A stretch of 64,000 nucleotides of DNA from Natrialba chahannaoensis JCM 10990 (GTDB lineage: Archaea > Halobacteriota > Halobacteria > Halobacteriales > Natrialbaceae). Positions 1 to 64,000 of this stretch are shown here, one piece after another. Both the position numbers and the translations under genes were made by a program. Below the pieces are notes generated by a model. The model was not told where the DNA came from, did not search any database, and saw only the letters and a program-made list of their open reading frames with translations. Position 1 is the stretch's first letter; each line of letters opens with the position of its first letter. The stretch lies in assembly GCF_000337135.1 (NCBI RefSeq), contig NZ_AOIN01000064.1, positions 39,955-103,954 of the forward strand, read 5' to 3'.

Positions 1-36
1 TCGTACAGCGGTGGCAGATCGGCCACGTTGAGGTCG

Positions 37-213
37 TTACGGGCCGCGATACGAGTGAGTGCCGTGGAAATAGCGGGATGCATTGGTAGTCTCAAGATCA
101 ATGATTCGCGCGGCGAACGTCGACTCGCAGTCGGGACACGTGATCGCGCCCTGCGTCGGGTCCGCGCGGATGTCAGTACCGCACTTACAGTGGATCGTCA
201 GTTCACAGTGCAT
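37..213 (-). CDS. small zinc-ribbon protein (58 aa)
   Basis: This short frame reads from an ATG at 213 to TAA at 37-39. The peptide has a C-x-C-G knuckle (Cys9, Cys11) and a C-P-D-C knuckle (Cys26, Cys29) about 15 residues apart, which is the layout of a single small zinc ribbon; another Cys lies at position 3. The tail is short and carries His/Tyr residues. Such tiny zinc-binding proteins are abundant in haloarchaea and mostly uncharacterised; some act in regulation or as protein adaptors. No operon partner is visible, since the next feature is a transposase remnant. The paired Cys knuckles are the evidence that this is real. The function is unknown. Confidence 0.6.
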   Translation of the reverse strand: MHCELTIHCKCGTDIRADPTQGAITCPDCESTFAARIIDLETTNASRYFHGTHSYRGP

Positions 214-810
214 GTGTCAAGCTGATAGCGTGGCCCGACACGCAGCGAAGCGCACCCCAAGATGATCCAACCGCCTGTGAGACTCTGTTGGCGATAGGTC
301 GGCAGGTCTTTATTTCGTCGCCGTCAATGATGGAGTGCTCCCGCTACGCGGGGGCCGCATATGAGCCGGAGTTCCTAGTTTGGATGCTTGGACTCCGGCT
401 CTGCGCACTTTCGTGCGCGTCTGTTGGATACTCAAGCAATCGTAAAGAACGTTAGGATATTGACCGATTGGTGACTTCTTACGCCGTCGAATGGTCGTGA
501 CTCTCGCTCGAAACTTCGAGTACTCGAGACTGACTCGTCAGTCACCCTCGAGCAGTCACATCGAGAAACCGATCCGAAAGGATCGCAAGCATTCGTCGTT
601 AGCTACTACTCTCAGTACTGCTCAATTCCATCGGTTGGCTTTGAAAACCGCCGTTCAGAGCGGCTAGCTCGACTGGATCGGGGTCATGGAAGAACTCACG
701 AGGCTACGGCTTCGGTACAGCTGACGGCTGAACTCCACAACAGCCATCGATAATACTTCTATGTGCTCTGTTGAAGAGCAATCTAATCCGCTGATATCAC
801 GGGTTAGAAG
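214..810. other. gene-poor stretch with three consecutive hairpins
   Basis: No convincing gene is visible. Bases 340-418 hold three hairpins in a row: CCCGC/GCGGG (340-352), GAGCCGGAGT/ACTCCGGCTC (363-372 with 392-401) and GCGCAC/GTGCGC (403-418). A 56-codon frame starting near 491 has no recognisable features and is not called. The stretch sits beside a transposase remnant and is lower in GC than most of the window, so it may be debris of mobile DNA. Confidence 0.5.
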
Positions 811-1115
811 GATGAAGTCGAGGAAATCGATATACTCGACTCCGTTGAGCAGTGTCGAGACCTAGCCAAACAAGCGTTGGGGAAGTACGCGGGCGAGCCC
901 GCGTACATGTCGTTTTGCACTGTTATCGGCTCGAAGATGGACATAGCTACCGTGAAACGCCTAACCAGCTGAAGTACATGTCTGAGGTTCGTGACGTACT
1001 TGACCTAGATCAGGACGAGCTGCCGGATTACAGCACGATCTACAAGTCGTTCGATCGGCTGAAAATGTGGGTTTGGCGGGCGTTGCTGCGCGTTTCAGCG
1101 CAGCAACACCCGTAG
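811..1115 (+). pseudogene. IS5-family transposase, N-terminal remnant with frameshift
   Basis: This is a decayed 5' part of a haloarchaeal IS5-type transposase. The first segment (811 to about 905, frame of 811) reads EEIDILDSVEQCRDLAKQAL. The reading then continues in another frame (about 905-1115), giving the conserved block around SYRET, DELPDYSTIYKSFDRLKMWV and WRALLRVSAQQHP, which in intact relatives precedes the first catalytic Asp. The frame ends at TAG-TGA immediately after QQHP, so the whole DDE catalytic domain is missing. At least one frameshift, no clear start and a 3' truncation make it non-functional. Terminal inverted repeats were not identified. Confidence 0.75.
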
Positions 1116-1177
1116 TGACTTATTTCTACCGTTAAAAGAGAGCACGAACCGAAGAGATGTGTACTCTGTGCCTTGCG

Positions 1178-1963
1178 CTAGTTCCTATCTATCGTGCTCT
1201 GAATCTGATCTCGAGTACACTGCGACACAAATAGTGCTTGGTCACCGTCACCACTTGTGTTTCCACAACCTGCAATGGCTTTTGACTCCTCTCTCGCGAT
1301 TAGTGAGAAGTCACCAGAGGAGTTCGTTGTTGCATCAGTAACCGAACAGCTAGCGAATCCATCTGCAATTGCTCGGAACACTGTTCCTCTAATCCCGGTT
1401 TCACCGTAAAACCCATCCGGCTCGAAGGGGGTGTCTCCCGGTTTATCGAAGAAAGCAGTATCGACGACTGCAGTTTTATTATGCCAACTCATGGCATCAC
1501 CGTAAGTACTCGTGTCATTCTTGAAGTTATAATCTAACACGATTATAAACGGCCAAGAATCATAATTATATCTTGCTGAGTTATCTTGTAAGTAGTGGTC
1601 AGCATCTACAGCACGCGTACCCAGATCATCACTGTCAAAAGCACTCTCGGGCAGACTTTCGGAGTGTCTGCCATCGAAATCCATCAGATACTCACCATCT
1701 CCAACTTCATCTTCCCATAAAAGAGTCATGCTACCTGCAAGACTTCTACCGGAAATTTCGTCCCGAGTTGGATGCTCACAACAGGTGTTCCCACCATCAT
1801 AGTGCTCATAATGGTTAACAGTGAATAAGATGGGAATTACCTGTTCTTCATGCGCCCGGGTTTTCCGTGAAAACGCAACTGGTAGAACGGAAACACCAGC
1901 ACCTACGCCGAACTTCTTCAACACGCTTCTCCTATTGAAATCGTGATGGTTGTCCTCGGACAT
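1178..1963 (-). CDS. Tat-exported protein of unknown function (261 aa)
   Basis: The N-terminus carries a twin-arginine signal (RRSVLKKFG at residues 11-19, then the hydrophobic GAGVSVLPVAF), so the protein should be folded in the cytoplasm and exported by the Tat system. No lipobox Cys follows, so it is probably released or cleaved. The mature part is acidic and rich in Tyr, Asp and Asn. It has a Cys pair (CC) near residue 61 and three Cys in the C-terminal third, which could form disulfides outside the cell. I recognise no family or catalytic motif; there is no HExxH. Codon use and GC are clearly below the window average, and a transposase remnant lies just downstream, so recent acquisition is likely. 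Confidence 0.6.
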   Translation of the reverse strand: MSEDNHHDFNRRSVLKKFGVGAGVSVLPVAFSRKTRAHEEQVIPILFTVNHYEHYDGGNTCCEHPTRDEISGRSLAGSMTLLWEDEVGDGEYLMDFDGRHSESLPESAFDSDDLGTRAVDADHYLQDNSARYNYDSWPFIIVLDYNFKNDTSTYGDAMSWHNKTAVVDTAFFDKPGDTPFEPDGFYGETGIRGTVFRAIADGFASCSVTDATTNSSGDFSLIAREESKAIAGCGNTSGDGDQALFVSQCTRDQIQSTIDRN

Positions 1964-2170
1964 TACAGTAGGAGATTCTTATAGACGAAGACATAAATTT
2001 TTGGTAATGACTAATGGTTTCAGAGATGTTGGTGTGCTCAAGAGAGGTTAAAATAATGCCTTCTCCAGATGGTGAACGTGTCTGCACTCGGCCCTTTGGA
2101 TTGCAGTCCACCGCCAACACCAACTGGCCTATCGGTGATCTGCTCTTCTGACTGATAGAGTCCGAACTGA

Positions 2171-3868
2171 TCAGTCGTGTACCAGCACGTCTAGTACGTC
2201 CGTCCCCTCGCGCTCCATCGCTGCCGATACCGCGTCCTCGATCTCATCGGGCGTTTCTACGAGCTCCGCCCGTGCCCCGTGGCTCTGTGCGTTCTGGACG
2301 ATATCCACCGGTGGCTCGAAGTCCATTCCGACAAAGTCGTACTCCGCTTCTTCGCCGCCAAGCAGCCCCAGCGTGTTGTCCTTGAGAATCCGGTAGTTGC
2401 GGTTATCCGAGACCACCACCGTCAGGTCGAGGTCGTGTCTCGCCGCGCTGTAGATCGAGTGCGGATAGTAGAGATACGAGCCATCGCCGATGAAGCCCAC
2501 GACCTCCCGCGGCTCATCGCGCTGGCTCTCCGCCACAGCAGCCCCGACGGCCGCGGGCAGCCCATAGCCCAGGCCACCGCCCTTGTTCGAGATGTACTGC
2601 TCCGGCGCGAGGTCCCAGCGGGTCAGCATGGCGTACTTCGAGGTTACTCCTTCGTCGACGATGTAGGCATCGCCGGCCGCCCGCTCTAGCGCGTCGACCA
2701 GTTCGGCCTTCGACGCCCGCGGATCGTCTTCCGCATCGCCCGTGCCCATCTGGGACATCTTGGCATCGACCATCTCTTTCACTGCGGTGACCGTCTCGAG
2801 TCGCTCCGTAACGGTCTCCTCGGAAACCTTCGACGAGACGCGTTCGTTTAACTCCTGTAGTGCCAACCCGGGGTCGCCGATGACGGCCGCGTCCGCCGTC
2901 TGGTTCTTCCCGAGCTGCCAGGCGTCGTCGCCGACGTGGATGCAGGTCGTCTCCGGATCGACCAGCGTCTCCTCGTAGCGCGTCAGCGTCGTGTTCGTCG
3001 AGCAACCCACGAACGCGATCGTGTCCGTATCCATCAGCATCGACGCCAGGCTGTCGTTCGGTGGGATGTAGGACACCCACTGCTCGTGATCCGTCGGGAA
3101 GTCGACCTCGCAGGTCAGAATTTCCCCGTGGACGCGCGCCCCGGTCGTCTCTGCGAGATCGACCGCCGCCGCGACCGCATCCGCCCCCGAGCGCGCAACG
3201 TGATCGCCCACAACCATCACCGGTTCGTCTGCCTCGGCCAGCAACTCGGCGGCGTGCTCGAGTTGCGCCGGATCGCCGCTCCCGCCGTTCGGGATCGGCC
3301 CCAGCCGTTCGGGCTCGGCGTCCGTCTCGGCGAGCATCACGTCGAGCGGCAAGCCGAGGAAGACGGGACCGGTCGGCGGCGTCATCGCGACGCGGAACGC
3401 CCGTCGGAGCATCGTCGGCAGTGCCTCGACGTCGAGCACTTCGTCGGACCACTTGCAGAACTGGTCGGCCATTTCGGTCAGGTCGCCCGACAGAATCGGC
3501 TCCTCGTGTCGGAAGTCCGTGCTGTGGTTACCCGCCGTCACGACCAGCGGCGCGCCGGTGATGCTCGCGGCGTACAGGTTCCCCAGCCCGTGGGCAAGCC
3601 CGGGCGCGATGTGCAGATTCACCACGCCGACCGGCATAATCGACTCGTCGTGATGGGAGTGGTATCGCCGCGTCTGGGCGTAGCCGCCTGCCATCCCCAC
3701 CGCAACGTCCTCGTGCAATCCGAGGATGTACTCGAGTTCGCTCTGACTGACGGCGTCCATGAGCGGCAGTTCGGTTGTGCCGGGGTTGCCAAAGAGATAG
3801 TCGACGCCGTACTGCTCGAGGGCCTCGACGAAGAGATCGGAACCGGTGTGTTCGGCTGTGTCTGTCAT
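2171..3868 (-). CDS. thiamine diphosphate-dependent enzyme (acetolactate synthase/benzoylformate decarboxylase type)
   Basis: This 565-residue protein has the three-domain ThDP-enzyme fold. The N-terminal PYR domain shows FGNPGTTELPLMDA and the catalytic Glu in LHEDVAVGMAGGYAQ (Glu53). A central nucleotide-like domain follows. The C-terminal PP domain has the GDGS...N metal and diphosphate motif (GFIGDGSYLYYP, then DNRNY) near residues 460-490. Relatives decarboxylate 2-oxo acids or join them; the substrate cannot be read from sequence. The ATG at 3868 fits the conserved start of the family. A further in-frame ATG at 4051 would add 61 Arg-rich residues foreign to it. It is divergent from the prenyltransferase gene to the right. 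Confidence 0.85.
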   Translation of the reverse strand: MTDTAEHTGSDLFVEALEQYGVDYLFGNPGTTELPLMDAVSQSELEYILGLHEDVAVGMAGGYAQTRRYHSHHDESIMPVGVVNLHIAPGLAHGLGNLYAASITGAPLVVTAGNHSTDFRHEEPILSGDLTEMADQFCKWSDEVLDVEALPTMLRRAFRVAMTPPTGPVFLGLPLDVMLAETDAEPERLGPIPNGGSGDPAQLEHAAELLAEADEPVMVVGDHVARSGADAVAAAVDLAETTGARVHGEILTCEVDFPTDHEQWVSYIPPNDSLASMLMDTDTIAFVGCSTNTTLTRYEETLVDPETTCIHVGDDAWQLGKNQTADAAVIGDPGLALQELNERVSSKVSEETVTERLETVTAVKEMVDAKMSQMGTGDAEDDPRASKAELVDALERAAGDAYIVDEGVTSKYAMLTRWDLAPEQYISNKGGGLGYGLPAAVGAAVAESQRDEPREVVGFIGDGSYLYYPHSIYSAARHDLDLTVVVSDNRNYRILKDNTLGLLGGEEAEYDFVGMDFEPPVDIVQNAQSHGARAELVETPDEIEDAVSAAMEREGTDVLDVLVHD

Positions 3869-4090
3869 GGTCGATCGTGATACGGGACGACACATCAAAT
3901 TGTGTGTTCCGGTTGTTCCGGTCTTGCGTTGCTGTGCACGCAGTTCACGGTTCCGACGTGGGGACAGCCGATCTATCGATGCTCTCCAGTCTTCAGTCTT
4001 CATCCTGTCCATCCTACCCCATCTTTCCGTTCCACTTTCCAATTCACTCACCCCACGCGTGACTCACAGCCGGTGTGACGCCGGGCCGGG

Positions 4091-4097
4091 TATTATA
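4091..4097 (+). promoter_or_regulatory. TATA element of the UbiA-type prenyltransferase gene
   Basis: TATTATA lies 25-31 bases before the ATG at 4122. This is the spacing expected for a leaderless haloarchaeal transcript and supports that start codon. Confidence 0.55.
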
Positions 4098-4121
4098 GGG
4101 CCGTTCGATGTCCCTCTTGCC

Positions 4122-4982
4122 ATGGCTCTCGCGAGACGCGGCGCTGGCGCTGAGGCGACAACGCGGGCGTACTTGTCGCAGGTGCATCCGGTGTTTATGC
4201 TGCCGCCGCTGGCTGCGTCCCTGTTCGGTGCGCTGCTCGCGACGACCGTGAACCCGGTGCTCGCAGCGATCCACATCGTCGCGATGTTCGCCGCGGTCTA
4301 TACGGCCCACATCAAGGACGGCTACGTCGACTTCTACGTCCGCGACGAGGACGACGATCACCCGCTCACCGAGCAGGGCTGTCGACTCGGCCTCGCCCTC
4401 TCGACCGCGGTCTTTACACTCTGCTGTCTCCTGCTGGCGCTGCTGGTCAACTGGGTTGCTGTCGCCCTGACAGTGCCAACGTGGCTCATCGCTTACCATC
4501 ACGCGCCCCAGTTGGACATGAATCCACTGACCGCGACGACAGGATACCCGCTTGGCATCGCGCTGTCGCTGCTCGGCGGCTTCTACGTCCAGGCGACGAC
4601 GATCGCGGCCGTGCCCCTCGGCTTCGCGCTCGTCTTTTTCCTGCTGCTCTCGGGGATCAAGGTGATCGACGACGCACAGGACTATGACTACGATCGGTCG
4701 ATCGAAAAGCGGACTGTTGCGGTGATCGTCGGCCCACAACGGGCATACACAGTTGCTTACGGGTTGATGGCGACAGCGCTGCTCGTCGTCATCGGATTCG
4801 TCGTCACACAACACTTTCCACCGACGGCAGTGGTTGCAGGACTCGCGTTCGCCGTGGTCGCCATAATCGCCGCGCGAGCGCCGCCAGATCTCGCGACAAT
4901 GTTGCTCATTCGCGGCTCGTACGTCTTTCTGGCGGTGTTAGTCGCCGCCGTCTGGTTCGAGCCGCTTGCCGTCGTTCTCTGA
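4122..4982 (+). CDS. UbiA-family membrane prenyltransferase
   Basis: A 286-residue polytopic membrane protein with about 8-9 hydrophobic helices. Two Asp-rich loops mark the UbiA superfamily: KDGYVDFYVRDEDDD near residues 65-79, and DDAQDYDYDRSIEKRT in the middle of the protein; in this family they bind the prenyl diphosphate through Mg. Members attach isoprenoid chains to aromatic rings or to glycerol-phosphate lipids (menaquinone, heme O, archaeol), and the acceptor here is unknown. The start at 4122 is backed by the TATA element at 4091; an upstream in-frame ATG at 3846 would overlap the divergent ThDP gene. Confidence 0.8.
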   Translation: MALARRGAGAEATTRAYLSQVHPVFMLPPLAASLFGALLATTVNPVLAAIHIVAMFAAVYTAHIKDGYVDFYVRDEDDDHPLTEQGCRLGLALSTAVFTLCCLLLALLVNWVAVALTVPTWLIAYHHAPQLDMNPLTATTGYPLGIALSLLGGFYVQATTIAAVPLGFALVFFLLLSGIKVIDDAQDYDYDRSIEKRTVAVIVGPQRAYTVAYGLMATALLVVIGFVVTQHFPPTAVVAGLAFAVVAIIAARAPPDLATMLLIRGSYVFLAVLVAAVWFEPLAVVL

Positions 4983-4989
4983 TGCTAGC

Positions 4990-5247
4990 TTAGATGTAGC
5001 CGGCGAGCATGGCAAACCACAGAATCCAGGATACCACGTTCGCCAGTCCAAACGCTGCGAAGAGCAATCCGAACCAGCGCCGACTCATTACGTCGGTCAG
5101 TTTGTACCCGCTGTAGACCGTGATCAGCCCGAGAATCGGAACGAAAATCGAGACGATTGCAGACCCGATCGCTCCCCAGAGGTGAACTACACGTTCTTCT
5201 CTCGCTCGTCCGAGGTCTTCTCGCAGCGTTGGTCGTTGTGTTTCCAT
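4990..5247 (-). CDS. small membrane protein (85 aa)
   Basis: The protein has two predicted membrane helices: a first near residues 23-45 (GAIGSAIVSIFVPILGLITV) and a second near 60-82 (FGLLFAAFGLANVVSWILWF). A short loop with GYKLTDVMSRR joins them. The N-terminus is polar and charged, typical of a cytoplasmic tail. It converges with the prenyltransferase gene, leaving 7 bases between their ends. No family is recognised, and the function is unknown. Confidence 0.6.
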   Translation of the reverse strand: METQRPTLREDLGRAREERVVHLWGAIGSAIVSIFVPILGLITVYSGYKLTDVMSRRWFGLLFAAFGLANVVSWILWFAMLAGYI

Positions 5248-5413
5248 CCTCCCGAATCAGGGTAACGGCTGGATGGTCTTAAGCTGACTGATTAGTCAGT
5301 CAGTGTTCTGAGAACGTTGTATTGTCTGCCAACAACCCGGGAACGGGGAATGGCGAATTCGAGTACCGAGAAAATCGCGGAGTATATGTGCCTCTCCTGA
5401 ACACATTGAAAAT

Positions 5414-6544
5414 GTGTCACCCGTAACCATCGCCAACGCCGTGCTTGCCCTCCTGCTGGTGTTCGCGCCGGCGTTCTGGCTCGCATCTCGCCGTGCGTTG
5501 CGCTCGTCGACTCCGACGCGCTGGCTTCGTCGACTGCTCGTCGCACTGTGGGGCGTCGCCGTGCTCACGTACGCGACCCTGTTTACGCTTGGCCACGGGC
5601 TGGTCGTACGAACGACACTCGCAGCGGCGACGCCGATCTCCGACAGTTCACTCGCCGCCGAGTTCGTCGTCCAGCTTACGGCCGCGCTCACTACTGCGGC
5701 TGTGACCCTCGCTGTCTACGCGACGCTCGTGCCGGCGATCCGAGACGTCCAGGAGATCGACCTCCCGATGAGAACCGCGCTTCGAAGCCTCGGTCGGTAC
5801 GCCCTCGCGCTCAGTGTCCTGTTCGCGGCGGTGCTCGCACTCCTCCTTCGAGCGCTCGCCGACGATGGCCCCGCGGTGTACTGGCTGCTCCTGCTCGGGG
5901 CGATGGTCGCGCTCGCATTCGCCAACCCGGTACTGGCCCACGTCTTTCGGGACACCCGCGAGCCGACATCGGCCGAGCGTGAGCGTCTCCGCGAACGGTG
6001 TGACCACAGCGGTCTCTCGGTCTCGTCCATCGTGATCCTCGACGACATGCCCGAGACGGCAGGAATCCACATCTACGGCGTTCCCAGCCGTCGACAGCTA
6101 TTCGTCACCGAACGCGTGCTGGAGGCGTTCGACGACGAGACACTCGAGGCTATCTTCGCGGTTCACGCCGGCAAGCTACGGGCTCACTACCGCGGCTACG
6201 CAGTGTATTCCCTACTCGGCTATCTCGCACTCGGCGTCGGTGTGTTACTCTTCGGCTCCGGGACGCTCGTTACCATCTTTATCGTCCTCGTCGCGGTGCT
6301 CGCCCTGCCCACGCTCTGGGCCGCCCGTCGGGCGTTTTACCGCGCTGACGATTACGCGGCTGCTGTGGTCGGACGGGACGAACTCGTCCGCGCACTCGAG
6401 TACGCCGCCGAGGAACAGAACCTCGAACTCGTCGACGGCGGTCGCTGGGTCGTGTTCAAGAGTCGGCCGCCGCTCGGGCGTCGGCTTGCGCGGTTGCGGG
6501 AGAAGAGTGCGAGAAGTGAGGAAATGGCGTCGACCCCGAGCTAA
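5414..6544 (+). CDS. M48-like membrane protein with degenerate protease site
   Basis: A 376-residue membrane protein with HtpX/M48 architecture: several N-terminal helices (to about residue 185), a soluble part, two more helices (about 265-310) and a C-terminal soluble tail. The soluble part keeps family landmarks: IYGVPSRRQLFVTERVLEAFDDETLEAIFAVH. Where active M48 peptidases have HExxH, this protein has H251-A-G-K-L255, so both the catalytic Glu and the second zinc His are lost. It is therefore probably a non-proteolytic relative. The start is a GTG at 5414; the ATG two bases earlier is out of frame and stops after four codons. Confidence 0.7.
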   Translation: MSPVTIANAVLALLLVFAPAFWLASRRALRSSTPTRWLRRLLVALWGVAVLTYATLFTLGHGLVVRTTLAAATPISDSSLAAEFVVQLTAALTTAAVTLAVYATLVPAIRDVQEIDLPMRTALRSLGRYALALSVLFAAVLALLLRALADDGPAVYWLLLLGAMVALAFANPVLAHVFRDTREPTSAERERLRERCDHSGLSVSSIVILDDMPETAGIHIYGVPSRRQLFVTERVLEAFDDETLEAIFAVHAGKLRAHYRGYAVYSLLGYLALGVGVLLFGSGTLVTIFIVLVAVLALPTLWAARRAFYRADDYAAAVVGRDELVRALEYAAEEQNLELVDGGRWVVFKSRPPLGRRLARLREKSARSEEMASTPS

Positions 6545-6550
6545 CTGCGT

Positions 6551-7945
6551 CTAGATGTAGCCGAACTCGTGGGCAGCACCCATGAGGCCGAAGATGGTGA
6601 CCGCGATGAGGCTCACCACGTAGTAGATGACCCACGTCCGTGAGGGCTGGAACTGCTCGGGCAGGTTTTCTTTGACGACGTACCAGTTCGCCGGGTAGAA
6701 CAGGATCTCGGTGACCGCGAGGATCGCGGAGATCCAGATGAGGAACGTGACCGGAACGGCACCGAGCGTGAGCACGATCCCGCAGCTCACAGCGACGATG
6801 CCGACCACGACGAGCTTGCGAATCCGCTCGCTGTCGAGGTCGTCACGCTCGAGTGCCATCGGGAGCACGTCGCCCGTCGCGCGGGCCGCCCCATCGAGGA
6901 GCGTGATGACGGTCGAGTACAGCGCGGCGAACGCGCCGAGGATCATCGCGTAGTAGGACCACTCGCCGAAGGACTGGCTCAGGATGTTCCCGATCGTGAC
7001 GGCGAGATCGGCGTCCTGTGGCGGGTTCGGGTAGAGGACGTTCGAGGCGAGGATCACCATCGCGACGATCAGCGCGAAGCTGAACGCGTAGCCGATGTTG
7101 AAGTCGCGGCGTCCGGTCTGGATCCACGCGTGGATGTAGTCGTGGTAGCGCTCGTCGTTCGGGTCGAGGTCGCGCTCACGGAGTTCGCCAGCACCCTCTC
7201 CCTTGGCCATGCTCCAACTGCCGATGAGGACGCTGGTACTGAAGCCAGTCGGTGCGAAGCCGGCCGCCGCGGCGAACAGGCCGATGAACAGCGGTCCGGT
7301 GATGTCCGGTGCGGTGAACGTCGTCGCGGCGACGACCTCACCCGACGGCGGGCCGACGAGCACGCCGAGGACAATGAGGAATCCCAGCGCGACCGTAAAG
7401 CCGATGAGGATCTTCTCGAGGAGGCTGTAGCGCGTCAACAGGACGAGCACGCCCGCGAAGCCGACGAAGAGGACGAACGACTGCTGGAACGACAGCGGTG
7501 TCATCGCCTGGACAAACGAGGCAGTGCTCATCCCGACTGCGGCGGTGATCCCGGTGTACATGATGGTGAAGACGCCCACCGTGAACCACTGCATCCAGTT
7601 TTTCGGGCCCGGAAGCTGATCGTAGGCCTCGACTGGGTTGCCGCCGACGCCGTAGTTGTACCGGATACCGAGCTCCCAGCCGCCGTACTTCGCGAGGTAG
7701 ATGATCGCGAACATCCAGATGGCGAAGAGGCCAAACGTCCCGCCGAGCGTCGGTGCAAGGACGATGTGGCTGCCACCGATGCTGATCAGTGCCCAGAGCA
7801 TCGATGGGCCGAAGTGATCCCTGAAGAAGTCCCGCCAGTTCCGTGAGGGATAGGTGAGACCGTCACTTTCGAGGTCCGCACTCGTCGCTGAGGCAGATTC
7901 CGATCCCGGTCCTGGCCCCGTCTCAGTACTCACGGCACTCACCAC
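6551..7945 (-). CDS. Nramp-family transporter with non-canonical metal motifs
   Basis: A 464-residue protein with a disordered, Ser/Thr/acid-rich N-terminus (about 35 residues) and about 11-12 membrane helices. The overall pattern matches Nramp/Mn(II)-type transporters of the LeuT-like fold. The hallmark DPGN of helix 1 is replaced by GGSH (residues 57-60) within MLWALISIGGSHIVLAPTLG, and the helix 6 MPH motif is replaced by APT (231-233). Both motifs supply metal ligands in canonical members, so the substrate may differ from Mn or Fe. GTG codons at 7945 and 7933 are both possible starts. It converges with the M48-like gene. Confidence 0.75.
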   Translation of the reverse strand: MVSAVSTETGPGPGSESASATSADLESDGLTYPSRNWRDFFRDHFGPSMLWALISIGGSHIVLAPTLGGTFGLFAIWMFAIIYLAKYGGWELGIRYNYGVGGNPVEAYDQLPGPKNWMQWFTVGVFTIMYTGITAAVGMSTASFVQAMTPLSFQQSFVLFVGFAGVLVLLTRYSLLEKILIGFTVALGFLIVLGVLVGPPSGEVVAATTFTAPDITGPLFIGLFAAAAGFAPTGFSTSVLIGSWSMAKGEGAGELRERDLDPNDERYHDYIHAWIQTGRRDFNIGYAFSFALIVAMVILASNVLYPNPPQDADLAVTIGNILSQSFGEWSYYAMILGAFAALYSTVITLLDGAARATGDVLPMALERDDLDSERIRKLVVVGIVAVSCGIVLTLGAVPVTFLIWISAILAVTEILFYPANWYVVKENLPEQFQPSRTWVIYYVVSLIAVTIFGLMGAAHEFGYI

Positions 7946-8099
7946 GTGTCTCAGGTTGATCGTATTGTGTTGTGTCAGGAGTCACCGCCAGTCACCCCAA
8001 AGTGTTCGATTGTCAATGACCATCATGATTTCTCGTCGGAGAATTCGTGACTCGTCACTTATAGGTGCGGATCTGTCCTCGAATGTACAGACCTATCCA

Positions 8100-8804
8100 T
8101 TAGTTCGAGTCGAGGACAACCGGAACCCCACGGGTCGCGACATCGACGGCGAACGCCTTCTCGTCGGCCACGATCGCGTCGAACGTGTCGTAATGCACTG
8201 GGAGGACTAAATCCGGTTCGAGTCGCTCGGCGAGCGCTGCAGCCTCGTGGCGGTCCATCGTGGTGCTGCCGCCGATCGGCGGCAAAAAGAGATCGACGAC
8301 GAGGTCGTTGTGCACCGCCAGCGCGTCGGTATTACCCGGCCAAAAGACCGTCACGCCATCGATGGTGACGAGAAAACCACAGCCCTCGCCTTTCAGGTGA
8401 TAGGGCCGCCCCTGCTCGTCCGTGTGTGGTCCCGCTGGCTCGTTGTACGCAGGCGTCGTCGAGAGATCGAGCGGTCCCAGGATGAACGACTCGTTCGCCT
8501 GCACGCGCTCGACCTCGTACGGCAGCGCCTCCGGTTGCTCGTCGGTCCACTCGAGTAGCCCTGCGTCGATGGAGTCGTGTACGATGACGATCGCGTCTTC
8601 GTGGGCGACGCGACGAATCGAGGTGGGATCGTAGTGGTCGCCGTGGGAAACGAGCACGAGGTCACCGTCTCTTGGCTCGCTGTCAAGGACGCCGTAGTGT
8701 TCGGGGCCCGGATCGGTGTAGATCACGGTTCCTGTCTGTCCCTCGAGTCGGACGGTCGCGAGGTCGAGCCAGTCGACGGTAAGCGCGCCGAATCGAACGG
8801 TCAT
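8100..8804 (-). CDS. MBL-fold metal-dependent hydrolase (UlaG/UPF0173-like)
   Basis: A 234-residue single-domain protein with the order of motifs of the metallo-beta-lactamase fold. Its metal motif is VSHGDHYDP (His54, Asp56, His57, Asp59), a variant of the usual HxHxDH. The central FxGDT motif appears as WPGNTD, with Asn in place of the bridging Asp, and the final His is in LPVHYDTF. The fold is clear, but the altered second metal site suggests one metal or a changed chemistry. Haloarchaeal relatives are annotated as MBL-fold hydrolases of unknown substrate. An AT-rich element about 30 bases before the ATG fits leaderless transcription. Confidence 0.75.
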   Translation of the reverse strand: MTVRFGALTVDWLDLATVRLEGQTGTVIYTDPGPEHYGVLDSEPRDGDLVLVSHGDHYDPTSIRRVAHEDAIVIVHDSIDAGLLEWTDEQPEALPYEVERVQANESFILGPLDLSTTPAYNEPAGPHTDEQGRPYHLKGEGCGFLVTIDGVTVFWPGNTDALAVHNDLVVDLFLPPIGGSTTMDRHEAAALAERLEPDLVLPVHYDTFDAIVADEKAFAVDVATRGVPVVLDSN

Positions 8805-9026
8805 AGCCGATCATTTACGTGAACCGTCGAAAAGTATTCGACTGTGTAATCTCTCCATACGGGGGTCGTGATCCGAACGTCGATGCCACCGGGGCTGGGA
8901 TTAGACTCCCGTCATTCGACCGTCGTTTCTAGCCCGGTGAACCAGTGTTTATAGACATGATTAATGGGTATATATCCGAAACACATATAAACAGAACTGC
9001 GATTGTTTTATAAACCAGACGAAACG

Positions 9027-9033
9027 TTTATAT
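9027..9033 (+). promoter_or_regulatory. TATA element of tfb
   Basis: TTTATAT stands about 90 bases before the tfb ATG. Transcription should start near 9052-9060, leaving a leader of about 65-70 bases, which is long for a haloarchaeal gene. Further AT-rich elements (GGGTATATATCC at 8967-8978, CATATAAAC near 8985, TTTATAAACC near 9007) could mean multiple promoters. Confidence 0.55.
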
Positions 9034-9051
9034 GGCTTACGGCCTAACCCT

Positions 9052-9108
9052 ATGTTAGCCGAGGCGACCGGGTTTCTTCTGGTTACCCCACCCGGGAGCC
9101 CCGAGTAA
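9052..9108 (+). other. tfb leader: 18-codon upstream frame and hairpin
   Basis: An upstream frame runs from ATG 9052 to TAA 9106-9108 and encodes MLAEATGFLLVTPPGSPE. The same bases form a long hairpin: right arm GTAACCAACCCG (9105-9116) pairs with GGTTAC (9081-9086) and CGGGTT (9069-9074), with TCTTCT bulged on the left. The stem ends 7 bases before the tfb start. Whether the small frame is translated is not known; if transcription starts at 9055 or later, it would be excluded from the message. Confidence 0.4.
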
Positions 9109-9123
9109 CCAACCCGATACACC

Positions 9124-10113
9124 ATGACTGATACAAACCTTCGAACCTACTCGAACGAGCGTACCGAGGAGCGAACACGAACTGAGGAGGAGGAGACAAC
9201 CCGCTCCGAGGAGCGCGAGCAGTGCCCGGAGTGTGGTGGTCGGCTCATCTCGGACGACGAACACGCAGAGACGGTCTGTCAGGAGTGTGGCCTCGTCGTC
9301 GAAGAGGACGAGATCGACCGCGGCCCCGAGTGGCGTGCATTCGACGCCGCCGAGAAGGACCAGAAGTCCCGCGTCGGCGCGCCGACGACGAATATGATGC
9401 ACGACCAGGGCCTCTCGACCAACATCGGCTGGCAGGACAAAGACGCCTACGGCAAGTCCCTCTCCAGCCGCCAGCGCCAGAAGATGCAACGGCTTCGCAC
9501 CTGGAACGAGCGCTTCCGAACCCGCGACTCCAAGGAGCGCAACCTGAAGCAGGCGCTCGGTGAGATCGACCGCATGGCCTCCGCGCTCGGACTGCCGGAG
9601 AACGTCCGTGAGACCGCGTCGGTCATCTACCGCCGGGCACTCGAGGAGGACCTGCTCCCAGGTCGATCCATCGAGGGCGTTGCAACGTCGTCGCTGTACG
9701 CTGCGGCCCGTCAGGCCGGCACGCCCCGCAGCCTCGACGAGATCTCGGCCGTGAGCCGTGTCGACAAGATGGAGCTGACCCGCACGTACCGCTACATCAT
9801 CCGCGAACTCGGGCTCGAGGTCAAGCCCGCTGATCCGGAACACTACGTTCCCCGGTTCGTCAGCGACCTTGACCTCTCGGATGAGACCGAGCGGATGGCC
9901 CGTGAACTGCTCGACTCGGCCCGCAAGGAGGGCGTTCACAGCGGCAAGTCGCCGGTCGGACTCGCCGCCGCCGGCGTCTACGCAGCCGCGCTACTGACCA
10001 ACGAGAAGGTGACCCAGAACGAGGTCAGCGAGGTTGCGAGCATCTCCGAGGTCACGATCCGCAACCGCTACAAGGAACTGCTCGAAGCCTCGGACACGGC
10101 TGCACCAGCCTAA
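9124..10113 (+). CDS. tfb: transcription initiation factor TFB
   Basis: A 329-residue archaeal TFIIB homologue that bridges TBP-bound promoters and RNA polymerase. An acidic N-terminal tail (1-32) precedes the zinc ribbon CPEC...CQEC (about 37-58). The B-reader/linker region contains PEWRAFD and the conserved GLSTNIGWQDKDAYGK. Two cyclin-like repeats follow (about 115-210 and 215-310), each with family landmarks such as RSIEGVATSSLYAAARQ and GKSPVGLAAAGVYAAA. Haloarchaea carry several TFB paralogues used for regulon selection; which paralogue this is cannot be told. It stands alone, with a structured leader upstream (see separate entry), suggesting post-transcriptional control. Confidence 0.95.
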   Translation: MTDTNLRTYSNERTEERTRTEEEETTRSEEREQCPECGGRLISDDEHAETVCQECGLVVEEDEIDRGPEWRAFDAAEKDQKSRVGAPTTNMMHDQGLSTNIGWQDKDAYGKSLSSRQRQKMQRLRTWNERFRTRDSKERNLKQALGEIDRMASALGLPENVRETASVIYRRALEEDLLPGRSIEGVATSSLYAAARQAGTPRSLDEISAVSRVDKMELTRTYRYIIRELGLEVKPADPEHYVPRFVSDLDLSDETERMARELLDSARKEGVHSGKSPVGLAAAGVYAAALLTNEKVTQNEVSEVASISEVTIRNRYKELLEASDTAAPA

Positions 10114-10264
10114 GCGTACACACTGATCTGACGTGACACTGTTGCTGTCTATACGCTGCTCTCTACTGATCTCACTTCCGTAGCGGTTCTTGTCTGTTCT
10201 AAGTGCCATCCATTGTGAGACAGCTGCGACAAGCTTTTTCACATATGGTGTGTAATAGCGTGCC

Positions 10265-10444
10265 ATGGACGAGACGACCGTGCAGCTGTTGTGTCCAGAA
10301 TGTGCGAAAGATTGGCAGCGGTCGCCCGGGACACTCCCAGCGTCGGCAGAAATGTTTCACTGTCCGAACTGTCACGCCTCTCGACGCACAGCTGAGTTCA
10401 TGCGAACAGATCGTGACCTCCAGAATCTCAAACAGTTAGGCTAA
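10265..10444 (+). CDS. small two-knuckle zinc-ribbon protein (59 aa)
   Basis: A short gene with knuckles LLCPECAKDW (Cys10, Cys13) and HCPNCHASR (Cys33, Cys36), separated by about 20 residues, the classic single zinc ribbon. The C-terminal tail TAEFMRTDRDLQNLKQ is conserved-looking and helical. The ATG at 10265 is preceded by TTTTTCAC at 10233-10240, about 28 bases upstream, consistent with a leaderless transcript. Similar 55-65 residue proteins are common in haloarchaea without a known role. A longer overlapping frame (10203-10439) in another phase is an artefact. Confidence 0.75.
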   Translation: MDETTVQLLCPECAKDWQRSPGTLPASAEMFHCPNCHASRRTAEFMRTDRDLQNLKQLG

Positions 10445-10683
10445 CACTGAATCTGTCTCCTTTGGTCACCGCAGACCAGATTCGGACCTACCCGAACATG
10501 CAATGAGACAACCGATAGCGATTCCTACTGCCGTGACAATGAGTTGTTGTGAACCGTTTCATCCGGCTAGCAGCTGTTTTCGAATAGTTTTTGTACCGGA
10601 TTTTCACGTACGTTGTCCCTATACGCATGGTAACGCGACTCAAGATAATAATATAACCCTGCAGTGGATAGGAGTGCATGGTT

Positions 10684-10920
10684 ATGAAGAAACAGGAGCT
10701 CATTCACCTTCACGGCCTTCTTGCGGAGGTATCGAACCAGTGTGCAGAGTGGGATAACTGTCAGATTGACCTCGGCGAATACGACTCTCTTGGTATTCGA
10801 CCGACATCAATTCATAAATCGAAAACCGACCACAAGGCCGCTGTTTTTGCACTCGCTGGCGGAATCACGATGAACATGCGCGAGAGCGAGCAGGAAGCTG
10901 TCGCTGCTACCGCAGACTAA
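10684..10920 (+). CDS. UPF0058 family protein
   Basis: The 78-residue protein begins MKKQELIHLHGLLAEV and contains RPTSIHKSKTDHKAAVFALA, both diagnostic of the haloarchaeal UPF0058 family of unknown function. Conserved His and Lys residues cluster in the second half. The chosen ATG (10684) lies 9 bases after GGAG at 10671-10674; an ATG two codons earlier (10678) is too close to this motif. An AT-rich element AATATAA at about 10649-10655 provides the promoter. Monocistronic. Confidence 0.85.
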   Translation: MKKQELIHLHGLLAEVSNQCAEWDNCQIDLGEYDSLGIRPTSIHKSKTDHKAAVFALAGGITMNMRESEQEAVAATAD

Positions 10921-11501
10921 GTCGTACGGAGCCCCCTTCAGGAACACACGTATACTACTGGCGAGACTGGATTCCAAACCAGCTGCCCTCCGCTGGTGTG
11001 GTACTCGAGTGCCCGTCCGTACAGTGTGATGCTATTCAACGGGGAACACGACGCAGGTTCTGGGTGCGCGTTTAGGTCAGTTACTCTCAATGTCTCGTCC
11101 GTCGTACTTTCTCAGTGTCTGTTTTTGAATTCGGCCGAACGAACAGTCGAGCAGTAATAGTTAGACGCGATTTCTCGAGAACCGCCTCTCACCAGCTTTC
11201 TACCCCCTTTGATCGACTCTCTAGTCACCCACTTCCGACGATCCATCGAACAGAAAAGTGCTCTGAACTGTGGTCGACTGTCGTGATAGAAGATGATTAC
11301 CCTGCAGTGTGACAAACTGGTGCCGAACCAGTTCGGGAGGCAGTGTTCCGATATTCCTCGTGCTGAGACAGCCAATGATGAGACAGTCTCCGCCAGCAAT
11401 GTTCGATCAGAGACACCGACCACAGGGTCGTCGAGCCATGGTCTACAAGCTCTCAATCAAAAGAAACCGCTGGATCTACCCGAGTCGCCTGGTGATTCAG
11501 A
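10921..11501. other. intergenic stretch without a recognised gene
   Basis: About 580 bases between the UPF0058 gene and the end of the UPF0212-like gene. Frames on both strands exist, but none has recognisable motifs or haloarchaeal codon character. The GC content falls below that of neighbouring genes in 11100-11300. No tRNA, repeat or strong hairpin was noticed. Confidence 0.5.
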
Positions 11502-12086
11502 TTACTCGACTAGGTCCTCAAACTCAGGGAGGATCTCCTCGTCCGTCTGGTCGTCTCCCTCGTCGTCAACCCGCGTGTTTTCCCCACCGTCAGTTTCGTC
11601 TCCACTGCTCGCGCTCGAGGACGCCGACTCTGTATCTGTCTCCGAGAGCTCCCCACCGACATCTGCATCGTCGCTGTCGGCCGCCGTCTCGTCAGCATCC
11701 GCTGTACTCTCTGTCGCCTCTTCGTCGTCTTCGGCATCATCGTCGTCTTCATCCTCGATAACCTCCACTTGCTCGACCTCGAGTGGAATGTTCTCGAGTC
11801 GCTGTCCGATTTCCTTGCGAGCGATTCGGGAGGCGTGCTCCTCACGCTCGACGTTGAACACGGTCATCTCGAGTTCGAGTGCGACGAGCGCCTCGTCGGC
11901 TGCGATGAACGCAGGTGGTAACTCTTCACCGGACGGGGACGTCCGTTCGCCCATGTTGATCTCGACGTAATTTAAGTCAGGGTTCAGCATCTCGCCCGTC
12001 TTCGAGATGGCGATGCGAATCGCCTCATCTTCTGTCTCGACGTCGAATACCGGCACTGCAGCTTCGACGACAACCCTGCAGTTCAT
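11502..12086 (-). CDS. UPF0212-like protein lacking its CPxC motif
   Basis: The first 110 residues match the UPF0212 (DUF555) family: MNCRVVVEAAVPVFDVETED, then AISKTGEMLNPDLNYVEI, and MTVFNVEREEHASRIARKEI followed by GQRLENIPLEVEQVEVIE. In usual members the middle reads RTCPHCGEEL; here it is RTSPSGEEL (about 48-56), so both zinc-type cysteines are replaced and one residue is lost. A tail of about 85 residues, almost entirely Asp, Glu, Ser and Thr, replaces the usual short C-terminus. Start at ATG 12086, where the conserved MNCRV begins; the frame extends 16 codons upstream without family similarity. The role is unknown. Confidence 0.8.
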   Translation of the reverse strand: MNCRVVVEAAVPVFDVETEDEAIRIAISKTGEMLNPDLNYVEINMGERTSPSGEELPPAFIAADEALVALELEMTVFNVEREEHASRIARKEIGQRLENIPLEVEQVEVIEDEDDDDAEDDEEATESTADADETAADSDDADVGGELSETDTESASSSASSGDETDGGENTRVDDEGDDQTDEEILPEFEDLVE

Positions 12087-12211
12087 ACACACACATTGTG
12101 TCGCATGCAGTATGAAGGTTCGCCCCGGTAACACACAGCGCGAGGCGGCCTGAGAACGGTAGAGACGTCAGTCCGAAAGGCCCAAGCCGACGCCCCCGTA
12201 GGGATCACCGA

Positions 12212-13093
12212 ATGGAAACGGGGACGATCCGCCTCGAGGAACTCTCCGGCGGACTCGATCTGTATCGGACGCTCGAAAGCGGTCAGACCTACCTCTGGCG
12301 GCGCGCAGACGGCGAGATGTACAGCGGGACGCCCGCTCTCGGCGAGTGGTACGTCACCGTCGTCGACGGCGACGTGATCCGCGCGCGAACAGTCGACGGG
12401 GTACTCGAGTGGCAGTCCACGACCGACGCCGAGCCGACCGTCCGTCGCCTCCTTCGTCTGGACGACGATCTGGAGGCGATCGTCGACGCTGCACCCGACG
12501 ATCCGCTGTTAGACGAGGCCTACGAGGCCCACCGCGGGATGCGCCTCGTCACTGACCCGGCCTTTGGCACGCTAGTTTCGTTCATCTGCTCGGCGCAGAT
12601 GCGCGTCAGTCGCATCCACTCGATGGTCTCGACACTCGCGCGGGAGTACGGCGACGAGGTCTCCCTGAACGGCGACACCTACCATGCCTTCCCGACGCCA
12701 GCCCAGCTCGCAAGCGCAACCGAAGCCGAACTCCGCGACCTCGGACTCGGCTACCGCGCCCCCTACGTCGTCCGCACCGCCGAGATGGTCGCCAGCGGCG
12801 AGACCCACCCCGACGACGCGCGGACACTCGAGTACGAAGCCGCTCGCGAGCACCTCTGTCAGTTCGTCGGCGTCGGCGACAAGGTGGCCGACTGCGTGTT
12901 GCTCTTTGCACTCGAGTTCGACGAGGCGGTGCCCCTCGATACGTGGCTCAAGACGGCGATCGAGGAGCACTATCCCCACTGTGACTGTGGCTCGTACACC
13001 GAAACGTCGCGAGCGCTCCGTGAGGAGTTTGGCGGCGAGTACGCGGGCTATGCACAGACGTACGTCTTTCATCACCTGCGGACTGGCGACTGA
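12212..13093 (+). CDS. ogg: 8-oxoguanine DNA glycosylase/AP lyase (Ogg type)
   Basis: A 293-residue base-excision repair enzyme of the HhH-GPD superfamily. The N-terminal beta domain contains GQTYLWRR. SFICSAQMRVSRIHSMV precedes the helix-hairpin-helix region FVGVGDKVADCVLLFALEFD, in which Lys224 is the Schiff-base nucleophile position and Asp243 (VPLDTWLK) the catalytic Asp. Substrate would be 8-oxoguanine opposite cytosine, with subsequent strand nicking. A Cys/His cluster (HYPHCDCGSY) near residue 254-262 is unusual and might bind metal. The length is normal. It is divergent from the UPF0212-like gene and separated by about 125 bases. Confidence 0.9.
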   Translation: METGTIRLEELSGGLDLYRTLESGQTYLWRRADGEMYSGTPALGEWYVTVVDGDVIRARTVDGVLEWQSTTDAEPTVRRLLRLDDDLEAIVDAAPDDPLLDEAYEAHRGMRLVTDPAFGTLVSFICSAQMRVSRIHSMVSTLAREYGDEVSLNGDTYHAFPTPAQLASATEAELRDLGLGYRAPYVVRTAEMVASGETHPDDARTLEYEAAREHLCQFVGVGDKVADCVLLFALEFDEAVPLDTWLKTAIEEHYPHCDCGSYTETSRALREEFGGEYAGYAQTYVFHHLRTGD

Positions 13094-13238
13094 AACGGTC
13101 GGTCGAAACGAGTTGTCGTTCAGTCCAGCACTGTCGCCCACGTTCCCGGCGACAGCAGCGACGCTCCTGTACTGGCCCCTATATCAGACTTTGCTACAAG
13201 TCAAAGGGTTGAACAATCATACATGCAATTATCACGTC

Positions 13239-13610
13239 ATGGAAACTGTCCGTCGATCCGCCGTCGGCGCGTTCGTCCTCGGCGGTGCTGTGAGCGCAGC
13301 GGTGCTTTCGTGGTACGCCGCCGGGTTGAACTACCCGCTGATCGCGTTCGAGCACCCAGTCCAGTTGCTACCGAGTGCGGTCTTTTTCGTTCTCGGTGGG
13401 CTGCCGGCGTTCCTTCTCGTCCGGAACCGAGTGCTCACGCCAGCAGTCGTCGCTGTGTTGACTATCGGCGTCTGGATCTGGTCAGAGGCGAATCCAGGGC
13501 CTGGTGATCCACTCATCGGACTGGTCTTCGTGACGGCACCGACCGGACTCGCACTGATGCTGGTGAGTTCCTGGGTCGAGCTGTGGGTCCGTCGTCATCA
13601 GATTGGCTGA
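13239..13610 (+). CDS. small membrane protein (123 aa)
   Basis: Four predicted membrane segments: about residues 8-28, 42-62, 66-84 and 92-114. Loops are short; NPGPGDP lies between segments three and four. The ATG at 13239 begins a Lys/Arg-poor N-terminus with METVRRSAVG. No family is recognised. An open frame from 12684 contains it but overlaps the glycosylase gene and is Ser/Pro/Arg-rich upstream, so it is not the true start. Confidence 0.65.
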   Translation: METVRRSAVGAFVLGGAVSAAVLSWYAAGLNYPLIAFEHPVQLLPSAVFFVLGGLPAFLLVRNRVLTPAVVAVLTIGVWIWSEANPGPGDPLIGLVFVTAPTGLALMLVSSWVELWVRRHQIG

Positions 13611-13718
13611 ACTCGAGTTCGATCCAGACTCTCACTCTCTCTCTCCGCTCGTGATGATCGATCCAGCAAACGGAACTCGTCGGGCACTTATTTGTAGTAC
13701 CACTGCCATTATCCGCGT

Positions 13719-14042
13719 ATGAACGGCCCCGCAGCCGCCGTCCTGCTCTCCAGCGCCATCTTCGTCGGCGGACTCGGTATCGCGATCAAATACTTCGGAC
13801 ACACCGAACTCATCGCCGGCTACGACCCCGACACCGTCACCGACGAGGGGGGACTCGCCTCGTTCGTCGGCACGAACATCCTCGTCGTCGCCGGACTCCT
13901 CCTCGCGCTCGCGGTACTCGAGTCCACCCAGCCGGCAGACGGTGCGGCAACCGACGCTGCCTGGATCGGGTTTCTGATCGTGGTGTTCGCGCTCACGGGC
14001 TGGCTGATCGTTGGGTCGCGGCGATTCGAGCGTGGGGAGTAA
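13719..14042 (+). CDS. DUF3784-like membrane protein
   Basis: A 107-residue protein with three predicted membrane helices (about 5-24, 50-67 and 80-98). Between helices 1 and 2 is HTELIAGYDPDTVTDEGGLASFVG, which resembles the DUF3784 signature (AGYN...K...L..FVG). Function unknown. TTATTTG at 13688-13694, about 28 bases upstream of the ATG, supports the start and leaderless transcription. Confidence 0.65.
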   Translation: MNGPAAAVLLSSAIFVGGLGIAIKYFGHTELIAGYDPDTVTDEGGLASFVGTNILVVAGLLLALAVLESTQPADGAATDAAWIGFLIVVFALTGWLIVGSRRFERGE

Positions 14043-14111
14043 GCCGGCAGTGTGACGGACGCTGGCGCGCCGAGGCTGGGATTTTTGCCGGTCGCACTCG
14101 AGTGCTCGTGT

Positions 14112-14399
14112 ATGGCAGACGAGTCAGACCGAACGCGTGCACACGTTTTCGTTTCGGGAACCGTGCAGGGCGTTTACTACCGGGCGAATACCCGCGATAC
14201 GGCCCAGGAAAAGGGAATCGATGGCTGGGTGCGGAATCTCGATGATGGCCGTGTCGAAGCGATCTTCGAAGGTTCCGACGAGGCCGTCGAGTCGATGATC
14301 GAGTGGTGTCACACGGGGAGTCCGTCGGCAGCGGTTGAGAACGTCGACGCCGAGTTCGAGGAGCCCGAAGGGGAGAACGGGTTCGAGATCCGGTACTGA
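14112..14399 (+). CDS. acyP: acylphosphatase
   Basis: A 95-residue ferredoxin-like alpha/beta protein that hydrolyses acyl phosphates. The phosphate-binding loop VSGTVQGVYYRA supplies the essential Arg (YYRA), and the catalytic Asn is in DGWVRNLDDGRVEA. The length matches the family. The ATG at 14112 has ATTTTTG at 14080-14086, at TATA distance. The C-terminus GFEIRY is also family-typical. Confidence 0.92.
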   Translation: MADESDRTRAHVFVSGTVQGVYYRANTRDTAQEKGIDGWVRNLDDGRVEAIFEGSDEAVESMIEWCHTGSPSAAVENVDAEFEEPEGENGFEIRY

Positions 14400-14425
14400 C
14401 TGGCTGCGAGCTGTTTCGAGAATCC

Positions 14426-14929
14426 TCAGACGGTTTCAACTAGATACTCCGCGAGCCACGGCGGCTCCTCGGTGTACTCCCACGTCGCGAGCTCGGCCTT
14501 CTCGCCGGCGTAGTAGGCGCGGTAGGCCGCGACGGGATCGCCCGGGCGCTTGTACTCGTCGGGCATCGCCTGCGGCCGCGGCGTCGGCTCCGCAAATGGA
14601 AAGTCGATCAGATCGGGGTCGATCTGGTCGATGACCTCCCAACTCGCGTGGGCCTCGCCCTCGTCTTTCTCGTAGCGCTCGGTGAACTCGGCGTTGAGCG
14701 CCTCGGCGTGCTCGCGCAGGCACAGCCAGTTCGCCCGTGATTCGGTCGCCCACTCGGTGACTGGGTGGCTGACGTGGGTCGGCTGGTAGAGAAACTCGGC
14801 CTCGTAACCGTTCTCGCGGGCCGCCGTACAGAGGACCTGCGCGGCCTCTAACAGCAGCTTGTTGACGTGCTGGTCGCAGTGATAGCGCGCTGCGAGGCGC
14901 GGGTCCTCGTCGAGCCAAAAGACGTTCAC
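14426..14929 (-). CDS. phage-type conserved protein of unknown function
   Basis: A 167-residue protein opening MNVFWLDEDPRLAARYHCDQHV, with KLLLEAAQVLCTA following. This N-terminal signature (LDEDP...HCDxHVxKxxLE..Q) is shared with a family frequent in tailed phages and scattered in bacterial genomes, to my knowledge without assigned activity. Later conserved-looking blocks are THVSHPVTEWATESRANWLC and PGDPVAAYRAYYAGEKA. His16/Cys17/His20 could bind metal, but this is speculation. It converges with acyP and is divergent from nnr. No other phage genes are near. Confidence 0.7.
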   Translation of the reverse strand: MNVFWLDEDPRLAARYHCDQHVNKLLLEAAQVLCTAARENGYEAEFLYQPTHVSHPVTEWATESRANWLCLREHAEALNAEFTERYEKDEGEAHASWEVIDQIDPDLIDFPFAEPTPRPQAMPDEYKRPGDPVAAYRAYYAGEKAELATWEYTEEPPWLAEYLVETV

Positions 14930-15004
14930 GACCCGTGTAGGCCTTCGAGGCTATTCAGCCTACCGTCCGCAATCTTCAACGGCTGGCCCGTCGAACGCTG
15001 GCGT

Positions 15005-16483
15005 ATGATTACAGGCGAACGCATGGCCGCAGTCGACGCGAACGCCGCGGCACTTGGCGTCCCGCAGAAACAGCTCATGGAGTCGAGTGGGAACGCCATC
15101 GCCCGCACGGTCCGGGAGGTCACAGCGCCGGGTGCGACCGTCGCCGTCGTCGCCGGCCGCGGAAACAACGGCGGGGACGCGTTCGTCGCCGCGCGCTTTC
15201 TGGACGACTACGACGTGCGGACGCTCTTGCTCGGCCGTGCGGAGACCATCGGCACCGAAATCGCTCGCGAGAACTGGGACGCACTCCAGCACGCGGGTTA
15301 CGAGACGCGCGAGGTGACCGACTCCGAAAACTTCGCTCTCCCCGACTGCGACGTGATCGTCGACGCGATGCTCGGCACGGGGATCAGCGGCGACCTCCGC
15401 GAACCTGCAGCCACCGCGGCGCGGGCGATCAACGACGCCGACGCGATCGTTGTCTCGGTGGACGTCCCATCCGGTTTCGACGCCAACGCCGGCGGCTCGT
15501 CTGCCGCTGACGACCCTGGCGACCCCGATGCCCTGCTCGCCTCGAACGCCATCGAGGCCGACCGCGTCGTCACCTTCCACGACACCAAACCCGGTCTGGA
15601 CGACCTCGACGCCGACGTAACCGTCGCGGACATCGGGATTCCGGCAGCCGCTGAGCGCTTCGTCGGCCCCGGTGACGTACAACTCGCACGGCCTGACGAC
15701 CGGACCGGCCGGGCGTTCGTCATCGGCGGCGGTCCCTACACCGGCGCACCGGCGCTCGCCGCACAGTCCGCCCTCCGAGCCGGCATAGAACTCTCGTTCG
15801 TCGCCGCGCCCGACACCGTTTCCGGCGAGATCCAGAGCTACGCCGAGGACCTGATCGTCCAGCCCTACGAGAGCGAGATTCTCACACCAGACCAGGTCAG
15901 CGATCTCGTCGACACCGCCGAACGGTACGACGACGTGGTGATCCTCGGCCCCGGACTCGGGACCGCAGACGAGACGCTCGAGGCCGCCCGCCAGTTTCTC
16001 ACGTCCTACACCGGCCCCGTGGTCGTCGACGCGGACGCACTCGAGACGGTGCCGGATCTCGACACTGAGGCGACTCTGGTCTGTACCCCAAACCGGCGCG
16101 AGCTTGCGGGAATGGGCGGCCCCGACGTGGACGACCTGCAGGAGGCAGCGGACGAGATTGAGGCGTTCACGGCGGAGCTGGACCACGTCGACGTACTTCT
16201 CGCAAAGGGGGCAACGGACGTGATAACTGACGGCGAGCGAACACGGCTCAGCCGCTCGGGAACGGCGGGCATGAAAGTCGGCGGGACGGGCGACGTGCTC
16301 ACCGGTATCGTCGCTGCTCTGCTGGAGCACGCCAAGCCGCTGGACGCGGCCGCGGCGGCCGCACAGGTCAACGGACTCGCCGGCGAACGACTCGCGGCGG
16401 CCGACGGATTCGGCTACCTCGCCTCCGAGGTACTCGAGGAAATCCCCAAGGTGCTGTGGGAGAGTGAGGAGAGTGAGAACTGA
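15005..16483 (+). CDS. nnr: bifunctional NAD(P)H-hydrate epimerase/dehydratase
   Basis: A 492-residue fusion that repairs hydrated NAD(P)H. The N-terminal YjeF_N epimerase domain (about 1-220) has VVAGRGNNGGDAFVAARFL and the conserved VDAMLGTGISGDLR. The C-terminal ribokinase-like domain (about 230-492), the ADP/ATP-dependent dehydratase, has the GTGDVLTGIVAALL signature near residues 420-437. MITGERMAAVD at the ATG 15005 is the family start; the frame runs 46 codons further up without similarity. The stop overlaps the moaC start by one base (TGATG), so the two genes are translationally coupled. Confidence 0.93.
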   Translation: MITGERMAAVDANAAALGVPQKQLMESSGNAIARTVREVTAPGATVAVVAGRGNNGGDAFVAARFLDDYDVRTLLLGRAETIGTEIARENWDALQHAGYETREVTDSENFALPDCDVIVDAMLGTGISGDLREPAATAARAINDADAIVVSVDVPSGFDANAGGSSAADDPGDPDALLASNAIEADRVVTFHDTKPGLDDLDADVTVADIGIPAAAERFVGPGDVQLARPDDRTGRAFVIGGGPYTGAPALAAQSALRAGIELSFVAAPDTVSGEIQSYAEDLIVQPYESEILTPDQVSDLVDTAERYDDVVILGPGLGTADETLEAARQFLTSYTGPVVVDADALETVPDLDTEATLVCTPNRRELAGMGGPDVDDLQEAADEIEAFTAELDHVDVLLAKGATDVITDGERTRLSRSGTAGMKVGGTGDVLTGIVAALLEHAKPLDAAAAAAQVNGLAGERLAAADGFGYLASEVLEEIPKVLWESEESEN

Positions 16484-17031
16484 TGAGCGACAAGCCGATT
16501 TCGACGGATGGGGGGAGCGGGGACGACAGTGGAGCGGAGACGGACACCAACGCCACCGCCGAGGACCTCACCCACACCACAGACGATGGGGACGTACAGA
16601 TGGTCGACGTCGGCGACAAACCCGACAGCAAACGCCGGGCCGTCGCGGCGGGAGAGATCCGCCTGCAGGAATCGACAATCGAGGCCATTCGCTCGGACGA
16701 GATCGGCAAAGGTGACGTGCTCGCGACCGCCCGAATCGGCGCGATTCAGGCGGTCAAGCACACCTGGGAGACGATCCCGATGTGCCACCAGATTCCGATT
16801 ACGAACGTCGATACCGACTTCTCGCTGTCCGAGGACCGCGTCGAGTGCGAGGTCGCAGTCGAGACGACGGGCAAGACCGGCTGCGAAATGGAGGCACTCG
16901 AGGGCGTCACGACCGGACTGAACGTCGTCTGGGATATGGTGAAGGCCGTCGAGAAGGACGCCAAAGGCCAGTACCCCGAGACGGGAATCGAGAACGTGCG
17001 CGTGGTGCAGAAGGAGAAGCGTCAGGCATAG
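16483..17031 (+). CDS. moaC: cyclic pyranopterin monophosphate synthase MoaC
   Basis: A 182-residue molybdenum cofactor enzyme that converts the MoaA product into cyclic pyranopterin monophosphate. After a disordered acidic N-terminus (about 35 residues), the core shows MVDVGDKPDSKRRAVAAG, the substrate-site motif IPMCHQIPI and KTGCEMEALEGVTTGLN, all family hallmarks. The ATG overlaps the nnr stop, marking a two-gene operon. No moaA or moaE is in the window. Confidence 0.93.
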   Translation: MSDKPISTDGGSGDDSGAETDTNATAEDLTHTTDDGDVQMVDVGDKPDSKRRAVAAGEIRLQESTIEAIRSDEIGKGDVLATARIGAIQAVKHTWETIPMCHQIPITNVDTDFSLSEDRVECEVAVETTGKTGCEMEALEGVTTGLNVVWDMVKAVEKDAKGQYPETGIENVRVVQKEKRQA

Positions 17032-17080
17032 CGCCAACTCTAGCCAAACGTACTTTTTCGTCCGCCACGAATTGGCTGGC

Positions 17081-18202
17081 ATGTCAACGGAGGACGGCGA
17101 GGACCCGCCCGTCGCCGCGCCCGAGCCGAGCGACCGCGTCTCCGACCCCAGCGACGCCTTCCAGGCGCTCGGCAACGAGGTCAGGATGGGGATACTCGAG
17201 ACGATGCTCGAATGGACGGACGGCCCCGGGCCGGAAGCGAGTGAACGTGACGGCGAGTCGTATCGGTCGAACCCGTCCTTTTCGATGCTGTTCGAGGCCT
17301 CGGACGTCGAAACCTCCGCTGGCTTTGCCTATCATCTGGACGAGCTCGTGGGGCCGTATCTCCGGAAGGTGAACGACGAGTCGTCAGCTGACGCCGATTC
17401 CGGTGCCGACGGCTACGAACTCACCTACGCCGGCGAGCAAATCGCACGCGCCATTGCGACCGGCACGTACACCCAGCGCGTCGACCACCCACCGGTCCCG
17501 CTCGAGGACGACTGTCCGTTCTGCGAGCACGACGCGCTCACCGCCCAGGCCAGCGACAACCGGGTTACCGTCGCCTGCGGGCACTGTGAACGCTGCCTGC
17601 TCCGACTCGATCTCCCACCGGCCGGACTCGAGTCCCACGGCGAATCGTTCCCCGCGGCATTCGACCGCTACCACAGACACCGACTCTCGCTCGTTCGTGA
17701 CGGCGTCTGTCCGGCCTGCAGCGGCGAAGTCGACGCCAGACTCGTGCGGCCGTCGCCGGCGACAGACGACCTCCTGCCCGCAGAACACGCCACACATCTT
17801 CAGGCCGAGTTCACCTGCTCATGCTGTGGCACGACGCTTCGGTCACCCGTCGCGCTCTCGCTGCTTTCCCATCCGGCCGTCGTCTCGTTCTACTACGAAC
17901 ACGGGCAGGCTGTCAGCGAGCGCCCGCTCTGGAACGTCGGCCACGAGTGGGCCGAGATGGTGCTCTCCGAGGACCCGCTCGCCGTCCGTGTCGTCGTCGA
18001 ACTCGAGGACGACGTGCTCGCGCTGTACGTCGACGAGCGGCTGAACGTGGTCGAGACGCAGCGAGCGTCGGTGTCCGAGACCACCGAGGGTGACGAATCC
18101 GCCGAGAGTGACGGGGTCGCTGAGACCACGGAGACCACCGAGGCCGGCGAAACAGTCGGAACACACGAGACGGACGATACAGCCGAGACGACTGCCCAGT
18201 AG
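17081..18202 (+). CDS. winged-helix regulator with zinc-ribbon domain
   Basis: A 373-residue protein. Residues about 25-110 form an ArsR-like winged helix (AFQALGNEVRMGILETML, then LFEASDVETSAGFAYHLDEL). The middle contains Cys pairs CPFC, CGHCERC, CPAC and CSCC, indicating two zinc ribbons. The last 40 residues are a Thr/Glu-rich disordered tail. This arrangement is widespread in haloarchaea as a putative transcription regulator; the target is unknown. Its start could also be a TTG nine bases earlier; the ATG at 17081 is preferred. Confidence 0.75.
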   Translation: MSTEDGEDPPVAAPEPSDRVSDPSDAFQALGNEVRMGILETMLEWTDGPGPEASERDGESYRSNPSFSMLFEASDVETSAGFAYHLDELVGPYLRKVNDESSADADSGADGYELTYAGEQIARAIATGTYTQRVDHPPVPLEDDCPFCEHDALTAQASDNRVTVACGHCERCLLRLDLPPAGLESHGESFPAAFDRYHRHRLSLVRDGVCPACSGEVDARLVRPSPATDDLLPAEHATHLQAEFTCSCCGTTLRSPVALSLLSHPAVVSFYYEHGQAVSERPLWNVGHEWAEMVLSEDPLAVRVVVELEDDVLALYVDERLNVVETQRASVSETTEGDESAESDGVAETTETTEAGETVGTHETDDTAETTAQ

Positions 18203-18213
18203 CGAACCCGCAC

Positions 18214-19062
18214 CTACTCGAGTTCCCCGAGTCCGTCTGCAAGCTCTTCTTCGCCGACAGCGCCCGCTCGATCAGCTACGGTATCGGGGGTGAGCACGAG
18301 GGCATCGACTGTTTCGGGTGAGAGTTCGGTGTCGGTGTCGGTCTCGGTCTCGGAGGTGCCGGCGGCGAGGGACTCGAGTGCGAGCGGGAGACCGTCTTCC
18401 CCCACCCCCGCTTCGGCATCGCTGTCAGCCAGCCGCCCCTCCAGGAACGATCTGATATCGGCCGTGCCGTTGCCGATCGCGGTCGCACGCCAGCCGTAGT
18501 GTGTGCCGCCGGGGTCGACCTCGTAGAGCGCTGGCTGGGGGTGTTGTCCTGCTGCGTTACTACCGCTTCCACTACCGCTACCGCTTTCGCTTTCCTTTCT
18601 CCTTTTCCTTTCCCTCCCCCTTCCAGCGTCGACACCCGCAACGAGCAACGCAGCGCCGTACGGCCGCGTTCCACCAGCCTGCGTCTGTTCCTGGATGTGG
18701 TCCGCAATCGCCTCCGCAAGCGTCTCTGTGGGTATCGGTTCAGCATAGCGGAGCCGGTGGCGCTGACAGCGCTTCCGAGCCGTCTCGACCAACTGCCGTG
18801 CATCAGCAGCATGCCCCGCGGTGGCGACCGCGACGTGGTCGTCGACCCGGTGAATTTTCTCGACCGACTTCGACTCGAGTAGCGGCGACCGAAGGCGCTT
18901 TCGCGCGGCGAGAACGACACCGGTGTCGGTGACGACGCCAACGCTCGGCGAGCCGCGTTCGACCGCCTCGCGGGCGTACTCGACCTGGTAGAGCCGACCA
19001 TCTGGTGAGAAGATCGTGTGCCCGCGGTCGTAGGCCTGCTGGCGAGTGGTACTCGAGTCCAT
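18214..19062 (-). CDS. psmA: proteasome alpha subunit paralogue
   Basis: A 282-residue 20S proteasome alpha-type subunit, which forms the outer, gate-bearing ring. It keeps the alpha signature YDRGHTIFSPDGRLYQVEYAREAVERG near residues 11-37. A Gly/Ser/Lys/Arg-rich insertion (about 150-170, including SESGSGSGSGS) lies where usual subunits have a short loop, encoded by a hexanucleotide-like repeat at about 18555-18620. Another ETETDTDTE tract is near the C-terminus, coded around 18328-18352. The ATG is 2 bases after the psmB stop, so beta and alpha are co-transcribed in this order. The usual haloarchaeal alpha lacks the insertion, hence a specialised paralogue. Confidence 0.88.
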   Translation of the reverse strand: MDSSTTRQQAYDRGHTIFSPDGRLYQVEYAREAVERGSPSVGVVTDTGVVLAARKRLRSPLLESKSVEKIHRVDDHVAVATAGHAADARQLVETARKRCQRHRLRYAEPIPTETLAEAIADHIQEQTQAGGTRPYGAALLVAGVDAGRGRERKRRKESESGSGSGSGSNAAGQHPQPALYEVDPGGTHYGWRATAIGNGTADIRSFLEGRLADSDAEAGVGEDGLPLALESLAAGTSETETDTDTELSPETVDALVLTPDTVADRAGAVGEEELADGLGELE

Positions 19063-19064
19063 GG

Positions 19065-19790
19065 CTACGTGGCCACCCCCGGTTCTGCGTCGGTATCGGA
19101 CTCACCGCCAGCCCTGTTTGTCGTTGTGGTGACGGCAGCGTCGATGCTTTCGAACTGCTCGAACTGCTCAAACTCGCGTTCGTGGTCGTGTTCGTCTCCG
19201 CCTCCGTCTTCATCGACAGTCAGCGTTGCGACCGTCATCCCGTCGCCGCTGGCGGTGTCGCGCTCGGTTGCGTTTCGGATCGCGGTCGTTGCGAGACCTC
19301 GCAGTGTGTCCACGGAGTGGTCCGGTTCGTAGGCGTCCTCGAGTCGGCCGTAGGCGAGTTGCATCCCGCTTCCGCTCGCGGCGTAGGGCGTGTCCATCAC
19401 GCCGCCGCCGGGACCGACCTGATAGACGGCCGGTTCGGGGAACGTGCCGCCGAGGACGAGTTCGAGGTGCTGGTACGGCCCGCTGCGCAGGAGGTCGCCG
19501 GCAACGGTGGCCGTCGTCTCGACGGACGGCGAGCGGTCGGTCGCGTGCTCGTAGCGCGAGCGTTCGGCGCGTAACTGGCGGACGAACGACTGGGCCTCGC
19601 CGACGCTTCCGGCGAAGGTGAGCGCGGTGTGGTCGCCGACCGGGACGACCTTCTGTGCCGTGCGATTCGTGACGAAGCGGCCGCCGAGGCTGGCCCGCCT
19701 GTCAGCGGCGAGGACGACGCCGTCCGCGCCGGCGAGCCCAACCGTCGTCGTGCCGGTTTCGATGTATTCGGTGGAGTCCGTCTGGTCCAT
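19065..19790 (-). CDS. psmB: proteasome beta subunit paralogue
   Basis: A 241-residue catalytic subunit of the 20S proteasome. The maturation site is ETG|TTTVGLAGADGV, giving Thr14 as the N-terminal nucleophile after removal of a propeptide of only 13 residues. Asp in AADRRASLGG and Lys in TAQKVVPVG are the other active-site positions. The SGSGMQLAYGRLED motif is also conserved. The last 40 residues are acidic and low-complexity. The ATG at 19790 is the only sensible start; the frame is open far upstream across glmM on the other strand. An 18-base palindrome with a TATA-like core is 43 bases upstream. Confidence 0.9.
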   Translation of the reverse strand: MDQTDSTEYIETGTTTVGLAGADGVVLAADRRASLGGRFVTNRTAQKVVPVGDHTALTFAGSVGEAQSFVRQLRAERSRYEHATDRSPSVETTATVAGDLLRSGPYQHLELVLGGTFPEPAVYQVGPGGGVMDTPYAASGSGMQLAYGRLEDAYEPDHSVDTLRGLATTAIRNATERDTASGDGMTVATLTVDEDGGGDEHDHEREFEQFEQFESIDAAVTTTTNRAGGESDTDAEPGVAT

Positions 19791-19833
19791 TGGTGCTCGT
19801 TCGAATCGACGGGCCACGGCGGGTTGTATGTTA

Positions 19834-19851
19834 GCTAAAATATATTTTAGC
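19834..19851 (-). promoter_or_regulatory. 18-base palindrome in the psmB promoter
   Basis: GCTAAAATATATTTTAGC is a perfect palindrome. Its AT core could serve as the TATA element of psmB (about 45-60 bases before the ATG), and the symmetry suggests a dimeric repressor or activator site. An 18-base sequence with 16 identical positions lies at 22395-22412, upstream of the BMP-type transporter operon. Confidence 0.5.
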
Positions 19852-20003
19852 GCGGTGGGCGTACGAATTCGTTTCGCGGCGGCGTCCTGCTGGTTGAGGC
19901 CGGACCGGAACCTGGACGTTGCTCTGACGTTACTGGGTGACAGGACGGCCAGCAGAGACCGTATGTCACGCCATATAAGTAGTTGCTCGCGGAACGACCT
20001 CAC

Positions 20004-21380
20004 ATGACTCTGTTCGGGACCGCAGGAATCCGCGGGCCGGTCGAGGAGATCACGCCCGCGCTCGCGCTCTCGGTGGGCCAGGCCGCCGGCGAGCCCGGCG
20101 AGACGTTCGTCGTCGGCCGCGACGGCCGGGAAACCGGACCGGCGCTGGCCGCCGCGATGGAGGCCGGCCTCGAGAGCGCCGGCGCAAACGTCGCCCGCAT
20201 TGGACAGGTGCCGACACCGGCGCTCGCGTTCGCCTCGCAGGGCCGCAAGGGCGTCATGCTCACCGCGAGCCACAACCCGCCGACGGACAACGGCATCAAG
20301 CTCTTCACCGACGGCGTCGAGTTCGACCGCGAGGCCGAAGAAGCCGTCGAGGACTACGTGAGCAGCGGGTCGTCGCTCCCCGCGTGGGACCAGTGGGGCA
20401 GCGCCACCGACCTCGACGTACTCGCCCCTTACCGCGACGCCGTCGCGGACTACGTCCGCACGCAGTTCCCCGACCTTGGCGCAGGGCAGACGCCGCTTGC
20501 CGGTCTCTCCATCGCCGTCGACTGCGGCAACGGCGTCGGCGCGGTCGCGACCCCGCAGGTACTCGAGTCCCTCGGCGCTGACGTCGTCGCGGTGAACGCG
20601 AACGTCGACGGCCACTTCTCGGCGCGAGAGAGCAAGCCGACCCCGGAGACGTTGTCGGCCTTCACCGAGTTCCTTGCGGACGGCGAGTTCGACCTCGGAC
20701 TGGCCCACGACGGCGACGCGGACCGGCTAGTCGTGCTTGGACCCGACGGCAAGGTTATCCACGAGGATACGGTGCTCGCCCTCGTCGCGGCCCACTACAC
20801 GGCTGGGAGCGACGCTGCGGACCCCGTGGTCGTCACGACGCCGAACGCCTCGGCGCGGATCGACGAGCAGGTTCGCGACGCCGGTGGCCGGGTCGAACGC
20901 GTCCGACTTGGCGCACTCCACGAGGGAATCGCCCGTGAACGCGCCGCTGGCGACGAGGACACCGCTGTCGTCTTCGCCGCAGAGCCCTGGAAGCACATCC
21001 ACACTGCCTTCGGCGGCTGGATCGACGGCGTTGCGAGCGCTGCCATCGTCAGCGCGCTCGTTGCCGACGCCGGCGACACCGACACTCTCCGCGAGCCGGT
21101 CACCGAACGTCCCTACCGGAAGGTCAGTGTCGACTGCCCCGACCAGCACAAGACGGCCGTGATGGGTGCACTCGAATCCGACCTGCCCGAGGCCTTCCCT
21201 GAGACGACGGTCGACACTGACTATGGCATTCGACTCGAGTTCGAGGACGCAGCGTGGCTACTCGTCCGGCCGAGCGGCACGGAGCCGTACGTACGCCTCT
21301 ACGCTGAGAGTGAGTCCGTCGACGAACTCGTCGCTGAAGCGCAGACGGTCATCGAAGCGGCAGTGGAGGGCGCTGCGTAG
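20004..21380 (+). CDS. glmM: phosphoglucosamine mutase/phosphomannomutase
   Basis: A 458-residue alpha-D-phosphohexomutase. The N-terminus MTLFGTAGIRGPV, the phosphoserine loop TASHNPPTDNGIK (Ser89), the metal loop HDGDADRLVV and the C-terminal RPSGTEPYVRLYAE give all four signature sites in order. It interconverts 6-phospho and 1-phospho sugars; glucosamine versus mannose/glucose cannot be settled. The ATG at 20004 follows ATATAA at 19973-19978, 26-31 bases upstream, fitting a leaderless transcript. Divergent from psmB. Confidence 0.9.
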   Translation: MTLFGTAGIRGPVEEITPALALSVGQAAGEPGETFVVGRDGRETGPALAAAMEAGLESAGANVARIGQVPTPALAFASQGRKGVMLTASHNPPTDNGIKLFTDGVEFDREAEEAVEDYVSSGSSLPAWDQWGSATDLDVLAPYRDAVADYVRTQFPDLGAGQTPLAGLSIAVDCGNGVGAVATPQVLESLGADVVAVNANVDGHFSARESKPTPETLSAFTEFLADGEFDLGLAHDGDADRLVVLGPDGKVIHEDTVLALVAAHYTAGSDAADPVVVTTPNASARIDEQVRDAGGRVERVRLGALHEGIARERAAGDEDTAVVFAAEPWKHIHTAFGGWIDGVASAAIVSALVADAGDTDTLREPVTERPYRKVSVDCPDQHKTAVMGALESDLPEAFPETTVDTDYGIRLEFEDAAWLLVRPSGTEPYVRLYAESESVDELVAEAQTVIEAAVEGAA

Positions 21381-21463
21381 GCTCGCTGTCCACGTGGTCG
21401 GGATTTCTCCGATTGACGGTTTGAAGGTGGAGATGCGTGTAAGGACTGTGTGAAGTGCGTTTT

Positions 21464-21604
21464 ATGTGAACTACCCCACCATACTCGCTCACGGCTGACG
21501 CCGTTCGCTCCTTGAGGGGAGCGTGAGACCGGGGGTCTCACGGACCATGCGAACGGGCGCTTCGCGCCCGTGAGCAGATGGGGCTTCCTGCTTCCACGAC
21601 GTTG
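21464..21604 (-). ncRNA. candidate TnpB guide (omega) RNA and element end
   Basis: Downstream of the tnpB remnant (reading leftward) are four hairpins: ACGGGCGC/GCGCCCGT (21553-21571), GTGAGACC/GGTCTCAC (21523-21541), CGCTCC/GGAGCG (21506-21523) and ACGGC/GCCGT (21491-21504). On the minus strand they end in GGTGGGGTAGTTCAC (about 21469-21483), then the sequence becomes ordinary. In IS200/IS605-type elements a structured RNA overlaps the 3' end of tnpB and runs to the element end, with the guide beyond. The position and structure fit; no covariance test was possible. Confidence 0.4.
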
Positions 21605-21866
21605 TCAGACAACGTCTGACAGCCTGTCGGGGTTCCCTCGACAAACGCGCTTTGCAGGAACCGACGTGGTTCCCGTAGGGAGCGCAGTCTCCACAGGCGT
21701 TCGAAAATCGCTCAGCGATTTTCGCAGCCCATCAGAATCGCTGTGCGATTCTGAGGACGTTGATTCGGAGCGTCCCGCACCTACTTTCTTGATACTGCGA
21801 GAAAGAATGTTCCACGCCGTCGCAAAATCGCACGCGATTTTGCTGCCCGTCAGACGTAGTCTGACG
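21603..21866. repeat. array of short palindromic insertions in tnpB
   Basis: Perfect inverted repeats, left to right: TGTCAGAC/GTCTGACA (21603-21621), GGAACC/GGTTCC (21657-21673), CGAAAATCGCT/AGCGATTTTCG (21702-21724), TCAGAATCGC/GCGATTCTGA (21732-21754), GCAAAATCGC/GCGATTTTGC (21822-21843) and CGTCAGAC/GTCTGACG (21848-21866). Loops are 1-5 bases. A 14-pair stem (22299-22329, one G.T pair) and GCGCC/GGCGC (22349-22361) flank the other end of the remnant. The units share the core AATCGC, so they look like one repeat family. Confidence 0.75.
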
Positions 21867-22314
21867 ACCGCGTTCCAATCTCTGTCGGCGGTAAACCCGC
21901 ACGACGGACAGGCGTGTTCGCGTACCCACAACGGTTTCTTGGTCGAGACACCGCAGGCTGCACACTCTTTGGTCGTCCCTCGTGGATTGACGGCGACGAA
22001 GTGCGTGCCTTCGCGTTCAAACTTGTACTCGAGCATCCGCAGGAACGTCCCCACGCCGCTCCGGCACGGTTCCGAGAGTTGCCGTCAAGTTCGACCAAGT
22101 CTTTCGCGTCAAGGTCTTCGACGGCCACGAGATCGTACTCTCGAGCGTAGTAGTTCGAGAGCTTGTGAAGGATGTCTCGGCGCTTGTTCTTCAGCCGGTC
22201 GGGTTTCTCCGGTGGCTCTCGATCGACTTCGACACCGAAGGTGGCGACCCACTCGACCGTCGGTTCCTTCTTGAGGGGAACCTGTTTGAGTGCGGCGTCG
22301 TCCTCAGAAATCAC
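21605..22314 (-). pseudogene. tnpB: TnpB (IS200/IS605 or IS1341 type), truncated and frameshifted
   Basis: The remnant covers only the second half of TnpB. The first frame (22314 to about 22060) encodes PLKKEPTVEWVATFGVEVDR and the RuvC-II Glu region YDLVAVEDLDAKDLVE. The second frame (22054-21605) encodes FLRMLEYKFEREGTHFVAVN, the zinc ribbon (CAACG, CPSC) and the RuvC-III Asp (DRDWNA). A frameshift joins them at AAW. The N-terminal 180 residues or so, with RuvC-I, are absent. Two stretches not present in typical relatives (VVRLRLTGSKIACDFAT inside NAAWNILSR, and the Ser-rich run before PVETALPTGT) are encoded by palindromic hairpins. No TnpA is nearby. Confidence 0.85.
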
Positions 22315-22394
22315 CGATTTCTGGGGACGCTGTATCCTCTCCCTGCTCGCGCCTTCGGCGCTCGCTGAGGAAGGGGGCTTAGCGACTCGATTCA

Positions 22395-22412
22395 GCTAAA
22401 ATATGTTTTGGC
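22395..22412 (+). promoter_or_regulatory. near-palindrome shared with psmB, upstream of the BMP operon
   Basis: GCTAAAATATGTTTTGGC matches the psmB palindrome at 16 of 18 positions. It is about 78 bases before the ATG at 22490 and near the edge of the tnpB remnant. It could be an operator or a second promoter. Confidence 0.4.
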
Positions 22413-22455
22413 CGGATTTGGAACCTGTTTTGGAGCGTGAAGATGGTATTTCGAC

Positions 22456-22467
22456 GGGTATATACCC
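22456..22467 (+). promoter_or_regulatory. palindromic TATA element of the BMP operon
   Basis: GGGTATATACCC is a perfect 12-base palindrome centred 28 bases before the ATG at 22490. The distance fits a leaderless transcript and argues for 22490 over the ATGs at 22403 and 22469. Confidence 0.55.
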
Positions 22468-22489
22468 AATGTTTACGCTAGCCGCCTTC

Positions 22490-23539
22490 ATGGTACGAAA
22501 TCGACGGCAATTTCTCGGAGGGGCTGGGGCAATCGGGTTGGCAGGGCTCGCCGGCTGCATTAGTGGATTTGGAGACGAAAGTGATCATGCTGTCCAGATC
22601 GGGACGGTGTATGCAACCGGTGGACTTGGCGACGACTCGTTCAATGACATGGCCAAGCGGGGTCTCGAGGATGCACAGGACGACTTCGACATCGCAATCA
22701 CAGAGACGGAACCGAGTTCCGAGAGTGAGTTCGAAAGCGCACAGCGAACCTTCGCGGAGTCCGGTGTAAACGACCTGATCAACTGCGTCGGCTACGCGCA
22801 GGCCGACGCGCTCGCGGAGAACGCGCCTGACTATCCTGAGCAGGACTTCATCATCATTGACGAGGTCGTCGAAGAAGACAATGTCCGGAGCTACACGTTC
22901 GGCGAGCCGGAGGGATCGTTTCAGGTTGGTCACCTTGCGGGACTATTGACTGAGCGGGAGTTTGCGGCCGGTGATGGGGAGACGATTCCGAACGAGAGCG
23001 TCGTCGGATTCGTTGGTGCAACCGAAACACCGCTGATCGAATCGTTTGAGGCTGGATTCACTGCTGGTGTTGAGTACGCCAACGACGATGCGGAAGTCGT
23101 GTCGTCGTACGTCGGTGAGTTCAACGATACCGCCGCTGGACAGGAAGCCGCGCGAACGATGTACCAAAATCAGGATGCCGACATCGTCTTCCACGCAGCC
23201 GGACGAACTGGCATCGGCGTCTTTCAGGCGGCCCAAGACGAGGGCCGCTTCGCAATTGGTGTCGACGACGACCAGTCACTCTCGAACGAAGACTTCGCCG
23301 ACGTCATCCTCGCGAGTATGGTCAAACGCGTCGACACAGCGGTCTACTCGGCGATCGAAGACACCGTCAACGACGAGTTCGAAGGCGGCGTAGAGCGGTT
23401 GGGACTCGACGACGGCGGCGTCAGCGCGGTCTACGGTGATACGCTCGGCGACGAGATCCCCGAAGAAATCTCGACGCAGATCGAGGAGTCCAAACAGGCG
23501 ATCATCGACGGCGAGATCGACGTTCCACACGAACTGTAA
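22490..23539 (+). CDS. BMP-family substrate-binding lipoprotein of an ABC transporter
   Basis: A 349-residue periplasmic-type binding protein. The N-terminus has twin arginines (RNRRQFLGGAGAIGLAGLAGC), with Cys as the lipid-anchored residue. The core has VYATGGLGDDSFNDMAKRGL and other Bmp/PnrA landmarks such as ADALAENAPDYPEQDFIIID and VGFVGATETPLIESFEAGF. Bmp/PnrA proteins bind purine nucleosides and related molecules; the nearby cytidine deaminase and uridine phosphorylase favour nucleosides here. It is first in a four-gene operon with the ATPase (gap of 4 bases) and two permeases. Confidence 0.88.
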   Translation: MVRNRRQFLGGAGAIGLAGLAGCISGFGDESDHAVQIGTVYATGGLGDDSFNDMAKRGLEDAQDDFDIAITETEPSSESEFESAQRTFAESGVNDLINCVGYAQADALAENAPDYPEQDFIIIDEVVEEDNVRSYTFGEPEGSFQVGHLAGLLTEREFAAGDGETIPNESVVGFVGATETPLIESFEAGFTAGVEYANDDAEVVSSYVGEFNDTAAGQEAARTMYQNQDADIVFHAAGRTGIGVFQAAQDEGRFAIGVDDDQSLSNEDFADVILASMVKRVDTAVYSAIEDTVNDEFEGGVERLGLDDGGVSAVYGDTLGDEIPEEISTQIEESKQAIIDGEIDVPHEL

Positions 23540-23543
23540 CCGC

Positions 23544-25316
23544 ATGACCGAGACCGAATCGGAAGCGGAGACGGGTACGGGATCAACAGCCGGCTCGGGA
23601 CAAACCGGGGAAGCGAGAACGGACGTGGAAACAGGTGCAGGGCCCACAACAGAAGCAACCACGTCCAGCTACGGCGAGGCCGAAACAGACCTTGCTGTCC
23701 ACCTCGACGGGATCACCAAGCGATTTCCCGGTGTCGTGGCGAACGACAACGTGGATCTCCGCGTCGAACGAGGTAGTGTTCACGCTCTGCTCGGCGAGAA
23801 CGGGGCTGGCAAGACAACGCTGATGAACGTTCTCTATGGACTCTATGAGCCAGAAGAGGGCCGTGTTGTCGTCGACGGAACGGAGCGGATGTTCGACTCG
23901 CCACGAGATGCCATCGACGCTGGGGTTGGGATGATCCACCAGCACTTCATGCTGGTCGACTCCATGACGGTTGCAGAAAACATCGCGCTGGGCGACGAAC
24001 CGACGAAGTGGTTCGGGATGGCGGTCGACCGCGCCCGCATCGACCGCGAGATCCGCGAACTTTGCGATCGATACGGGTTTGACGTCGATCCGAGTGCAAC
24101 TGTGGCGGATCTGAGTGTCGGCGTCCAACAACGCGTCGAGATCCTCAAAGCACTCTTTCGCGGGGCGGATGTCCTTGTTCTCGACGAACCGACCGCCGTC
24201 CTCACGCCACAGGAGGTTGAGGGTCTCTACGACGTTCTCGATGAACTCACTGCACAGGGAAAGACGATCATCTTCATTACGCACAAGCTAGAAGAGGCGA
24301 CCCACGCTGCCGACGCGATCACGATTCTCCGTGACGGCGAGTCCGCCGGGACGGTCGTCCCCGACCAGACAAATAAGAATGATTTAGCCGAACGCATGGT
24401 CGGCCGTGAGGTGCTCCTGGAGATCGACTCCGAGCCAATGACGACTGGCGACACCGTCCTTTCAGCAACCGACATCACCGTCGAAGACACTCGCGGTATC
24501 GAGGCTGTCTCTGGCATCGACTTCGACGTTCGTGCCGGTGAGATCGTCGGTATCGCAGGCGTCGACGGCAACGGACAGGCTGAGCTGATCGAGGCAATCA
24601 CCGGCCTTCGAACGCCTGACGAAGGGACGATTACCTACGACGGGGCCGATATCACCGACTGGTCACGTCGCCGGCGAATCGATGCCGGGATGTCCTACGT
24701 CCCGGAGGATCGCCACGAGCGCGGGCTGGTCATGCCCTTCAATCTCGTTGAAAACAGTATCCTCGGGAATCAGCGTGCCTCGGAATTCGCGACCGACGGT
24801 CGCATCGACTGGGAGAACGTCCGCGACCACACAGACGACCTCATTGAGACGTACGACGTTCGGCCGCCGGATCCTGACGCCGATGCGAGTTCCTTTTCTG
24901 GCGGGAATCAACAGAAGTTTATTGTCGGTCGCGAGTTTGAACGCGATCCCTCGCTGGTCGTCGCAACCCACCCCACACGGGGTGTCGACGTCGGGTCGAC
25001 CGAGTTCATCCACGATCGGTTGCTTGAACTCCGTCAACAGGGCGTCGCGATTCTGCTCGTTTCCTCGAAACTCGACGAGGTCCGGGCGCTTTCCGATCGG
25101 TTGGCCGTCATCTACGAGGGCGAATTCATCGACGTGACGGACCCCGACGAGATCACTGAGGAAGAACTCGGGTTGCTCATGGCGGGCCAACGGGTGGAGA
25201 CAGATTCGACCGGATCTAGCACTGCTGAGTCTGGCCCGGGCATACGTCCCGATGCCGGTGAAACCGGTGACGACGCCGAGACCAACGCTAGCTCGAACGG
25301 AGGTCGGTCGCGATGA
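23544..25316 (+). CDS. ABC transporter ATPase with two nucleotide-binding domains
   Basis: A 590-residue sugar/nucleoside-type ATPase (RbsA/YufO class). A Ser/Thr/Glu-rich N-terminus (about 45 residues) is followed by NBD1 with Walker A GENGAGKTT, a degenerate signature (DLSVGVQQRVEIL) and Walker B VLVLDEPTA. NBD2 has a modified Walker A region (GVDGNGQAE) and the signature SFSGGNQQKFIVGRE. One competent and one divergent ATP site is normal for this class. The ATG at 23544 sits 4 bases after the binding-protein stop. The end overlaps the first permease by four bases (ATGA). Confidence 0.9.
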   Translation: MTETESEAETGTGSTAGSGQTGEARTDVETGAGPTTEATTSSYGEAETDLAVHLDGITKRFPGVVANDNVDLRVERGSVHALLGENGAGKTTLMNVLYGLYEPEEGRVVVDGTERMFDSPRDAIDAGVGMIHQHFMLVDSMTVAENIALGDEPTKWFGMAVDRARIDREIRELCDRYGFDVDPSATVADLSVGVQQRVEILKALFRGADVLVLDEPTAVLTPQEVEGLYDVLDELTAQGKTIIFITHKLEEATHAADAITILRDGESAGTVVPDQTNKNDLAERMVGREVLLEIDSEPMTTGDTVLSATDITVEDTRGIEAVSGIDFDVRAGEIVGIAGVDGNGQAELIEAITGLRTPDEGTITYDGADITDWSRRRRIDAGMSYVPEDRHERGLVMPFNLVENSILGNQRASEFATDGRIDWENVRDHTDDLIETYDVRPPDPDADASSFSGGNQQKFIVGREFERDPSLVVATHPTRGVDVGSTEFIHDRLLELRQQGVAILLVSSKLDEVRALSDRLAVIYEGEFIDVTDPDEITEEELGLLMAGQRVETDSTGSSTAESGPGIRPDAGETGDDAETNASSNGGRSR

Positions 25317-26599
25317 ATTCCGGCTCCGGACCGATGCCGGACCGGATTCGACGCCTACTTGAGCGACTCATCCAGGCGTCGGTGATGGAACGAATCGCCA
25401 TCAGCGTCGCGGCACTGTTCGCCGCGGTGCTCGTCGGCGGCGTTCTCGTCTTCATCTCGGGTAGCTTTGCCTCCTGCCGGTCCGGCCTGGACGTGGCCGG
25501 TACGACGTTCTGTTACAACCCGATGCAGGTGTACTACGAACTGTTCCTCGGGGCGCTTGGTCATCCACTAGAGGGTGGTTGGTCCCTGACGAACTACAAC
25601 CTCGCGACGACGCTCCAGCAGACGACGCTGCTGATCTTCGCGGGACTGTCAGTCGCGGTGGCGTTTCGCGCCGGGCTCCTCAATATCGGAACACAGGGAC
25701 AGCTCGTCGTTGGGGGGCTTGCAACGGCCGTTACAGTCGTCTTCGCGGCGTCGATCATCCCCAGCGGCTTCGTCGGGACGGTTGTTCTCATCCCCATCGG
25801 CGTGCTCGCCGGTGCGATCGGTGGCGGCCTCTACGGCGCGATTCCTGGCGTCCTGAAGGCCTACGCCGACGCGAACGAGGTCATCACGACGATTATGCTC
25901 AACTTTATCGCGGTTGGTATCACCTCAACGCTGCTGTCCTGGCAGTTTCAGGACCCCGAGAGCAACAATCCCCGGACGGAACCGATCCCCGAGTACGCTG
26001 AGATCCCAACCGTGCCATACATTGGATTCAGCGGTGGGATGGACTTCTCGCTGCTCGCACTCGGGTTCGCCATCGCACTCATGATTGGCATCGCCTGGCT
26101 GTTCGCCCGCACCTCGTTCGGCTACGAGCTGCGAACGAGTGGCATTCAGCCGGCGGCGGCCGCCTACGGCGGCGTCAACGAGAAGCGCATGACCGTCGCC
26201 AGCATGACCCTCTCAGGCGCTCTCGGCGGCATCGCCGGTGCGTTCTGGGTCCTGATGGTCCACGGAAGCTGGCTTGAGAACGTTCCGTCGATCGGCTTCG
26301 ATGGGATTGCCGTCTCGGTACTGGCTGGCAACAATCCACTGGGCGTCGGCGCGGCTGCGTTCCTATTCGGGATACTCGAGAGTGGGTCAAACTCGATCGG
26401 CACTGCGACGGACGTGCCGCCTGAACTGGTCGGTATCCTCACCGGATTGATTATCCTTTTCGTTGCGATGCCCGAGTTCTTCCGGATGATCGGGACGCGC
26501 TACATTGATGTTCGCCCGACGGAACCCGCGCGGACCGACGGTGGTCGCGCACCTGCCGATGAGACGACTGAGGACCCACGAGGTGCTGACGATGCGTAA
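25313..26599 (+). CDS. ABC transporter permease 1 (nucleoside type)
   Basis: A 428-residue membrane protein with about 9-10 helices and the BPD_transp_2 pattern. FRAGLLNIGTQGQLVVGGLA (about 115-135) is the conserved NIG.QGQ loop of nucleoside/sugar permeases, and YELRTSGIQPAAAAYGGVNE near residue 270 is the cytoplasmic coupling loop. A periplasmic Cys pair (SCRSGLD...FCYNP) near 58-71 may form a disulfide. ATGA overlap with the ATPase gene and an 8-base overlap with the second permease show strict coupling. Confidence 0.88.
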   Translation: MNSGSGPMPDRIRRLLERLIQASVMERIAISVAALFAAVLVGGVLVFISGSFASCRSGLDVAGTTFCYNPMQVYYELFLGALGHPLEGGWSLTNYNLATTLQQTTLLIFAGLSVAVAFRAGLLNIGTQGQLVVGGLATAVTVVFAASIIPSGFVGTVVLIPIGVLAGAIGGGLYGAIPGVLKAYADANEVITTIMLNFIAVGITSTLLSWQFQDPESNNPRTEPIPEYAEIPTVPYIGFSGGMDFSLLALGFAIALMIGIAWLFARTSFGYELRTSGIQPAAAAYGGVNEKRMTVASMTLSGALGGIAGAFWVLMVHGSWLENVPSIGFDGIAVSVLAGNNPLGVGAAAFLFGILESGSNSIGTATDVPPELVGILTGLIILFVAMPEFFRMIGTRYIDVRPTEPARTDGGRAPADETTEDPRGADDA

Positions 26600-27638
26600 G
26601 CGACTCGGCCGGGCGCGAGATACTCTCGCCGCCAATCCGACAGCAACGGCAGTCGGTATCTTCGGCCTCGTCTTGCTCTTCCTTGTGGCGACGCCTGCAA
26701 GCTGGCAGACATCGACGCTTCGGCTTGCGGTTCCGATTGCCCTCGCGGCGATAGGCGGTATCTTTGCCGAGAAGAGCGGCGTGATCAACATCGGTATCGA
26801 GGGCCTACTCATTGTTTCGGCGTTCAGTTCGATCATCGCCGTTCACCGACTCGGTGACGGCGGCGCGACGATGGGGCTGTCGAATCTCTGGTGGGGGCTG
26901 CTGATCGGCGTTCTCGTCAGCGTCGTGGTTGCGCTCGTTTTCGCGGTCGTCTGTATCGACTTCAAAGCTGACCAGATCATCGCGGGACTGGCAATCTGGC
27001 TCATATCGCTCGGGCTCGCGCCGTTCGTATCGCGGATCGTCTTCGGGAGTCCGAACACCGCGGGTATCAGTCGATTCGGAAACGTGACGATTCCCGGCCT
27101 CTCGGAGCTCCCAATCCTCGGCTACCTGCTGTTCGACACGGAACCGCAGGTCTACCTCATGCTGGCCGGCGCTCTTGGCGGCTGGTTCCTCCTCACCAGG
27201 ACGACCTTCGGCCGCTGGGTCGTCGCCAGCGGCGAGAATCCAAAGGCGCTCGATACGGCCGGTGTTGACGTCCGGAAGGTCCGATACGCCGCGGTCCTGC
27301 TTTCAGGGGTCTTTGCCGGCCTCGGCGGTGCTGGATTCGCACTCGGGACGCTCGGGACGTTCGCCGGCGGTGGCGACACCGCGATCAACGGCCGTGGCTT
27401 TATCGCCATCGCGACCTACCTCCTCGCGAACTACCACCCGGTCGGAGCCCTCCTCGGGTCGTTCCTCTTCGCGGGACTCAATTCGCTCCAGACCGCACTG
27501 CAGTCGGCCGGCTACGCAATTCCGACTGAACTGATCCGGACGCTTCCACACATGTCGGTTATCGTCGTCCTCGTGCTCGTCGGCCGCACCCGACTCCCGG
27601 ATGCCGCCGGTGAGCACTACGAGTCCGGCGAGGACTGA
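26592..27638 (+). CDS. ABC transporter permease 2 (nucleoside type)
   Basis: A 348-residue partner permease with about 9-10 helices. The SGVINIGIEGLLIVSAF motif (about 62-78) corresponds to the GxxNIGxEG loop of this permease family, and VVASGENPKALDTAGVDVRK near 215-235 is the coupling loop. The pair of non-identical permeases with one double-domain ATPase is the standard composition of BMP/nucleoside importers. The ATG at 26592 overlaps the end of the preceding gene. The deaminase gene follows after about 70 bases. Confidence 0.88.
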   Translation: MRKRLGRARDTLAANPTATAVGIFGLVLLFLVATPASWQTSTLRLAVPIALAAIGGIFAEKSGVINIGIEGLLIVSAFSSIIAVHRLGDGGATMGLSNLWWGLLIGVLVSVVVALVFAVVCIDFKADQIIAGLAIWLISLGLAPFVSRIVFGSPNTAGISRFGNVTIPGLSELPILGYLLFDTEPQVYLMLAGALGGWFLLTRTTFGRWVVASGENPKALDTAGVDVRKVRYAAVLLSGVFAGLGGAGFALGTLGTFAGGGDTAINGRGFIAIATYLLANYHPVGALLGSFLFAGLNSLQTALQSAGYAIPTELIRTLPHMSVIVVLVLVGRTRLPDAAGEHYESGED

Positions 27639-27705
27639 TCCCTGTCAGCGAACCGATCACATCGCGGTCGGTGCCTTCTTAGGCCCACTCACAGTACCGT
27701 TCGAC

Positions 27706-28182
27706 GTGACTTCGGACGACCGCGAGGACGATGCCGACCGCAATCACGACAACGACCACGACCACGACAACGACCACGATCTCCCCGATCCCCACAACCT
27801 CATCGCGGCCGCACGCGACATCCAATCGGCCGCTCACGTCCCCTACTCCGAGTACCGCGTCGGAGCCGCACTCGAGACGGCCGACGGCGAGGTCTTCGTC
27901 GGCTGCAACCTGGAGAACGCGAACTTCAGCAACAGTCTCCACGCCGAGGAGGTCGCCATCGCCGAGGCAGTCAAGAACGGCCACCGCGAGTTTACACGGC
28001 TCGCCGTGAGTTCGGACCGCCGCGACGGCGTCACTCCCTGTGGCATGTGCCGACAGACGCTGTCCGAGTTTTGTGAGGACGACCTCATAGTGTTCTGCGA
28101 CGAGGGTGAAGACGAGGGACCAACAGTATACACGCTCGGTGACCTCCTGCCGAACACGATTTCTGAAGAGACACTCGAGTAG
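27706..28182 (+). CDS. cdd: cytidine deaminase
   Basis: A 158-residue zinc deaminase converting cytidine/deoxycytidine to uridine/deoxyuridine. Zinc ligands and the catalytic Glu are in SLHAEEVAIAEAV (His in place of the Cys found in many tetrameric forms) and PCGMCRQTLSEF. VGCNLENANFSNS binds the nucleoside. Before the domain is a His/Asp/Asn tract (HDNDHDHDNDHD) that might hold metal or simply reflect repeat slippage. No ATG fits; the GTG at 27706 is the likeliest start. Follows the nucleoside transporter genes in the same direction. Confidence 0.9.
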   Translation: MTSDDREDDADRNHDNDHDHDNDHDLPDPHNLIAAARDIQSAAHVPYSEYRVGAALETADGEVFVGCNLENANFSNSLHAEEVAIAEAVKNGHREFTRLAVSSDRRDGVTPCGMCRQTLSEFCEDDLIVFCDEGEDEGPTVYTLGDLLPNTISEETLE

Positions 28183-28245
28183 AACTGCTCAGAATCATAG
28201 CGGGGCCCGAATCACGTTTGAGAGTGTTCGAACCCGTCTCCACAA

Positions 28246-29055
28246 CTATAGCGCCGTGAAACCGCCATCGACAGGATACGCGTTCCCGGTGACGAACGAG
28301 GCCTCGTCCGAGCAGAGCCAGACGACGGCGTTGGCGACCTCCTCGGGCGACCCCATCCGGTTGAGCGGTTGCATGCCGACGAACTGCTCGATCTCCTCGG
28401 GGTTCTCCGCCGCGGACTGTTCGACCATCGGCGTCTCGATCACGCCGGGACAGACCGCGTTGACCCGAACGTCGGCATCTGCATACTCCGTCGCGGCCAC
28501 TCGAGTAAGTCCGATGACGCCGTGTTTGCTCGCGGCGTAGGCGGACGACCCGGCCGCAGAGAGACCGGCGATGGAGGACGTGTTGACGATTGCGCCGCCG
28601 TCACCGTCACCGTCACCGTCACCGTTACCGCCAGCGCCACCGCCACCGTCGCCGTTCGCCGTCATCTCTTGGAGTTCGTACTTCAGACAGAGCCAGACGC
28701 CGGTCAGGTTGATATCCATGACCTGCTTCCAGTTGGCTTCGGTCTGCTCGGCGAGTGGGTCGGTCTCGCCCTCTATTCCCGCGTTGTTGTGCGCGATGTC
28801 GAGCCCACCGTAGGTGTCGACTGCCGTCTGGACCATCGCCTTGACGGCCTCTGGGTCCGTGACATCGGTTTCGACGAACGTCGCAGACCCGTCCGCCGAC
28901 TCGATCGACTCGACTGTCTCCTCGCCACCGTCTGTGACCACGTCAGCGACGACAACGTTCGCACCCTCGGCTGCGAACCGCTCTGCCGTTTTCCTGCCGA
29001 TTCCCGACGCGCCGCCGGTGACGATAGCCGTTTTTCCGTCCAGATTGTACGTCAT
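28246..29055 (-). CDS. short-chain dehydrogenase/reductase
   Basis: A 269-residue NAD(P)-dependent oxidoreductase. The cofactor motif TGGASGIG is at residues 14-21, the structural motif HNNAG is in the middle, and the catalytic YAASK follows Ser in VNTSSIAG. C-terminal PVDGGFTAL is family-typical. Between the fourth helix and the catalytic Ser is a Gly/Asp/Asn-rich insertion (NGDGGGGAGGNGDGDGDGDG), encoded by a GAC/GGT-type hexanucleotide tract at about 28596-28656. The ATG at 29055 starts the conserved MTYNLDGKTAIV. The substrate is unknown. Converges with cdd. Confidence 0.88.
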   Translation of the reverse strand: MTYNLDGKTAIVTGGASGIGRKTAERFAAEGANVVVADVVTDGGEETVESIESADGSATFVETDVTDPEAVKAMVQTAVDTYGGLDIAHNNAGIEGETDPLAEQTEANWKQVMDINLTGVWLCLKYELQEMTANGDGGGGAGGNGDGDGDGDGGAIVNTSSIAGLSAAGSSAYAASKHGVIGLTRVAATEYADADVRVNAVCPGVIETPMVEQSAAENPEEIEQFVGMQPLNRMGSPEEVANAVVWLCSDEASFVTGNAYPVDGGFTAL

Positions 29056-29132
29056 GTGTTTGTGGTGGCGTCTCAACTCGAGTTGACGTAAGTTGACAGG
29101 GCGGTTCTCACTCGCCGGTGTGCACCCCAGCC

Positions 29133-29612
29133 TCAGCGGCGGTTCTCGAGCACGTCGCACAGAATCGTCCGGTGACACCGCTTTTTCTCTGTATTCTCGT
29201 AGCAGACGAGCGCTAGATTCTCGCCGGCAGCGAGTCGATCGGTGAGGGACTCGAGTGCACGTTCTGCGTCGTGGCCCGTCTGGAGGTGATCCCGGTAGGC
29301 CTCAGCGAATCCGACCTGGTCCCACGCGGCGTTGTGGGCTCCCTCGTCGCAGATGCCACGCATCTTCAGATCTTCCTCGGCAGTTTGGACGGCGTCGAGC
29401 AGATTAGCGGGCGGACCGAGTTCGGGGATGTTCTCGTCGACCACGGCGTGGAACCACGAGGTGAGGGAGCGGACGACGCCGACGAGGGTCGTTTCGGGCG
29501 GAATGTCGGCGAGGTCGTGCTGGAGGGCGGCGACGTAGGTATCGGTGAGAGTGCCGTCCGAGCGGCTGTCGTCGATGGCAGTATTGCGACCGTCGCGCCG
29601 ATCACGAGCCAT
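29133..29612 (-). CDS. DUF488 family protein
   Basis: A 159-residue protein with the DUF488 hallmark LVCYENTEKKRCHRTIL near the C-terminus; the CYE...CHR residues are shared by the family. TLVGVVRSLTSWFH is in the middle part. The family has no settled biochemical role. The open frame continues far upstream through the antisense of udp, but the ATG at 29612 is the sensible start; the udp promoter occupies the 60-base gap that follows. Confidence 0.8.
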   Translation of the reverse strand: MARDRRDGRNTAIDDSRSDGTLTDTYVAALQHDLADIPPETTLVGVVRSLTSWFHAVVDENIPELGPPANLLDAVQTAEEDLKMRGICDEGAHNAAWDQVGFAEAYRDHLQTGHDAERALESLTDRLAAGENLALVCYENTEKKRCHRTILCDVLENRR

Positions 29613-29636
29613 ACCTGCCGGTACGGTCGCCCTGCA

Positions 29637-29644
29637 TTTATATA
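29637..29644 (+). promoter_or_regulatory. TATA element of udp
   Basis: TTTATATA lies about 29-36 bases before the udp ATG at 29673, giving a leaderless or nearly leaderless transcript. Confidence 0.55.
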
Positions 29645-29672
29645 CGGTGTCGGTGCGAATCGCCGCTACTCG

Positions 29673-30497
29673 ATGACCGGCGATAGTGAAGATCCGAACG
29701 CGGACGTACAGTACCACCTCGAAGTGAGCGCCGACGACGTGGCAGACACCGTCCTCCTGCCCGGCAATCCAGAGCGACTCGAGAAGATCGTCGATCACTG
29801 GGACGACCACGAGATTCGCGCCCATCACCGCGAGTACCGGACTGCGACGGGGAGCTACGAGGGGACGCCGATCTCGGTTACCTCGACGGGAATCGGCAGC
29901 CCGTCTGCCGCGATCGCCGTCGAAGAACTCGCCCGTGTCGGCTCCGAGACGTTCATCCGGGTCGGCTCCTGTGGTGCGCTGCAGGAAGACATGGCCGTCG
30001 GCGACCTCGTAATCAGCACCGGCGGGGTTCGCCAGGAGGGGACGAGCGACGAGTACGTTCGGGAGGATTACCCCGCGACGGCGGACTACGAGGTCGTCGC
30101 TGCGCTCGTCGCCGCCGCAGAGCGACTGGACTATGACTACCACACCGGGATTACGATGAGCGCGGACTCGTTCTACGCGGGCCAGGGTCGCCCTGGCTAC
30201 GACGAGTTCGAAGCCGCCGGCGCGGACGAGCTGGTCGACCAGCTGGTCGAGGCCAACGTGAAGAACATCGAAATGGAGGCGAGCGCGATCTTCACGCTGG
30301 CGAATATCTATGGACTGCGGTCCGGGGCGGTCTGCTCGGTGTATGCGAACCGCCAGACCGGCGAGTTCAGAACGGAGGGCGAGTCGCGGGCGGCCGAGAC
30401 GGCAACGCTCGCAACGCACCTGCTCGCGAAGATGGACGAGAAAAAGCGTGAGGCGGGTGCCGAGCGGTGGCATCCGGGACTCTCGCTTGCGGAATAG
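29673..30497 (+). CDS. udp: uridine phosphorylase
   Basis: A 274-residue PNP/UDP-type nucleoside phosphorylase that splits uridine with phosphate into uracil and ribose 1-phosphate. VLLPGNPERLEKI binds phosphate, TGIGSPSAAIAVEELARVG and FIRVGSCGALQ are the family core, and VKNIEMEASAIFTLA holds the Glu/Met that contact ribose. Haloarchaea are known to feed nucleoside ribose into central metabolism through ribose 1-phosphate, and the nearby transporter and cdd fit that route. Divergent from the DUF488 gene. Confidence 0.9.
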   Translation: MTGDSEDPNADVQYHLEVSADDVADTVLLPGNPERLEKIVDHWDDHEIRAHHREYRTATGSYEGTPISVTSTGIGSPSAAIAVEELARVGSETFIRVGSCGALQEDMAVGDLVISTGGVRQEGTSDEYVREDYPATADYEVVAALVAAAERLDYDYHTGITMSADSFYAGQGRPGYDEFEAAGADELVDQLVEANVKNIEMEASAIFTLANIYGLRSGAVCSVYANRQTGEFRTEGESRAAETATLATHLLAKMDEKKREAGAERWHPGLSLAE

Positions 30498-30521
30498 CGA
30501 CGACGAACAGGATGAGGAAAC

Positions 30522-31286
30522 CTAGTCGCGAACGCGAACTAACTCGTCCTCGAAGACCTTCCGGTTCGGGATGATGTACTCCTCGGAGTCGCTCTCGATC
30601 TTCGTCACGAAGAGGTCGACCTCCTGAACGATGCCAGACTGATCACCGATTCGAATCTGATCGCCGATCCCGTAGGGCTGGTTAAGCAACAGGTAAATCC
30701 CCGCTGCACTCGAGATCAGGAAGTCTTTGAACACGACCGCGCCGACGATGACGATACCCACGGCGTACACCGCGAGCAGGATCAACAGCGGCGCGACGTA
30801 GACGCCGATCTGTCCCAGTGCGATGAGGAAGGCCACGTAGAGGACGGAGTACTTGACGACCTTCGGGATGATCGAGACCTCGGGGAGTTTGACGCCGCGA
30901 AGGTACTCACTGACGGCCAGTTCGGCCTTGTCGGCGACGATAAAGCCGAAAATGAGCACGAGAACCGCGATGAACACCTGCGGGATAAACTCGACGACCC
31001 GGATCCAGAACGCCTCCGTGTCGAGCAACTGGGCGATGTGGATCGCCGTCAGGACAGCAATGCCGTAGATGAACCACGAACTCAATCGCGCAACGATTTC
31101 GACGGAGGAGGTCCCGATGGACTGGGCGGTCCGCTCGAACGGCGTCCCCTCGACGGCGTCCGGCACGCCCGAGGCTGAGAGCAACTCTTTGTTGAGCCGA
31201 CCAACCAGATAGCCGACGACTACCCCGAGTGCGAGCACCGCCGCAGCTATGACTGCCGGCTCGTCGATGAGGGTCTGCCAGTTCAT
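30522..31286 (-). CDS. MscS-like mechanosensitive channel protein
   Basis: A 254-residue membrane protein with helices near residues 12-30, 68-90, 100-122, 140-165 and 170-190. The segment VGAVVFKDFLISSAAGIYLL then NQPYGIGDQIRIGDQSGIVQEVDLFVTKI is the MscS pore-lining and beta-domain entry (P-[YF]-x-I-G-D-x-I/G-x-V-x-x-I). The C-terminal domain is much shorter than in E. coli MscS, ending soon after IIPNRKVFEDELV. The start lies one base after the dacZ stop, so the channel is co-expressed with c-di-AMP synthesis; osmotic relief is a reasonable role. Confidence 0.85.
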   Translation of the reverse strand: MNWQTLIDEPAVIAAAVLALGVVVGYLVGRLNKELLSASGVPDAVEGTPFERTAQSIGTSSVEIVARLSSWFIYGIAVLTAIHIAQLLDTEAFWIRVVEFIPQVFIAVLVLIFGFIVADKAELAVSEYLRGVKLPEVSIIPKVVKYSVLYVAFLIALGQIGVYVAPLLILLAVYAVGIVIVGAVVFKDFLISSAAGIYLLLNQPYGIGDQIRIGDQSGIVQEVDLFVTKIESDSEEYIIPNRKVFEDELVRVRD

Positions 31287-31287
31287 G

Positions 31288-32100
31288 TCAGTACGCCTCC
31301 GGATCGACCTCCATGATGAGCTCGCCGCCCTTGAAGGCCCGCACGAGTCCATCACTCTCCGACAGCACGATCGTGATCGCGTTCGTATCGCGCGTGATCG
31401 CACCGCCGGCCATGTGTCGTGCTCCCAGCCCCTTCGGAATATCCACCCCCTCTGCGGACGGCTCGAGGTAGCGGTAGGCCGACACGATCTTGCCCGCATC
31501 CGAGATGACGAACGCGCCGTCGAGACGAGAGAACTCCTTCAGCATCACGTTCACAATCGGGTCACCGACGTGGACGTGGGACTTCTCGAACGGGTTGTAC
31601 GACAGCGGACGGGATTTGTTCATCACCTTGCCTGCATCGCCGACGACGAACAGTGCGCCCACTGGCTTGCCCTTCTGCCCTTTCTTCCCGAGTTCGATCG
31701 CCAGTTCAAGAACCGACTTGATCACCGCCGGCTCCGCGCGTGATTTCGTGAAAAGATCGTAGATTCCCGTCCGATCATCTGCAATCGCTCGCACGCGCGA
31801 CACCGTGTCCATCTCGTCACTGAACACGCTCGTCGCACAGACGAGTTCGTCGCCGTCCTCGAGTACGTCCTGTTCGAGCGCCCCCTCGAGACCGAAGTCG
31901 ATCCGCTCTGAGACATCCTCGAACTCCAGTGGGAGCTCGACGAACGTTTCAGCGCCGATGTCGTTGTCCGTTCCGACGACGACTGTGTCGAGGTCCTCAA
32001 GCTCTTGACAGCGCTCGTAGACGGAGCTACTCGGTGAAAAGAGAACAACTGCATCGGCGTTCGAGAAGAGTTGCCCGAACACGTCGTCTAACCCGGCCAT
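31288..32100 (-). CDS. dacZ: diadenylate cyclase DacZ
   Basis: A 270-residue protein making cyclic di-AMP from two ATP. The N-terminal domain (1-115) is typical of archaeal DacZ. The C-terminal DAC domain has DGAFVISDAGK (Asp194-Gly-Ala) and GARHMAGGAITRDT (Arg228-His229), the two catalytic motifs; the third residue of the usual RHR is Met. c-di-AMP synthesised by DacZ has been shown to matter for osmotic and potassium control in Haloferax. CTTATTCG at about 32123-32130 lies 27 bases upstream of the ATG. Operon with the MscS-like channel. Confidence 0.9.
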   Translation of the reverse strand: MAGLDDVFGQLFSNADAVVLFSPSSSVYERCQELEDLDTVVVGTDNDIGAETFVELPLEFEDVSERIDFGLEGALEQDVLEDGDELVCATSVFSDEMDTVSRVRAIADDRTGIYDLFTKSRAEPAVIKSVLELAIELGKKGQKGKPVGALFVVGDAGKVMNKSRPLSYNPFEKSHVHVGDPIVNVMLKEFSRLDGAFVISDAGKIVSAYRYLEPSAEGVDIPKGLGARHMAGGAITRDTNAITIVLSESDGLVRAFKGGELIMEVDPEAY

Positions 32101-32644
32101 TGCTCATACAAGCCGTTTGCGCGCGAATAAGCGTTATGGAGCGTCAGACGTGTGTCTGCCACGGCATGCTGTGGGTTAAAGAGGGACAGGTGCTGAGATG
32201 GGTGGTTCGGGTGGCTGGTGTAGAGCGATGACGGTACGCTCCGGGTGGAAGACGGTTGTGGTGGTACTCGAGTACCGGGAGCGTTCGAGTACCGAGGAGT
32301 GTGTCTCACTCGAATACCGAGGCGAGAGCGGGGTACTCGAATAGTGAGGGAGACTCAAGTAGAATGGAGTATCCTACGAGTGCGAGACTGGATTCGAACA
32401 ACGCGAAGACGTGCTCGCGGTGCTGCGCGCGTCTTCTCTCGTTCGAACCGCGAGGACATCACTTCGCTCGTCCTCTGGGCCGCGAATCCGACCTGCTCCT
32501 TCAGTCACTGCGTTCGTTCAGTGCGCGGGACCGGATTCGAACCGAAGCAAGACGGTCGCTCTCGTGCTCCTCGAGCGCTGCGACTTGCAGGGTTCGAACC
32601 GGCCATCCGATTCCTGTCGCTCGCGGATTTGCTCACGACAGGAA
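32101..32644. other. gene-free stretch with tRNA 3'-end fragments
   Basis: No protein gene is supported. Three T-arm-like fragments occur: 32381-32400 (TGCGAGACTGGATTCGAACA, diverged), 32522-32544 (23 bases identical to the 3' end of the adjacent tRNA-Leu) and 32585-32604 (GGTTCGAACCGG core). Open frames through the region are artefacts of these repeats. The picture suggests successive integration and excision events at the tRNA. Confidence 0.6.
32522..32544 (-). repeat. direct repeat of the tRNA-Leu 3' end (att-like)
   Basis: The 23 bases are identical to 32645-32667, the discriminator base, acceptor strand and T-arm of tRNA-Leu. Copies of a tRNA 3' end are what tyrosine-recombinase integration leaves behind. 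Only 123 bases separate the two copies and no integrase is present. Confidence 0.6.
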
Positions 32645-32729
32645 TGCGCGGGACCGGATTCGAACCGGCGGACCCCTACGGGACAGCGTCCTAAGCGCTG
32701 CGCCGTTGGCCTGGCTTGGCTACCCGCGC
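32645..32729 (-). tRNA. tRNA-Leu (anticodon TAG)
   Basis: The minus strand folds as a class II tRNA of 85 bases: acceptor GCGCGGG/CCCGCGC, D-arm GCC...GGC, anticodon stem CAGCG/CGCTG with loop CTTAGGA (anticodon TAG, reading CUA), a long variable arm beginning GTCCCGTAGGGG, T-arm CCGGTTCGAATCCGG and discriminator A. CCA is not encoded. No intron is evident. Confidence 0.93.
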
Positions 32730-32794
32730 GCACCCATCGCTTTTCACGAGTCCAGTAAGTAGTTGTCGGTCCGCAGTACGGCTCCCGGTCTCGG

Positions 32795-32968
32795 TTACTG
32801 ATGTTTGACTGGCTCCTCGGGCGACCAGTCCGGCGGGACAATAAAGGTCACGTGCTCCGAGTCGCGAAGTTGGTGCAGCTCTGCCGCCTGCTCGGCCAGC
32901 GATCGGTCTCGGTACGGCATCTCGAGACCGCAGCCAGTGCAGACGAGCTTGCAGGTTGGTTCCTTCAT
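32795..32968 (-). CDS. small Cys-containing protein (57 aa)
   Basis: The peptide begins MKEPTCKLVCTGCGLEMPYRD: Cys6, Cys10 and Cys13 form a C-x3-C-x2-C-G knuckle. The rest (SLAEQAAELHQLRDSEHVTF and a Pro/Trp-rich end) looks like a helix plus strand. Probably a small metal-binding or DNA-associated protein of haloarchaea; the family is not named with certainty. The ATG at 32968 is preferred over a TTG at 33019 that would add 17 Arg/Pro-rich residues. Confidence 0.65.
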   Translation of the reverse strand: MKEPTCKLVCTGCGLEMPYRDRSLAEQAAELHQLRDSEHVTFIVPPDWSPEEPVKHQ

Positions 32969-33316
32969 GGGTGGCGCAGGCCTCCAGCCATGCCGAGACC
33001 GGAACCCGACGTTGCTCAATACTTGGCGATTCCCGGGCTTTAGTAGTTATCTCCTAGTGAAATCCAGCGAGAACGGCCGATTCGCCGAGATATTCGTAGC
33101 TGAACGTTGGTACGAGTAGCGCACTATTGGGACCGACAACGATGTGAAACGGACAGCGTTCAACAACTACTGGCGCGGCCTACACAGCGTCTAGAGCCAG
33201 TCGATGGTCAGTTACAAAGACAGTCACCGAGTCGGCTCACGACCACGATAGACTGTTGCCGACTGATCGCTCATGACGTCCGCAGGTTTATTCCTGATCG
33301 CGCGATACACTGGTGT
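32969..33316. other. intergenic stretch before the TFB-like gene
   Basis: No gene is recognised. TTTATT at 33287-33292 is the likely TATA element of the following gene. The remainder shows no repeat, tRNA or clear hairpin. Confidence 0.5.
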
Positions 33317-33625
33317 ATGCACAGCGCCCGCGACCGATTCGAGTACGAACCGTGGCTGGCCGAACTCGAGCAGGTCGCAGACCGCCTCGAACTCACGCAA
33401 GAAGCCCGTTCCTGCGCTTCAGAGCTCTTTCTCATGGATGTTCCGGAGGCGGATCGGTCGAAACGAGCCGTCCTCGCCGCCAGCGTGTATGCAGGCGCAC
33501 TCGTCGCTGGCGAGGGGTGTACGCAGGGTGCCGTCGCCGACGCCGCAGACGTTTCCAGACTCTCGATTCAGACGCGCTGGAAGGATCGTCTCGAGGAGGC
33601 GGGACTCGAACCACCGCGCTGGTAG
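33317..33625 (+). CDS. single-cyclin-fold TFB-like protein
   Basis: A 102-residue protein corresponding to about one cyclin-like repeat of TFB: LEQVADRLELTQEARSCASE, then DRSKRAVLAASVYAGALVAG and SRLSIQTRWKDRLEEAG, the last resembling the C-terminal helix-turn-helix that reads the BRE. It has no zinc ribbon or B-reader, so it cannot recruit polymerase as TFB does. Haloarchaea often have such stand-alone TFB-related proteins, whose role is unknown; competition with TFB is one idea. ATG 33317 has a TATA element 25-30 bases upstream. Confidence 0.75.
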   Translation: MHSARDRFEYEPWLAELEQVADRLELTQEARSCASELFLMDVPEADRSKRAVLAASVYAGALVAGEGCTQGAVADAADVSRLSIQTRWKDRLEEAGLEPPRW

Positions 33626-33743
33626 GGCTGTCGGTGTCTCGGAAACGGCGACTGTTGTGCGTCGTAAGTGTACGATATACGGAGGAAAGGTGGAGTTAGT
33701 CCCCGTCTGTGGTCTCCATTGGGAATGGCAATCGGAAGCGACG

Positions 33744-34298
33744 TTATGATGTGTCAGCGGCAGTGTCGGTGTCGGTGTCGGTATCGGTTCCAGTTCCAGT
33801 TCCAGTTCCGGCTCCCGTCTCATTCCTACCGTCTGCTCCCTCGAGCACGTTTCCATGTTCGTCGATCTCGCCACGGACGATACGGGTACTCGAGATGATG
33901 TCTCCGTCGTCGGCGCGCAGATGGGGGACGACAACGACATCGAGCGGGTCATAGCCGCGTTCGCGACGAATGTCGTTGATTCGCTCGCCGCCGGATTTCG
34001 TTTCCGGCGAGACGATCAGGTAGTCGAACGGCTCTTCGGTCGCGATTCCGGTTGGTTCCTCGAGCGTTCGAATATCGAAACTGCGGTCGTACCCGTCCGC
34101 GATGGACTCGAGTTCGTCCGCGAGATCGTCCCGTCGCTCGTCGAACGGGCGGACCCGTCGTTTTACGTGTCGTGTTTGCGGGGCGAGTTCGTCGCTGGTC
34201 AAGCCGACCGTGACGTCTCCGAGTTCGAACGCCCGTTCGAACAGCCGACGGTGGCCGTCGTGAACGGGGTCGAACGTCCCACCAAGCGCGACGTCCAT
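33744..34298 (-). CDS. coaD: phosphopantetheine adenylyltransferase (archaeal type)
   Basis: A 184-residue nucleotidyltransferase that adds AMP to 4'-phosphopantetheine in coenzyme A synthesis. It opens MDVALGGTFDPVHDGHRRLF with the T/HxGH motif, has VSPETKSGGERIN in the middle and IISSTRIVRGEID near the end, the ISSTRI motif of the family. After residue 160 comes a repetitive tail (GTGTGTGTDTDTDTDT) coded by a hexanucleotide tract at about 33762-33814. TTTTATA about 27 bases before the ATG supports the start. Divergent from the malic enzyme gene. Confidence 0.9.
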   Translation of the reverse strand: MDVALGGTFDPVHDGHRRLFERAFELGDVTVGLTSDELAPQTRHVKRRVRPFDERRDDLADELESIADGYDRSFDIRTLEEPTGIATEEPFDYLIVSPETKSGGERINDIRRERGYDPLDVVVVPHLRADDGDIISSTRIVRGEIDEHGNVLEGADGRNETGAGTGTGTGTDTDTDTDTAADTS

Positions 34299-34437
34299 AC
34301 CCCACCTGACTGGCGCGGTCCGTATAAAACGGTCGAAACGGGGGACAAAGAATCGGGGAGCCAACTGCGGCAACATTCGACATTTGTCGATATCCGCCTT
34401 CGCATTGTTTTTAGTGGTCGCCCACACTGTGGGTGGT

Positions 34438-36693
34438 ATGGGACTTGACGAGGATGCCTTAGATTACCACTTGACAGACCCCCCGGGTAAAATCGAGATT
34501 TCGACGACGAAACCGACGAACACGCAACGAGATCTCTCGCTCGCGTACTCACCCGGTGTAGCCGCACCTTGTATGGAAATTGCGGAGGACGAAACCGACG
34601 CCTACACCTATACCGCGAAGGGGAATCTCGTCGGCGTCGTGTCGAACGGTTCTGCCGTCCTCGGGCTCGGCAATATCGGTGCGCAAGCCTCGAAGCCGGT
34701 CATGGAAGGCAAGGGTGTGCTGTTCAAGCGGTTCGCCGACATCAACGTGTTCGACATCGAACTCGACGAGGAAGATCCACACAAATTCGTCGAAGCGGTC
34801 AAAATGATGGAGCCGACCTTCGGCGGCATCAATCTCGAGGACATTACGGCACCAGCTTGTTTCACCATCGAAGAGCGCCTGCGCGAGGAGATCGACATTC
34901 CGGTGTTCCACGACGACCAACACGGCACTGCGATCATCTCCGGCGCAGCACTGCTCAACGCCGCGGACATCGCGGACAAAGAGCTCGAAGACCTTGAGAT
35001 CGTTTTCTCGGGTGCAGGTGCGAGCGCGATTGCGACGGCGCGTTTCTACGTCTCGCTCGGTTGCCGAGCCGAAAACATCACGATGTGTGACTCCTCGGGC
35101 ATCATTACCGAGGCCCGCGCTGAAGACAACGGCGTCAACGAGTACAAACAACAGTTCGCTCGCGATGTGCCCGAGGGTGGCCTCGCGGACGCGATGGAGG
35201 GAGCGGACGTCTTCGTCGGCCTCTCGATCGGTGGGCTCGTCTCCCAGGAGATGGTCCAGTCGATGGCCAGCGATCCAATTATCTTCGCGATGGCCAACCC
35301 AGACCCTGAAATCGGCTACGAGGAGGCGAAAGCAGCCCGGGACGACGACGTGATCATGGCGACCGGCCGCTCTGACTACCCGAATCAGGTCAACAACGTC
35401 CTCGGGTTCCCGTTCATCTTCCGCGGCGCACTCGACGTTCGCGCAACGGAGATCAACGAGGAGATGAAAGTGGCCTGCGCCGAAGCGCTTGCAGACCTTG
35501 CACGCCAGGACGTCCCCGACGCAGTCGTCAAGGCCTACGGCGATGACCCGATCCAGTACGGCCCGGATTACATTATCCCGAAGCCGGTCGACCCACGCGT
35601 TCTCTTCCAGGTCGCGCCCGCGGTCGCCAGAGCCGCCATCGAGTCGGACGCAGCCCGCATTGACCTCGACCTCAACGAGTACGAAGAGGAACTCGAGGCC
35701 CGCCTCGGCAAGTCCCGCGAGATGATGCGCGTCGTCCTCAACAAAGCAAAGAGCGATCCGAAGACGGTCGCACTCGCGGAGGGCGAGAACGAGAAGATGG
35801 TTCGGGCGGCCTACCAGATCCAGGACCAAGGGATCGCTGTTCCGATCCTTATTGGCGACGAGTCCAAGATTCGCCAGACGGCTTCGAGTCTCGGTCTCGA
35901 TTTCACGCCACAGGTTGCAGACCCAACCGTCGGCGACTACGAGGACTACGCCGACCGTCTGCACGAGCTGCGCGCCCGGAAGGGCATCACGCGAACCGAG
36001 GCCGGTGACCTCATCGAGGGCGATTCGAACTACTTCGGGAGCGTGATGGTCGAACAGGGTGACGCTGACGCGCTTTTGACCGGACTCTCCCATCACTACC
36101 CGTCCGCACTCCGGCCACCCTTGCAGGTGATCGGCACGGCGGACGACGTCGACTACGCCGCTGGCGTCTACATGCTCACGTTCAAGAACCGCGTCGTCTT
36201 CGTCGCCGACGCGACGGTGAATCAGGCCCCCGACGAGGAGGTGCTGGCCGAAGTGACGAAACAGACCGGCATGCTCGCCCGTCGGTTCAACGTCGAACCC
36301 CGCGCAGCCTTGCTCTCGTACTCGAACTTCGGCAGCGTCGACAACAAAGGGACCCGTAAACCTCGGAACGCGGCGCGTATGTTGCAGGACGACCCCGAGG
36401 TTGACTTCCCCGTCGACGGCGAGATGCAGGCCGATACCGCCGTCGTCGACGACATTCTGGAGGGGACGTACGGCTTCTCGGAGCTCGACCAACCCGCGAA
36501 CGTGCTCGTCTTCCCGAACCTCGAGTCGGGTAACATCGGCTACAAGCTGCTCCAGCGCCTCGGTGGCGCGGACGCCATCGGCCCGATGCTCGTCGGGATG
36601 GACCGCCCGGTTCACGTCCTCCAGCGCGGCGACGAAGTCAAGGATATCGTGAACCTCGCGAGTGTCGCGGTCGTGGACGCCCAGAAGGAGTAG
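34438..36693 (+). CDS. maeB: malic enzyme with C-terminal phosphotransacetylase-like domain
   Basis: A 751-residue MaeB-type enzyme: malate oxidised and decarboxylated to pyruvate with NAD(P). The malic domain (1 to about 430) has [35 protein letters not shown] and [20 protein letters not shown]; the NAD(P) site is [15 protein letters not shown]. The C-terminal 320 residues are phosphotransacetylase-like ([31 protein letters not shown]), a regulatory domain that senses acetyl-CoA in bacterial members. TTTTTAG about 29 bases before the ATG supports a leaderless start at 34438. Confidence 0.92.
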
Positions 36694-36992
36694 ATAACGT
36701 ACAGGTTAAGGCCACATCCAAAGGACGGCACAGTAGTCTCGATTATCGGAGTTCATGGTTCGGAGTTCTCCTTGATAGCGCTTTTTCGTCCGGTTCTCTG
36801 CTCATTATTCTATCCTCCACACTTCAATCGACACCTCAATCGTTTCTATAGGTAAGCAAGGTCAATGCCTCGTGGTTGGCTCCGAAGCAGTTCACCCATC
36901 CCGTAAATATCAGAGGTGACTGGGGTTCGGTCAGTTCTCGATCGTTCGGGATCGACTATGATTTAGTACCGGACGCAAAACGGGCCAGAATC
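36694..36992 (+). other. intergenic stretch before the BluB-like gene
   Basis: About 300 bases with no gene. ATTTAGT at about 36961-36967 is at TATA distance from the ATG 36993. A T-rich run near 36781 (CTTTTTCG) may end the malic enzyme transcript. No cobalamin riboswitch elements were seen. Confidence 0.5.
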
Positions 36993-37661
36993 ATGACTTC
37001 GTTCACTGATGACGAACGAGACGCGGTATACGAAACGATCTTCGCCCGACGAGACATTCGCCGCTTCCGGAGCGAACCGATCCCTGACGCGGTCATTGAT
37101 CGGATCATCAAGGCGGCCCATCACGCGCCGAGTGTCGGCTTTTCACAGCCGTGGGACATGATCGTGATCTCCGACGAGGAGACGAAAGCCGAAATCGCCG
37201 CAATCGCAGACCGGGCAATCGCGGCCGCTCGAGCGGCCTACGAGGAACCGCAGCGAAGTGAGTTCGGCGCGTTGAAACTCGAGGGGATCCGCGAGTCGCC
37301 GGTTAACATCTGCGTGACCTGTGATCCGACGCGGGGTGCGCCACACGTCCTTGGCCGGAGTTCAATGAAGCGAACGGATGTCTACTCGGCGTGTCTTGCC
37401 GTCCAAAATCTCTGGCTGGCCGCACGCGCGGAGGGCGTCGGCGTCGGGTGGGTCAGCGTTCTCTATCCCTACGAGGTTCAGGAGGTCCTCGACATCCCGC
37501 CGCACGTCAAGCCCGTCGCGTACCTCTGTTTAGGATATCCCGCCGACGGGTTCCCAGACGAACCGGTACTCCAGCGAGAGGGGTGGCGCGACCGTATCGA
37601 CCTCGACGAACTCGTCCACGAGGAACAGTGGGAGGGGAGCTCGGCGTCCCAGTCGTCGTAG
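36993..37661 (+). CDS. bluB: BluB-like flavoprotein (5,6-dimethylbenzimidazole synthase)
   Basis: A 222-residue nitroreductase-fold protein. RRDIRRFRSEPIPDAVIDRI and AAHHAPSVGFSQPWDMIVIS match the BluB subfamily, as does LWLAARAEGVGVGWVSVLYP near residue 145. BluB cannibalises its FMN to form the lower ligand of vitamin B12. ARAAYEEPQRSEFGALKLEGI is also BluB-like and differs from ordinary nitroreductases. The frame is open upstream to 36876, but the start at 36993 has both family similarity and a TATA element 26-32 bases upstream. Confidence 0.8.
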   Translation: MTSFTDDERDAVYETIFARRDIRRFRSEPIPDAVIDRIIKAAHHAPSVGFSQPWDMIVISDEETKAEIAAIADRAIAAARAAYEEPQRSEFGALKLEGIRESPVNICVTCDPTRGAPHVLGRSSMKRTDVYSACLAVQNLWLAARAEGVGVGWVSVLYPYEVQEVLDIPPHVKPVAYLCLGYPADGFPDEPVLQREGWRDRIDLDELVHEEQWEGSSASQSS

Positions 37662-38060
37662 TGGTTCAATTCGCGGAATGGATCAATCCTGTCTGTTCGG
37701 CAAACAACATAGTCAAGGCACACCGGATGACGGCCAAACCGCCACTTCCGAGAGGGACGAGCTGCCCCCACAGCCAACGGGTGGCATCACACTCCCGAGT
37801 CAGGAGCGCTGTTTACACAGACTCGTTCCTGCCCACGCAGGAGGCCCTACTACCCGCAGGCAGGTTCCGCTGCGCTACAGAAGCGCGACGAGCGAAGAGA
37901 CGGTCCTGGACGCAAAAATACAAGCGATGAGTTGGATTCTATGACACGCCCACAGTACCAACACCCACGCACCCGCTCTTTCGAGCGGTGGTCGCCTCGC
38001 CCCGTGCAGCGAATCGTCGGTCTTTAGCGTCCGTCCGTCGTGCTCTCACAGGAGTACCAC
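37662..38060. other. stretch without a recognised gene
   Basis: Nearly 400 bases between bluB and the beta-propeller gene. Short frames (for example 37678-37944) lack motifs and overlap one another. GC and codon signal are irregular around 37790-37900. GGAG at 38051 is the ribosome-binding site of the next gene. Confidence 0.45.
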
Positions 38061-39416
38061 ATGCGACTCACGAACCGACCGACAGCGGCAACAGCCAACC
38101 GAACTCCCGGCTCTGGGCGACGGTGGTTCCTCGGCGCAGTCGGCGCAGCAGCGGTCGGCGGACTCGCAGGATGTGTGAGCCTGCCGACTGTGCTCGGCGA
38201 CCGGCTCGACGGCACCGAGGAGGTCTCGCACTTCCAGAACGGGCTCCGGCGACTCGGTTACTACCCCGACGAGACTGTCCCTGACTCAGTCAGTGTCAAC
38301 TGGTCGTTCCCCGTCAACTACGTCGGACACACCGCCGCCAAATCGAGTCCCGTACCGACCCCCGACCGCGAGACGATCATTATCGCCGGCGACAGCGGTT
38401 GGGTCCACGCCTACACGCCGAGCGGCGAACTGCAGTGGTCTACACTCACCGGCGCGACGGACCTCGGCTTTCACGGCTCGCCGGCCATCGTTGGCGACAC
38501 CGCCTACATCGGCGGCTACGACGGCGACCTCTACGCTTTCGACACCGACAGTGGCGACATCGTCTGGCGAACCCGCGCCAACGACTTACATGGCGCGCTC
38601 GCCATCGGCTCGAGTCCCGCCTTCCACGACGGTACCCTCTACGTCGTCTCCGAGTACGGCTCACCCTCCACCGGCACCATCTGGGCCATCGACCCCAACA
38701 CCGGCGAGCCGCTCTGGTACGACGACCGCATGTGGGGCCAACCCCACCCCTCGCCGACAATCGACCTCGAAACCGGTCGGCTGGTCGGCGGCTCGAACGA
38801 CGGCGTCGTCTACGGCTGGGAGTTCCCGGCACTCGAGTACACCTGGGAGTACCAGGCTGACGCCGACGGACAGGAACGTGCGGGCGGTGCGTTCCGAGAA
38901 GGGGCGGAGATCAAGGGAACGGTCGCGGCCTACGATGGCTACGGCTACGTTGGGAGTTGGGACAACCACTTCTACTGTCTGGATCTCGAGGACGGATCGG
39001 AGGTATGGTCGTTCGAGACGGGTGCCTCGATCATGTCGAATCCGGCGGTCGACGTGGCGGAAGGGATCGTGTACATGGGTAGCGACGACAACTACGTCTA
39101 CGCGCTCGACGCCGAGTCAGGTGAGGAGATCTGGTCGACGAACGTCAACGGCCGCGTGATTGGGGCGCTAACGGTCACGGCAGAGACGGTGCTCGCCGGC
39201 TCCTACGACACACATCTGTACGCACTGGACAAGGAAACGGGCGACAGACGCTGGCGCGTCGAGAACCGCGGGCGCGTCACCAGCGCGCCGGTTCCCGTGG
39301 ACGGACGGATCTACTACGCCGAGCGCGCTGCGTTTTCGAACTATTACGACGATGATCCGGAGACGACGATACTTGAGGAGCCTGGCCACGCCTACTGTCT
39401 CGTTGCGGACGACTGA
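38061..39416 (+). CDS. PQQ-type beta-propeller lipoprotein
   Basis: A 451-residue exported protein. The Tat lipoprotein signal GRRWFLGAVGAAAVGGLAGC ends in the lipidated Cys. The mature part is an 7-8 bladed propeller of BamB/PQQ type, shown by repeated YxGxxDGxLYAxDxxxGxxxW units, for example AYIGGYDGDLYAFDTDSGDI, YVGSWDNHFYCLDLEDGSEV and YMGSDDNYVYALDAESGEEI. There are no quinoprotein active-site residues that I can identify, so a scaffold or binding role is likelier than dehydrogenase. The ATG at 38061 is 6 bases after GGAG. Confidence 0.85.
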   Translation: MRLTNRPTAATANRTPGSGRRWFLGAVGAAAVGGLAGCVSLPTVLGDRLDGTEEVSHFQNGLRRLGYYPDETVPDSVSVNWSFPVNYVGHTAAKSSPVPTPDRETIIIAGDSGWVHAYTPSGELQWSTLTGATDLGFHGSPAIVGDTAYIGGYDGDLYAFDTDSGDIVWRTRANDLHGALAIGSSPAFHDGTLYVVSEYGSPSTGTIWAIDPNTGEPLWYDDRMWGQPHPSPTIDLETGRLVGGSNDGVVYGWEFPALEYTWEYQADADGQERAGGAFREGAEIKGTVAAYDGYGYVGSWDNHFYCLDLEDGSEVWSFETGASIMSNPAVDVAEGIVYMGSDDNYVYALDAESGEEIWSTNVNGRVIGALTVTAETVLAGSYDTHLYALDKETGDRRWRVENRGRVTSAPVPVDGRIYYAERAAFSNYYDDDPETTILEEPGHAYCLVADD

Positions 39417-39510
39417 GCGGCGTTTGAGCGGACCTGAACTGTGAGCCGGCAGCCAGTCCTGGCCGATGCGAAAGCGTGCATTCAAGTATTTGCCGGGACT
39501 GTCCTCGCGT

Positions 39511-39885
39511 ATGCAAGATCAGGGACGCTCTACGCGAAAGCGCACCGGTGGTCGACTGAAGAACGTTCGCAATCGCCGAAAGGACGAACTCGGTCGGCTA
39601 CCCACCGAGACGCAGGTCGGCGAACCGCGCTTCCGCACAGTCGACGTTCGCGGGAACGACACGAAGACGCGCGCACTCGCAACGAACGTCGCAAGCGTCA
39701 ACGCCGGCGACGAAACGCTCTCGGCCGATATCGAAGACGTCGTCGAGAACGACGCCAACCCGAACTACGTCCGCCGAAACATCATCACGAAGGGCGCTAT
39801 CATCGCGACCTCCGAAGGTGAGGCCCGCGTGACGTCCCGTCCCGGCCAGACCGGCCAGGTCAACGCCGTTTTGCTCGACAACTAA
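39511..39885 (+). CDS. rps8e: 30S ribosomal protein S8e
   Basis: A 124-residue archaeal/eukaryotic ribosomal protein. MQDQGRSTRKRTGGRLKN is the conserved start, followed by KDELGRLPTETQVGEPR, DVRGNDTKTRALAT and the C-terminal NYVRRNIITKGAIIATSEG. Start ATG 39511 with TATTTG about 22 bases upstream. Monocistronic. Confidence 0.95.
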   Translation: MQDQGRSTRKRTGGRLKNVRNRRKDELGRLPTETQVGEPRFRTVDVRGNDTKTRALATNVASVNAGDETLSADIEDVVENDANPNYVRRNIITKGAIIATSEGEARVTSRPGQTGQVNAVLLDN

Positions 39886-40068
39886 CGTCGCTGCTCGAGT
39901 CCGGGTCCGAATTTCGGTTCCGGTTTCCGGTTTCTCACAGCTACTCCGCTTTTCGACACAGAGCCACTGCGTTCGCCGCGCGCAGAGACATCAGGTAACG
40001 GTACCGTGACCGCTTCAGGCGTGACAGCCTATTTTTATATCGGTCGAGAACGAATATTGGCGTAGACA

Positions 40069-40395
40069 ATGATCACCTCGTTTGCCGGTGCCCTGTCGGT
40101 CCTCCTCGTGCTCGCAGGCGTGCTCTGTCTGTACGAGTTCACGCTCTACGATCCCACTGAGAAAGCTGCGGCCCCGGTACGGTCGCGTTTGTATCTCGCC
40201 AGCGTTCTATTGATTACGCTGCTCGGTATCGGCGGACTAGTTGCACTCGCCACCGCTACTGTCCCCCCGATGACCGTCCTCGGTATCATCGGCATCACCG
40301 CCGGGATACCGGCGTTCGCACAGTACCTGTTTCATCAAGAACTCGAGTTGGACAACGGCCCACTAGTTAGCCGCGCTGTCGACCGGTGGCTCTGA
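40069..40395 (+). CDS. small membrane protein (108 aa)
   Basis: Three hydrophobic segments (about 4-25, 42-62 and 66-86). The loop FTLYDPTEKAAAPVRSRLYL separates the first two. No family recognised. The promoter TTTTTATAT at about 40032-40040 stands about 30 bases before the ATG, supporting the start. Confidence 0.6.
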   Translation: MITSFAGALSVLLVLAGVLCLYEFTLYDPTEKAAAPVRSRLYLASVLLITLLGIGGLVALATATVPPMTVLGIIGITAGIPAFAQYLFHQELELDNGPLVSRAVDRWL

Positions 40396-40625
40396 GCATC
40401 GTCACTGGCGAGTGAGAGCGAGTTCCACACCGAATTTCAATTGATTTTCGATGGATACGACCGCCGTTTCGTCGTGTAAACTGGAACTAACGAGTACCTT
40501 CACTGCTGGGCAGGAAGCTCTTTCATCTCGGCTACGTCCGACTGTCTGAGGGATCGAAAGTTACCCTCCGTTTCGGGTAGGGTGGATATTACCTCGACTC
40601 GTGAACAGTTACGGTAACATCCCCA
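40396..40625. other. intergenic stretch
   Basis: 230 bases between convergent genes; AT-rich around 40430-40480. No gene or repeat was identified. Confidence 0.5.
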
Positions 40626-41621
40626 TCACGGCCGTGGCGCTGCCTTCTGTAATGCCGTCTCCGCAATATTTCCACCGTAGTCTGCACTCCGCGACAACGA
40701 GTCCACGATCAACCCAAGCGACTGCGCTTGCACCGGCTCGAGATCACGTAACATGTCGTCGATCGTTCGCGTATGCTCGTCGATCTCGAGCACCGCCTCG
40801 CGAGCTGCATGACCCAACTCGTTCGCCTCCGCCGACTCCTCCGCAACCAGCGCATCCATCGACTTTTCGAGGACGTCCGAGGCATCCTCCTGCAGCGCTA
40901 CCAGTCCCTCCGCGACTGACTCCGGAATCTCGTCGAGTTTGAGGGCCAGATTGCTGATTTTCGCCGCGTGATCGGCAACCCGCTCGAGTTGGCGTGCACT
41001 CGAGTGGTAGTCGAAGCAGTCCTCACGGGGGACACCGAGTTCTTCGGCGGCGCGGGGGGAGCGAAGCGTGGCGCGGAAGATGCGCGAGACGACGAGCCAG
41101 AGACGGTCGACGTCGTCGTCGCGCTGGATAACGTCGTGGGCGATGTCGTCGTCGTTTTCGATGAGGGCGGTGACGGCATCTGAAAGCATTGAACTCGCGA
41201 TGAGTCGCATGCGTGAGACGGCGTTGACGATCGAGAGTTCGGAGGAGTCGAGGAGGTCCTGAATGACGACGCTGTCGGTGGTTTCTTCCAGTACTTCGAC
41301 GCCGACGAGGCTCTGGGTGGCGTTGCGGATTGCGCGGCGTTGGTGAGTTGTGATCCGGTTTGCTTCGAGACGGATAATGTCGAAGCCGCTGACGTACATC
41401 GTCATGACGGCTCGGGTCAGTCGGTCGCCTTCGAGGTCTGAGACATCGAGTGTCCCTTCCTGGCGGTTGGTTTCGCTCTGTGGGGTGAGCAATAGTGCGT
41501 CGTCTTCTGGATAAAACTCGACAGTCGTGCCGGCGCTGACATCGTTGTCGGTTGCCCACGTTTTAGGGAGTGACACCGTATACGTTGACCCGCCAGTTAC
41601 CTGCACCTTGCGCGTCTCCAT
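40626..41621 (-). CDS. phosphate regulator: AbrB-like plus PhoU domains
   Basis: A 331-residue protein. METRKVQVTGGSTYTVSLPK (1-20) opens an AbrB/SpoVT-type DNA-binding domain (to about 50). Two PhoU helical repeats follow; RQLERVADHAAKISNLALK and VDSLSRSADYGGNIAETAL have the E/D-R-x-D/A-D/H metal-binding pattern of PhoU. Such fused proteins can bind DNA directly and are candidates for control of the neighbouring pst genes, from which it is divergent. ATG 41621 is preferred; a GTG lies two codons earlier. A TTTATA element about 25-30 bases upstream supports it. Confidence 0.85.
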   Translation of the reverse strand: METRKVQVTGGSTYTVSLPKTWATDNDVSAGTTVEFYPEDDALLLTPQSETNRQEGTLDVSDLEGDRLTRAVMTMYVSGFDIIRLEANRITTHQRRAIRNATQSLVGVEVLEETTDSVVIQDLLDSSELSIVNAVSRMRLIASSMLSDAVTALIENDDDIAHDVIQRDDDVDRLWLVVSRIFRATLRSPRAAEELGVPREDCFDYHSSARQLERVADHAAKISNLALKLDEIPESVAEGLVALQEDASDVLEKSMDALVAEESAEANELGHAAREAVLEIDEHTRTIDDMLRDLEPVQAQSLGLIVDSLSRSADYGGNIAETALQKAAPRP

Positions 41622-41771
41622 AGCCACAGTTTCGTGAGCCTATCTATAAACCCTCGTAGATCTATAGCGATCTAAAGCGCCCGTTCTCAGTCACAAATCC
41701 CTTTCCCGATGCCAGAGCCGGCACCGTGTCGAATTGACCCCACACTGGCATCGATTGTCCCACATAGAGAT

Positions 41772-41798
41772 ATATAGATAACATAGTAGGGTATTTAG
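41772..41798 (+). promoter_or_regulatory. pstS promoter element (copy 1)
   Basis: The 27 bases contain ATATAGA, then ACATAGTA, then GGTATTTAG. GTATTTA serves as the TATA element, ending 26 bases before the ATG 41823. The upstream half is a candidate phosphate-responsive site. An equivalent element with 24 of 27 identical bases is at 44977-45003, with the same 24-base gap to its start codon. Confidence 0.7.
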
Positions 41799-41822
41799 AT
41801 GCGATATTCCACTAGCTAACTG

Positions 41823-42941
41823 ATGGGAAATGAGCCGATACTAGGCAACTCCGATGGGGGGTCCCAACCTGGGAGTCGGTCTGGGGCGAACGCTCGCTCC
41901 GATTCTCGAATTCGGACTGGATCTGGTTCTGAGTCTCCGTCTCAATCCCAGACCCAAACAACCACCCGTCGGCGCGTGTTACTCGGCGTTTCCGGAACGG
42001 CGCTCGCCGGCCTTGCAGGTTGTCTCACACGCGGGGAAGACAGTGGCCTTGAGGGCGAAATTCGTATCGACGGCTCGAATACGCTCAGACCAAACAGTGC
42101 TCTCGTTGCCGAGCAGTTCATGTGGGAGAACAATCAGGTGCAGGCGTCGGTCAGCGCCTCGGGAACCGGTGCCGGTTTCCAGCAGTTCGCCCGGCGCGAA
42201 ATCTCGCTACAGAACGCGAGTCGGCCGATCACGGACGAGGAAGCCGAACACTGTCGCGAAAACGGCGTCGAGTGGCTCGAACTCGAGGTCGTCCTCGACG
42301 GCATTGCACTCCTGAAACACCCCGACAACACCTGGTGTGAGTGTCTTACCGTTGACGAACTTGGCGACCTCTGGGAGCGCGGTTCGGAGATCGAGACCTG
42401 GGCTGATCTCGAGCCCGAGCAGTCCGACGAGGAGTGGCCCGACGAAGAAATTTCGTTCTACGGCCGTGACGCAGCCTCTGGAACGTTCGATTACTTTACT
42501 GAACACATCACCGGATCGGTCGGGAACATCCGCAACGACTACAGCGGCACACCTGACACCAACAATATCATTCGTGGCGTCAGGGGCAACGAGTACACGA
42601 TTGGATTCGGAGGGGCTGGCTACTACTACGAGAACGAGGCGGACGCAGAGCTCATCGCCGTCAATTACGAGGACGGTGCGGACCCTGGCGACGAGTGGGA
42701 CGATTGTATCGTTCCAACTCGAGAGTCGATCGAAGCCGAGGCCTACCAGCCACTCTCTCGACCGATGTATATCTACGTTCGACGTGACGAACTCGCTCGA
42801 CCGGAGTACCGCGAGTTCGTTCGCTTCTATCTCGAAAACACCCAGGAGACTGCACGTGAGGTCCAGTTCTACGCGGTTCCCGACGAAACTATCGCGGACC
42901 AACGGGAGAAACTGGAGGCCGCAATTGAGGACTACACATGA
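41823..42941 (+). CDS. pstS: phosphate ABC transporter substrate-binding protein PstS
   Basis: A 372-residue phosphate-binding lipoprotein. A long Ser/Thr/Gln-rich N-terminus precedes the Tat motif TTRRRVLLGVSGTALAGLAGC. IRIDGSNTLRPNSALVAEQF, SASGTGAGFQQFARREISLQ and FYGRDAASGTFDYFTEHI hold the phosphate-contacting Ser, Thr, Arg and Asp typical of PstS. High-affinity phosphate capture outside the cell. First gene of pstSCA; the end overlaps pstC by four bases (ATGA). Confidence 0.92.
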   Translation: MGNEPILGNSDGGSQPGSRSGANARSDSRIRTGSGSESPSQSQTQTTTRRRVLLGVSGTALAGLAGCLTRGEDSGLEGEIRIDGSNTLRPNSALVAEQFMWENNQVQASVSASGTGAGFQQFARREISLQNASRPITDEEAEHCRENGVEWLELEVVLDGIALLKHPDNTWCECLTVDELGDLWERGSEIETWADLEPEQSDEEWPDEEISFYGRDAASGTFDYFTEHITGSVGNIRNDYSGTPDTNNIIRGVRGNEYTIGFGGAGYYYENEADAELIAVNYEDGADPGDEWDDCIVPTRESIEAEAYQPLSRPMYIYVRRDELARPEYREFVRFYLENTQETAREVQFYAVPDETIADQREKLEAAIEDYT

Positions 42942-43861
42942 GTACGGAACCCATAGATCTCAGCCGGAACGGAAACGACGTGGGGACGATCGGGGATCGA
43001 CTCGCTCGCTACATCTTCTTTGGATGTGCCGCCGTTACCATTGCAACGACACTCGCAATCGTGCTCGTTCTGGTCAACGGCGCGACGGATTTCTTCTCGA
43101 CCGTCTCGCTCACCGAGTTCTTTACGGGCACCGACTGGTCGCCACGGGCGGCTGACAACCCGAGCTTCGGCGTGCTCCCGCTTGTCTGGGGGACGCTGAT
43201 GATCACGGTCGGTTCGGCGCTGATCGCGATTCCGATCGGCACGCTAACCGCGATCTACCTCTCCGAATACGCAAGTTCGCGTGTCCGCCGCGTCGTGAAG
43301 CCGACACTCGAGATCCTCGCAGGGATTCCAACGATCGTCTACGGCTTCTTCGCGCTCTCGTTTATCACCCCGATTCTCCAGCAGATTTACCCCGGCACGG
43401 GGACGTTCAACGCTGCTGCGGGGGCGATCGTCGTCGGCGTCATGATCATTCCGATGGTCTCGTCGATCTCGGAGGACGCAATGTCTTCCGTTCCCGACTC
43501 GCTTCGCAACGCCGCCTACGGACTGGGCGCGACGAAGTTCGAAGTCTCGACGCAGGTCGTGTTACCGGCATCGCTGTCGGGCATTCTCGCCGCGTACGTG
43601 CTCGCGATTTCGCGGGCCATCGGCGAGACGATGGCTGTCACGCTTGCAGCCGGCGCACTCGCACAGGTGACCATGAACCCGTTCGCCGAGATTCAGACAA
43701 TGACGGCGTACATGGTCGAAATTGGAACTGGTGACGCCTCGGTCGGCTCCATCGGCTACCAGAGCCTGTTCGCGATCGGCCTGACGCTGTTTGCGATGAC
43801 GTTCCTGATGAACGTGCTCAGTATGTGGATTCGGTCGCGCTACCGGGAGGAGTACCAATGA
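42938..43861 (+). CDS. pstC: phosphate ABC transporter permease PstC
   Basis: A 307-residue permease with about six helices. [18 protein letters not shown] and [20 protein letters not shown] with [20 protein letters not shown] and IGETMAVTL form the EAA-like coupling region and following helix of PstC. ATGA overlap with pstS and TGA/ATG overlap with pstA (43858-43861). Confidence 0.92.
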
Positions 43862-44862
43862 GTACCAATACGGATACGAGTACCACGACGACCACGACCA
43901 CAACCACAAGTACGGGCGGGGATCCCGACGGCTTCGACCCCGACGGCAATGGCTTCGACTTCGACGGCTCCTCGATCAAACGCAAACACCAGCTCGGGAC
44001 GATCTTCCTCGGGCTGTGTTTCGCCGCAACGATGGTCGGCATCGTCGCTCTGGTTGCACTCCTCGCGGACGTGCTCCTCGAGGCCCGTGGCTGGCTCACC
44101 TGGGAGTTCCTGACGTATCCGCCGTCCCAGATCGCCGAGAACTACGTCCCGAGCAACTACGGCGACCTGGCGACCGGCCCCGGCGGCATGTACCCGATGA
44201 TCATCGGCTCGATCTACCTGATCATTATGACGGCGATCTTCACCCTCTTCCTGGGGGTCGGCGCAGCGATCTATCTCGAGGAGTACGCGCCTGATTCGAG
44301 TCTGACGCGGTTCATCGAGGCGAACATCGCAAACCTCGCCGGTGTCCCCTCGATCGTCTACGGACTGCTCGGGCTCGCCGTGTTCGTCCGTGCAATGCAG
44401 ACTGGTGCGAGCCTCATCGCCGGTGCGCTGACGCTGACGCTGCTTATCTTACCGATCGTCATCGTCCAGTCCCAGGAATCGCTGCGTGCCGTCCCGGACT
44501 CGATGCGCCAGGCTTCCTACGGTACCGGTGCGACGAAATGGCAGACCATCCGAAACGTCGTCCTACCGGAAGCCGTGCCGGGAATCATGACCGGGATCAT
44601 CCTCTCGCTCTCCCGAGCGATCGGTGAAACCGCACCGATCCTGATGGTCGGTGCGGCGACAACGATGTTCACCCCACCGGACCTGACGGATCCAACGGGT
44701 TCGTTCGGTGCAATGCCCATGCAGATCTACGAGTGGGCGAAGATGCCCGAGGCTGAGTTCCAGCACGTCGCCGCAGCCGGGATCGTCGTCCTGCTGACGA
44801 TCCTCCTGCTCATGAACGCCGTTGCGATCCTCATCCGGAACAAGTACGACAAACGGTCGTAG
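43858..44862 (+). CDS. pstA: phosphate ABC transporter permease PstA
   Basis: A 334-residue permease partner of PstC. A cytoplasmic N-terminus with a Thr run ([15 protein letters not shown]) and acidic repeats precedes about six helices. [14 protein letters not shown]-like sequence ([20 protein letters not shown]) and [20 protein letters not shown], then [20 protein letters not shown] and GETAPIL, are PstA landmarks. The homopolymeric Thr stretch derives from an ACC/ACG repeat at about 43875-43915. Confidence 0.92.
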
Positions 44863-44893
44863 CTACGCCGGTCCGAATGCCGTCAGGAGTTTG

Positions 44894-44920
44894 GTAGTCG
44901 TTTTCAGTAGTTTTTACTCG
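44894..44920 (+). terminator. T-rich termination region after pstA
   Basis: Two T runs (44901-44904 and 44911-44915) follow the pstA stop by 40-50 bases. Archaeal termination needs only such T tracts. The region separates pstSCA from the independent pstB promoter. Confidence 0.35.
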
Positions 44921-44976
44921 AGTACCCCACTCGCCCAGTTCCCGCTGTCGCGGCCACTGTGCCCGACTATAGCACT

Positions 44977-45003
44977 ATATAGAGGACATAGTATGGTATT
45001 TAG
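44977..45003 (+). promoter_or_regulatory. pstB promoter element (copy 2)
   Basis: Same architecture as at 41772: ATATAGA, ACATAGTA, GGTATTTAG, differing at only three of 27 bases. It ends 24 bases before the pstB ATG at 45028, exactly as in pstS. This indicates that pstB is transcribed separately but under the same control. Confidence 0.7.
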
Positions 45004-45027
45004 GGATTCGACCGCTGGAATGGTGTA

Positions 45028-46077
45028 ATGAGCGACCAGACGGACGGTCGACTTGCAGGAGTTCGATCGGCGCTGTTGTCGATCCGCCCGAACGCGAACG
45101 ATGGCTCTCTCACAGGCACGAGTGGGAGTTCGAATACCGAACCGCCCGAAATCGCAGCGGCCAGTAGCGAATCAGAATCGGTGAGCCGGCAGGGGTCGGG
45201 AGCCGATTCCAGTGCCAGCGCGGCCGCGTCGACGCAGCCTGATGCGGAGACGACGACAACCAGTGAGTCGGGAAGCGGCCTCGCGATGCCGGCCGGCGAC
45301 AAGCCGCTTGGCTCGCCCCGCGTCGACAACGCCGTCATCGAAGCCCGCGATCTGGACGTCTTCTACGGCGACACACAGGCCCTCCACGGAATCAACATGG
45401 ACATTCCCGAGAAGGAGGTCACGGCTCTCATCGGCCCCTCCGGCTGTGGGAAGTCGACGTTCCTGCGCTCGATCAACCGGATGAACGACCTCATCGACGT
45501 GGCTCGCGTCGAGGGAGATCTCCACTTCCATGGGAAGAACGTCTACGAAGACGATGTCGACCCCGTCGCCCTCCGGCGCAAGATCGGCATGGTCTTCCAG
45601 AAGCCGAACCCGTTCCCGAAGAGCATCTTCGACAACGTCGCCTACGGCCTCCGCGTGCAGGGCAAGGACGACAACGTCGAGGAGAACGTACTGACCGCAC
45701 TCGAGCGCGCGGCGTTGCTGGACGAGGTCGAAGACCAACTCGACGAGAGCGGACTGGATCTCTCCGGTGGGCAACAACAGCGCCTCTGTATCGCCCGTGC
45801 GATTGCGACGGATCCGGAAGTGATCCTGATGGACGAACCGGCCTCTGCGCTCGACCCGGTTGCAACCTCGAAGATTGAGGACTTGGTCGAAGAGTTAGCC
45901 CAGGAGTACACGGTCGCGATCGTCACGCACAACATGCAGCAGGCGGCCCGCATCTCGGATAAGACGGCGGTCTTCCTCACAGGCGGTCACCTCGTCGAGT
46001 TCGACGACACGAGCAAAATTTTCGAAAATCCCGAGAGCGATCGGGTCGAGGATTACATTACCGGCAAATTCGGGTAG
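45028..46077 (+). CDS. pstB: phosphate ABC transporter ATPase PstB
   Basis: A 349-residue ATPase energising phosphate import. An unusual disordered N-terminus of about 95 residues, rich in Ser, Ala, Glu and Thr, precedes the ABC domain. Walker [10 protein letters not shown] is near residue 137, the Q-loop is [20 protein letters not shown], the signature [17 protein letters not shown] and Walker [32 protein letters not shown] is the typical PstB end. Own promoter (see 44977). Confidence 0.93.
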
Positions 46078-46169
46078 TCCGTCTGTCGGAGGCAGTTCGG
46101 TCTGTTTCGTCTCTCTGTGTCTCGTTTTCACCGCATACAACGGTCGAATCGCACGCTCTCACCGGTTGG

Positions 46170-47021
46170 CTACAGCGCTAACACGACGAACAGCACCACG
46201 TAGCCGGCAGCGACGAGCAGCGCCAGACGAACACCGCGGTGGTTCAGCAGAAACCGTAATGGTGTGTCATCCACGACGCGTTCGCGGAGTGTGCGTGGCT
46301 CGCGCCGAATTTCAACCTGTGAGAGCGCGAAGGCGCTGGGTCGGACGGGTGCGTCGGTCCGGCGGGCCGTGAGTTCGTGTACTGAAATGGTATGGTTCGC
46401 GGTGAGAGCTTCTTTTTCGACTGCTGGATCGTGCTTGATCAGCAGTCCGGCACAGGGTTTGCAGAGGGTGACGTGCGACGGGGCCGGACGACCATCGTCG
46501 CTGGCTGGCACGTCGGTCCAGGCGACGAGTTCGGTCGGATCACTGCGTTCGGCTCCACAGCGTGTACAGCACTGATCGGCTGGCGTCCGTAATCGGGCGA
46601 CGGGTTTGGGTGCAGTCCGCTCGGGAAAGAGCGGCGCGTCGTCGCGAACGTCGTCGAAGGCATTGTTGTGCTGGTGGATGACGCCGTGGCAGGGCCGACA
46701 GAGCGTGAGGAGGTTCTCTAGTTCGTCGGGGCCGCCAGCGGAGCGTGGAACGATATGGTGGGCCTGAAGGGTTTGGTTGTCGGCTCCGCAGCGGGTGCAG
46801 GCGTAGTTGTCTCGCCGTAGCGTTTGCTGGCGGAGTTCCTCCCAGCCGTCGCCGTAGCCGCGGTCGTCGTAGTCATGCCCGTTGTCACTATCGCTGCTAT
46901 CGCTGTAGCCGTTGTCGCTGTCGCTGCGGTCGTCACCGCTACGACCGCCGTCACCACGGCCACTGGAACCCCTGCGATCGGACTCGTCTCGATCCGCGCC
47001 GGACACGCTCCCATCAGCCAT
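46170..47021 (-). CDS. HNH endonuclease domain protein with membrane anchor
   Basis: A 283-residue protein. The first 60 residues are a low-complexity Gly/Ser/Asp/Arg region. The HNH domain follows: LRRDNYACTRCGADNQTLQA, HHIVPRSAGGPDELENLLTL and CRPCHGVIH, with the two CxxC zinc knuckles and catalytic His. A second zinc knuckle pair (CCTRC...CKPC) lies at about 150-190. The last 20 residues (LALLVAAGYVVLFVVLAL) form a membrane helix, so the nuclease would be tethered to the membrane. Substrate unknown. It is placed between pstB and phoU on the opposite strand. Confidence 0.8.
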   Translation of the reverse strand: MADGSVSGADRDESDRRGSSGRGDGGRSGDDRSDSDNGYSDSSDSDNGHDYDDRGYGDGWEELRQQTLRRDNYACTRCGADNQTLQAHHIVPRSAGGPDELENLLTLCRPCHGVIHQHNNAFDDVRDDAPLFPERTAPKPVARLRTPADQCCTRCGAERSDPTELVAWTDVPASDDGRPAPSHVTLCKPCAGLLIKHDPAVEKEALTANHTISVHELTARRTDAPVRPSAFALSQVEIRREPRTLRERVVDDTPLRFLLNHRGVRLALLVAAGYVVLFVVLAL

Positions 47022-47166
47022 CGCTTTCGAACGCCTACGTGACGGAGTTGCAAAGACGCATCGGCGGTGATCGACCTCGCAGCCACACCATCTGTCCCGA
47101 ACTACGACACCTGTTGCACCTGCACCGCGAATCTTTAGGGAACAGGGTCGGCGTCGCCACCGGAAG

Positions 47167-47394
47167 GTGTTACAGACCATCAAAGGCGTTGTCTACCGCG
47201 ACTCCCACGGTGTCCCGATCGAAGAAATCGACGAACGCGATATCGAGCACCCGAACGACGCACTCTTCAACGTGACGACGGTAGCGATCTGTAGTTCGGA
47301 TCTGCACATGTTGAAGGTCGTGCGGGGGCAGGCAAGGAACTGTTCTTCGACCACTTGCTGGTCCGGCAGTCGGACAGTCGTCGATTGTCTCTGA
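47167..47394 (+). pseudogene. alcohol dehydrogenase, N-terminal fragment
   Basis: The frame encodes LQTIKGVVYRDSHGVPIEEI and then IEHPNDALFNVTTVAICSSD, matching the N-terminus of zinc-dependent medium-chain alcohol dehydrogenases. The zinc-site CGSDLHM appears as CSSDLHM. After LHM the similarity stops and the frame ends at 47394, leaving about 60 of roughly 380 residues. No downstream parts are seen. Confidence 0.7.
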
Positions 47395-47432
47395 AAACTG
47401 AAATCGGTACACGACGTGCAGACCGCTACCAA

Positions 47433-47439
47433 TATTTAT
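47433..47439 (+). promoter_or_regulatory. TATA element of phoU
   Basis: TATTTAT about 26-32 bases before the phoU ATG (47465), consistent with a leaderless transcript. The pst-type upstream motif is not present here. Confidence 0.5.
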
Positions 47440-47464
47440 CAGTGACCGGCGTGCTGTCTGCAGT

Positions 47465-48136
47465 ATGGCCAGACAATCCTACCAGGAGAAACTCGCGGAA
47501 CTCCGCGAGGACATCCTCTACATGAGCGAGGTCGTGATGGAACGACTTCGCATGGGCCTCGACGCCTTAGAACAGAAAGACGAGGACCTCGCGAACGAAG
47601 TAATCACCGGTGACAGCGAGGTCAACCAAATGTACCTCGACCTCGAACAGCAGTGTATCGAACTGCTCGCGCTCCAACAGCCTGTCGCGAGCGACCTGCG
47701 TTTTATCGCGGCCTCGTTCAAGATCATCACCGACCTGGAGCGAATCGGCGACCTCGCGGTCAACCTTGGCGAGTACACGCTCGAGGCCAAACACGACCTC
47801 TTCCCCGATGTCGACGTCCAGGAAATGGGCGAGATGACCCTCGAGATGATCGAAGAATCCATGGTCGCCTACGACACCGAAGACACCGACGGCTGCCGAC
47901 AGCTCGCCGAGCGCGACGACGACCTCGACCACTTCGCCGAGCGGGCGAGCGAGATCGTCGTCCGCGACCTCATCGAACGGGAACTCGAGTCCCCCGACGA
48001 AGTTGAGCAGTTGCTCCAGGATGTCTCGCGGCTGTTGCTCACAATTCGTGACCTAGAACGAGTGGGCGACCACGCGGTCAATATCGCCGCGCGAACGCTG
48101 TATATGGTCGAAAACGACGACGAACTGATTTACTGA
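47465..48136 (+). CDS. phoU: phosphate signalling protein PhoU
   Basis: A 223-residue, two-repeat PhoU. Each three-helix repeat carries the metal-binding signature: IITDLERIGDLAVNLGEYTL and TIRDLERVGDHAVNIAARTL. It opens MARQSYQEKLAELREDILYM as in typical PhoU proteins. PhoU links PstSCAB to phosphate signalling, usually repressing uptake when phosphate is plentiful. It lies 1.4 kb from pstB, from which it is separated by the HNH gene and a dehydrogenase fragment. Confidence 0.92.
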   Translation: MARQSYQEKLAELREDILYMSEVVMERLRMGLDALEQKDEDLANEVITGDSEVNQMYLDLEQQCIELLALQQPVASDLRFIAASFKIITDLERIGDLAVNLGEYTLEAKHDLFPDVDVQEMGEMTLEMIEESMVAYDTEDTDGCRQLAERDDDLDHFAERASEIVVRDLIERELESPDEVEQLLQDVSRLLLTIRDLERVGDHAVNIAARTLYMVENDDELIY

Positions 48137-48249
48137 CGGTCTCGCGTTGTAGCGATTGATCGTCTGATAGTTACGGGCGGCGTGACTATGTGACGGTTGC
48201 GGTCGGTATGACGGCGTGACAATTGTACGCGGTGTATGGGTGGGTCGAT

Positions 48250-48624
48250 TTATTGCGCCCCTTCCAGCACAACCCGGCCAGTCGCATCGACAGTCACCGT
48301 TCGACCAGCATAGGTGAACGTCACACTGCCGCCAGCCCGGTCGAGTTTGGCAGCGTCACTCGAGCCATCAAAGAGTGCATCCAGTGCCGCCGGGTCGACG
48401 GCGTTGTAGAGTGGCTCAAGTTCGTCTGCAACAGCGAGTACGTCGAGGTCCTCTTGCGTAGCGATGGCGGAGATGACCGCGACGCTCGGTGGCTGTTCGG
48501 TGTCGGCTTGGAAGGTAAACTGGCTATCGTCAGTGGTCGACCGATCGTCGGTGTCGGTTGTCTCGGAGGCGGATTCGGTTGTCGATGATGACGTTGCGGT
48601 GGACGAGTGAGCACGCTGTTTCAT
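48250..48624 (-). CDS. HalOD1 domain protein
   Basis: A 124-residue protein with a disordered Ser/Thr/Asp N-terminus (about 1-45) and the haloarchaeal output domain HalOD1: PSVAVISAIATQEDLDVLAV, LEPLYNAVDPAALDALFDG and GGSVTFTYAGRTVTVDATG. HalOD1 occurs alone or behind response-regulator domains; its activity is unknown. It lies directly downstream of the HTH-10 regulator on the same strand (gap about 50 bases), so the two may be co-transcribed. Confidence 0.82.
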   Translation of the reverse strand: MKQRAHSSTATSSSTTESASETTDTDDRSTTDDSQFTFQADTEQPPSVAVISAIATQEDLDVLAVADELEPLYNAVDPAALDALFDGSSDAAKLDRAGGSVTFTYAGRTVTVDATGRVVLEGAQ

Positions 48625-48677
48625 AGTTGAAGAACGGCAGGGAACCGGGAAAGCCCGTTCGTTGGGTGGCCAACCTT

Positions 48678-49319
48678 TTAAGTAGGGTCATCAGCGATCG
48701 TGTGCCAGAGCAGATTTGCCTGTCCGCGTCGGAGTCGAGCCGAAAGCGCCTGATCCGAAATGCCAAGTTCGTCCGAAACTTCCGACAGCGTCGCCGCTCG
48801 AGGCACGTCGAAGTACCCCCGGTCGAGTGCCGTCTGAAGCGCCTCGCGCTGGTGTTCGGTGAGTCCGTACTGTTTCGTCTCAGCCTCGTGCTCGTGGTAC
48901 ATCCGCCGCACCTGAAAGCCAACTCCCTTTTCGAGACAGCGCTCTCGGTACTCGAGTAGGACGTCTCGGGACGGCACGCGAGCGCTCACCACTGTTTCGT
49001 CGCTGACCGTGATGTCGATGAGCGCGACGTTGTACTCGGCCGCCAGCGGGTAGGTCAGCTTTGTCGCTGCCTCGTCGGTGAGCGTGACACCATACAGGTT
49101 CCGATCACCGACGGATTCGAGTGTCGTGTAGTTCTCGATCGTCTGGTCGGACTCGAGTGCGTCCTCAAACGCGGCGAAGTCGTCACCGAACGCCCAGAAG
49201 AGGAGTTTCGTGGTGCCGGCCTGTGACCCGTAAAGTTCTTCGATCTGGAGTTTTTCTGCAGCCTGGGCTGCCGATTTGAGGATGGGTGTTCGGAGCTCGT
49301 ACTCGACGATGAGAGACAC
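48678..49319 (-). CDS. HTH-10 (Bat-like) transcription regulator
   Basis: A 213-residue regulator of the bacterioopsin-activator type. The N-terminal 150 residues form the Bat-type sensor-like domain (SLIVEYELRTPILKSAAQAA). The C-terminal HTH_10 domain is GLTEHQREALQTALDRGYFD followed by PRAATLSEVSDELGISDQAL and SARLRRGQANLL. The GTG at 49319 gives the family start; the ATG at 49514 would add 65 residues encoded by an octanucleotide repeat. Targets unknown. Confidence 0.85.
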   Translation of the reverse strand: MSLIVEYELRTPILKSAAQAAEKLQIEELYGSQAGTTKLLFWAFGDDFAAFEDALESDQTIENYTTLESVGDRNLYGVTLTDEAATKLTYPLAAEYNVALIDITVSDETVVSARVPSRDVLLEYRERCLEKGVGFQVRRMYHEHEAETKQYGLTEHQREALQTALDRGYFDVPRAATLSEVSDELGISDQALSARLRRGQANLLWHTIADDPT

Positions 49320-49392
49320 GGCTATGCTTCCGTGAGCGAAGGCGATGACTGTTCGGACGAGACAGTGATGGCGACTGTCGTCATTTTGTACT

Positions 49393-49448
49393 TGTGTTTC
49401 TGTGTTTCTGTATTTCTGTATTTCTGTATTTCTGTATTTCTGTGTTGC
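49393..49448. repeat. octanucleotide tandem repeat upstream of the HTH-10 gene
   Basis: Seven contiguous 8-base units: TGTGTTTC twice, TGTATTTC four times, TGTGTTGC once; degenerate GT-rich units continue to about 49550. It is about 75-130 bases before the HTH-10 start codon, in the promoter region on the transcribed minus strand. Such tracts vary in length by slippage. Confidence 0.8.
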
Positions 49449-49598
49449 TGTGTGGTTGTGCCGTTCTGTATCTGTGTTGCTGTGTCGTTCAGTATCCGTG
49501 TCGTTGTGTCGCATCTGTGATGCTCTGGTATCTGTGTGGCCCCACAGTTGGTTGCAGTGTCACTATAGAGCCACGTCGACATCCCCACCTCCTCCCCC

Positions 49599-50018
49599 TC
49601 ACGGTTCGGCTCCAGGCTCCGGACATCCGTCCCTCCCACGCGCGTCCTCAGCTTCGCGACGCGCCGGCACACCCGTTAGCAACTGCCCAACATCGTCGAT
49701 GTTCCGTGTCTCGAGTAGCACTTCCGCGGCCGTCCTAATGCTGGCATCCGACTCGAGTACCACCCCGTGACAGCGCGCGTAGCACTCGAGCCAGCGATGC
49801 ATCGCGTACTCGAGCGAGTCGAGTTCGGCTGGCGAGAGCGGAGCGGGTCGACCGCCGGTGCGGGCATCGATGTAGACCGCGATGGCCTGGCCGACGCCGT
49901 CACGGAGGTACTGTGGTGCGAACGTCGGTCCGAGTGGTTCGTTTCCGCGGTGGAGTGCAGCGTGCTCGCGCTCGGCGCGCCGGGCGAGCGCAGCGATTTG
50001 AGGGCCGTACTCACTCAT
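49599..50018 (-). CDS. conserved haloarchaeal protein of unknown function
   Basis: A 139-residue soluble protein: MSEYGPQIAALARRAEREHA, then YLRDGVGQAIAVYIDARTGG and a helical middle (LDSLEYAMHRWLECYARCHG). Mostly alpha-helical, acidic at the end. No motif recognised. It follows the HTH-10/HalOD1 pair in the same direction but starts upstream of the tandem repeat, and lies 54 bases from fixC end. Confidence 0.65.
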   Translation of the reverse strand: MSEYGPQIAALARRAEREHAALHRGNEPLGPTFAPQYLRDGVGQAIAVYIDARTGGRPAPLSPAELDSLEYAMHRWLECYARCHGVVLESDASIRTAAEVLLETRNIDDVGQLLTGVPARREAEDARGRDGCPEPGAEP

Positions 50019-50072
50019 GGCGCGACCCTCCGCCTGACTGCGAACGACACCGGAATTGCCGCGTGCTCACAC

Positions 50073-51758
50073 TCATCCCTCGCGGAACTCGACGCCCTTG
50101 CCGCCGCGGGGGTGTTCCCACTCGGTGTCGGCGACGACGGCGCAGGTACCACACTCGACGCAGGGCTGGGTGTCGAGGCTGACGACGGTCTCTGCAGTGC
50201 CGTTGCGTTTGACCTCTTCGGAGCGATAGCAGCCCCCGCCGAAGTCCTCTGCGCTGACGGGACAGGCGTACACTGCCGCGCCGCTGGCCTCGAAGGACGC
50301 GTCTCGAACTTCGATGTGTGGGTTGCCGACGTCCGTATCGTAGGTGAGGTCACCAATCCGCTCGTCGAGCGACGGTGGCTCGACTGAACTCTCCCAATGC
50401 AGCGTTCGCCCGTGTTCCTCTCCGATGATCGACGGCAGGGTGACGTAGCCCGTTCGCGTGTCGGGCAGCATCGAGACGAGGAATGGCGAGTTGTACGCCC
50501 GCTGCAGCACGCGGTCCGCGATCGGGTTGCCGATTGCGAGCGAGCCAACGCGGGAGTCGAGCACCCGTTCGACGGCGTCTGTCACCCGGTCGCGCTCACC
50601 AACGGTTCGTGCGAGGTCGTACCGCCGCGGCCGAAGCTTGTCCATCGTGCCCGAGTCCTCGAGCATCTGCGTATAGCGCCGGCCCGCAGCGGCCGGGTCG
50701 GCGTTCCCACGCGTGACTGCGAAGGCGTCGGCAGCGAGCGCGCCGGCCGTGACGGCGTGGTTCATCCCCTTGATGATCGGCCCCTGTGCCTGCATCTGAC
50801 CTGCCGCGTCGCCGACCAGAACGAGCCGGTCCTGATACGGCTCGCGGTGGGCAACCTTCTTCGAGTCGGGGACGAGCTTTGCCGAATACTCGCGCTCGTC
50901 GTACTCGTCGCCGAGCCACCGCGCGAGCAGCGGGTGGGTAAGCAAGGCGTCGAGTAGTTCGTGCGGTTCGGCCTGTTCCTCGACGAGGCTGTCGAGGTGG
51001 AAGACGGTCCCGATAGATAGCGACTCCTCGTTCGTATAGAGGAAGCCGCCGCCGCGAACGTCCTCGAAGAGGTCGCCCGAGAACAGGTGCGCGACACCCT
51101 CGTCCTCGTCGATATCGAACCGGTCGTCGATCACGTTGGGCTCCATCTCGACGACGGCCTTGACGCCCTGGAACCACTCGTTCGGGTCTTCCCAGTCCAT
51201 CAAACCCGCCTCACGGGCGAGTTCGGAGTTGACGCCGTCGGCGGCGATGATGATCTCGGCCTCGATCGGGTCGAGTTCGTCGCAGGTGACGCCGGTGATA
51301 CGGCCGCGTTCGCGCAGGAGACCGTTCACCCGAACGTTCGTCAGAACCCCACCGCCGGTCTCGCTGGTCTTCTCGTGGACGCGCTCTGCGAGCCAGGAGT
51401 CCATCGGCCGACGGAGGACGGCGTCACACCAGTCGGTGTCGTCCTCGTGGAGGTCGGTCAGATCGTAGCTCTTGACCTTGTTGCCGGCCACGTTGTGGAT
51501 GTAGTAGTCCGTGACGGGCCGTTCGGACGCTTCCTCTCGGAAGCCGTCGAACAGGTCGTCGATCGTGTAGGGAGCGGACTCCTCGGCATAGATCAGGCCG
51601 CCGGAGACGTTCTTCGAACCCGCATCCATTCCTCGTTCGAGCACGAGCGTTTCGATACCGTGGTCTGCGAGTCGTGACGCCGCCGCAGCGCCGCCGGGAC
51701 CGCAGCCGACGACGACGGCCTCGTAGTGCTCACGGTCTGTCTCGTTCGTTTCAGTCAT
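50073..51758 (-). CDS. fixC: FixC-FixX fusion: electron-transfer flavoprotein dehydrogenase
   Basis: A 561-residue protein joining FixC and FixX. FixC (1 to about 470) has the FAD motif VVGCGPGGAAAASRLADHGI near residues 16-35, GLIYAEESAPYTIDDLF and VLVGDAAGQMQAQGPIIKGM near 310. The last 90 residues are a ferredoxin-like module with CPVS and CVECGTC, supplying Cys for one 4Fe-4S cluster as in FixX or ETF-quinone oxidoreductase. It accepts electrons from FixAB flavoprotein and passes them to quinone or ferredoxin. Start ATG 51758 overlaps the fixB end by 8 bases. Confidence 0.88.
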   Translation of the reverse strand: MTETNETDREHYEAVVVGCGPGGAAAASRLADHGIETLVLERGMDAGSKNVSGGLIYAEESAPYTIDDLFDGFREEASERPVTDYYIHNVAGNKVKSYDLTDLHEDDTDWCDAVLRRPMDSWLAERVHEKTSETGGGVLTNVRVNGLLRERGRITGVTCDELDPIEAEIIIAADGVNSELAREAGLMDWEDPNEWFQGVKAVVEMEPNVIDDRFDIDEDEGVAHLFSGDLFEDVRGGGFLYTNEESLSIGTVFHLDSLVEEQAEPHELLDALLTHPLLARWLGDEYDEREYSAKLVPDSKKVAHREPYQDRLVLVGDAAGQMQAQGPIIKGMNHAVTAGALAADAFAVTRGNADPAAAGRRYTQMLEDSGTMDKLRPRRYDLARTVGERDRVTDAVERVLDSRVGSLAIGNPIADRVLQRAYNSPFLVSMLPDTRTGYVTLPSIIGEEHGRTLHWESSVEPPSLDERIGDLTYDTDVGNPHIEVRDASFEASGAAVYACPVSAEDFGGGCYRSEEVKRNGTAETVVSLDTQPCVECGTCAVVADTEWEHPRGGKGVEFREG

Positions 51759-53406
51759 CGGTCTCACCTCCAGTTGCAGTGTCGGCACCGCCATCTGGCT
51801 CGCCGTCCGCAGTCGTATCGCCGCTGCCGTCCTCTGCCGTATCGCCACTACCGTCCGCGACCGCTTCGGGTGCCATCTCGCCCGACTCCACCGCATCGGT
51901 GAGTTCGGGGAGAACCTCAAAGAGGTCGCCCTCAACGAAGAAGTCGCTAAAGTCCCGAATACGCGCGTCTGGGTCCGTGTTGACCGAGATGATAGTGTCC
52001 GATTCGTCCATCCCGACCTTGTGCTGGACAGCGCCTGAGACGCCGGCTGCGATGTAGAGGTCGGGCGCGACGACCTGTCCCGTCTCGCCGATCTGGCGTT
52101 CTTCCTTCGCGTACTGCTCGACGTGGCCGTCGAACTGGTAGGAGGATGTGACGATTCCTCGCGTAATGCCGAGTTCGGCGTCCTCGAAGGCGTCGACCAG
52201 ATCGAGGCCGAGTTCCATCCCTTCAGTGGGGTCGTCTGCAATGCCGCGACCGAGACAGACGACCACGTCGTGGCCCGTCAGATCGACGCCGGCCTCGAGT
52301 TGGTCGTACTCCGTGATCTCGACGCGGAACCAGTCGTCGTCCAGTTCCATGTCGTGTTCGACCACGAGCCCGTCGCGGTCGTAGTTGGGTTCGATAGGGT
52401 CGAAGCTGCCGGGGATGATCGATGCCCCCTGCGGGTGGAACTCCCGGCCGGGGTTGTCCAGACAGAGGATCGTCGAGTACTCGAAGCCCGAGAAGTCGGG
52501 CCGCTTCATGTGCAAGACCTTCTCGAAGGTCTTCTTGACGCCCGGTTCGCCGGTCTTGACGGGGTTCGAGACCTCGTTCTCCTCGATGAAGAGGTCAGAA
52601 CAGTCCGAAGCGAGTCCGGAGTCGAGTTCGGCCTGCACCTTCGCCGAGAGGTCCCGGCCGTTGTTCGTCGCCGGGAACAGAATGTAGCGCGGCTTGTCGT
52701 ACTCGCGCCAGTCGGTGCTCTCGACGGTACCCTCACCGCGAGACATGTGCGCCGAGATTTCGGTGTAGGGTTTGTGCAGGAACCGTTCGAGTCGATCGTC
52801 GTTGTGATAGACCGCGACGTCAGCGCCGTAGGCAATGCATTCCTCGGCGAGTTCCTCGCAGTCGTCGCCCATCAGGAACGCGACGACACGCTCCTCGTCA
52901 CCATACTCTTCCGCGAACTGGTCCATCAACTCGCGGGCTTTGCCGAGCATCTCCCGCGAGACCTCGAGGAGGTCGCCCTGCTGGGTCTCACAGAAGACCC
53001 ATACGTCCTCGTAGTGGCCGTCTGCGAGCGCCCGGACGTGTTTCTTGTCGCGGGTCTGTGGTTCGTCGGCTTCGCCTGCCACACCCTTGTCGTCGACGGC
53101 CGGCTCGCCCTCATCTTCGACCTCGTCGACTGGATCACCGTCCGCCTCGTCGCCAACCGTTTCCTTCGTCTCCTCGTACTCGCCTTCGGTTTCCGTCCCT
53201 TCCTCGACGCCGTCGCTGCTGTCATCACTGCCAGCAACGTCCGCACCAACCGCGTCGAGCCGCCGGTGTACCGCTTCCCGGGCCGTCTTCCGGTCTCGCC
53301 CCGCCTGTTCGGCCTCGAGAATTGCCTGTAGTTCGTCGGTTTCGTCGACCGTGTCCAGTTCCTCGCGCAGTTCGTCGACCGAGTAGTCGTCCGGATCGAG
53401 TGCCAC
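51751..53406 (-). CDS. fixB: electron-transfer flavoprotein alpha subunit (FixB)
   Basis: A 551-residue protein, much longer than the usual 310-330. Residues 1-55 form a helical module (DDYSVDELREELDTVDETDE) and 56-125 an acidic linker. The ETF alpha part begins at KHVRALADGHYEDVWVFCET. The FAD domain has GQVVAPDLYIAAGVSGAVQH and IISVNTDPDARIRDFSDFFV near 465-520, the standard ETF alpha signature. An acidic tail of about 45 residues follows. The gene starts 2 bases after the fixA stop and overlaps fixC. Confidence 0.9.
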   Translation of the reverse strand: MALDPDDYSVDELREELDTVDETDELQAILEAEQAGRDRKTAREAVHRRLDAVGADVAGSDDSSDGVEEGTETEGEYEETKETVGDEADGDPVDEVEDEGEPAVDDKGVAGEADEPQTRDKKHVRALADGHYEDVWVFCETQQGDLLEVSREMLGKARELMDQFAEEYGDEERVVAFLMGDDCEELAEECIAYGADVAVYHNDDRLERFLHKPYTEISAHMSRGEGTVESTDWREYDKPRYILFPATNNGRDLSAKVQAELDSGLASDCSDLFIEENEVSNPVKTGEPGVKKTFEKVLHMKRPDFSGFEYSTILCLDNPGREFHPQGASIIPGSFDPIEPNYDRDGLVVEHDMELDDDWFRVEITEYDQLEAGVDLTGHDVVVCLGRGIADDPTEGMELGLDLVDAFEDAELGITRGIVTSSYQFDGHVEQYAKEERQIGETGQVVAPDLYIAAGVSGAVQHKVGMDESDTIISVNTDPDARIRDFSDFFVEGDLFEVLPELTDAVESGEMAPEAVADGSGDTAEDGSGDTTADGEPDGGADTATGGETDD

Positions 53407-53408
53407 GA

Positions 53409-54311
53409 TTAGTCACCTCCCTCCGCTGCGTTCGGTCCGTCTGCACCGTTCGTCGCCGCCGCGTAGGGCTTGAACTCGCCAAGAATCTCGTTCATCTCCT
53501 CCGAATCGCTGGGATCGACCATCGTCGCCTCTCGCTCAGAGGGTGCCTTCGGGATCGGATCGACCGAGGAGACAATCGTCGGCGAGCCGTCGAGGCCGAT
53601 GTAATCCGGATCCAGATTCAGGTCCTCGTGATCCCACGTGGTCAGGTGCCGATCGTGGGCGGCCGCACGGTTCTGGGTCTCCTCGCGAAGTCGTTTGTGA
53701 GTCAGTCGGTGAGAGGCTTTTCGGTAGGTGGGTTCGAACTCAGGGTCCGTGACGACCATGCAGGGCAGCGGTGCCTCGACCGTCTCGATCTCATCTACGT
53801 CTCCCTCGACGAGTCGCTTCGCGCGGAGCAGACGCTCGTCCGGATCGATATCGAGCGCGATGACGTGTGTGACGATCGGCCAGTCGAGCGCCCACGCTGT
53901 CTGTGGCCCGGTCTGGCCCGTCTCGCCGTCCGCCGTCTTGAACCCCGCAAAGAGCAGGTCGACATCGCCAATCTCCTCCTGGTAGGTCTCGATACCCGCA
54001 CTGAGCGTGATCGCCGTCGCCCACGTGTCCGAGGCGGCGAGCTCCCGGTCGGATAGCAGGTAGCTGTCGTCGGTATACACCGCTTCCATCGCCTCCTCGA
54101 GTACTGCCGAGTAGCCCGGTGGACCCATGCTCATCCCCGAGACGTGGCCGCCGTGGCGGACCCGCGTCTGCAGGGCCGCCTCGAGTGCGAACGCGTCGTT
54201 CGGGTTCATCACCGTCGGTGTCTTCCCGCGCTCCAGGTGGCCCTCCTCGTTGAACGAGACGGCACCATCCGAGAAGTCCGGGACACCCTTCGTCAGGACG
54301 ACGGACCGCAT
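53409..54311 (-). CDS. fixA: electron-transfer flavoprotein beta subunit (FixA)
   Basis: A 300-residue ETF beta subunit, the AMP/FAD-binding partner of FixB. The order MRSVVLTKGVPDFSDGAVSF, NPNDAFALEAALQTRVRHGG and VSGMSMGPPGYSAVLEEAM is diagnostic, and LLFAGFKTADGETGQTGPQT with LDWPIVTHV is the adenine-nucleotide segment. First gene of fixA-fixB-fixC(X). In bifurcating FixABCX complexes NADH electrons are split between quinone and ferredoxin. The ATG at 54311 is preferred over one at 54368. Confidence 0.9.
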   Translation of the reverse strand: MRSVVLTKGVPDFSDGAVSFNEEGHLERGKTPTVMNPNDAFALEAALQTRVRHGGHVSGMSMGPPGYSAVLEEAMEAVYTDDSYLLSDRELAASDTWATAITLSAGIETYQEEIGDVDLLFAGFKTADGETGQTGPQTAWALDWPIVTHVIALDIDPDERLLRAKRLVEGDVDEIETVEAPLPCMVVTDPEFEPTYRKASHRLTHKRLREETQNRAAAHDRHLTTWDHEDLNLDPDYIGLDGSPTIVSSVDPIPKAPSEREATMVDPSDSEEMNEILGEFKPYAAATNGADGPNAAEGGD

Positions 54312-54452
54312 ACGCGCCTCCGTGTCTGTTGTGTGATTGTCATTCGCATACTCATCTCGCGTATCCACAGTACTGCTATTAAGACTGGGGGTGAGAATCC
54401 GTCTGCGAGACAGTACGTCGACCGCGGGTGCGAAAATCCGGTCGATTCGGCC

Positions 54453-55322
54453 TTACTCGAGTTCGCGTTCGCCAGTGTCCATCGTAATCTCGCCATCGGC
54501 GCGAATCGTGCCGTCGATTTCGGCACCGGGACCGAGTTCGAGGTCGGCACACGAGACGTCACCGAGGACGCGCGCGTCATCGGTGAGTACCACGTCGCCG
54601 TCGCGGGTGGTCAGGTCGCCGTGGATTCGCGTTTCCTCGCCGACGGTTACGTCGCCGCGGGCGCGGAGGCTGCCGAACACGTTGCACTCACGACCCACGT
54701 CGATCGTTTCGGCGCGGACGTTGCCGTGGAGTCGACAGTTATCGCCGAGCGTCGCGGGCGTTGAAACGCGCCAGGCGTCGTCGCCGACAGTCGCGTTGCG
54801 CGGGATGACGAGTGGGTCGGTCTCGGGGTCGTCCGTGTCGTCGTCTTCGTCGACGAGTTCGGAGATGAGCCGCTGCGCAGTGTCTTCCTCGCCGATCAAA
54901 AGCAGGTGTTTAAGATAGACGAACATGAGGACGATCGTCGGCATCGGGTTTCGGATGACGATCCAGCCATTGGCCTCGAAGCCTTCCTCGATGTCGACGT
55001 CGTCGCCGATGTCAAGGTCGCCTGCAACCTTCAGTTCGCCGGCAATGTGAACTCGTTCGCCGATATAGGCGTCTTGTCCGACGAGGACGTTCTCCGCGAC
55101 GTCACACCACATGTCGAGTCGGCAGTCGCCTTCGGCTTCGATCTCGCCTTCCACGGTGACATTTTCGCCGGCGAGGACGTTGCGTCCGCGCACGCCGAAC
55201 TCGATCGTCGAGCGACTCCCGATAAGCACGTCTCCGTCGGTCTCGAGGGCGACTTCCTTGGCTTCGGTCCCGTCGGGGACGACGAGTTCGTCGAGCGGAT
55301 CCCTGTGTCCGGCCACACTCAC
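54453..55322 (-). CDS. bactofilin-like polymer-forming protein
   Basis: A 289-residue protein with repeats of a right-handed beta-helix: VLIGSRSTIEFGVRGRNVLA, VEGEIEAEGDCRLDMWCDVA and ELKVAGDLDIGDDVDIEEGF in the first half, and DNCRLHGNVRAETIDVG, LRARGDVTVGEETRIHG and DLTTRDGDVVLTDDARVLG in the second. Between them NPMPTIVLMFVYLKHLLLIG is hydrophobic. Bactofilins polymerise into scaffolds at membranes; the haloarchaeal forms are less studied. The start is a GTG at 55322, backed by TTTATTA (55341-55347) 19-25 bases upstream. Confidence 0.78.
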   Translation of the reverse strand: MSVAGHRDPLDELVVPDGTEAKEVALETDGDVLIGSRSTIEFGVRGRNVLAGENVTVEGEIEAEGDCRLDMWCDVAENVLVGQDAYIGERVHIAGELKVAGDLDIGDDVDIEEGFEANGWIVIRNPMPTIVLMFVYLKHLLLIGEEDTAQRLISELVDEDDDTDDPETDPLVIPRNATVGDDAWRVSTPATLGDNCRLHGNVRAETIDVGRECNVFGSLRARGDVTVGEETRIHGDLTTRDGDVVLTDDARVLGDVSCADLELGPGAEIDGTIRADGEITMDTGERELE

Positions 55323-55476
55323 ATCCAATATGGGTGGCCGGTAATAAACCTCGCGCGTCGTCTGCCGCCCGTCTGACTCCTGTCTGTGCGGTATCATGCC
55401 GCTTGCCAGCCGAACAGTGTTGATCGAGAGCAGTCGGTCCGGACCCTTTTACACCCCCCACGGCATAGAGCAGGAC

Positions 55477-55674
55477 ATGACAACGCTCGCGTTCGACGAC
55501 GATGGCGTCGATGTCGTCTACGAAGGCACCGAGTTTCGCCTCGAACAAGAACTCATCGAGGAGGCCACGGAGAAATCGTACTACAACGTGACGGACCACG
55601 AAGTCCTCAAAATCGTCGCCGAACAGCCGAACCTGCAGGGTGAACCGCGGCGCGTCGGCGATATTCTCGACTAG
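55477..55674 (+). CDS. DUF5800-like small protein (65 aa)
   Basis: A small acidic protein: MTTLAFDDDGVDVVYEGTEF, RLEQELIEEATEKSYYNVTD and GEPRRVGDILD. The same pattern is highly conserved across haloarchaea as a domain of unknown function. The ATG at 55477 is the start that keeps only the conserved part; the frame opens 27 codons upstream. Confidence 0.8.
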   Translation: MTTLAFDDDGVDVVYEGTEFRLEQELIEEATEKSYYNVTDHEVLKIVAEQPNLQGEPRRVGDILD

Positions 55675-55773
55675 AGCAGCGTCCGGGAGTATCCCGGTCG
55701 CTGAGACGCTGTTTCTGTGACTGGTCGTCTCCCCGACGAGAAGCCAAAGCGTTGCACGCACGTGTAGCCCGAC

Positions 55774-56961
55774 TCACGACGGCACGTCGACCGTTCGCGA
55801 GTCTGAGTCGGGCGTTGACTCGTCGAAGAAGCCCTCGACGCCCTTGAGGTCGAGGACGAATTCGGGACCGAACGCGCCGGCTGGCGTCTGAAAGCCGTCC
55901 TCGGTGTCGCCGTCGAGCACGCGTTCGGCAGTCGCAACGGCGGCGTCAACGGTGACGACGTACACGTCCGGCGTCAGCAACCGGGAGACGACACGCTCGC
56001 CGTTCGAACCGTCGGCTCGCGCTTCGCCCCAGAGATACGCCGACCCGCGCTTTCGCGACCACGAGGCCGGCCCCTCGCGAACAAGTCCTGACAGCCGCTT
56101 CAGGCCCTTCTGGACCGGCGTCGACCCGAGTAGCGGCGCGAGATACCGGTGGGATTTCAGCGCGAGCCGAGCGGGCGGAGGCGCGATTGCGTAGACGGAG
56201 ACGTTCGGAATCCCGGTTGTGTAGTGAGCCGTCGACACGTCCCCCATCGGCATCGTCGCCGCGGAGCGGGTGCCGCGGCCAAAGTCGATTTCTCTGGTCC
56301 GCCACGCCGCAGGGACGTACTCGAGTCGCCCGTCGCGATAGACGGCCCCGCCGTCCTCGATCCCCTCGATGACCGTCCTGACCGTCCCGATCGACGGCGG
56401 GCGGAGCGAGTCGACGCCCAGTTCGAGGCTGTCCGCGTTGGGAAGCCGATCCGAGAGGTGGGCGGCGAGACAGTCCATGGCAACGGCAGAGAACGCGGCG
56501 GCTGGCAACAGCGTTACACCGGCGTCGGTCGCGTCGCTGTCTCGCTCCCCGATGCCTTCGATGACGGGGATTTCGCCAGTGATGTCGACGTAGTCGGTGC
56601 CGGTTCGGATGCAGCCCTCGACGAGCGGGGCGGCCGTGTTCGAGAACGGGCCCGCGCAGTTGAGCACGCAGTCGACGTCGTCTGTGAGTGCTTCGTCGAT
56701 GAGGTCAGGATCGCCGAGGTGGAACACGCGGCCGGGGACGCCGAGTTCATCGACCTGTGCTGTGAGTTGTTCGCGGTCGCGACCGGCGAGGACCATGTCG
56801 ATTTCACGGTCGCGGCCGCGGCCGCGGTTGTGGTTGTGGTTGCGGTCGAGCACCTCCTGTGCGACCAGGTTCCCGACGAAACCGTAGGAACCGTACACCA
56901 TGAGTGTCGGCGGCGACGAAGACGAAGACGAGGATGAGGATGAGGATGATGGTGTTGACAT
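55774..56961 (-). CDS. saccharopine dehydrogenase-like oxidoreductase
   Basis: A 395-residue Rossmann-fold protein. After a Ser run (STPSSSSSSSSSSSSPPT, encoded by a TCC/TCG-type tract at about 56907-56952), LMVYGSYGFVGNLVAQEVL is the nucleotide-binding glycine motif. VDCVLNCAGPFSNTAAPLVE and DYVDITGEIPVIEGI are typical of the saccharopine-dehydrogenase/trans-acting enoyl reductase family. The lysine pathway itself is not implied; family members reduce diverse substrates. An NHNHNRGRGRD insertion follows the first strand. Confidence 0.82.
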   Translation of the reverse strand: MSTPSSSSSSSSSSSSPPTLMVYGSYGFVGNLVAQEVLDRNHNHNRGRGRDREIDMVLAGRDREQLTAQVDELGVPGRVFHLGDPDLIDEALTDDVDCVLNCAGPFSNTAAPLVEGCIRTGTDYVDITGEIPVIEGIGERDSDATDAGVTLLPAAAFSAVAMDCLAAHLSDRLPNADSLELGVDSLRPPSIGTVRTVIEGIEDGGAVYRDGRLEYVPAAWRTREIDFGRGTRSAATMPMGDVSTAHYTTGIPNVSVYAIAPPPARLALKSHRYLAPLLGSTPVQKGLKRLSGLVREGPASWSRKRGSAYLWGEARADGSNGERVVSRLLTPDVYVVTVDAAVATAERVLDGDTEDGFQTPAGAFGPEFVLDLKGVEGFFDESTPDSDSRTVDVPS

Positions 56962-57076
56962 ACGAACGCGTCCACTCCGGCGGCGGGTAAACGATGGGCC
57001 AGCGAGCGCCGCCCTCGTGACCGCTGCCACCGCCGTTACACTCAGCGACGTGACCGCTTGTCCATCTGGGAGGATC

Positions 57077-57613
57077 TCACTCGTCTGTTTGCTCCCGGTC
57101 GTACCGTTCCGCTGCCGATTCGAAGCTTAGTTCCTCGAGTTCCCGACTACGGCGGCCCTCGAGTTCGGCCAGCGCCTCTGGGACCGGTGCGGCGTCGTCG
57201 GTGATCCGCGCCCACGAGTTGTGGACCTTCGCATGGCACCACCGACAGAGGTAGATCGTAATCTCGTGGGAGAGCGTCTCGCCATCGCGTGCGTATGAAA
57301 GGTGATGTTCCTCGAGCAGCGGACGCTCGTCGTCGTGGGCGAGTCGCTTTTCGGTGAGGTCACAGCGAACGCACTCGCGGTCTCGGTTTCGCGCACGGAA
57401 ATGTGGGCAATCAGCCCAGGTGTCGTCGGTTTCGGGATCGACGATCGGACAGTCGTAGTCCTCCTGTGCACGCTCGCGGGCGAACTCGGGATCGTGCCCG
57501 TAGTGATCAAAAGCGTACCGACACGTCCCCTCACCGGTAAGGTAGTCACAGACACCCACGAACTCGTAGGGATCGTCGACGCCGACGGGAGTGCCGTTTG
57601 GTGTTCGCTCCAT
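57077..57613 (-). CDS. HNH-type zinc protein
   Basis: A 178-residue protein. The central part has CPHF...CVRC and EEHHLSYARDGETLSHEITI followed by YLCRWCHAKVHN, which resembles an HNH core with its zinc knuckles and His pair. An N-terminal Cys pair (VCDYLTGEGTCRYAF) could make a second zinc site. Possible DNA endonuclease, but the family is not certain. The start is at the ATG 57613; the frame runs 27 codons further upstream. Confidence 0.7.
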   Translation of the reverse strand: MERTPNGTPVGVDDPYEFVGVCDYLTGEGTCRYAFDHYGHDPEFARERAQEDYDCPIVDPETDDTWADCPHFRARNRDRECVRCDLTEKRLAHDDERPLLEEHHLSYARDGETLSHEITIYLCRWCHAKVHNSWARITDDAAPVPEALAELEGRRSRELEELSFESAAERYDREQTDE

Positions 57614-57756
57614 TCTCACTGCGTCAAAGGGTAGCAGACGGTTTGAACCCAACGGACCATCCATGCGGACGTGTAGGACGGTGGGTGAGAACAAGTATCA
57701 TAATTACAGACAGTAGCTTCGTCAGACATAAGAATTGTTAGAAGAAGGGGTGCATA

Positions 57757-60285
57757 ATGAGTAGTGGGATACGGCGACTCGTCCCGTCGTTTATTAGACG
57801 GCGCTATGCACTCAAGTTTGGAATCATGCTACTGATCATCGGGCTCTCTGTCGGTGCGGTCGGCATCGTCGAGACGTCGATGATCACCGATACCGTCGAG
57901 CAGACGGTGCTGAACGAACAGCAGGATCAGGCCGTTCAGGAGGCGACTGAGATCGAAAACTGGAACGACCGAAACGAGCAGCTTCTGGCCTCGACGGCAC
58001 AAGCACCGATCTTCTCGGCTGTCCAAGATGACGGGCAGGGAGGGACTGTCGAAGATCTCGAGGCAATAGACGAATATCTCGAGGATGTCTACGACGAACT
58101 CCCCGAAAACACTAGGGTCAACGCACTGTACGTCGACACCAGCACCGAATCTGGAGACATTCTCGCGGGCACCAACAACGCGTCCTCACTCGAGGAACTT
58201 GCGTTCCCTGAGACGGACGAACTCGAGTCGGCGTCTGGGCACGTCGCCCAGCGGACTGATCCGTACCTGATCGAAGACAACGTCTCGCTTATTTTCGACG
58301 AGCGGCCCGTCCGCTCGTACTACATTGGCATTCCGGGGAGTGACCGAGCTATCATGCTCACGTTCGACCTGGCCGACCGCTCGTCGAACTCGCCGACGGT
58401 CTGGCAGTCTGAAACTGTCGTCACCATCGTCGACGACGAGGGACAGATCATCGCGGACGACGCGTATCTTGGTTACGGCAGCGATCCAGACAACGTCTCG
58501 TTCGGCGAGACGTACGGCAACGCGGAACTCCTCGACACTGCCGAGGAGAACTCACTCGGTGCGCTCCGGTTCGACGAAGCGCCGACTGACGTACTCCAGC
58601 AGGAGCCCTATGACTTCTCGCCGGGCGGCTACGTCGTCGGCTACTACACGACTGGCGAGGACTGGACCGTTCTCGTCCACACCACCGAGGATCAGGCACT
58701 CGGTGTCGTCGACTCGATCGGCCAGTTCGGCGCGCTGATCACGCTCGCAAGCGTGCTCATCATCGCCGTTCTCGGTGCCGTCATCGGGCGCAACACCGCT
58801 GCCTCGATCGATCGCTTGACGGACAAGGCGAAGGAGATGGAAGCAGGCAACCTCGATGTCGAACTGGAGAGCAACCGGATTGACAACATCGGCCGGCTCT
58901 ACGACGGCTTCGATTCGATGCGTCACGAACTGAAGAACTCGCTCCGGGAAGCTGAAGACGCCCGCGCTGAGGCCGAAGACGAACGTGAACGGGTTGGCCG
59001 AATGAACGCCCACCTCGAACAGAAGGCCGACGAATACAGTACGGTGATGCAGACCGCTGCAGACGGCGACCTCACGGCTCGAATGGATCCCGAAAGCGAA
59101 AACGAGGCGATGGGAGAGATCGCCACCGAGTTCAACGAGATGCTCGGCGAACTCGAGACGACCGTCGAACAGCTCTCGCAGTTCGCGACCGACGTGGCGA
59201 CTGCCTCCGAGCAGGTGACCGCCTCGAGCGAGGAGGTCCAGACCGCAAGCGCAGAGGTCAGCACCTCGGTGCAGGAGATTTCCGACGGTGCAGACCGTCA
59301 GCACAAGTCACTGCAGTCGATCGACAACGAACTTAACACGCTCTCGACGACGACCGAAGAAATTGCGGCCTCCTCGAGTCAGGTCGCGACGCTCGCCGAG
59401 CGGACCGCCGAAACGAGCCGCGACGGCAGCGACATCGCACAGGAGGCGATCAACGCGTGTGATGACCTCGAAGACGAACACCAGGCGGTCGTCGAGGAAT
59501 TCGAGGAACTCGAGACGCAGGTTGACCAGATTGCAGAACTGACGGAGACGATTACCGAGATTGCGGCACAGACGAACATGCTCGCGCTGAACGCCTCGAT
59601 CGAGGCCTCGCGCTCGGCGAGCGACGGCGACACGGGTGGCTTCAGCACGGTTGCCGAGGAGGTCAAGGAGCTCTCCCAGGACGTCAAGGAGGCCGCAGAG
59701 CAGATCGATGAGCGACTCGAAGCGGTTGAGTCCCAGACGGCACGCTCTGCGACGGAGGTCGACCAGACGACCGACGAGATCGAGCGGGTGAACGAACTCG
59801 TGACGACTGTCGTCGACGACCTCGAGGAGATTGCCACATACGCCCAGGAGACGAACGACGGCGTGCAGGAGATTTCGGCAGCGACGGAGCAACAGGCCGC
59901 CTCCACCCAGGAAGTCGTCGCGATGGTCGACGAAGTCGCCTCGATTTCCGAGGAGACGACCGCAGAGGCCGAGACGGTCGCCGCGGCAGCCGAGGAGCAG
60001 ACGAGCGCGCTGACGGAAGTCACCGGCTCGGCCGAGCAGCTGAGTCAGCAGGCGACGACGCTTTCGGCCGCGCTCGACCGATTCGAGACTGACGCGGCTG
60101 CAGACGCGGGGGACGCGGCGTTGCTCGATGCGACGGTGGCTGGTGAGGGAGAAAGCGCCATTGCGTCTGAATCCGCTGGCGTGACGGACGGCAGCGATGA
60201 TACCGAAGATGGCGAAGGCAGCGGCGACGAAGACACTGACGCCGAAGCCAACGTCTTCGAATTCACCGACGACAAGGCGGAGTAA
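57757..60285 (+). CDS. methyl-accepting chemotaxis transducer
   Basis: An 842-residue membrane receptor. TM1 is about residues 24-46 (FGIMLLIIGLSVGAVGIVE), the extracellular sensor about 47-325 has a Cache-like pattern, and TM2 is about 326-349 (ALITLASVLIIAVLGAVIG). A HAMP domain (TAASIDRLTDKAKEMEAGNL) and a second HAMP-like segment lead to the signalling coiled coil, with the hairpin tip EIAAQTNMLALNASIEASRS near residue 603. The tail is acidic and disordered. Ligand unknown. GGGGTG at about 57743 precedes the ATG. Confidence 0.92.
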   Translation: MSSGIRRLVPSFIRRRYALKFGIMLLIIGLSVGAVGIVETSMITDTVEQTVLNEQQDQAVQEATEIENWNDRNEQLLASTAQAPIFSAVQDDGQGGTVEDLEAIDEYLEDVYDELPENTRVNALYVDTSTESGDILAGTNNASSLEELAFPETDELESASGHVAQRTDPYLIEDNVSLIFDERPVRSYYIGIPGSDRAIMLTFDLADRSSNSPTVWQSETVVTIVDDEGQIIADDAYLGYGSDPDNVSFGETYGNAELLDTAEENSLGALRFDEAPTDVLQQEPYDFSPGGYVVGYYTTGEDWTVLVHTTEDQALGVVDSIGQFGALITLASVLIIAVLGAVIGRNTAASIDRLTDKAKEMEAGNLDVELESNRIDNIGRLYDGFDSMRHELKNSLREAEDARAEAEDERERVGRMNAHLEQKADEYSTVMQTAADGDLTARMDPESENEAMGEIATEFNEMLGELETTVEQLSQFATDVATASEQVTASSEEVQTASAEVSTSVQEISDGADRQHKSLQSIDNELNTLSTTTEEIAASSSQVATLAERTAETSRDGSDIAQEAINACDDLEDEHQAVVEEFEELETQVDQIAELTETITEIAAQTNMLALNASIEASRSASDGDTGGFSTVAEEVKELSQDVKEAAEQIDERLEAVESQTARSATEVDQTTDEIERVNELVTTVVDDLEEIATYAQETNDGVQEISAATEQQAASTQEVVAMVDEVASISEETTAEAETVAAAAEEQTSALTEVTGSAEQLSQQATTLSAALDRFETDAAADAGDAALLDATVAGEGESAIASESAGVTDGSDDTEDGEGSGDEDTDAEANVFEFTDDKAE

Positions 60286-60388
60286 CGGTCACCGCCACGG
60301 CTACGCCCACGGCCACGGAAATCACGGACCACAGTCAGCAGCCGCCGTTTTGACAGTCTTTTTGCTCGTTGCACGCCGACGCCCAGTC

Positions 60389-60757
60389 GTGCGCCTCGTT
60401 CACGCCGCCGACGGCTCAGTTGCATCCCCAGACGACCGGACGACGCTCGCCACCCAGATCGACCTCGCAGACTCCCTGCTCGCACAGACCCGCGGTCTCA
60501 TGTTCCGCCGCTCGCTCCCTGAGGACTTCGCGCTCGCCTTCCGCTTCGGCAACGCGAGCACCCGCGATGTCCACATGTTGTTCGTCTTCGTCCCGCTCGA
60601 CGTCATCTGGGTCGCCGACGGCGTCGTCCAGCGCGTCGAACAACTCCGACCGTGGCGCGGCTTCGCCCGCGATCGCGCGGACACGATACTCGAGTTACCC
60701 GCCGGCGCTGCGGCTGGCGTCGAGCCGGGTGACGAGGTTGCGTTGATCGACGACTAG
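60389..60757 (+). CDS. DUF192 family protein
   Basis: A 122-residue protein with the DUF192 pattern: ADSLLAQTRGLMFRRSLPED, NASTRDVHMLFVFVPLDVIW and VQRVEQLRPWRGF followed by ADTILELPAGAAAG. Function unknown in the family. No ATG in frame fits; the GTG at 60389 is a sensible start. It follows the transducer gene at a distance of about 100 bases in the same direction. Confidence 0.82.
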   Translation: MRLVHAADGSVASPDDRTTLATQIDLADSLLAQTRGLMFRRSLPEDFALAFRFGNASTRDVHMLFVFVPLDVIWVADGVVQRVEQLRPWRGFARDRADTILELPAGAAAGVEPGDEVALIDD

Positions 60758-61235
60758 CGTCGTGCAAACTGGTTGAGGCGACAGCGCAGAAAGTACCGTG
60801 GTCGACGTGCTTAAGACGGTGTGTCACAGTAGACCGAGGTACAATGGCACGAGATTCTGATTCGGTCTCATCGCCGGAGGATAGAGGAAGTCGGAGCGAT
60901 CCGGCTGGACGCGAAATTATACGGCACACATAGTCTCGCCTCGGTCCTCCGCGGTCGTACTGAGACTGAGATTGCTACTGAAACTGACGCTGCCGCTGCC
61001 ACTGCCACTGCTTCTGTTTCATCTGCATCGACAGTAACCGATACTGCGTCCGACGCTGCTGACGCTGGCGACGACGGGAGCACCAGCACTGGCGAAGACG
61101 CCGACAGCGACAGATCCACAGCGACGAACGCAACCGCAGCTACGGCCTCGGACACAACCACAGCCACACCCACAGCCACGCCTACGCCGACAACCACACC
61201 CACAGACAACACCCACACCCACCACCACCACTCCA
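60758..61235 (+). other. long low-complexity leader of the leuA-type gene
   Basis: The 478 bases contain AATTATAC at about 60914-60921 (possible promoter). A frame without ATG remains open from 60833 through 61235 and beyond, encoding IEEVGAIRLDAKLYGTHSLA then a Thr/Ala/Asp/Ser-rich stretch ending HTHTHHHHSN. A 29-codon ATG frame starts at 60844. The second half is ACC/GCC/GAC-rich repeat. No terminator-like or antiterminator structure was seen. Confidence 0.45.
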
Positions 61236-62771
61236 ATGCACTCACAGACACCAACCCCCGACCAGACGATCGATCCAGACCGCACCGTTCAACTCCTCGA
61301 CACCACACTCCGCGACGGCGAACAGGCCCCCGGCGTCTCGCTCTCGCCCGACGAAAAGGTCGAACTCGCCCGCTCCCTCGAGCGCGCCGGCGTCAGCGTC
61401 ATCGAAGCCGGCAGCGCCTGCACCGGTGCCGGCGAACGCCGCGCTATCTCCCGCGTCACCGACCTCGACCTCGACGCCCTCGTCACCAGCTTCTGTCGCG
61501 GCATTCGCGGCGACGTCGACCAGGCACTCGAGTGCGGCGTCGACGGCGTCCACATCGTCGTGCCCTCGAGTGACCGCCACGTCGAGGGGAAGGTCGGCAC
61601 CTCACGTGCGGATAACCTCGCGACGACGGCCGAACTGGTCGAGTACGCGACCGAGCACGACCTCTGGGTCGAGGTGATCGGCGAGGACGGCTCCCGGGCG
61701 GATCTCGACTACCTCGCGGAGCTCGCCGAAACCTCGCTCGAGGCGGGTGCGGACCGGTTCTGTTTCGCCGACACGGTCGGCCACACCGGTCCAGAACACA
61801 CGACGGCGGCCGTCTCCCGGCTCGCCGAACTCGGGCCGGTCAGCGCGCACACGCACGACGACCTCGGCCTCGGCGTGGCGAACGCGCTCGCCGCCGTCTC
61901 GGCCGGCGCAGACCTCGTCCACTGCACGGTCAACGGCCTCGGCGAGCGTGCCGGCAACGTCGCCCTCGAGGAGGTCGCCATCGCGCTCTCACACGTGTAC
62001 GACGTGGAGACGGTCGACCTCGAAACGCTGTACGGCCTCGCACAGCGCGTCTCGCGAGCGACCGGTGTCGAACTCCCGCCAAACAAGGCCGTCATCGGCG
62101 AGAACGCGTTCACCCACGAGAGCGGCATCCACACGGACGGCACTCTCAAAGACGATAAGATGTACGAGCCCTACGCGCCCGAAACCGTCGGCCGTGAGCG
62201 TCGCCTCGCCCTCGGCAAGCACACCGGCCGGGCCGGCGTCGCGGCCACACTCGAGGAGCACGACGTTGAGGCGAGTGACGACGAAGTGGCTGAGATCGCA
62301 ACGCGGGTCACCGAACTCGGCGACCGCGGCCGGCGCGTTACGGACGCCGACCTGCTCGCCATCACTGAGGACGTGACTGGTGACGACCGCGAGCGCGTCG
62401 TTGACCTGCTCGACCTGACGGCGACGAGCGGCGGAGCCGTCCCCACGGCGAGTATCCGTCTCGATGTCGACGGCGAGGAACGGGTCGCAAGCGGCACGGG
62501 CTCCGGTCCCGTCGATGCGGCCGTCTCAGCGATCCGGGAGGCCCTCGGCTCCTCGGCCGACGCCGAACTCGAGTCCTACCACGTCGACGCGGTGACGGGC
62601 GGGACGGATGCGGTCGTCACTGTCGAGGTGACGATGGTGCGAAACGATCGCTCGGTGACGGTTGCTCGCAGCGAGGCGGACATCACCCGAGCGAGCGTCG
62701 AGGCGATGGTCGATGCACTCGATCGGTTGCTCGCGGTCGATCAGCGGCCGCTCGCGCCAGCGGGTGATTGA
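61236..62771 (+). CDS. leuA: 2-isopropylmalate synthase / (R)-citramalate synthase
   Basis: A 511-residue acetyl-CoA condensing enzyme of the LeuA/CimA family. VQLLDTTLRDGEQAPGVSLS is the catalytic and metal-binding start, SAHTHDDLGLGVANALAAVS supplies the HxHxD/N ligands, and TVNGLGERAGNVALEEVAIA is the family signature. ENAFTHESGIHTDGTLKD begins the linker. The C-terminal regulatory domain (about 395-505) has SGGAVPTASIRLDVDGEERV. Product 2-isopropylmalate (leucine) or citramalate (isoleucine) cannot be decided. ATG 61236 is the first start in frame. Confidence 0.88.
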   Translation: MHSQTPTPDQTIDPDRTVQLLDTTLRDGEQAPGVSLSPDEKVELARSLERAGVSVIEAGSACTGAGERRAISRVTDLDLDALVTSFCRGIRGDVDQALECGVDGVHIVVPSSDRHVEGKVGTSRADNLATTAELVEYATEHDLWVEVIGEDGSRADLDYLAELAETSLEAGADRFCFADTVGHTGPEHTTAAVSRLAELGPVSAHTHDDLGLGVANALAAVSAGADLVHCTVNGLGERAGNVALEEVAIALSHVYDVETVDLETLYGLAQRVSRATGVELPPNKAVIGENAFTHESGIHTDGTLKDDKMYEPYAPETVGRERRLALGKHTGRAGVAATLEEHDVEASDDEVAEIATRVTELGDRGRRVTDADLLAITEDVTGDDRERVVDLLDLTATSGGAVPTASIRLDVDGEERVASGTGSGPVDAAVSAIREALGSSADAELESYHVDAVTGGTDAVVTVEVTMVRNDRSVTVARSEADITRASVEAMVDALDRLLAVDQRPLAPAGD

Positions 62772-62809
62772 ACAGAGACGGGGTTGCCCGTGGTAGTACC
62801 AGTCCGGTC

Positions 62810-63013
62810 TCAATGGAATGGCTGGCGACTCAACACATTCCACGGATCGAACAGGTAGACAACGGCCAGAAAGACCGCGAGTGCAACCACGAACAGCCGA
62901 GCGAGTTCGCTCGCCGATGCCGAAAAGCCGGGTTCGACGAGGATCGTCGTCGCCATCAAAGCAGCGACACCGAGCCAGAGGAGGCCGACGAAAAGGCGGC
63001 CACGAGTGTTCAT
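62810..63013 (-). CDS. small membrane protein (67 aa)
   Basis: Two membrane helices (about 8-26 and 41-58) with a short loop VEPGFSASASELARL. The end FDPWNVLSRQPFH is polar. ATG 63013 begins MNTRGRLF. The frame opens much further right, but the upstream part shows no membrane or family pattern. Unknown function. Confidence 0.65.
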   Translation of the reverse strand: MNTRGRLFVGLLWLGVAALMATTILVEPGFSASASELARLFVVALAVFLAVVYLFDPWNVLSRQPFH

Positions 63014-63149
63014 ACGAATCCGTATGACTGAATCAACATAAAGAACAAGGAGAATACCCGCGCCTTTAGGCGTCTTCAGGCGCAGGAGACCATCAATAAC
63101 ACCAACAGGACTGGCCGATCGAAAGAGAAGGGAACGCTCACCCAGTGTC

Positions 63150-64000
63150 TCAGAGTTCGAGGCCGTCCAACGTCCGCTCGTCGGTGACCTCCATCCGGTT
63201 GTTGATCTGCCCAACATCCTCGTAGGCGACCGGTCCGGGAACCTGCTCGGCGTCGGGACCCGGCTCGTTGCCGAGGTAGATAACATTCGGATTCGTGCCG
63301 AACTCCTCTAGCAGCTTGAACGAGGAATCGTTGTCACCGTACTCGCCGCGAAGCAGTCGGATCGCTTCCTCCTCGGTCATGCCATCGTCGCCCTCATCGG
63401 CTCCCTCCTCTTCGCCCTCGACGATCGCGATTGCCTCCTGAAGCACTTCGTCATCGGGGTCGTGCTCTCGTGCCCTCGCAAGCGGCACGTTCTGGAGGTA
63501 CTGCTGGGGATCGCTCTCGGGGTCATTCATGTCCCCGAACTGGATCGCGCCCGGCGGACAGGCGTCCTCGCAGGCGGTCGTCCCGACCATCTCCTCACCC
63601 ATCTGTCCGTCCTGCCGGGCCGGGTCGAAGATGCACTTCTCCATCACACCGCGTGGGCCACGTCCGCTCACCCAGCGGCCGCGCTCGTCGAACATCATGT
63701 CCTCCTCAAGTTCCTCGGAGGGAGCTTCAACCTCGGGATCCTCCCACTGGAAGTAGTTCACACCATAGGGACAGGCGACCTGACAGTACCGACAGCCGAT
63801 ACAGATGTCGTAATCCGTGAGAACGAGCCCACCGTTCTCGCGGGTGTGGCGCGCCGTGGTCGGACAGACCTTCTCGCAGGGGGCGTCGGTACAGTGCTGG
63901 CAGGGCCGGATCAAGAAGTTGAAATCGCGCGTGTCGTCGAACTCCTCTTCGTCCGGCGATTCGACCGTCCCATCCTCGTAAGCGAGGATGTACATCCAGT
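63150..64000 (-). CDS. polyferredoxin electron-transfer subunit (partial)
   Basis: The gene continues beyond the window edge; at least 283 residues are seen. Cys groups include CQHCTDAPCEKVCP and CIGCRYCQVACP, typical of the four-cluster B subunit of DMSO/nitrate reductase-type enzymes or alternative complex III. The third group reads KCIFDP...ACEDACP: the usual second Cys is Asp. GDMNDPESDPQQYLQ follows. A long acidic segment (EGEEEGADEGDDG) precedes a C-terminal YLGNEPGP. The stop is TCA at 63150-63152. Its partner oxidoreductase is outside the window. Confidence 0.82.
   Translation of the reverse strand, partial: WMYILAYEDGTVESPDEEEFDDTRDFNFLIRPCQHCTDAPCEKVCPTTARHTRENGGLVLTDYDICIGCRYCQVACPYGVNYFQWEDPEVEAPSEELEEDMMFDERGRWVSGRGPRGVMEKCIFDPARQDGQMGEEMVGTTACEDACPPGAIQFGDMNDPESDPQQYLQNVPLARAREHDPDDEVLQEAIAIVEGEEEGADEGDDGMTEEEAIRLLRGEYGDNDSSFKLLEEFGTNPNVIYLGNEPGPDAEQVPGPVAYEDVGQINNRMEVTDERTLDGLEL

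Follow-up and report, generated by a model that had tools for sequence, protein, structure and literature searches.

What are the perfect palindromes that crowd a decayed tnpB gene of the haloarchaeon Natrialba chahannaoensis JCM 10990, and how did they come to lie within its reading frame? The gene lies in a 64,000-nt stretch of contig NZ_AOIN01000064.1, the whole of which we call the window. The original prediction held that the palindromes had been inserted in frame and that they resemble elements found in open reading frames of Rickettsia. Their host is the remnant of a transposon whose termini agree with those of 80 haloarchaeal relatives (TTTAC followed by CTGAATTGAGGCGCTAAGGCCCC at the left, GGGGTAGTTCAC as the last bases at the right). 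The remnant comprises the following parts:

21466..22395, minus strand: decayed IS200/IS605-type (IS1341) element, with its left end (CTGAATCGAGTCGCTAAG...) at 22395 and its right end (...GGTGGGGTAGTTCAC) at 21466
21850..22314, minus strand: frameshifted middle fragment of tnpB, recognized by Pfam PF01385 (E=6e-5, under the curated cut-off) and by DNA alignment
21605..22054, minus strand: C-terminal fragment of tnpB with the zinc finger and the RuvC-III motif, the latter interrupted by insert E1 (Pfam PF07282, E=1.8e-20)
21466..21785, minus strand: probable omegaRNA-coding 3′ end hosting inserts E2, E3 and E4, delimited by conservation and by the consensus fold of 53 empty copies

Only these two tnpB fragments are left; alignment places the loss of the N-terminal half between a left-end copy of the palindromic element and the middle of the gene. 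At 22296-22390, this left-end copy is fused to mid-tnpB by a deletion, and the GACGACGCCG-like junction suggests that the deletion was repeat-mediated. The first 61 residues of the C-terminal fragment are 89% identical to an intact copy in the same genome (C43), and DNA conservation across 21466..21785 is far above that of the remaining gene. Scanning the window locus with Rfam matched no family, and a search of a phage collection returned zero matches.

The predicted inverted repeats in and around the tnpB frame are real. Eight perfect hairpins with stems of 8–11 bp and loops of 1–3 nt are present (21522-21542, 21553-21571, 21598-21616, 21702-21724, 21732-21754, 21822-21843, 21848-21866 and 22305-22323), in addition to a weaker hairpin with a stem of 6 (21657-21673). 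Hairpins with stems of at least 8 bp thus number eight in the 931-bp remnant versus 13 in the remaining 63,069 bp of the window, a ~42-fold enrichment. The predicted layout of single hairpins has to be revised, however, as they are paired into four double-hairpin inserts (51, 60, 46 and ~61 bp) and one truncated copy, one of these pairs lying outside the predicted range of 21603-22361, at 21518-21578. Similarly, the unit proves to be the double hairpin rather than a single hairpin with an AATCGC core. Shuffled windows contain 0–1 double hairpins each. The inserts are:

21818..21868, minus strand: E1, 51 bp, in frame between DWNA and AWN (hairpin 21848-21866, spacer GGCA, hairpin 21822-21843)
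21698..21757, minus strand: E2, 60 bp, in frame between SE(ST) and TPVETALP (hairpin 21732-21754, spacer TGGGCTG, hairpin 21702-21724), scoring 51.7 bits with model R1
21600..21645, minus strand: E3, 46 bp, out of frame, found also in a fragment on C67 (L022) and in Natrialba taiwanensis (L087) and missing in C43
21518..21578, minus strand: E4, ~61 bp with two hairpins, within the right end, which is non-coding and corresponds to the terminal stem region of the omegaRNA
22299..22327, minus strand: truncated left-end copy with the first hairpin only, at the site between ATACAGCG and CCGCAC, scoring 28 bits with R1

Sister genes from the same genome, open in C43 (427 aa), C92 and C83 and broken in C55, allow each insert to be compared with its site. 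In the DNA alignment, E1, which encodes VVRLRLTGSKIACDFAT, is filled in the window copy and C55 and missing in C43, C92 and C83; E2, the Ser-rich run, is filled in the window copy and C43 and missing in C55, C92 and C83. Sister copies lacking E1 or E2 run continuously across these positions, i.e. they are clean empty sites. The hairpins therefore encode exactly the residues that are extra in this TnpB, as had been proposed: VVRLRLTGSKIACDFAT equals the 51-bp indel and the Ser-rich run the 60-bp indel. E1 interrupts the RuvC-III motif, and its two hosts are both pseudogenes; the E1 of C55 is 100% identical to that of the window, though the C55 gene is only 66% identical. The E2 site is in the C-terminal tail of TnpB, and many E2 hosts are intact. 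E3 has a length that is not divisible by 3, and it creates the stop codon that terminates the C-terminal fragment. E4 is also present in C55 and L087 and missing in C43 and C67, while in L049 its site is filled by another double-hairpin insert.

The same pattern of filled and empty sites extends across haloarchaeal tnpB transposons. Among 74 tnpB copies with anchorable flanks, the E2 site is empty in 57 and filled in 17, with inserts of 54, 57 or 60 bp that are hairpinned in every case, so that the extra residues are missing along with the hairpins; no copy had the residues without the hairpins. On a tnpB tree built with the tail left out, E2 presence changes 15 times, no fewer than the mean of 15.4 for shuffled labels, and at least seven of these changes are forced by well-supported branches. 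The left-end site (ATACAGCG followed by CCGCAC) is occupied by full elements in about 20 of the relatives and vacant in 47. Members of one family thus occupy non-homologous sites: besides the left end and the E2 site, they lie in frame in two tnpB genes, one of 453 aa (C80), in its C-terminus, and one of 449 aa (C92), in its N-terminus. The C80 omegaRNA fits Rfam RF02656 (sot0042) with 57 extra nt inserted into the family consensus exactly at the element. Lengths in multiples of three are weak evidence for selection, because at the left end, which is non-coding, inserts of 57 bp are likewise the most frequent class (12 of about 20).

The elements are 46–62 bp long, and the 33 gathered by pattern from the loci are 33 distinct sequences sharing one plan: CGTC/T, hairpin, spacer (GC), hairpin, RACG, with the two perfect hairpins head to head. 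All collected copies are such pairs, though the scan and the model both demand pairs. Invariant in alignment A3 are CG, CAGAA/TTCTG, the spacer GC and the final ACG. Nearly all elements have an unpaired tag, CGT[CT], at their left foot and its reverse complement, RACG, at the right one. Stems are 8–11 bp, with a first pair of C-G or U-A (opening Y-C) and a second pair of C-G; loops are mostly 3 nt, spacers read TGTGCG, TGGGCTG or TTGGCA, and a CCA-like tail is absent. A second double-hairpin subfamily, poorly captured by R1, has a TGATCA/TCATCA spacer and CGAGA/CGAAAATC stems and is also found at omegaRNA terminal loops (L019:4405-4508, L020:1959-2006, L073:1609-1662, L082:2872-2926 and L117); in L019, four hairpins stand in a row 3′ of the tnpB stop.

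Comparison of empty and filled sites places insertion 3′ of CG (CA in L049), which is repeated at the right end as ACG (ACA in L049). The dinucleotide common to both ends fits two interpretations, a 2-bp target duplication or a right end that reproduces its target. IS200/IS605 transposition uses a left target and a right-end copy of it, the same arrangement as CG...ACG. Elements occur in either orientation, the left-end copies of L068, L071 and L073 being inverted, and adjoining tandem copies overlap by exactly the 2-base CG (C35:30875-30983 in the own genome and G021:C49:7615-7786). Clusters of two or three tandem or inverted elements joined at CG are found at these two loci and in L171 and L172, and look like the outcome of one copy inserting at another's end.

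Further copies were found in the same genome and well beyond it, so that neither of the two outcomes named in advance as refuting the insertion idea occurred. Of 145 haloarchaeal genomes, 134 contain matches to model R1, each with between one and at least 38 copies; by genus, the family is present in 55 of 58. Among 247 genomes of the phylum, only two isolated matches, which may reflect transfer or chance, fall outside the haloarchaeal order (one each in G179 and G188, with E-values of about 1e-8 to 1e-9). Copies are found at transposon left ends, in tnpB frames and in the 3′ part of tnpB that encodes the omegaRNA; others occur in non-coding repeats or as in-frame inserts of chromosomal genes. 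Nearly all strong copies in the own genome are in IS200/IS605 elements or their remnants, which suggested a restriction to tnpB that other contexts in G042 and G074 rule out. On plasmids, 49 of the 50 best matches are outside listed genes, and the two examined both adjoin tnpA/tnpB; a Halorientalis match annotated within an orc1/cdc6 gene is really the left end of an IS605 element next to the gene. In G042, 18 of the 30 best copies are within a common, larger non-coding repeat and the others in distinct contexts. This GC-rich repeat (L194-L223), which may be a MITE or a PATE, bears most element copies of g35, the genus richest in copies, many of which have multiplied inside it.

Four G042 copies are inside long frames with a third-position GC of ~0.8–0.9, namely dapA, two S9 peptidase genes and a glyoxalase-like gene, and empty-site alignments were made for dapA and one of the peptidases. 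The 57-bp in-frame insert of dapA (19 residues) is present in G042 and its congener G147 and missing in 16 others (five congeners or near relatives and 11 more), while that of the S9 peptidase is unique to G042 and missing in six congeners. With in-frame inserts and empty orthologs in dapA, an S9 peptidase and tnpB, the likeness to the Rickettsia palindromes was largely well drawn.

Whether the pairing is kept as DNA or as RNA can be read from the stems themselves. A covariance model made from 17 elements gave 112 distinct matches, in which 99.2% of stem pair cells are standard and 15 of 18 pairs have double-sided changes, scoring far above slid controls. Among 1956 cells, there are nine G-U (0.46%) and 11 A-C, whereas native omegaRNA stems from 53 empty copies of the same transposons have 134 G-U (7.5%) and 19 A-C (Fisher P=4e-5). 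The ratio is informative, as the model prefers Watson–Crick pairs yet should not prefer A-C over G-U. Selection on RNA would tolerate G-U more than A-C; the finding that G-U is no commoner than A-C in the elements, while native stems retain many G-U, supports pairing that is maintained as DNA. In single-sequence folds, the main scaffold helices stay in place with the E2 insert, which contributes two stem-loops of its own; the element is predicted to occupy unpaired stretches and loops of the omegaRNA.

We consider it very probable that haloarchaea harbor a dispersed, non-autonomous palindromic insertion element and that the hairpins are copies of it. Chance palindromes in GC-rich coding DNA have next to no credibility: only the short arm length speaks for them, and 43 double hairpins were observed across 80 loci versus 0.4 in shuffles. 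It is also quite improbable that the hairpins are functional scaffold parts of the omegaRNAs of these TnpBs, gained and lost as variants with the residues as by-products. E2, E3 and E4 do fall within the omegaRNA-coding 3′ end, the inserts fold as autonomous stem-loops, and the sibling copy in C80 is inside Rfam sot0042; nevertheless, elements are also located 5′ of tnpB, within its N-terminal part and in genes for DapA and peptidases, their presence is scattered over the tnpB tree, and they lack the G-U pairs of native stems.

Two other explanations also appear unlikely to us. The elements might never transpose themselves, being passengers that spread when IS200/IS605 copies recombine homologously and when larger MITE/PATE repeats carry them along. 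This would suit the (near-)identity of E1 and E4 at matching positions in different copies and the larger repeat of G042, but fits poorly with numerous non-homologous sites, exact boundaries and both orientations. Alternatively, they may be a form of SMR-A from Haloquadratum, repeats proposed to serve the cell as a weapon by inactivating IS605 transposons and PATEs. SMR-A hit the same targets (PMC3119063), and the own-genome copies strongly prefer IS200/IS605 elements; SMR-A copies, however, are ~110 bp and near-identical, while the present elements are short and highly variable, and intact tnpB genes bear them, which means that insertion is often non-inactivating. Returning to the insertion element, we infer its past insertions from exact sites, both orientations and non-homologous targets, while recombination between transposons may explain common sites such as E1 (identical in C64 and C55) and E4.

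The element usually resides at the ends of tnpB transposons or in their omegaRNA-coding region; it also lands in genes, where copies that are in frame and free of stops persist, as shown for tnpB, dapA and an S9 peptidase. It probably moves as single-stranded hairpin DNA, and a putative IS200-type Y1 (HUH) transposase could cut and join it in trans, the element mimicking the target and right-end logic of that enzyme. Y1 is our best single guess for the mover, put forward tentatively. Y1 and element counts correlate modestly across genomes (rho 0.33, P=4e-5), and 36 of 45 Y1-negative (PF01797) genomes still bear the element, one with at least 31 copies; Y1 is therefore dispensable for persistence, and we rejected it as sole mover.

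Several known repeats share parts of this design. Fungal mitochondrial double-hairpin elements consist of two adjacent hairpins in spacers and in the variable regions of genes for structured RNAs; the two-hairpin plan is the same, while organisms and sequences differ. The haloarchaeal omegaRNA/sotRNA (RF02656) is the host molecule of several insertion sites. In REPINs, mobilized by RAYT transposases, two inverted tagged hairpins (GTAG tag) likewise form one mobile unit (PMC3116915), but a RAYT association was not seen here, given the many PF01797-negative carriers. CGTC-tagged REPs, which include Rickettsia RPE-4 and RPE-6 and have been reported only from five bacterial phyla, are mostly head-to-head dimers with heterogeneous stems of 8–9 bp opening with two A-T pairs, loops of 4–5 and a CCA tail; they have no dedicated transposase and, inside ORFs, encode 20–30 residues (PMC3733652). 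The haloarchaeal element resembles them in its CGTC-like foot tag, head-to-head pairs, intragenic copies and presence in Y1-less genomes. We do not file it among them, though it works alike, because stem opening, loop and tail differ; its longer stems and strong IS200/IS605 residence also set it apart. SMR-A, reported from the single species Haloquadratum walsbyi, is non-autonomous and is directed to sites close to the terminal palindromes of IS605-type transposons and PATEs, by a movement called enigmatic; its copies have terminal inverted repeats, insert without target duplication, are commonly >95% identical per type and lie mostly outside the transposase ORF (PMC3119063). By this published description, the present element shares non-autonomy and residence in IS605-type elements and differs in size, heterogeneity and occurrence in ORFs. 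The suggestion that such elements are undescribed in haloarchaea accordingly stands in part: the open-license papers searched hold no report of ORF-inserting palindromes in archaea, though description elsewhere is possible, while SMR-A is a related case.

ORF-inserting palindromes have so far been a bacterial curiosity of Rickettsia and a few others; they now extend to a family present in almost every haloarchaeon sampled. Its sites have exact empty counterparts, its copies occur in both orientations and its target rule is simple, which makes it a tractable system for finding the mover in genetically workable archaea. The element accounts for length variation of haloarchaeal TnpB proteins and omegaRNAs, and annotators should treat such residues in conserved enzymes, e.g. 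DapA, as insertions. The comparison of G-U with A-C is a simple, general test that separates DNA palindromes from RNA stems. A bolder possibility, which we regard as somewhat doubtful, is a class-wide archaeal branch of CGTC-tagged elements that infects tnpB transposons, moves as hairpin DNA via their single-strand chemistry, and adds peptides to guide-RNA nucleases and housekeeping enzymes; if true, it would be a parasite of a parasite.

A separate observation concerns the region 150-300 bp upstream of tnpB among L023-L102 (e.g. L023 and L024). Here, two alternative, unrelated small ORFs, one RHH-like (MATRKNISIRDDQAEW...) and one of another kind (MDRHEIEGHEVIDGTAKATGNGAHVLVPKRWRGADVKV...), occur within one tnpB lineage and are exchanged between close relatives.
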